Virus record (IMG/VR): IMGVR_UViG_3300030390_000846
Coordinates: 1-22,206 of that record
DNA: 22,206 bases
Strand: one strand, 5' to 3'
Origin: a virus
The notes beneath the pieces were generated by a model. That model worked only from the letters and a program-made list of their open reading frames with translations. It was not told the DNA's origin and did no database searches. The position numbers were made by a program, and so were the translations under genes. The stretch's first letter is position 1, and each line of letters begins with the position of its first letter. Of the stretch, positions 1 to 22,206 are shown in pieces.

Positions 1-3000
1 CCTGTGCTAGTAGCTTCATAAAAAAGCTCTAATTGAGAAACAAACGGTGAAGTTTCTACAACAGCTAAACCCATTACATTAGGATAATCATAACCTGACG
101 ATGGTGGTAGAAATAAAATTTCATTTACACCCACGCTTTGCTGTGTTGATATTTTAGATATATAAGGGTTTGTATCAAAATCATATATGCAAAATGGATT
201 ACCTTTTCCAGATGTTGCAGTTGTGGTAAACTCAACTGCAGGGAAAACATCTTTAGTTGTTCCAACTAGTTCTACATCGTCTGCTGAAGAAGATGGGTCA
301 AATTGAGTATTTCTATATGTAATACCACCTGTTGTAAACTGAACTGTGTTTGTAACTCTTGGAAACACTCTTTCATCACTAGTAAACTGATTTTGCAAAG
401 GACCAACCTCTTGTAAGTTTCTAGGTAATTTATTTATATTATCAGACACTAGTGTTGTAAATGCTGTTTCCCCTTGTTCTAAAGTAGAACCATGTATAGG
501 ATAACCATTTACAATACCAGGTAAATATACATTATAATAATCTTGTTGTTGTTGTTTTACGCCTATTCTATAGCTATAAAAACCATTAACGTTTATATTG
601 TATGTAGCATAAGATCTAGGTAGATCATTAGCTACTAGCGCTGGTTCAGGTCTACCGGTTGCAGTCTGATCAAACATGTATTTTGTAGCAACTTCTCCTG
701 TTGTATATAATTCAAGAGATTCAATTACCGCCGGCGTTGCACCGTTTGTAACAGTGTCAACGTCTTTTATATAAACATAATCAGTAAATAACCCAGCAAA
801 AGTTTTATCTATGTCAAAAACTCTTTTGTATGTAGTAGCAAAGTCTGTAAACAAAGGTTGAGCTACATTTGTTGAACCTGTTTGATACTTGTAATAATTA
901 TTAGGGAAATCAAATAATAACTCAAATTTGATAACATTACCAACATCAGCTGCACTTGTTAGCGCTACTTTTGGATTACCAGAACCATTATCTGTTACAA
1001 CATAATCATCAGTTAAAGTTAATTTAACAAATCCATCGTTTGTATTTTTATAAACATTGTAAGTGTTGCCAGATACAGTGTAGTTTGTTATGCCATTAAA
1101 AATAAAATCTGCTTGACCAGCTGTAGCTGTTATAGACTGTGTTGATAGATCTCTAAAAAATATAGGAAAAGCTAAAGAAGTAAGAGGTATAGTGTAGTAG
1201 TTACCTACAGCGTAAGCACCGGGATAACCACTAACATTGTTCGCATTTTCAGCTTCAGGTATTAAGCTGTTAAAATTAAGACGTAAAGTATCGCCTTTCC
1301 ACCCAGGAACAGAACCATTAAAAGAAACATTAGTATAGTCGCTAAAAACATTAGAACCTGGTTGAGGATTACCATCAACGTCCAATAGGTTATCGTAATT
1401 AGATAATATTATATCTGTTTGTCTACCAAATTTATCGGCTAGTATTATACCTACCTGATAATTTCTATTTTGTTTTAATGAATGTTGGGGATATTCAGTA
1501 AAAACTTGAGGTTCTTTTTCATTTATATCTACAAAATAATCCAAACCTTTTTGTCCACTTTTTCCTTGTAAGAAATTACCATACATTATTCTGTTACCAG
1601 AAGTTTCCTGAGCTAAAGCAGCTACAGGTACTTTATCAAAAACTCTAGCTGCTTCGTTGGAAGGTAGTGTTTTTATAGGTAAAGTTGATTGATAATCGTA
1701 TTGGTATATGTTTGTATTATTTAAACTATTTATAAAAGACTGATCTACAACTATAGATTCTAAAACTTGATATGCTTGAGTATCTGATTGTTTAAAAATA
1801 ATATCTATACCTTTTATTTTATAATCAGTTAATATATTTAAGCTAGGTAAAGAAATATTTAATACAGCATTATTAACAGAGTTTTGCATAAATTCTACTA
1901 CTGTAGATACAAAAGCTTTTGTTTCATCGTTGTTTAAAAATTGACCTTCTTGTTCTGGTATAAAAACATCTTGACTAAAAGGTGATATAACAGAGTATTC
2001 GTTGTCGTCAAATTTAAATCTATAACTAAATTTTACAAACTTATCTCTTAAGTAATCTGGATCACCATTCCATCCATTGTAACCAGCGTCTTTTTGAACT
2101 CTAACAGAATAGCCATTTATATTATCAGCTTCTGTACCTGTTGTTTCTAAAGTTACAGCTTGATCAGCTGAAGTCATTACAACGTATCCACCTGTAGCAC
2201 CGATAGGAGGACCAACAGGTGTATTATCTTTAGCCCAAAATCTAGTTTCTGTTCCTAAACCTGCAAAAGCACCAGCTGCATCTCTGTGACCAGAAGCTAA
2301 AGCATTAAAACCTGTTGTGTTAGTTCCTGGGTTAAGATCCCAACTAGTTGTTGATTTTAATCTTGCAGCACCACTATTTATTATATCACCACTCCATACA
2401 GATGATTTAATAACGCTAAAACCAGTTGGCGCTAAACCTCTTGTATCTTCTACTGCATGTCTATTATATAACTTACCATAAACAGAACCATTTGCTAGTG
2501 AATTTTCGTAATAACACCAAGCACCTTGCGAGTTTGTATTTGCAAGTGCCCAAGCAGCATTTGTTTGAGCTTCTGGTATTACATCTCCATTACTATATTT
2601 AGATACATTTAAGTTTACAGAAGAAACAGTTATAGCGCCTATTGTAGTTTGAAGAGGATCACTAGCGTCAGACATCGTTGATGGCTTAGTTAAAGCTGTT
2701 GATCTTAAATCTATAAATTCAGGTGCTAAATAAGGCGCAAATTTTGCTACAGATATTTGATCTTCATTTGTATAATAGTCTGCTGTTAAAGCATTATTAA
2801 CATTTATTTTTCTAGGTTGATTTCTATTGTCACTAAAAAACAATAAACCTTCTATTAAACTAATACCGTAAACAGGTGAAAGTGTAGAAAAATTTAACCA
2901 ACTACCTTGAACCAATATTTGATTAGATCCACTAGCTGTGTTATAAACTGCTATAAAGCAACTTGCAGATAGAGGTGCAGAGGCTGTTGTCTTGTGATCA

Positions 3001-3245
3001 GTTGCAAAATAATAAGCTAAACCTAAAGTTTGATCTGTTAATACGCCTATTATTTCTTGTTTTATATTAGAATTATTAACTTTTAGTTCATTACCTAGTA
3101 TAGATTCTAAAGCACCAACGTCACTAGCCTCAGACCTAGAAACTGCTACATTTAAAGCATCTCTGTATTCGTTGTTTGGTATTAGTCTCTCGTCTAGATC
3201 TTTGTTCATCTTAGACTTAATGAAACTATTTTTAGCTTCTGCCAT
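1..3245 (-). CDS. Large tail stabilisation/muzzle-type structural protein, 3' end outside window
   Basis: I read the frame downward from the ATG at 3245-3243 and found no stop to the left edge, so at least 1081 residues are present and the C-terminus is missing. The N-terminus (MNKDLDERL at about residues 13-21, then a stretch rich in N, S, E and G) resembles large tail proteins of Bacteroidota phages annotated as stabilisation proteins (P22 gp10-like). The rest is a long run of short beta-strand-like segments rich in N, T, S, Y and G, as expected for a beta-propeller or sandwich tail-tip protein. A beta-module at about residues 711-773 (starting QADF) looks inserted and resembles inserts in the next two tail proteins. 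It starts 3 bases after the upstream gene stops, so it is cotranscribed. The family assignment is inference from order and style; a large fibre or hub protein is the alternative. Confidence 0.7.
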   Translation of the reverse strand, partial: MAEAKNSFIKSKMNKDLDERLIPNNEYRDALNVAVSRSEASDVGALESILGNELKVNNSNIKQEIIGVLTDQTLGLAYYFATDHKTTASAPLSASCFIAVYNTASGSNQILVQGSWLNFSTLSPVYGISLIEGLLFFSDNRNQPRKINVNNALTADYYTNEDQISVAKFAPYLAPEFIDLRSTALTKPSTMSDASDPLQTTIGAITVSSVNLNVSKYSNGDVIPEAQTNAAWALANTNSQGAWCYYENSLANGSVYGKLYNRHAVEDTRGLAPTGFSVIKSSVWSGDIINSGAARLKSTTSWDLNPGTNTTGFNALASGHRDAAGAFAGLGTETRFWAKDNTPVGPPIGATGGYVVMTSADQAVTLETTGTEADNINGYSVRVQKDAGYNGWNGDPDYLRDKFVKFSYRFKFDDNEYSVISPFSQDVFIPEQEGQFLNNDETKAFVSTVVEFMQNSVNNAVLNISLPSLNILTDYKIKGIDIIFKQSDTQAYQVLESIVVDQSFINSLNNTNIYQYDYQSTLPIKTLPSNEAARVFDKVPVAALAQETSGNRIMYGNFLQGKSGQKGLDYFVDINEKEPQVFTEYPQHSLKQNRNYQVGIILADKFGRQTDIILSNYDNLLDVDGNPQPGSNVFSDYTNVSFNGSVPGWKGDTLRLNFNSLIPEAENANNVSGYPGAYAVGNYYTIPLTSLAFPIFFRDLSTQSITATAGQADFIFNGITNYTVSGNTYNVYKNTNDGFVKLTLTDDYVVTDNGSGNPKVALTSAADVGNVIKFELLFDFPNNYYKYQTGSTNVAQPLFTDFATTYKRVFDIDKTFAGLFTDYVYIKDVDTVTNGATPAVIESLELYTTGEVATKYMFDQTATGRPEPALVANDLPRSYATYNINVNGFYSYRIGVKQQQQDYYNVYLPGIVNGYPIHGSTLEQGETAFTTLVSDNINKLPRNLQEVGPLQNQFTSDERVFPRVTNTVQFTTGGITYRNTQFDPSSSADDVELVGTTKDVFPAVEFTTTATSGKGNPFCIYDFDTNPYISKISTQQSVGVNEILFLPPSSGYDYPNVMGLAVVETSPFVSQLELFYEATST

Positions 3246-3248
3246 GTA

Positions 3249-4508
3249 TTATGATTTTATCCATTTAGATTTACCTCTCATAACTTGAACTATTTCATCA
3301 AGCTTGATATTTGATAATCTTATTTTAGCATTTCTTAATTTAGCACTTTTTTCTTTTCTAAGTCTTTGTACTATGTATTCTGGTTGATTTATTCTAGTAG
3401 AAATTAAAGCGTGTAGCACGTAAGCGTACATTGCTTCTTCAGCTAGCTTTGGTACTCTACTGTCTAGGTCATACGCTAAGCCATCAGATATATATTCTAG
3501 TATTATTAATTTATCAACTAAATTACTAGAAAAAGATATTTTGCCTTCTCTTTCGTTCATATTAAACCAACCGTTTGCTTGAGAATATTGAGGATTTAAC
3601 CCGTACATTTGACCATAGCCAGAACCTATTACATTACCCATGTTATCCCAATTATAAGCCCACATGTCATTAGTAAAGTCATTAGTAAAATTACCGTTTA
3701 TAAACTGTTGATTAGCTTTGTGCCATCTTTCTTGTGTTAAAGATGTACCCTCTGTGTCATTGCCAAAATTATCTTGAGTAGGTATACCAGCAGAGTCTTG
3801 AGTTTGAGTATAAAAAGGACTAGTTGTAAGGTTGTTTGTTGGATATATAGGATGTTTAACACCTAGCGCATCTATCCAAGACATTTTAACGTAGTTAACA
3901 AAATCTTGAGGTAGCACTAATGTTAAGCTAGCAGGTATAGTTAGTTCAGCTGATTTTATACTTTTTAAAGTATCATAGCTAAACTCTTGCATAGCGCGCT
4001 TAGTGTGAAATATTATATCAGTTCTCTTAGCGTTAGGTATTAATTTACCTTGTCCAACGTAACCTATTGTAAAGTTATTCACAACATCACTTAGCTTAGT
4101 GTATTGATAGCTACCATAGTTGTCTTCAACTGTTTCACCATATGCTTTTTCAGCTTCAGTACTTCCGTACTTACCACCTGTTAATATTGTTAATTGAACA
4201 ACAACATACGCGTTAGCACTTGGCGCGGCGTTTAAAGTTATAGTTCTATTGTCACTACCTACTGACATACTTGTAACCCATTCAGACCAAGATCCAGGTA
4301 TACCTGAAGGACTAGTGTAAACCTTAAAGTTATTTAAGCCATAGTTTGGTAAAGTTGGATTCCAATCACCTAAAATAAGTTCAGTGTCAAAATCTGTTAT
4401 AAACGTTTGATTAAGACCTGCTGCTGCCGCTCTAAATCCTTGAGAACCTTGATAATATTGTTGAGCGTTCTCAGTTATTAATCCATCGCTTGCTGGTTGT
4501 ATTGCCAT
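3249..4508 (-). CDS. Tail ring/hub (head-to-tail adaptor type) structural protein, 419 aa
   Basis: The core begins near residue 138 (KLSDVVNNF, YVGQGKLIP, KRTDIIFHTKRAMQEFSYDT, then LPQDFVNYVKMSW to residue 211). This pattern recurs in tail or ring proteins of crAss-like and other Bacteroidota phages, located between the capsid gene and the large stabilisation protein, as here. Residues 31-108 form a beta-rich block (starting NQTF, ending near VVVQL) that looks inserted before the core. The C-terminus is helical and basic. The gene lies 6 bases after the preceding tail gene and 3 bases before the large tail protein. The leader AATTAATAAGAT before the ATG has no Shine-Dalgarno sequence. Assignment to a ring or hub rests on my memory of the family and on gene order; the exact place in the tail is not determined. 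Confidence 0.7.
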   Translation of the reverse strand: MAIQPASDGLITENAQQYYQGSQGFRAAAAGLNQTFITDFDTELILGDWNPTLPNYGLNNFKVYTSPSGIPGSWSEWVTSMSVGSDNRTITLNAAPSANAYVVVQLTILTGGKYGSTEAEKAYGETVEDNYGSYQYTKLSDVVNNFTIGYVGQGKLIPNAKRTDIIFHTKRAMQEFSYDTLKSIKSAELTIPASLTLVLPQDFVNYVKMSWIDALGVKHPIYPTNNLTTSPFYTQTQDSAGIPTQDNFGNDTEGTSLTQERWHKANQQFINGNFTNDFTNDMWAYNWDNMGNVIGSGYGQMYGLNPQYSQANGWFNMNEREGKISFSSNLVDKLIILEYISDGLAYDLDSRVPKLAEEAMYAYVLHALISTRINQPEYIVQRLRKEKSAKLRNAKIRLSNIKLDEIVQVMRGKSKWIKS

Positions 4509-4514
4509 ATCTTA

Positions 4515-5447
4515 TTAATTTCTTTCGTTTTGAGCCTCTTGAGCTATTTCACTAGCAGCCGCTTGAATTATTGTTTGATCTTTTATAACTATACCAGCAT
4601 ATAATAGTATTTGTATTATTACATTTACTTGTTCTGTTACGTCTAACTCAAAATTAACGGACGTCGCTGGATCCCACACGTAATAACCTGATGAAGAATT
4701 AAAATTCCAACTAGGATCTGTAGGTTTTTTAATATAAGTAGCTTGAACCTGCGAGCTTATTGATTGAGGATATATAATTATTTTATTTTCTTCAAATAAA
4801 TAAACAGGAAATTGCTCTACTGGTTTACTTATAGGAGATATATTAAGAAGTGCTAATTCATTTCTTTGTATTGGTTCAGCAATTCTATCATCTTTATATA
4901 AAACACTTCCTAATTTGTAAAAATCTTGTGGAAATAAAGTTATAACTATATTATTAGCAGCACCCGTAGGTAAAGATCCAGCTGTTAAGCTAAATATACC
5001 GCCAGATATTGTAAAACTAGTGTAAGCAACACCTAGATATGTAACTACTACTGTGCTTTGTTCTACTTGACTTTGTGTTATTGTTGTTAAAGGAAATGTT
5101 ATTTGATTTGTTACAGTGGATATTAATTGTGTTCCACTAGCTACGCTTGAAGATGTTGGCAGCGTAAAAAAAGCTGGGACTGTACCAGCTGCGGCATTAT
5201 AAGTGCAATTGCCAATTTTTTTAAAAACATCTAATTTTTCTTGCACTGTTTTATAGCGATTGCCATATTCGCTTTCGTTTTGTGGCACTCGTAGTTGTTG
5301 ATTTAAAGTTTCAAAATAAGTATCTAGTATGTCAAGTTGAACTTGAGCAGCCAGTTTGTTAAACTCATTAGGTGTTAAGTAACCTCTTTGTTCTTTATTT
5401 ATTATCAACAAGACTGTTTTATAAACTTGATCTACGTTTATTGCCAT
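4515..5447 (-). CDS. Tail ring/adaptor-type structural protein, 310 aa
   Basis: The N-terminal helix region (VYKTVLLIINKEQRGYLTP from residue 8, then EFNKLAAQVQLDILD) and the later PQDFYKLGSVLYKD and FEENKIIIYPQ segments look like adaptor or ring proteins found after the capsid gene in Bacteroidota phages. Between residues 84 and 172 lies a Thr/Val/Gly-rich beta block with no charged residues except one Glu. It appears to interrupt the normal sequence just before PQDFYKLG, so I read it as an inserted domain. The C-terminus is helical, ending in a Gln/Glu/Asn-rich tail. It is the first gene after the strong hairpin at 5464-5496 and is followed by the next tail gene within 6 bases. A role in closing the head and joining the tail is inference from position. 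Confidence 0.65.
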   Translation of the reverse strand: MAINVDQVYKTVLLIINKEQRGYLTPNEFNKLAAQVQLDILDTYFETLNQQLRVPQNESEYGNRYKTVQEKLDVFKKIGNCTYNAAAGTVPAFFTLPTSSSVASGTQLISTVTNQITFPLTTITQSQVEQSTVVVTYLGVAYTSFTISGGIFSLTAGSLPTGAANNIVITLFPQDFYKLGSVLYKDDRIAEPIQRNELALLNISPISKPVEQFPVYLFEENKIIIYPQSISSQVQATYIKKPTDPSWNFNSSSGYYVWDPATSVNFELDVTEQVNVIIQILLYAGIVIKDQTIIQAAASEIAQEAQNERN

Positions 5448-5463
5448 TTTAATTTGTTTATTA

Positions 5464-5496
5464 TAATATAGGCCCGAGTGAACGGGCCTTATATTA
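5464..5496 (-). terminator. Strong hairpin, probable transcription terminator or attenuator
   Basis: GGCCCG (5471-5476) pairs with CGGGCC (5483-5488) around a 6-base loop. The flanks TAATATA (5464-5470) and TATATTA (5490-5496) are also complementary, with T5489 left as a bulge. A GC-rich 6-bp core is striking in this AT-rich DNA. It lies in the 59-base gap between the 254-residue gene and the 310-residue tail gene. There is no pure U-tract on either strand, so termination may be partial, or the hairpin may protect an RNA end. Confidence 0.7.
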
Positions 5497-5506
5497 GTAT
5501 TACATG

Positions 5507-6271
5507 TTATTTAAGTTTTTTCTCGATAGACTTAAATATCTCGACACCTTCGTCTGTTTTCAAGAAAGCGGCAAAAGCTGAATAAGGGTTTTCTTCAAAA
5601 GGAACCGTCATTAGTTTTTTACCGTTTGACGCCCACGTGAACGAGCGTTGATCTGGAGATAGCTTAATAATGTTAGCTTCAGCTGCTTTTATTCCTAAGT
5701 TTCTAAGCTGCACGTTATCATCTTTAGCTAATTCTACAAATAAAACTGGATTTCTTTTAGCAAACATTAACAAGTCTCTTTTTACTTCTTTAGAGCTTAA
5801 TTCGTTTACTTTAGATCCAACTTCAACTCTTAGTATTGCTTCGCATTGATCAATATCTAAAGAAAGAGCCATGTTCATAGCCTCTATCTCGTATTCTAAA
5901 TCATGCAGTTCTTCTTTAGCAATCTGCTGAGGTTTTAATTCTTTATATAAGTGTTCTCTTGATGGGTGATATAAAGACAGCATTTTTTGTAATGCTTGAT
6001 ATCTTTTTTCTACTCTTAAGATACCATCTTTAAATGTTATGTGACCCATTGTTGATTCACCTTTTTGTTCATCTACAAATAATGAAGCTTGATTAGTAGC
6101 GTATCTTAACTCTCTTTGTGAACCTAGTTCTTCGTCAAACCACAATAAAGGGTGTTTTGTTGTGTGTTTACTTGGTAATGTAAGCGTTAAAGGAGTTTTA
6201 CTACCTGTTAGATAATAGTTTCTATCTTTTATTTCCCAACCTTCTGGTTGAGCTATTTTTTGTTTTGCCAT
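5507..6271 (-). CDS. Conserved phage protein of unknown function, 254 aa, directly after the capsid gene
   Basis: I do not recognise a named family. The protein is soluble-looking, with no signal peptide or membrane segment. The N-terminal third is beta-like, with the segment KHPLLWFDEELGSQREL. A charged helical middle (about residues 85-150) follows, then a conserved-looking C-terminal part with RNPVLFVELAKDD, SPDQRSFTW and NPYSAFAAFLKTDEG. The C-terminal pattern recalls proteins I associate with marine phage genomes, but I cannot attach a function. It stands alone between two hairpins (6301-6341 upstream, 5464-5496 downstream), so it may be expressed at a level different from its neighbours. 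Its place between major capsid and tail genes suggests a head-completion or internal virion role, which is inference. Confidence 0.65.
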   Translation of the reverse strand: MAKQKIAQPEGWEIKDRNYYLTGSKTPLTLTLPSKHTTKHPLLWFDEELGSQRELRYATNQASLFVDEQKGESTMGHITFKDGILRVEKRYQALQKMLSLYHPSREHLYKELKPQQIAKEELHDLEYEIEAMNMALSLDIDQCEAILRVEVGSKVNELSSKEVKRDLLMFAKRNPVLFVELAKDDNVQLRNLGIKAAEANIIKLSPDQRSFTWASNGKKLMTVPFEENPYSAFAAFLKTDEGVEIFKSIEKKLK

Positions 6272-6300
6272 GATATAATATAATTAAATAATTTATAAGA

Positions 6301-6341
6301 GTAATAATTACCCCCGTAGTTACAACGAGGGTAATAATTAC
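6301..6341 (-). terminator. Hairpin after the major capsid gene, possible terminator/attenuator
   Basis: GTAATAATTACCC (6301-6313) pairs with GGGTAATAATTAC (6329-6341) with one mismatch, and CGT (6315-6317) can pair with ACG (6325-6327), closing a 7-base loop. The outer arms are also an exact 11-base direct repeat (6301-6311 and 6331-6341). The hairpin lies 15 bases past the capsid stop, the usual place for a signal that ends or trims a highly expressed capsid message. A U-tract is lacking, so the termination role is tentative. Confidence 0.6.
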
Positions 6342-6355
6342 ATTTGTTGAATCAA

Positions 6356-7843
6356 TTAGATTCCTTTGAATAATACGAAGTTATTCGCAGCTTGAGTTAC
6401 TAAACATCTTTCTGATAAGAAGTTTACTTCCATTGCATCTAAAGATGAAGTGAAAGCACCACCTACAGAACCAGTTAACCAAGACTTCATTCGTCTGTCA
6501 TCAGCTTGTGAAGCTCTATAACGTACGTGTAAGAATGGTCTTCTAATGTTTGTTCCTAAGATTTGATCGTATACTGTAGAAGTTCCAGCTGGTACTAATA
6601 CACCTTCAATAGATGCAGGTCCAACTAATCCTCCACGAGTAGAAGCATCGTTTAAGTATTTCCAGTCAGTTTTGTAGAAGTCATAAGAACCTCTTCTGAA
6701 TCCAGAAAAACCTAAATTTAATGCCATTTCTTCAGAATTTTCAAATAATCCAAAAGCAGTACCTCCAGCGAATCCACCAGAAATAGAAGCTAACATATCG
6801 TCAAAATCAAGAGCAGTAGATCTGTTCAAGAATAACATGTTTTCTTCGATAGCTCCTTGAGTATCTAAGTTCTTTAGTATAGCATCAAAAGCATCTAATC
6901 CAGCAGCAGCTGTAAAGCCTACTTCTACGTTACCTCTATCTTGGATAGCAGCAAATAAACCTTGAGTACCACCTTGAGCAGCAGGTACAACACCAGCTGA
7001 GTTAAGTTCACCTTCAACCATTGCCATTTCTAAGTAATCTTCAAATCTAAGTCTTGTTTCAGACTCAGCTTTTAGATACCATAAATAACCTCCAGTTCCA
7101 TCTTCAGTAGAAACTTCTACCCAACCGATCTGAGCAGTGTCAGAACCGTTTACAGTGTATTGGCTTCTAATTATAATAGGAGAATTTGTGAATGTAGTAA
7201 ATGCAGGATCTACAGTTACCATAGGGTTTAAAATATTATTACCAACACTTGCAGCGTTAGGTAAAGCATTTGTAGTCGCTGATCCTTTTTGGAAATCAGA
7301 ACCGTATACAAATATCTTAACAGGGTTTCCGTTAGCAATACCGTTAGCAGCTAAATTAGCTCCTTGATATACTTCAACAGTTAACTGTCCTGGGTTACCA
7401 CCACCACCAGCGGCGCGGGTATCAGAAGCAGTAACTAAACACTTTGCTTCGTTACCGAAGTTATCCATTACAACTATTGTTGATAAAGGAGAAACAACGT
7501 TTAAAATTGGTACAGCAGCGTTAGCAGCAGTTACAGGAATTGTAATTGTTGCAGCAGCACCACCAGCACCTGCTACGACGCAGTTGTTGTATGATATGTG
7601 TAATCTTTCTTGTTCTGACCAGATTACTTGATCAGATGTCATTGGCATTTCAGCTCCAACCATTCTTAAGAAACCTGATAACGTTCTGTTACCATATCTC
7701 TCTACTTCTTGCTCATAAAGCTCTGGTAAATATTGTTGTGAAAAATTCACACCATTTGCACCAGCAAAGTTTAAATAGTTAGATGATAATGCTTGTTGTG
7801 ACTGAGATGGGATAATACTCCCAAACTGAGGACTTAAAGCCAT
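6356..7843 (-). CDS. Major capsid protein (HK97-fold type), 495 aa
   Basis: This is the expected major head protein: 495 residues, right after portal and scaffold-like genes. The N-terminal segment is typical of capsid proteins in marine Bacteroidota phages (PELYEQEVERYGNRTLSGF around residues 40-58, then the MTSDQVIWSEQ stretch). Residues about 86-182 are Ala/Gly/Val/Thr-rich, almost without charge, and look like a surface insertion domain. The C-terminal half holds FENSEEMALNLGFSGFRRG, RRPFLHVRYRASQADDRRM and a final ERCLVTQAANNF strand, as expected for P- and A-domain elements. The leader AAAAAAAACAAAAATT before the ATG is very A-rich with no Shine-Dalgarno sequence, typical of strong Bacteroidota initiation sites. 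A hairpin follows the stop. The fold is inferred from order and pattern; a minor head protein is unlikely given the context. Confidence 0.85.
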   Translation of the reverse strand: MALSPQFGSIIPSQSQQALSSNYLNFAGANGVNFSQQYLPELYEQEVERYGNRTLSGFLRMVGAEMPMTSDQVIWSEQERLHISYNNCVVAGAGGAAATITIPVTAANAAVPILNVVSPLSTIVVMDNFGNEAKCLVTASDTRAAGGGGNPGQLTVEVYQGANLAANGIANGNPVKIFVYGSDFQKGSATTNALPNAASVGNNILNPMVTVDPAFTTFTNSPIIIRSQYTVNGSDTAQIGWVEVSTEDGTGGYLWYLKAESETRLRFEDYLEMAMVEGELNSAGVVPAAQGGTQGLFAAIQDRGNVEVGFTAAAGLDAFDAILKNLDTQGAIEENMLFLNRSTALDFDDMLASISGGFAGGTAFGLFENSEEMALNLGFSGFRRGSYDFYKTDWKYLNDASTRGGLVGPASIEGVLVPAGTSTVYDQILGTNIRRPFLHVRYRASQADDRRMKSWLTGSVGGAFTSSLDAMEVNFLSERCLVTQAANNFVLFKGI

Positions 7844-7857
7844 AATTTTTGTTTTTT

Positions 7858-9078
7858 TTAGTTAAATTTTCTTGTTTTTATTTTCAATTTTGTTGAATCT
7901 AATCCACTAATAGCTTTTACTTTTAATCCGTTTATGAAAACATTTCCATCGGCAACTTGCCTAGGTCCGTCTTGTGATGGGTTTTTGGAAGAGGTGATAA
8001 TGTCTTTAACACCATCAGCCTTTCCTTGCTCGTAAAAATGATGAGCGATTTTATCAGCATTCATAGCAGCGTACATAGCTTTATGATAACCAGCTGGATC
8101 TACAATTTCACCTTTGTCATTGGAATATTTTCCAACAAAGTTTTGTACATCTGTTTGATTTTCACCAACTCTACTAGGATCTTTTATTCCATATCTAAAT
8201 TTCTTTTCACCAACGTTAAAATCAAAACCTTTGAATTCATCGTTGAATAATTTTTTAGTATTGTCTCTAAAATCACCATGTAATTTTGTAGCAATTTCTT
8301 GCTGCTGTTTGTAGCGGTCATAAAAGCTTACTGCTTCTTGTTGTTCTTGAGTTACGCCCGGTCTCAACTTGATATCGTCGTAATATTTACTCTTAGAACT
8401 TTCTAAAAAGTTTTTAGCATTTGCAACCTCTTCTTTAAAAGCAAGTTTTTTCTTGCGAACTTCCCTTGCTTCATCCACGTCTTCATCAAAAGTAAAATTA
8501 TCTTCCATTAGAAAATTAATTTCATCTTGATCTAGGTGTGGTTTTGTTTTTGTATAATATTCTTTAAGTACTTGTGTTGGACTTAAAGATGTATAATCTT
8601 TATTTAGCGAAACGTAGTCTTGCACTGTTCCGCCTGTTTCTTCCATAAAAGAAACTAGCTTTTCAATGTTTTCAGGCAATTGTTTACCTAAAACTTTTTC
8701 ATCTCTAACCGCTTCTTTAATTTCTTTTGTTACTTGTTTGACTTCTTCTTTTGTTACTTCTTGGATTGGTGAAGCTTCTTCAGAAATTTTGACGGGCTCT
8801 GGTACTTGTTCGTCCACTTTAGCGCTATCTCCGGTTTGTTCGCCCACAACCATCTCCTCTGTTTCTCCGATACGAATGGCATTGTCTTCTGTTTTAAGCG
8901 TTGGTATATCAACTTTTACAACTTCTGGAATTACTTTTCCTGTTGCTTCTGGTTTAGATAAATCAACTTTTGTTACATTGTTAATACTAGCTTTACCTAA
9001 GTTTTTAGGTGTTTTCTTTTTTGACTTTATTTTAAAGTCACCTTCCTGTTTAACAGGTTCATTTGTTGTTTCTGACAT
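7858..9078 (-). CDS. Scaffold-like head assembly protein, 406 aa
   Basis: The gene sits between portal and major capsid protein, the usual place for a scaffold or scaffold-protease. The protein is highly charged. Residues 1-130 are Lys/Glu/Val/Pro-rich and look disordered, with many EV, EP and KE pairs. Residues about 130-330 are helical (LPENIEKLVSFMEE, DQDEINFLMEDNFTFDEDVD, REVRKKKLAFKEEVANAKN). The C-terminus is basic and short (KLKIKTRKF), as in scaffolds that bind capsid protein through a terminal basic helix. I see no Ser-His-Asp protease motif, so a fused maturation protease is not supported. The start is preceded by an AT-only leader. The function is inference from composition and order. 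Confidence 0.7.
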   Translation of the reverse strand: MSETTNEPVKQEGDFKIKSKKKTPKNLGKASINNVTKVDLSKPEATGKVIPEVVKVDIPTLKTEDNAIRIGETEEMVVGEQTGDSAKVDEQVPEPVKISEEASPIQEVTKEEVKQVTKEIKEAVRDEKVLGKQLPENIEKLVSFMEETGGTVQDYVSLNKDYTSLSPTQVLKEYYTKTKPHLDQDEINFLMEDNFTFDEDVDEAREVRKKKLAFKEEVANAKNFLESSKSKYYDDIKLRPGVTQEQQEAVSFYDRYKQQQEIATKLHGDFRDNTKKLFNDEFKGFDFNVGEKKFRYGIKDPSRVGENQTDVQNFVGKYSNDKGEIVDPAGYHKAMYAAMNADKIAHHFYEQGKADGVKDIITSSKNPSQDGPRQVADGNVFINGLKVKAISGLDSTKLKIKTRKFN

Positions 9079-9102
9079 GATATGATATTATATAATTATT
9101 AA

Positions 9103-11496
9103 TTAGTCAAGTCCAAATTGAGAAAAATCTTCTCCTGTAGTTTCAAAATCTACTGGACCTGAATCGTTTTGTCTTTGGTTTATTAATTGACTTTGTTGAG
9201 TTCCTTGTAATTTAACTCTTTTATCTTTACGATCTTCTATTTGTTGCTCTTTATTATCTTGTTGCCCTATTTTCATTTGAGCTAATTGTTTATTGTATTC
9301 AAATTCTTGAGCTAATAATTGAGATTTTATTTGCATCTCTGTTTGCATTCTCTGTAATTCAAATTGGGATTTAGCTTGCTCTATGTTAAGTTTTTGCTCT
9401 GTTAAAGCTTGTTGTTTTTGAGTTTCCGCTAATGCAACTTCTTGTGCAGTTTTAGTTTGAGCTTGCCCTTGAGCAGCTATAATTTGTTGTTGTTGAGCTT
9501 GATCTCTTTTTATTTTCTTTTTACGTTTTTGCTTTAAAAGTTGATTAGCTAATTTAATGTTTTTTATTTGGCGTATGTCTATAGCGTCTTCTAAATCAAT
9601 TCCACCTCCTTGTAAAGCAATTTGTATATTTTGCTCTAGCATTTGTTGTTCTTCTTCTTCAGGTTCTAATTCTAAATATATACCAAAATCATGAAGATTT
9701 AAATTACTTATTTCAGTCAACGTTTTAGCATTGTACACTGATATACTTTGTAATAAAGCTGAGTGTGTAAGTGGGAAACTTAATACATCTACTATTTTTA
9801 AAGATATATTTTCGCATATTCTAAGAGCTAAATACAAACTAGCTTGATTAATATGTTTAGTAGCTATATTAGATTGATTAGCGGCCATTTTAGCTAAGCC
9901 TACTAAAGCATCTTTATCTGGTAAACTACCATCTCTAGCTTCATTAAGTCCGGTTACGTCACGTATCATTTGTAAATAATATTGATACGTTTGTATAAGA
10001 CTTTGTAATTTAGCACCACCTGATGATGAGGATAATTCTTGAATAGGTATTTTGCCTCTGTTTAATTCTCCATCTTGCGTTAATGATCTACCAACAATAC
10101 TACCAGTTTGGAAATACATGTTTAATGCTTCTGCTGGATTATAGTTTGTGCCATTACCTAAATCAACTTCAGCTAAACCATCCATGTCTAAGAATACACC
10201 ATCTGGAACTAGTCTTGCTAATACTTGTTGCATTTTTAAATGAGTTAACTGTATCATGTCTGCAAAACCAGTAATTTTACTTACTATAGATTCTATTCTG
10301 CCTTTATACATTCTTGGTGCACAAATAGCATAATTCATTTCTACTTTAGTTGTGTCTGCCATGGGTCTAGTCATGTTTTCAGATACTTCCCATTTTAACA
10401 TTGTACTTGTTCCTAAAACCTTAACTCCAGTATATAAAACCTCAATACTTCTTGAAACTTTTTTAAACGTATCCGCTTCCGGTGGGTTAAACATATCTGT
10501 TTTTTGAATTATTTTTTCTAATCCATTATCAGTTTGTTTTAATTTAAAAACTTGATCATGATATGTTTTATATTCAAAATACATTACTTGAACTGTGTTA
10601 TTATCATAATTACCCCAACCAGTTATATACTGTCTATTACCAGGCATTTCTTGAATACGTTGTAATTCGTCTGGTGGTATATTTGGAAATTCTTTTTTAA
10701 GTTCTGGTATAGTTAAAGATTTAACTTCACCTACGTAATATATATCTTGAAAATTAGGATCTTCTGTATATGAATATATCATATGCGCCGGGTCTACGTA
10801 GTCTACAACTATGCCGTTTGCTTTGTTAAACGATGTTTTTGTAGCTGCAATACCGCAAACGACTAAATCATGATTTATTCTACGTTTTGTTAATTGCCAT
10901 TTGTTTCTAGCTAAAGTACTTGTTATAGCTTCTTCTTCTGCTATTTCTATAGCTTGCTTGTAACTAAGTTGCATGTGTAATTCTAACTCTTCTTCAGTTT
11001 CAGGTAATTTATTTAACGGAACGTTAGAGTTTTGAAAACTTGTGCCTAATTGACTTTCAGCTTGGGCCAATATTTCTTTAGCATACATATCTTTTGCTAA
11101 ATTAGTAGCGTAGTCGGTTCTTTTCTTTATTGAATATGGGTCTTGAGAAAAAGCTTTTATATCAAAATTTTTATTTGATATACCATTAACTACTATGTCT
11201 ACAAATTTAGAAATAACAGGAACTGGTTTCCAGTCTAAATTAAGATAAGACAAATCACCATTAATAGATAATTCATCTTTATATTTTTGTACAGATTGCT
11301 CACCTCTAGCGTATAGTCTTAAGTTATGATAATTATTCCAACTTGTAACAAATCTATTACCGTTCGTTCTACCTTGATTAAACCACTCTGTTTCAATAGC
11401 TGAAGCTACTTGTGATCCATATTCCCAAGAAGACTTTTCCGCTGCTGGTACTACCTGACTAGGAAAGGCGCTATTAGAATTAGTATATATATTCAT
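9103..11496 (-). CDS. Portal protein, 797 aa, with long Gln-rich C-terminal coiled coil
   Basis: Portal forms the ring through which DNA enters the head and binds TerL and the adaptor. The gene starts directly after the TerL stop (TAA then ATG, no gap). The N-terminal part has LRLYARGEQSVQKYK and LNLDWKPVPVISKFVDIVVN (about residues 58-104), which I know from portals of marine Bacteroidota phages. The central part has VDPAHMIYSYTEDPNFQDIYY and later PLTHSALL. From residue 613 it changes to EEEEQQ, a basic KQKRKKKIKR patch (about 655-664), then about 100 residues rich in Gln, Glu, Lys and Ala predicted to form a long coiled coil, ending in the acidic EDFSQFGLD. Such a tail would match the barrel of portals from short-tailed phages, although that is inference. 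The large size fits crAss-like or T7/P22-type portals. Confidence 0.85.
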   Translation of the reverse strand: MNIYTNSNSAFPSQVVPAAEKSSWEYGSQVASAIETEWFNQGRTNGNRFVTSWNNYHNLRLYARGEQSVQKYKDELSINGDLSYLNLDWKPVPVISKFVDIVVNGISNKNFDIKAFSQDPYSIKKRTDYATNLAKDMYAKEILAQAESQLGTSFQNSNVPLNKLPETEEELELHMQLSYKQAIEIAEEEAITSTLARNKWQLTKRRINHDLVVCGIAATKTSFNKANGIVVDYVDPAHMIYSYTEDPNFQDIYYVGEVKSLTIPELKKEFPNIPPDELQRIQEMPGNRQYITGWGNYDNNTVQVMYFEYKTYHDQVFKLKQTDNGLEKIIQKTDMFNPPEADTFKKVSRSIEVLYTGVKVLGTSTMLKWEVSENMTRPMADTTKVEMNYAICAPRMYKGRIESIVSKITGFADMIQLTHLKMQQVLARLVPDGVFLDMDGLAEVDLGNGTNYNPAEALNMYFQTGSIVGRSLTQDGELNRGKIPIQELSSSSGGAKLQSLIQTYQYYLQMIRDVTGLNEARDGSLPDKDALVGLAKMAANQSNIATKHINQASLYLALRICENISLKIVDVLSFPLTHSALLQSISVYNAKTLTEISNLNLHDFGIYLELEPEEEEQQMLEQNIQIALQGGGIDLEDAIDIRQIKNIKLANQLLKQKRKKKIKRDQAQQQQIIAAQGQAQTKTAQEVALAETQKQQALTEQKLNIEQAKSQFELQRMQTEMQIKSQLLAQEFEYNKQLAQMKIGQQDNKEQQIEDRKDKRVKLQGTQQSQLINQRQNDSGPVDFETTGEDFSQFGLD

Positions 11497-13710
11497 TTAT
11501 TCAATTATTTTTGACATTGATCCTTTATTGTTAAACTTTTTAATACCCAAGTCATAAACTTTTCTTTCAACAATGGGATTAGGTCTATATTTATTTTTGT
11601 TACAAGCCATTATAGCTAAACCAGAGCTTATAGAAGCATCATGGGTTGTTCTATTGTTTATGTTAAACTTAGCCCAATCTTCTAACGTTCTTTGAAAACA
11701 TATGTCTCCGTAATCGCCATTAGGCTTTAGACCAACGTGTTCGTCTATGTAAGATTCTATAGCAGCAGCATGAGCTTGTTTAATATCTTCGCTAGAATTA
11801 GGTATGCCACCTATTTCTCTTTCTGTGACAGATAATTTATTGTATATTTTATCAGGTCTATTCATTGAATAACCTCTATAACCTCTTCTTTTAAAATGAT
11901 ACAAAAGTCTAGGTTTATTATTTTCACATAATAAAGGCATGCCATAAAATACACAGGCCATTAAAACGTCTTCAAAAAATATTTCAGCTGTTTGAGGTCT
12001 TGATATATATTCTAAGAAAAAATGATTAGCAGGGTGGTTTTCCATTGAAAACTTAGTTAAACCATGTAAAGATCCGTTAGAACCTCTACCGTCTACTGTT
12101 CCTGATATATCATAACTATCACAACCAAAAGCACCCATATGTTCATTGCCAGGGTATTTTTTGCCTTGTTTAATTATAAGTTTATTTTGTAATATAACTG
12201 AAGGTATCCAAGAAACAAAAAATCTTCCACTTTTATTTGGTACAAATATAACATTAGTATCTTTAACACCGTTTGTCCATTGAAAATTACCTTGCGTTAT
12301 ATTATTGTTAAATTTTAAATCTGCGTTCCAATCTATTTGCTCGTAGATTTTAGTTAAATTAAATAGTGATGATTTTGCTTCATCTCTAAATGCATGTTCT
12401 TCGGTTCTAGGAAATTGACGATAAAATTCATTTAAACCATCTTGATCACCTTTTAAACCATCAACTTCGTTTTGCCAATATTCTATTACACCTATTTTTA
12501 TTTCTGTTCCATGTGGATCTTTGGCAGGTATTTTTGGCGTGTCGAATACAGGTATGCCATAAGAATCAATGTATCCTTCGTAGTTCCATTCCATAGGTAT
12601 GAACAAAGAATAGAGTCCTGAACGAGTCTGTCCGTTGGAGTTTCTTTTTGTAACATCTGAATCATAGTATAGTTTTTTAAAATTAGCTCCTCCTTTGTCT
12701 AAAGCATTTGACGTTGATCCCATCATGCATTTGCCAATAATTTTACTACCTAATCTAAGTGTAGTTTTAGTAACTCTCCAGTTGTTTAATATATTATTAG
12801 GTCTTTCCCATTTTCCACTTTCATCATGTACTAGTAGTTTTAATTTTTCACCGTCATAAGCATTATCTCCAGTGTTCTTCCAATCAATAGTTGTATCAAG
12901 ACCTGCTAACTCTTCGTTTTTTTCTGTAGATACTATAGACCTTCTTGTAAACTTTGAAGCTGGCACTCTATAGGCTAATTCTGTTTTAGGTCGATCCATA
13001 CCATCTTGTATGGGTTTAAAAAAGAAAGGATAATTAACTGATATAGGCACTACTTTGTCTGTAAACATTTTTTTAGCATCAGCACCTGATTTTGATAGTA
13101 TACCAAACCTTGAGTCAGTTGATATAGTAGCCATGTTAACACATTCGCCAGAAGCCATAAATGAAAATCCAGAACGTCTGTTTTTAAGATACGACATACC
13201 GTAACATCTATGATCTGCTATACATGCAGCCCAAAATATAAAAAATAATCTATTTGATTCTCTAAAATCTGGTTTACCAACGTCAATTTTTGACCATTGT
13301 AAATACATATAATGAGTACCAGTAATGTATATAGGTTTACCTTTGTTTATGTACCAAAAACCTTCTTCACGTCTTTTAAATTCTTCGTCAATATAGTCAT
13401 ACCATTTTTCTTTAAAATCGTCTGGATATTCTCTCCAATCAAAAACAGTTTTTATTTTTTTTAATACTTTTGGTAATTCTTTTCGCTCCCATTTGTCAGT
13501 ATCAAACTTATGAATATTATCTTGCTTAGGTAAGGCTATTTTAAGATTTTGTATTTCATAAACCTCTCCAATTTGTCCAGTGTTAGATATGACAACCATA
13601 TCATAGTCATCGTTATACCCGTGCTTCCATTTTTTATACCTATTCATTCTTTTAAGAATTTTAGGCTTAACATGGTCTTTTAATACTTTATACAAAGATT
13701 GTTTATACAT
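11497..13710 (-). CDS. terL: Terminase large subunit (packaging ATPase-nuclease), 737 aa
   Basis: TerL drives DNA into the prohead and cuts the concatemer. The ATPase part starts after a long N-terminal region of about 170 residues. A Walker A-like stretch reads NRRSGFSFMAS (177-187), without the classic GKS/GKT. Walker B is LKLLVHDE (290-297) with D296 and E297. The nuclease domain shows the three expected acidic sites: D531 in GAFGCDSYDIS, E596 in MPLLCENN, and D691 in TTHDASISSGLA. It overlaps the upstream 91-residue gene by one base (TAATG) and abuts portal. The length is greater than the usual 450-600, due to the N-terminal extension and spacer segments, as in TerL of crAss-like and other Bacteroidota phages. 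Assignment is firm; the packaging mode is not evident. Confidence 0.92.
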   Translation of the reverse strand: MYKQSLYKVLKDHVKPKILKRMNRYKKWKHGYNDDYDMVVISNTGQIGEVYEIQNLKIALPKQDNIHKFDTDKWERKELPKVLKKIKTVFDWREYPDDFKEKWYDYIDEEFKRREEGFWYINKGKPIYITGTHYMYLQWSKIDVGKPDFRESNRLFFIFWAACIADHRCYGMSYLKNRRSGFSFMASGECVNMATISTDSRFGILSKSGADAKKMFTDKVVPISVNYPFFFKPIQDGMDRPKTELAYRVPASKFTRRSIVSTEKNEELAGLDTTIDWKNTGDNAYDGEKLKLLVHDESGKWERPNNILNNWRVTKTTLRLGSKIIGKCMMGSTSNALDKGGANFKKLYYDSDVTKRNSNGQTRSGLYSLFIPMEWNYEGYIDSYGIPVFDTPKIPAKDPHGTEIKIGVIEYWQNEVDGLKGDQDGLNEFYRQFPRTEEHAFRDEAKSSLFNLTKIYEQIDWNADLKFNNNITQGNFQWTNGVKDTNVIFVPNKSGRFFVSWIPSVILQNKLIIKQGKKYPGNEHMGAFGCDSYDISGTVDGRGSNGSLHGLTKFSMENHPANHFFLEYISRPQTAEIFFEDVLMACVFYGMPLLCENNKPRLLYHFKRRGYRGYSMNRPDKIYNKLSVTEREIGGIPNSSEDIKQAHAAAIESYIDEHVGLKPNGDYGDICFQRTLEDWAKFNINNRTTHDASISSGLAIMACNKNKYRPNPIVERKVYDLGIKKFNNKGSMSKIIE

Positions 13711-13985
13711 TATTTAGACCTCCCTTCAGCAAAACCACGAAACGTAGTTTCTTTTTTAACTTCTTTAGGCTTTTCATCTAGCATGTCTTGCTCTTCTTGT
13801 ATTCTGGTAAGAATTTCAAAAGCATCAAATATACATAGTTTTTTTGTAGCTGCTGCATTTTTAAGTCTATCAGCAGTAATGTCATCTTCTCCATCTACAA
13901 TAGGTTCTTTAGCAACTTTGATTAATTCTTCAACTGCTACTCGCCCAGCTAGGATTATACTCTGTTTGGTTTTTTTGATTTCCAT
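13710..13985 (-). CDS. Small helical protein upstream of TerL, possible small terminase, 91 aa
   Basis: Almost wholly helical and charged, with LAGRVAVEELIKVAKEP, a DRLKNAAATKKLCIFDAFEI stretch, and a helix rich in E and Q (TRIQEEQDMLDEKPKEVKKE), then a basic end. It is translationally coupled to TerL by TAATG. The position directly before TerL is where a small terminase subunit usually sits, and the length is at the low end for that family. I see no helix-turn-helix motif, so TerS is only a possibility. Its start lies 56 bases inside the preceding 201-residue gene. No later Met gives a plausible start, since the next is residue 68, so the long overlap seems real. Confidence 0.6.
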   Translation of the reverse strand: MEIKKTKQSIILAGRVAVEELIKVAKEPIVDGEDDITADRLKNAAATKKLCIFDAFEILTRIQEEQDMLDEKPKEVKKETTFRGFAEGRSK

Positions 13986-14535
13986 ACTTAATTACAATAT
14001 CATTTGATTTCATACAATATAAACGCTTGTTATCAACTACAAAGTCATATTCACCGTTAGGCGTATAACCTACAGTATCTCCCTCGTTAATTCCTAGCGC
14101 TTCTAATGAGCTATTACCTATTTTTAATATACCAATAAGACTTTGCTCTTTTTCAACCTTAAATTTATTATTACTTTTTACAGGTTGTATAAAACATCTA
14201 TCATTTATAGAGTTCCATTTGTCTTTTGTTTTGTATAAATATATTTGATCTAACGCGCAAAAATATTTATTATTTTTAAAATAAGATCTTGATTTTTTCT
14301 TAACGCCTTTTATATCATAAAAAGTTCTAAACACATTATGATGTATTAATATTAAATCTCCTTTTTTTATAGAAGTTTTATAAGCTAAAGGTGTTGCTAG
14401 CACTTTAGCAACATTATTAACAAACTTATAACTCTCTATTTTTGTATTTAGTATTATATCAACGTTGCCTAATTTTATTTTATTATCATAAGTATCACCT
14501 AGTGGTTCTACTATAAAATCATACAAACTATTCAT
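13930..14535 (-). CDS. Tandem GroES-like (Cpn10-fold) protein, 201 aa
   Basis: The sequence reads as two Cpn10-like modules. Module 1 (about 1-102): LYDFIVEPLG as first strand; a loop with hydrophobic tripeptide I27-I28-L29 like the GroES mobile loop (IVL); KVLATP (44-49), matching the GroES GEVLAVG strand; IKKGDLILIHHN (56-67), matching the KVGD.V.F strand; and a final DQIYLY (96-101) matching the GroES C-terminal strand. Residues 68-95 form an extra insertion. Module 2 (about 111-185): NDRCFIQPV, IGILKIGN (134-141), GINEGDTVGY (148-157), EYDFVVDNKRLYCM and NDIVIKYG (178-185). Module 2 lacks a mobile-loop tripeptide, and both have short links where GroES carries its roof hairpin. Plant Cpn20 is a known tandem Cpn10. 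The TAATG coupling joins it to the upstream gene. A co-chaperonin role is inference; a structural reuse of the fold is possible. Confidence 0.6.
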   Translation of the reverse strand: MNSLYDFIVEPLGDTYDNKIKLGNVDIILNTKIESYKFVNNVAKVLATPLAYKTSIKKGDLILIHHNVFRTFYDIKGVKKKSRSYFKNNKYFCALDQIYLYKTKDKWNSINDRCFIQPVKSNNKFKVEKEQSLIGILKIGNSSLEALGINEGDTVGYTPNGEYDFVVDNKRLYCMKSNDIVIKYGNQKNQTEYNPSWASSS

Positions 14536-14762
14536 TAATATTTAAGGTCGTACTCAACGGATATAGCCATGTTAGAGTTAAATTTTTTCCATGGCAATAT
14601 CTCATTGTTTTTCTTTATATGTATATTATAAGAATTATCTGAATCTTCAAATAGAATATGTGATATTTCATGACCACCATATACTTCTTGGCCTACAGAA
14701 TAATGCATGGCATCATTTTTATAGTCTGATCCAATACTAATTTTTCTAATATTATTTGTCAT
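14535..14762 (-). CDS. Small conserved unknown protein, 75 aa
   Basis: I place the start at 14762 (MTNNIRKISIG), where the ATG overlaps the end of the upstream coiled-coil gene by 11 bases. An in-frame ATG further up at 14804 would overlap that gene by 53 bases and adds a segment unlike the rest. The protein is beta-rich: IRKISIG, a VGQEVYGGHEISHI turn, YNIHIKKNNE, then LPWKKFN and AISVEYDL at the end. This closing pattern (W-K-x-F-N then E-Y-D-L) I associate with small proteins of Bacteroidota phages, of unknown function. Its stop overlaps the next start as TAATG. Confidence 0.65.
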   Translation of the reverse strand: MTNNIRKISIGSDYKNDAMHYSVGQEVYGGHEISHILFEDSDNSYNIHIKKNNEILPWKKFNSNMAISVEYDLKY

Positions 14763-15003
14763 CTTCTTTTTCGATGTCTGTATAACTACCGTCTTTAAGA
14801 TCAATATTTACTTGACCATATTCTTCTTCAAGTTCTTTTTTAGTTTTATCAATTTCTTTAGAAACTTCTAAAACTTGAGCGTGAACACCTTGTTTTTGAG
14901 ACTCTAAAACACCTATAGTTCTAAGTAGCTCGTTTAATTTTCCTTGTTGATCATTTACAGTTTTTAACTGTTCTTTTGTGATCATTTTTTTTGCTTCTTC
15001 CAT
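14752..15003 (-). CDS. Small coiled-coil protein, 83 aa
   Basis: Residues 8-62 form one long amphipathic helix (ITKEQLKTVNDQQGKLNELL, then EVSKEIDKTKKELEEEYG), followed by NIDLKDGSY and an acidic tail. The motif ending in EEEYGQVNIDLKDGSY is one I recall in many marine phage genomes, where it has no known function. The leader before the ATG is a run of AATTA/AAATT units without a Shine-Dalgarno sequence. It starts 36 bases after the holin-like gene ends. A dimeric or trimeric coiled coil is the most that can be inferred. Confidence 0.7.
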   Translation of the reverse strand: MEEAKKMITKEQLKTVNDQQGKLNELLRTIGVLESQKQGVHAQVLEVSKEIDKTKKELEEEYGQVNIDLKDGSYTDIEKEDDK

Positions 15004-15039
15004 AATTTAATTTAATTTAATTGTTATTTGTTTGTACTA

Positions 15040-15501
15040 TTATTTATTATTACTTATTGATTTAAATTTTTCCGCTCCTCGCGAACCAAAATATGCTACG
15101 TATACTGTAGTTACTAAAGTTTTTAATAATCCTATCCACTCTTGCTCTACTGTAAATGATATTTCATGATGACTATCAACCCATATAAAGGCTATTGTCA
15201 TTATAGATAAAAATATTAAACACATTGGTCGTGTGTTCTTAGAAAGCCATGAATCGCTTTTCATATCACTAGACCAACGTTTTGTTATTTCTTGCATTTC
15301 AACCATATCTTGTTCTAATAGTTTTAATGCTTTTTCTTTATCTTCTATAGATATAACAGGATCTTTTTTAATTAAGTTTTTAACTAAACCAAATAAACCC
15401 GCGTCTGGTAATACATTACCGGCTATGTCAATAATACCAGGGGCAGCCTTGTTTAAAAACTGCCCTACTTTGGTATTTTTGAATTGTTTTTTATTGCTCA
15501 T
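15040..15501 (-). CDS. Holin-like membrane protein (3TM-type family), 153 aa
   Basis: Residues 1-45 hold an amphipathic segment rich in G, A and L (AAPGIIDIAGNVLPDAGLFG), which may dip into the membrane. A charged helix follows (EDKEKALKLLEQDMVEMQEI), then the family-like motif RWSSDMKSDSWLSKNTRP (75-92). Two clear membrane helices come next: about 92-109 (MCLIFLSIMTIAFIWV) and 122-138 (WIGLLKTLVTTVYVAYFG), closing with a GSRGAEK motif. This order matches the phage holin family with a Trp-Leu-Ser-Lys-Asn-x-Arg-Pro motif found in marine phages and gene transfer agents. A holin would release endolysin at lysis; no endolysin is evident next to it. The start overlaps the 69-residue gene by 11 bases. 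Confidence 0.7.
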   Translation of the reverse strand: MSNKKQFKNTKVGQFLNKAAPGIIDIAGNVLPDAGLFGLVKNLIKKDPVISIEDKEKALKLLEQDMVEMQEITKRWSSDMKSDSWLSKNTRPMCLIFLSIMTIAFIWVDSHHEISFTVEQEWIGLLKTLVTTVYVAYFGSRGAEKFKSISNNK

Positions 15502-15700
15502 TTAGTTTTGTTTCTAAAACTTGACTTCCATTTGGAAAAATGTAATCATAACCAGGATACATAATTGTTGTATAACCTCTATTGTCAACTCCTTTTACCT
15601 TATGCTCAACACCTTTCATAGTTATTTTATTGCTAGGTATTAAATTAGATTTTTTATTGACGTCAGGACTATTTTTTAAATAACCTTTTTGTGAATACAT
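15491..15700 (-). CDS. Small conserved phage protein, 69 aa
   Basis: The layout is a short N-terminus with QKGYLKNSPDVN, then NLIPSNKITMKGV, a beta hairpin KVKGVDNRGYTTIMYPG, and FPNGSQVLET. The pattern of NSPD, I-x-M, then MYPG-x-x-Y-x-FP is one I recall from small proteins encoded between structural genes in marine Bacteroidota phages. They are sometimes found in virions, but the function is unknown. It overlaps the holin-like gene by 11 bases (ATGAGCAATAA). There is no signal or membrane segment. Confidence 0.65.
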   Translation of the reverse strand: MYSQKGYLKNSPDVNKKSNLIPSNKITMKGVEHKVKGVDNRGYTTIMYPGYDYIFPNGSQVLETKLNEQ

Positions 15701-15710
15701 TTATTTTGTT

Positions 15711-16409
15711 TTAGTTGGGGTCTTGACTAGAGCGAAATGCTGATAACAATGATTGTCCTGCCTTTTTTTGAACTGCTGATTCATCTACTCCAAAGTGTTT
15801 TGCTCCTGAAGCGCCAGGTTTAACTCCAGTAGCCGATAAACTACTGTTGCCACCCACAGTTCCAGCAACATTTCCAAATTGAAGTTTATCTCCATACATG
15901 TCTTTAGCTATAGCTCCTTCACCTCTTTTAACAAGGTTTAAAGAATCTTTAAATTGACCTGCTGATTCTATTAAGTTAGCTCTTTTTTGGTCTGCTAGCA
16001 TTGATTTTTGTTGATCATCTCCAGCTGATATTGCAAACTTTGCAAAAGCATCTGCGTCAAGAGTTTTACCTTGAGCTGCTCCTTTACCCATTATAGAGTT
16101 TACTTTAGCCGCTCCTTTTGCATAACCGTTAACTCTTGCTGGTCCAAAATTTTGAGTATATCCCATTGATCTTCCTGGTCCTTCGTAATCTTTTTTAGAC
16201 TTTGAATCGTCTCCTTTTTTTCCGCCGTACTCAGCAGGTCCTTTTTTGTCCATATGCATTTTACCTTTACCTGGTCCCATTTTGTCGCTTCCTTTTTTGT
16301 TCATTGTTTCGTCTCTACCGTCTACTGGTCCTTTTTCTGATAATTCTTTTGATTCTTGTGCTGCGCCAGCTTTTGAGCTAACCGCATCGTATTTCATGTT
16401 GTTTGGCAT
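15711..16409 (-). CDS. Gly/Lys-rich low-complexity protein, 232 aa, unknown
   Basis: Residues 25-80 are dominated by K, G, D, M and P, with KKGSDKMGPGKGKMHMDKKG and KKGPAEYGGKKGD units, and look disordered. The C-terminal two thirds are more regular: GPARVNGYAKGAAKVNSIMG, LDADAFAKFAISAGDDQQKS, a charged helix region, then G- and S-rich stretches (VAGTVGGNSSLSATGVKPG). A GPGK motif also occurs in the 147-residue protein at 17422-17865. I recognise no family. Its setting among small genes before the lysis and packaging block suggests a virion or assembly role, but that is inference. The leader TTTAAAAAAAAACACA is A-rich without a Shine-Dalgarno sequence. Confidence 0.65.
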   Translation of the reverse strand: MPNNMKYDAVSSKAGAAQESKELSEKGPVDGRDETMNKKGSDKMGPGKGKMHMDKKGPAEYGGKKGDDSKSKKDYEGPGRSMGYTQNFGPARVNGYAKGAAKVNSIMGKGAAQGKTLDADAFAKFAISAGDDQQKSMLADQKRANLIESAGQFKDSLNLVKRGEGAIAKDMYGDKLQFGNVAGTVGGNSSLSATGVKPGASGAKHFGVDESAVQKKAGQSLLSAFRSSQDPN

Positions 16410-16420
16410 TGTGTTTTTTT

Positions 16421-16774
16421 TTAAATATTATTATTTAGTTTTATTTCTTTTTTGTAAGGTTGTATTTCCCAAGGTTGTGTTGGATCACCGGATGCCATAT
16501 GCTTGTAATCTATTTCTTTGCCTTTCCACCAGACAACTTGTTTACCTGCACCATTTTCTCCGTAATCTAAATCTCCTCTTTTAAATTGATTAACATGTTC
16601 CATTTCATGAGTAAGAGTTTGTAACTTTTTATAAGGATCTTTCTCGTCTTTATTAAAAACAATAGATCCTGATTTAAGCGTTCTAGCATAAACTGGATCA
16701 TCACCCATATCTCTTTCAAACATCGGAGTGCTTAAAAGGTCTAAATTAAAAGGTGATTTTATTTTAAATGCCAT
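16421..16774 (-). CDS. HExxH zincin-like metallopeptidase, 117 aa
   Basis: The zinc motif HEMEH is at residues 56-60, on a helix (KKLQTLTHEMEHVNQFKRGD). Downstream E103 in QPWEIQP is a candidate third ligand, as in zincin-like proteins where a WE pair follows the helix. The basic VVWWKGKEIDY strand lies between. I chose the ATG at 16774 (MAFKIKSPF): an in-frame ATG at 16849 would add 25 residues that overlap the small upstream gene out of frame. With the chosen start, the two genes are one base apart (TAA, C, ATG). It is a single small domain, with no signal peptide. Roles could be processing of a virion or host protein, or cell-wall entry; neither is shown by sequence. Confidence 0.65.
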   Translation of the reverse strand: MAFKIKSPFNLDLLSTPMFERDMGDDPVYARTLKSGSIVFNKDEKDPYKKLQTLTHEMEHVNQFKRGDLDYGENGAGKQVVWWKGKEIDYKHMASGDPTQPWEIQPYKKEIKLNNNI

Positions 16775-16775
16775 G

Positions 16776-16931
16776 TTATTTTTTGTAAGGAAATTTACTG
16801 TTAAACCATTCTTGTCTTCTTTCGCATCCACAAGGTAAATTAAGACCATCAGACACTCTGTCTACAATGGTCTTAACACCTGTTCTTTCCGTGAACTTAG
16901 CTATACTATCGCCTAATCCTCGAGATTTCAT
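16776..16931 (-). CDS. Short CGC-motif protein, 51 aa
   Basis: ATG at 16931-16929, stop TAA at 16778-16776. The product has the pattern RGLGDSIAKFTERTGVKTIV, then VDRVSDGLNLPCGCERRQEW and FNSKFPYKK. The layout G-[LI]-G-D, then TG-[IV]-K, then PCGC-x-x-R, then L/F-N-x-x-FP is one I associate with small proteins of many Bacteroidota phages. The two Cys (34, 36) could bind metal or form a thiol pair. It is below 60 residues and easily overlooked. It starts 5 bases after the 137-residue gene stops and ends one base before the zincin start, which supports it as a real gene. The function is unknown. Confidence 0.75.
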   Translation of the reverse strand: MKSRGLGDSIAKFTERTGVKTIVDRVSDGLNLPCGCERRQEWFNSKFPYKK

Positions 16932-16936
16932 CAATT

Positions 16937-17350
16937 CTAGATTTGATCGCTAGTTGATACCACGTAAGTTGACCAGTACATTTGTAATGGCGTAGCTGCT
17001 TGATCTACACCTAATTGTGCTGAAGAAACAATACCACCTGGGTTAGCTGTCATTGCTTTGTAAATTGCTTTGTCTGGTGCAGATGCTCCAGCTGTAATTG
17101 TAGGTACACCAGCAGCGCCAGTTGTGCTAGTTGTTGCTGTTGCTGTTATAATTCTTCCAGAAATACCTGCACTACCAGTGTTTTCTCCAAATGCTCCAGC
17201 TGGAGCCGTAAGAACTATAGTTACTGCGCCTGTTACCGCATTGTAAGATATATCACCAATGTGATCTACGTTTACTAATCTTGTTCCTTGCAGTAATAAA
17301 TTAGCTGCGTTTGACGTGTTTACCACGTTAAATTTAATAAATTTTGCCAT
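16937..17350 (-). CDS. Small beta-rich protein, possible head decoration or virion protein, 137 aa
   Basis: Rich in A, G, T and V and poor in charge after residue 40. The N-terminus is MAKFIKFNVVNTSNAANLLL, followed by a hydrophobic strand series (LVNVDHIGDISYNAVTGAVT, IVLTAPAGAFG) and a Gly/Ala/Thr loop region. The final DQAATPLQMYWSTYVV looks like a helix plus strand. Composition and size fit capsid decoration proteins, although no family is recognised. Its leader carries nine GTT/AAC units, which may raise translation. It ends with TAG, a check that TAG is not recoded. It is followed within 5 bases by the CGC-motif gene. Confidence 0.6.
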   Translation of the reverse strand: MAKFIKFNVVNTSNAANLLLQGTRLVNVDHIGDISYNAVTGAVTIVLTAPAGAFGENTGSAGISGRIITATATTSTTGAAGVPTITAGASAPDKAIYKAMTANPGGIVSSAQLGVDQAATPLQMYWSTYVVSTSDQI

Positions 17351-17363
17351 TTTTTTTGTTTTT

Positions 17364-17390
17364 GTTGTTGTTGTTGTTGTTGTTGTTGTT
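17364..17390 (-). repeat. (GTT)9 / (AAC)9 tandem repeat in a gene leader
   Basis: Nine exact GTT units on the plus strand, AAC on the coding strand, end 13 bases before the ATG at 17350 and continue into a poly-A stretch (AAAAACAAAAAAA). The whole 71-base gap 17351-17421 therefore holds an unstructured leader. Such CAA/AAC-rich leaders are unstructured and favour initiation in systems without Shine-Dalgarno pairing; that role here is inference. Confidence 0.9.
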
Positions 17391-17421
17391 TTATGTGATT
17401 TATCAGTTTACTCTGTTTATT

Positions 17422-17865
17422 TTATTTTCGAGATTGATATGTTCTAGGTGCCTTAGGTCGTCTAGACTTTCCTATGTCAACAGAGTCTTTTTCACCGTCT
17501 GGATCACTTCCTGCTGGAACTATATTCTTTTGTGCTGGACCTGAATTTTGTTTAATCTTATTGCTGATAGCTTTTTCCCAGCCTTCCATAACACCATTGT
17601 TATTTCTATCCCCTAGCATTTTGCCAGGTCCGTGATGTTTTTCATCATATTTAAGATCACCAGCTATTTTTGATATATGTTTTTCGTCAGCTGTCATGCT
17701 AGAATCACTATGACCATGTTTATTATCATAGTCAACATCTTCTTTTAAATATTGCATATGAGCTTCGTCGTCTCTTCTAGTGGCGTCAAAATTACCAGCA
17801 GTTACTTTAGTGTGTCTGTGATAATTACCTGTATATCCGCCTGTATGTCCTTTTTTTGTTTCCAT
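17422..17865 (-). CDS. His/Lys/Asp-rich protein with EF-hand-like loop, 147 aa
   Basis: The protein is very hydrophilic and His-rich (YHRHTK, NKHGHSD, EKHISK, EKHHGPGK). Residues 86-97 (DRNNNGVMEGWE) match the 12-residue EF-hand calcium loop: D1, N3, N5, G6, M8 (usually I/L/V), E9, E12. Only one such loop is present, and the flanking KM-L and KAISNKIK could provide the short helices, so a calhook or dockerin-like use is also possible. The C-terminus is basic (GKSRRPKAPRTYQSRK), perhaps for DNA or RNA contact. It shares the GPGK motif with the 232-residue protein. No named family is recognised. It is separated from the upstream 61-residue gene by only 2 bases. Confidence 0.6.
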   Translation of the reverse strand: METKKGHTGGYTGNYHRHTKVTAGNFDATRRDDEAHMQYLKEDVDYDNKHGHSDSSMTADEKHISKIAGDLKYDEKHHGPGKMLGDRNNNGVMEGWEKAISNKIKQNSGPAQKNIVPAGSDPDGEKDSVDIGKSRRPKAPRTYQSRK

Positions 17866-17867
17866 AT

Positions 17868-18053
17868 TTATTTTTTAGAGCAACCAAAGTTTTTTGCATA
17901 GTTAGCCATGTCTTTTACTTCACTACTATATTTACCTTTTTTAGCTGCCATTATTTTACTTGCCGCTGCACACGTTGATGAACCTGGCATATTTTTTTTA
18001 ACCCACGATGTGAATTTTCCTTGATTTTTCTTTTTTATAACTGGAAAAGCCAT
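17868..18053 (-). CDS. Small basic two-Cys protein, 61 aa
   Basis: The sequence has a basic start (MAFPVIKKKNQGKFTSWVKK), then MPGSSTCAAASKIMAAKKGK, then VKDMANYAKNFGCSKK. Cys28 and Cys58 could pair. The motif with STCxAA, then MANxAxNFGC, is one I recall from small proteins in marine phage structural regions with no known role. It overlaps the 118-residue gene by one base (TAATG), which supports cotranslation. It is too short for domain assignment. Confidence 0.65.
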   Translation of the reverse strand: MAFPVIKKKNQGKFTSWVKKNMPGSSTCAAASKIMAAKKGKYSSEVKDMANYAKNFGCSKK

Positions 18054-18409
18054 TATTTACCTACTATAAAATCACCAACAGTTACACCAGTACCTGTAAC
18101 AGCTGTAACGTAATCCACTGCTACTGGAAGTACTGATCCAGATTGTAAACCTTTAAATTCTATTGCTTGTCCCGGTGTTGGTGCTCCACCACCTGGATTA
18201 GTTGCTACTACACCTGGTAGTATTACAGTTATTGAAGCGTCAGCTGGCATTACACCACAATATATTACAGATGAGTTTAGGTTAGTACCTAGTGTTCCGC
18301 TTTGGTTTTCAAATAACCAAGCTGGTCTAACATCTATACCAGCTACCATAGCTGCGGTTAAAGGCATTGCTTGACTTATTATTGAGTCTTGTGTTTTAAA
18401 TGATCCCAT
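18053..18409 (-). CDS. Small beta-rich protein, possible decoration protein, 118 aa
   Basis: This hydrophobic, Gly/Val/Thr-rich protein has an amphipathic start (KTQDSIISQAMPLTAAMVAG), then strands ASITVILPGVVATN, IEFKGLQSGSVLPVAVDYVT and a closing GVTVGDFIVGK. There is no signal peptide or membrane helix. Size and composition match a capsid decoration or head-fibre base, similar to the 137-residue protein, but no family is recognised. It lies in a tight run with its neighbours (TAATG into the 61-residue gene). Confidence 0.6.
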   Translation of the reverse strand: MGSFKTQDSIISQAMPLTAAMVAGIDVRPAWLFENQSGTLGTNLNSSVIYCGVMPADASITVILPGVVATNPGGGAPTPGQAIEFKGLQSGSVLPVAVDYVTAVTGTGVTVGDFIVGK

Positions 18410-18419
18410 TTGTTATTTT

Positions 18420-18641
18420 TTAATATTCGTTACCTTGTGCACATAAAACAGCATTAAGCCCTTTAAAAGGCACTGGAGCTTTTAATATTTGCATTCCTGT
18501 TATTCCTGAGCTTGATCCCATACCATGAGGTCTGCCAGCTTGATCTAATGGCCCATCCCATATATGAGATTCACCTACCACGCCTACTTTAGTACCTGGC
18601 TTTAATTTTTCCATTGATGGATCGTATTTGTTATCGTGCAT
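18420..18641 (-). CDS. Small unknown protein, 73 aa
   Basis: The N-terminus is charged (HDNKYDPSMEKLKPGTKVGV), followed by VGESHIWDGPLDQAGRPHG and a Gly/Ser-rich MGSSSGITGMQIL turn, then VPFKGLNAVLCAQGN. The pattern suggests a small beta-barrel or loop-rich protein. I recognise no family. It starts 2 bases after the winged-helix gene stops, so it is part of the same transcript as the chaperonin genes. Confidence 0.6.
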   Translation of the reverse strand: MHDNKYDPSMEKLKPGTKVGVVGESHIWDGPLDQAGRPHGMGSSSGITGMQILKAPVPFKGLNAVLCAQGNEY

Positions 18642-18643
18642 AA

Positions 18644-19096
18644 TTAATTTTTTAAATTATTATCTTTATTTACTGCGTATATAGCTTTAGTTAAAACTTT
18701 ATCTGTATACGAGTTTCCTTTTATTATTTTATTTCTTCTAGCGCTAGTAGGTAATTGCTCTTCTCCTAACATTATTCTATATATTCTATTGATAAGTTGT
18801 TTACATTTAAAACTAACTTTGTATATATTATATTTTTGAGTAGTTCTATTTCTATGCCTCCATACTTTTACCCAATCATTTTTTATTAATCTACTCCATC
18901 TTCTATTATCCCAACTATAAGAATACACGCCTAATTCAAAGTCTTTTTTTGTAAATAAATCTATACAATCTAAATAAATTAATAACTCTAAATCTGCTTC
19001 TCTTAAGTTGTTGTTTTTACAAGCCCATTTGCGTATTATACGGTAATGTTTTAGCAAGTTTAGATTTTTTAAGTCACTTGCTTCTAGCTTTTTCAT
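18644..19096 (-). CDS. Winged-helix (MarR-like) DNA-binding protein, 150 aa
   Basis: Order of elements: helix at 14-26 (LLKHYRIIRKWA), helix at 31-43 (LREADLELLIYLD), a short FTKKDFE helix near 48, a recognition-like helix at 61-74 (SWDNRRWSRLIKND), then a basic wing (VKVWRHRNRTTQKYNIYKVS, about 76-95) and a C-terminal helix (KQLINRIYRIMLG). This matches the MarR-type winged helix-turn-helix. The rest is basic. Its ATG overlaps the groES stop as ATGA, so translation is coupled. A regulator of late genes or of host transcription is possible, and no target site is visible. The winged-helix assignment is from pattern only. Confidence 0.65.
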   Translation of the reverse strand: MKKLEASDLKNLNLLKHYRIIRKWACKNNNLREADLELLIYLDCIDLFTKKDFELGVYSYSWDNRRWSRLIKNDWVKVWRHRNRTTQKYNIYKVSFKCKQLINRIYRIMLGEEQLPTSARRNKIIKGNSYTDKVLTKAIYAVNKDNNLKN

Positions 19097-19353
19097 AAAA
19101 CAACAACCACGTCTTGAGATTTAATGACGTGATATATCTCATTGTCAATATCTATTTTGTGACCAGCGTGCCTATCATAAAATATAACATCTTGTTTTTT
19201 TATTCCTGCTACTTCTCCACCTGCGTCAATAACACTAGCTTTTATATATCTAATGTCATCTCTATGAAGTTCAGCTAAAAGTAAACCACCTTCTGTTTCA
19301 GTAGTACCTTCTTTTATTTTTTGGATTATTAAGTTTCTACCTATTGCTTTCAT
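19093..19353 (-). CDS. groES: Co-chaperonin GroES (Cpn10), 86 aa, short-roof form
   Basis: GroES caps the GroEL ring. The first strand is GRNLIIQKI; the mobile loop has E-G-G then L24-L25-L26 where E. coli has IVL; KASVIDAG matches the GEVLAVG strand; then KKQDVIFYDRHAGHKIDIDN and EIYHVIKSQDVVVVL match the closing strands. Between IDAG and KKQDV only GEVAGI remains, whereas E. coli GroES has about 15 residues there (the roof hairpin). Phage T4 gp31 is known to lack this hairpin, which enlarges the folding cage. It overlaps groEL by 17 bases and is coupled to the winged-helix gene by ATGA. It ends with TGA. The protein is shorter than the usual 95-100 residues because of the roof loss. Confidence 0.9.
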   Translation of the reverse strand: MKAIGRNLIIQKIKEGTTETEGGLLLAELHRDDIRYIKASVIDAGGEVAGIKKQDVIFYDRHAGHKIDIDNEIYHVIKSQDVVVVL

Positions 19354-20899
19354 CTATTCTCATATTATTAATTACACAATCAGTAGATAATATTGTAATA
19401 GCTACAGAAGCCGCATTTATTAGTGCGCTTTTTGTCACTAGTAAAGGATCTATAATTCCTGACTCAACCATGTTTACCATATTTCCTGTAACCACATTTA
19501 GTCCTGTTCCAATTTTTCTTTTTTCTTTTAGCTTAGCAGAATCAATACTTGCGTTGCTAAGAATGGTCTTAAAAGGAGCTTTAATAGCTTCTAACAAAAT
19601 TTCTTCACCTTTGTTATCTGCTTTTATAGAGCAAGCTGCATCTAATAATGCAATACCACCTCCAGGAACTATACCTTCTTTTATTGCGGCTTTCGTAGCA
19701 CAGATAGCGTCTTCAACTCTATCTTGTTTTTCTTTTAATTCAATATCAGAATTTGCACCCACTTTTACAATAGCAACTTTAGCTGATAGTCTAGCTAGTC
19801 TCATTTCTAAACCTATTGTCACGTGAGCTTTGTTTTTCTTTTTTAAATCTTTCTTTATTTGCTTAATAATGTCTTCAATTTCTTTTGAAGTTTCTTCAAT
19901 TTGAATTATAGTTTGATCTGCTGTTGATACAACTTTTTGACACTGGCCTAAGTAATCTATTTTAATAGAATTTAAATCATCACCTAAGTCTTCATTTATA
20001 ATTTTAGCTTTAGTCAATAAAGATATATCATTTAGTATTTCTTTTCTTTTTAAACCATATGCTGGAGCATCTATAACGTTAATTTTTATATTGCCTTTCA
20101 TTTTATTCATAACTAAAGCAGATAAAACACCAGGTTCTACTTCTCCAATTATTAATAAAGGTTTATTATTTTTTATAACATATTCTAGAACTGGTTGTAT
20201 TTGTCTAATAGATTCTACTCTTGATTCTATTATTAACACCTGTGTGTTTTCTAGTTCTGCAGTATTTTTTTCTTTATTAGTAACAAAGCTTTGGTGTGAA
20301 TAACCTTTTGAATATTCTACACCTTCTACTATGTCTACTTCTGTTATACCACTTTCTCCTGGTTCCATTATAACAACACCTGTTTCTCCTACTTCTTTAA
20401 AAGCATAACTAATAAGTTTTCCTAGGTCTTTGTCATTATTTGTTGATATAGTAGCAATTTGATCTATCATATTACCTTTAACAGATATACTTTGATCTTC
20501 TAAATATTTTATAACTTTTTCTACACCACTGTTTATTCCTTTTTTTAAATCTCTATTACTTGTGTTTAATTTTAAACCATAAGATTTATTTAATATAGAA
20601 TGTGCTAATACAGTAGCTGTTGTTGTTCCGTCACCTGCTTCTTTAACAGTTTTTCTAGCTGCTTCTTTTAAAAGTGTTGCACCCATATTTTCGACAGAAT
20701 CCATTAAAATAATTGAATTAGCAACAGTAACACCATCTTTTGTTATAATTGGATTACCATTTACATCTTCCATTATTACACATTTACCGCTAGCTCCAAG
20801 TGTGGAGCTAACAGCTTTTGTGAGTTGTTCTATTCCTTTAAATACTTTGTTTTTAGCTTCGTTTCCAAAACTAAGATTTTTGACTATTGCGTCTGACAT
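19337..20899 (-). CDS. groEL: Chaperonin GroEL, 520 aa
   Basis: GroEL forms the barrel that refolds proteins with ATP. Conserved ATPase elements are intact: TLGASGK (33-39), ITKDG with D55 (E. coli D52), AGDGTTTATV with D90 (E. coli D87), RVEDA with D397 (E. coli D398), and the VPGGG loop (411-415). The apical region includes SKGYSHQSFVTN and the hydrophobic groove region LEYVIKNNKPLLIIGEVEPG. The C-terminus ends in NNMRIDESNR, without the GGM repeats of E. coli GroEL (548 residues), so the chamber floor tail is missing. The stop is TAG. It lies upstream of groES and overlaps it, the reverse of the usual bacterial groES-groEL order. A phage version for folding virion proteins is the natural reading. 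Confidence 0.95.
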   Translation of the reverse strand: MSDAIVKNLSFGNEAKNKVFKGIEQLTKAVSSTLGASGKCVIMEDVNGNPIITKDGVTVANSIILMDSVENMGATLLKEAARKTVKEAGDGTTTATVLAHSILNKSYGLKLNTSNRDLKKGINSGVEKVIKYLEDQSISVKGNMIDQIATISTNNDKDLGKLISYAFKEVGETGVVIMEPGESGITEVDIVEGVEYSKGYSHQSFVTNKEKNTAELENTQVLIIESRVESIRQIQPVLEYVIKNNKPLLIIGEVEPGVLSALVMNKMKGNIKINVIDAPAYGLKRKEILNDISLLTKAKIINEDLGDDLNSIKIDYLGQCQKVVSTADQTIIQIEETSKEIEDIIKQIKKDLKKKNKAHVTIGLEMRLARLSAKVAIVKVGANSDIELKEKQDRVEDAICATKAAIKEGIVPGGGIALLDAACSIKADNKGEEILLEAIKAPFKTILSNASIDSAKLKEKRKIGTGLNVVTGNMVNMVESGIIDPLLVTKSALINAASVAITILSTDCVINNMRIDESNR

Positions 20900-20927
20900 A
20901 ATTTGATTAGATTAGATTAAATTTATT

Positions 20928-21218
20928 TTACTTAAAGGTTTTAACGACTTGTGGTCCGTGCATATAAGATAATTTTTTCTTATAATGTTCAACAGAAGAA
21001 TCAATTGCTTGTTCAGCTCCTTCTATTGTTTCACGTCTCGTTACATCGATCCAACAATCTTCTTTTTTAGGATCAAGGTATTCGGTTTGATAAAATCCAT
21101 TAGGTAATTGAACTATACGCCAGTTTTTCTTTTCTGATACATGGTTCCATAATTCTAAGGTTTTTTCATCCGGTTGTGGTTGACTACTCCACGTGTGAGT
21201 CTGGTAATAAAATGTCAT
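20928..21218 (-). CDS. Small conserved phage protein, 96 aa
   Basis: The protein has an aromatic N-terminus (FYYQTHTWSSQPQPDEKT), a LWNHVSEKKNWRIVQLPNGF stretch, QTEYLDP, then CWIDVTRRETIEGAEQAID and a basic helix HYKKKLSYM. The NGFYQTEY and CWIDVTRRET segments I recall from small marine phage proteins of unknown role. It is the first gene after the appendage protein and 28 bases before groEL. No signal, membrane or metal motif is evident. It is too small to assign. Confidence 0.65.
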   Translation of the reverse strand: MTFYYQTHTWSSQPQPDEKTLELWNHVSEKKNWRIVQLPNGFYQTEYLDPKKEDCWIDVTRRETIEGAEQAIDSSVEHYKKKLSYMHGPQVVKTFK

Positions 21219-21250
21219 TGGTTTTGGTTTTAAGTTAACATTTGGTTATC

Positions 21251-21267
21251 GCTCTTCCCGAGCCGGG
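21251..21267 (-). other. GC-rich pair of mutually exclusive small hairpins in the 89-base gap
   Basis: The gap 21219-21307 holds a GC-rich island. CCCG (21257-21260) can pair with CGGG (21264-21267) over a 3-base loop, or GCTC (21251-21254) with GAGC (21260-21263) over a 5-base loop. They share bases, so only one can form. Each stem is only 4 bp and there is no U-tract, so a terminator between the appendage gene and the 96-residue gene is only a weak suggestion. I see no clear promoter in the gap. Confidence 0.3.
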
Positions 21268-21307
21268 TATATTTGTATTATCACTTGTTTTATATCATTT
21301 TTACTTG

Positions 21308-22206
21308 TTACGGCGCTATGCAGGCTGCGTTACTAATTTCACCATCACCATCTATTTCTCCTTCTTTAGCGCCAAAGCTACAAACAGTTGTAGGAACTTC
21401 CCAGAAAAAGTATTCATCTCCACCATCAAATGGATCTGTCATATCAACATTTTCATATAATATATCTCCATTAGTTACGTTATAACTAGGATTTACAGAT
21501 GTATAAACAACCACACGAGGTCCACCTCCCGCGCTTACTGTTGGTTTAATAACAAGTTCAAACCCACCTTGTACATTGTTTACGTACTTTATATCAGTTT
21601 TAGCTACGTTGTTTACAGTGTCAATATCAGCGTTAGGAACATTATTTACATCACCATCAGTCCAGCCAGCAGGCGTTGCTGTAAAGGTTAAAAAAGGTAT
21701 AAAACCACTTTGAGTTCCAGAAGACGTAGATAATACACCTTTATCATCAGTTGTAGAAGTTGGCGCTGAGTTATTAGCATCATTAGCTGATTGTACTATA
21801 ACAACTCTTAGTGAACCAGAGCTAGCATCTGTCATTGCGCTTGAACTAAGCGTTTGCACGTTGTTAGCGTTGGCATCACTAAAATAAGGTAAACCTGTGC
21901 TATAAGTTGCGCTAAAATCTACATCTGAAAAAAATTCACTTGTAGCAGCATTACTAAAAGTAGTTCCACTGCCTTGCGCCGTATGTTTTAAAAGTTTAAT
22001 TGAAAAACCACCTGAGCTTGTGTTTGTTGTTGATCTAAAAGTTAAAGTTAAGTTTGTTATAATTTGCCCACTATACGCAGACAAATCAAAAGCCATGAAA
22101 TATCTTGATATTCTAAACACAACCCCACCCTTACCACTAACACGACTCATAAATACACCTGATGTAAATCCTGATCCTTGATTTGTAGCAAAGTTACCTG
22201 TTTGTC
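21308..22206 (-). CDS. Beta-rich appendage/tail-fibre-type protein, 5' end outside window
   Basis: The frame stays open to the right edge. An ATG at 22150 exists, but the sequence upstream of it (QTGNFATNQGSGFTSGVF) continues the same style without a stop, so the real start is probably outside the window. The first part (SRYFMAFDLSAYSGQIITNL followed by TLTFRST) resembles the DNRLRE/CBM-like jelly-roll domains in phage and secreted proteins, which bind sugars. Residues about 168-193 from that ATG hold 11-residue repeats. The C-terminus ends with GEIDGDGEISNAACIAP and two Cys. The protein is Ser/Thr/Asn/Gly-rich and suits a fibre or head-surface appendage that touches the host. The assignment is moderate; a non-fibre virion protein is possible. 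Confidence 0.6.
   Translation of the reverse strand, partial: QTGNFATNQGSGFTSGVFMSRVSGKGGVVFRISRYFMAFDLSAYSGQIITNLTLTFRSTTNTSSGGFSIKLLKHTAQGSGTTFSNAATSEFFSDVDFSATYSTGLPYFSDANANNVQTLSSSAMTDASSGSLRVVIVQSANDANNSAPTSTTDDKGVLSTSSGTQSGFIPFLTFTATPAGWTDGDVNNVPNADIDTVNNVAKTDIKYVNNVQGGFELVIKPTVSAGGGPRVVVYTSVNPSYNVTNGDILYENVDMTDPFDGGDEYFFWEVPTTVCSFGAKEGEIDGDGEISNAACIAP
21572..21649 (-). repeat. 11-residue (33-base) imperfect repeats in the appendage protein
   Basis: The protein reads VNNVPNADIDT, VNNVAKTDIKY, then VNNV, a period of 11 residues. On the DNA, ACATTGTTTAC, ACGTTGTTTAC and ACATTATTTAC recur at 33-base spacing, with TATCAG cores between. Similar D-I-x-x-V-N-x-V repeats are known to me as linker or shaft units in phage tail fibres. 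A shaft or hinge role is inference. Confidence 0.8.

Follow-up and report, generated by a model that had tools for sequence, protein, structure and literature searches.

The standard example of a phage remodeling the GroEL chamber is gp31 of T4, and the virus record analyzed here (22,206 bases, the whole of which is called the window) raises the question of whether another phage has done the same. An initial annotation of the window had proposed that the GroES encoded at positions 19093-19353 lacks the roof hairpin as gp31 does, that this trait may have arisen independently, and that it could provide a larger chamber for a 495-residue capsid protein. The frame is intact on the minus strand, and its 86-residue, 9.6 kDa translation reads MKAIGRNLIIQKIKEGTTETEGGLLLAELHRDDIRYIKASVIDAGGEVAGIKKQDVIFYDRHAGHKIDIDNEIYHVIKSQDVVVVL. 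It matches Pfam Cpn10 (PF00166, E=6.4e-9) at 36.2 bits, above the curated cut-off of 21.1, as well as phrog_3188 (co-chaperonin GroES, E=3.6e-10). Comparison with seven relatives gives dN of 0.12-0.21 and dS of 0.67-1.1 (dN/dS ~0.13-0.25), so the gene is kept by purifying selection. By sequence and predicted fold, then, this locus encodes a genuine co-chaperonin of the Cpn10/GroES family that has no roof hairpin.

The key feature of the protein is the segment at the place of the roof, counted here between the residues aligned with G44 and K60 of E. coli GroES, whose reference sequence was confirmed against MG1655. In the window GroES this segment is GEVAGI (residues 46-51, codons at 19201-19218, minus strand), 6 residues lying between ...VIDAG and KKQDVIF, whereas the matching anchors in E. 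coli enclose NGRILENGEVKPLDV, which is 15 residues long, as is the corresponding segment in Thermus; the figure of about 15 in the initial annotation is thus borne out. The segment of gp31 measures 8 residues, and the claimed likeness to gp31 in this respect holds as well.

Because a plain tblastn search of isolate phages with the window GroES returned only 2 matches, relatives were gathered from viral contigs by way of both GroEL and GroES. The Flavobacterium-type and marine-phage-type GroES queries used were approximate, and only the database sequences that they retrieved were counted. Among 68 distinct close viral relatives, the roof segment has 6 residues in 61, 5 in four and 8 in three, and in a second viral lineage, whose GroES proteins are mostly 33-48% identical to that of the window, it is exactly 6 in all 43 distinct sequences. 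The short segment is therefore constant over 111 distinct viral sequences in two lineages, and the absence of the roof is real and conserved. That a frameshift, an assembly error or a misalignment conceals a normal roof is extremely improbable: although the initial annotation had seen one contig only, no support for such an artefact was found, the same length class recurs in 68/68 and 43/43 relatives, which rules out frameshift and assembly error, and both flanking anchors align within an intact reading frame. One relative (locus L075, 10820-11110) has an internal tandem duplication, DRHAGHKIVFDRHAGHRIEV, its GroES having 96 residues versus 86 in the window.

The predicted structure is likewise that of a Cpn10 barrel without its roof. 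An AlphaFold2 monomer model built from a 40-sequence alignment (pLDDT 86.7) contains strands at residues 7-17, 36-44, 56-60, 65-69, 72-78 and 82-85, and residues 45-55, between the second and third of these, are modeled as coil. A hairpin that might substitute for the roof was sought in this monomer model and none was found, which speaks both against an alignment artefact and against an ordinary roof built from residues elsewhere in the chain. In Foldseek, the top PDB matches of the model are all Cpn10 proteins (probability 1.00, TM-score by query 0.58-0.71), with gp31 (1g31) at rank 30. The protein thus displays the beta-barrel fold of the family and not its roof beta-hairpin (6 versus 15 residues, coil in the model), and the missing roof does not disqualify it, since gp31, an accepted member, is also roofless (PMC6318259). 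Confidence is lowest, as expected, in the mobile loop (pLDDT 68 for residues 21-30). The mobile-loop segment (residues 11-40; 19234-19323, minus strand) retains the hydrophobic tripeptide, with GGLLL aligned to the GGIVL of GroES and with G22, G23, L24 and L26 invariant across 40 sequences. By alignment, this segment spans 30 residues in the window GroES, 27 in E. coli and Bacteroidota GroES, and 32 in gp31.

How large a change the missing roof represents depends on the host from which it is measured. The terminase large subunit of the window phage (11497-13710, minus strand; phrog_6681, E=5.8e-166) has its matches among phages of Flavobacterium, Cellulophaga, Tenacibaculum and Maribacter, so a host among the Flavobacteriia is likely for this marine phage. 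In Bacteroidota GroES the roof segment is already shortened, to 10 residues in 78/78 distinct sequences, which makes E. coli the wrong baseline for this comparison; the step from such a host to the phage would be 4 residues rather than 9. Typical Bacteroidota GroES also occurs in two genome records (loci L137 and L193) whose titles name Candidatus Rokubacteria and Streptomyces griseus; these assemblies are probably mislabelled or contaminated.

A short-roofed host protein invites the explanation that the roof is simply dispensable, having been trimmed by genome economy or by drift with no effect on clients. Shortening is common among small phage proteins, the roof is likewise missing from the N-terminal domain of chloroplast Cpn20 (5 residues), and trees that join the window lineage to Bacteroidota GroES are not rejected (p-AU 0.307). 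Against this, the length is held tightly (exactly 6 in 61/68 and in 43/43), and these proteins have gained 2-3 residues in the mobile-loop segment, which is not what plain shrinkage would produce. The distribution of roofs among other phages, considered next, bears on trimming in both directions, and overall the explanation appears unlikely, if still worth entertaining.

The roof segment has 15 residues in 14 sampled isolate phages (Hallingskeid, CM1, D93, 1/44, EJP2, 1.050, phiVP505, BcepSaruman, Motura, RaK2, 1.031, PHA46, 121Q and immuto). It has 6-9 residues in gp31 and its T4-like relatives, in Vibrio phages SRILMA and D69, in jumbo phage CBB, in Bacteroides phage SJC03, and in Elemovirus, Maribacter phage Panino and MW202828; in the case of RB49 CocO, no gene so labelled was found within the 40 kb of the RB49 record examined. 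The absence of the roof from many unrelated phages is what trimming of a dispensable element would predict, and its retention at full length in many others is what such trimming would not. A GroES tree was constructed from 58 sequences and 82 columns after those covering the roof had been excluded; it has few columns and several long branches. On this tree the roofless state changes 8 times (6-8 in bootstraps), at least 5 of these changes being forced by well-supported branches, and a single clade of all roofless GroES is rejected (p-AU 5.5e-5). Together these results support recurrent loss of the roof, which affects T4-like and jumbo phages as well as those of Bacteroides and marine phages. 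Independence of the window lineage from gp31 itself is neither supported nor rejected, a tree forced to unite the two in one clade giving a p-AU of 0.475. Roof loss is no peculiarity of the window phage, nor does phage protein folding in general require it, since the 14 phages listed above keep all 15 residues. Among related jumbo phages (L381, L389 and L393), the GroES of CBB is roofless, with 7 residues, and those of Hallingskeid and EJP2 retain 15, so that the loss in CBB is apparently recent.

Immediately upstream of groES lies a gene for the phage's own GroEL (19337-20899, minus strand; 520 aa, 56.1 kDa; phrog_5725, E=1.4e-136), the end of which overlaps the start of groES by 17 nt (19337-19353). 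In hosts the canonical order is groES-groEL; it is reversed in the window phage, and groES comes first in phages immuto and SJC03. Residue mapping indicates that the catalytic residues D52, D87 and D398 are kept, and that positions at or near the inter-ring interface differ from those of E. coli (E461D, V464K, E434K and R452K). The GGM tail is absent from the window GroEL, as it is in 108/108 loci of the first lineage and 57/57 readable loci of the second; the GroELs of flavobacteria bear a GGM-rich tail in 7/7. GroEL adjoins GroES in all 108 first-lineage loci and in nearly all second-lineage loci.

Downstream lies a gene for a 150-residue protein (18644-19096, minus strand) that matches phrog_17028 (unknown function, E=2.5e-8); its start codon and the groES stop overlap by 4 nt. 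By synteny the gene accompanies groES in both viral lineages: the two share a strand in the lineage of the window and lie on opposite strands in the second, so the association has survived an inversion. More broadly, the order 96-aa protein, GroEL, GroES and 150-aa protein, followed further on by a 201-aa protein, a 91-aa protein, the terminase and the portal protein (9103-11496, minus strand; phrog_6547, E=9.9e-147), is collinear in ~100 viral loci as far as the contigs reach, a few of these loci being the same contig twice. The presence of GroEL in marine phages of a similar general kind is already known (Nishimura 2017, PMC5332604), and both GroEL and GroES have been reported in Maribacter phage Panino (PMC11590407), where the GroES (L114:8767-9033) is annotated in its record as a mere hypothetical protein.

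Taken together, these features make it reasonably probable that the window phage produces an open-topped GroES lid that caps its own GroEL, yielding a roomier chamber for phage proteins, of which the capsid protein is the likeliest client. The groES gene would be co-transcribed with the phage groEL, and its product would most likely cap this group I chaperonin, the hydrophobic tripeptide of the GGLLL loop docking on the GroEL apical domain. Seven barrels would assemble into a ring, the top of which may stay open because a turn of 5-8 residues replaces the dome-closing hairpin of GroES. Combined with a modest lengthening of the mobile loop and a GroEL that has no GGM tail, the open top could then give a somewhat roomier chamber, in which phage proteins, and the capsid protein most plausibly, would be folded. 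The sequence, its conservation, the predicted monomer fold, the linkage to GroEL, and the absence of both roof and tail are observed directly, whereas the heptamer, its pairing with the phage GroEL, the open top, the chamber volume and the client are inferred. Counting against the arrangement, some positions of the GroEL apical domain with known roles in binding substrate or GroES are altered (L234Q, Y203S and V264M), and the roofless GroES of Elemovirus, with a mobile-loop segment of 27 residues, shows no loop lengthening; the 15-residue roofs of the 14 phages listed above and the mass of the capsid protein, discussed next, also weigh against it.

Whether the chamber needs to be larger is a separate matter. 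The candidate client, probably the major capsid protein (6356-7843, minus strand; phrog_13704, virion structural protein, E=4.7e-82), is 495 residues long, in agreement with the initial annotation. Its mass of 52.7 kDa is below that of gp23, the gp31 client (~56 kDa), and lies within what is usually cited as the GroEL-GroES size range; no need for extra space is therefore evident. Capsid-family frames of 476-504 residues in 10/10 relatives rule out a very large capsid protein as the driver. In T4, the gp31 chamber is 8% larger (194,000 to 210,000 cubic angstroms), a gain ascribed to greater mass and to longer loops (22 versus 16 residues), and, with the roof gone, the opening is wider and may allow part of the substrate to protrude (PMC6318259); specificity may also rest on features subtler than size (PMC3012670). 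For the window phage, the mobile-loop segment (+3) and the tailless GroEL, which would free some chamber volume, point toward enlargement and lend that part of the original proposal partial support. The argument from the size of the capsid protein is weak; accommodation through the open top, or else specificity for particular clients, is no less likely.

A second Cpn10-like gene complicates the assignment of the lid. The 201-residue protein (13930-14535, minus strand) matches phrog_13932 (co-chaperonin GroES, E=1.6e-23 over residues 1-182), and its C-terminal part aligns with a GroES profile (hhalign E=1.5e-4); its Pfam Cpn10 score falls below the cut-off, and no sequence-level match was found for it in the PDB. 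The best Foldseek match of its model is Cpn20 (7ekq_R; 203 columns, E=3.9e-4), with a model pLDDT of only 62.6, too low for structural claims about individual domains, which were dropped. The protein is a candidate co-chaperonin, probably with two tandem GroES-like domains in the manner of Cpn20. Its gene lies near the terminase, ~4.5 kb from groES, and is conserved in that position in nearly all relatives whose contig extends that far. That a single phage can carry a pair of GroES-like genes is known from jumbo phage CBB (PMC5259590).

Conceivably, the partner of the roofless lid is the GroEL of the host and not that of the phage, or the lid enters a mixed ring with the tandem protein after the manner of chloroplast Cpn10 and Cpn20, which build hetero-oligomeric rings (PMC5780408). 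The retention of the second gene and its structural match to Cpn20, albeit through a low-confidence model, would fit such a scheme, but it is groES that overlaps the phage groEL by 17 nt while the tandem gene stands ~4.5 kb off, and the low pLDDT and the sub-threshold Pfam score weaken the case further; on these grounds the scheme seems improbable. A broader reading, in which the phage possesses a complete chaperonin altered at both ends of the chamber, with one GroEL capped by two different lids, or by a mixed ring suited to virion proteins, and with the Cpn20-like lid encoded beside the terminase, is doubtful as well, though slightly less so.

Comparisons with known systems place the proposed open-topped lid over a phage-encoded GroEL among several partial parallels. 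Like the window GroES, gp31 is a phage-encoded Cpn10 fold with no roof hairpin; its mobile-loop segment is 5 residues longer than that of GroES, and the segment of the window 3 residues longer. The parallel is nevertheless inexact, because T4 uses the GroEL of its host whereas the window phage encodes its own, adjacent to groES; the likeness is structural, the gp31 profile giving no convincing match to the window GroES (hhalign E=0.11, probability 0.5). Closer in gene order are Elemovirus (Flavobacterium), Panino and MW202828, in which a roofless GroES directly follows GroEL and a tandem cpn10 gene is also present, as it is in Cellulophaga phages; their GroES proteins are only ~35% identical to that of the window, and the mobile-loop segment of Elemovirus is 3 residues shorter than that of the window group. 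Bacteroidota hosts share the Cpn10 and Cpn60 folds and the GroEL active site, and differ in their 10-residue roof segment, 27-residue loop segment and GGM-tailed GroEL. The chloroplast pair resembles the window proteins in the tandem Cpn10 architecture of Cpn20 and in the very short roof segment of its N-terminal domain (7ekq_R), although these are proteins of a eukaryotic organelle. Phages EL, OBP and AR9 also encode a GroEL, but theirs need no co-chaperonin (PMC9598537), whereas that of the window has an adjoining GroES.

Overall, loss of the roof is a recurrent event in phage co-chaperonins, one that has become fixed in widespread environmental lineages that bring their own GroEL. These recurrent losses would constitute natural replicates in which the role of the roof could be tested, a role that in T4 is confounded with longer loops.
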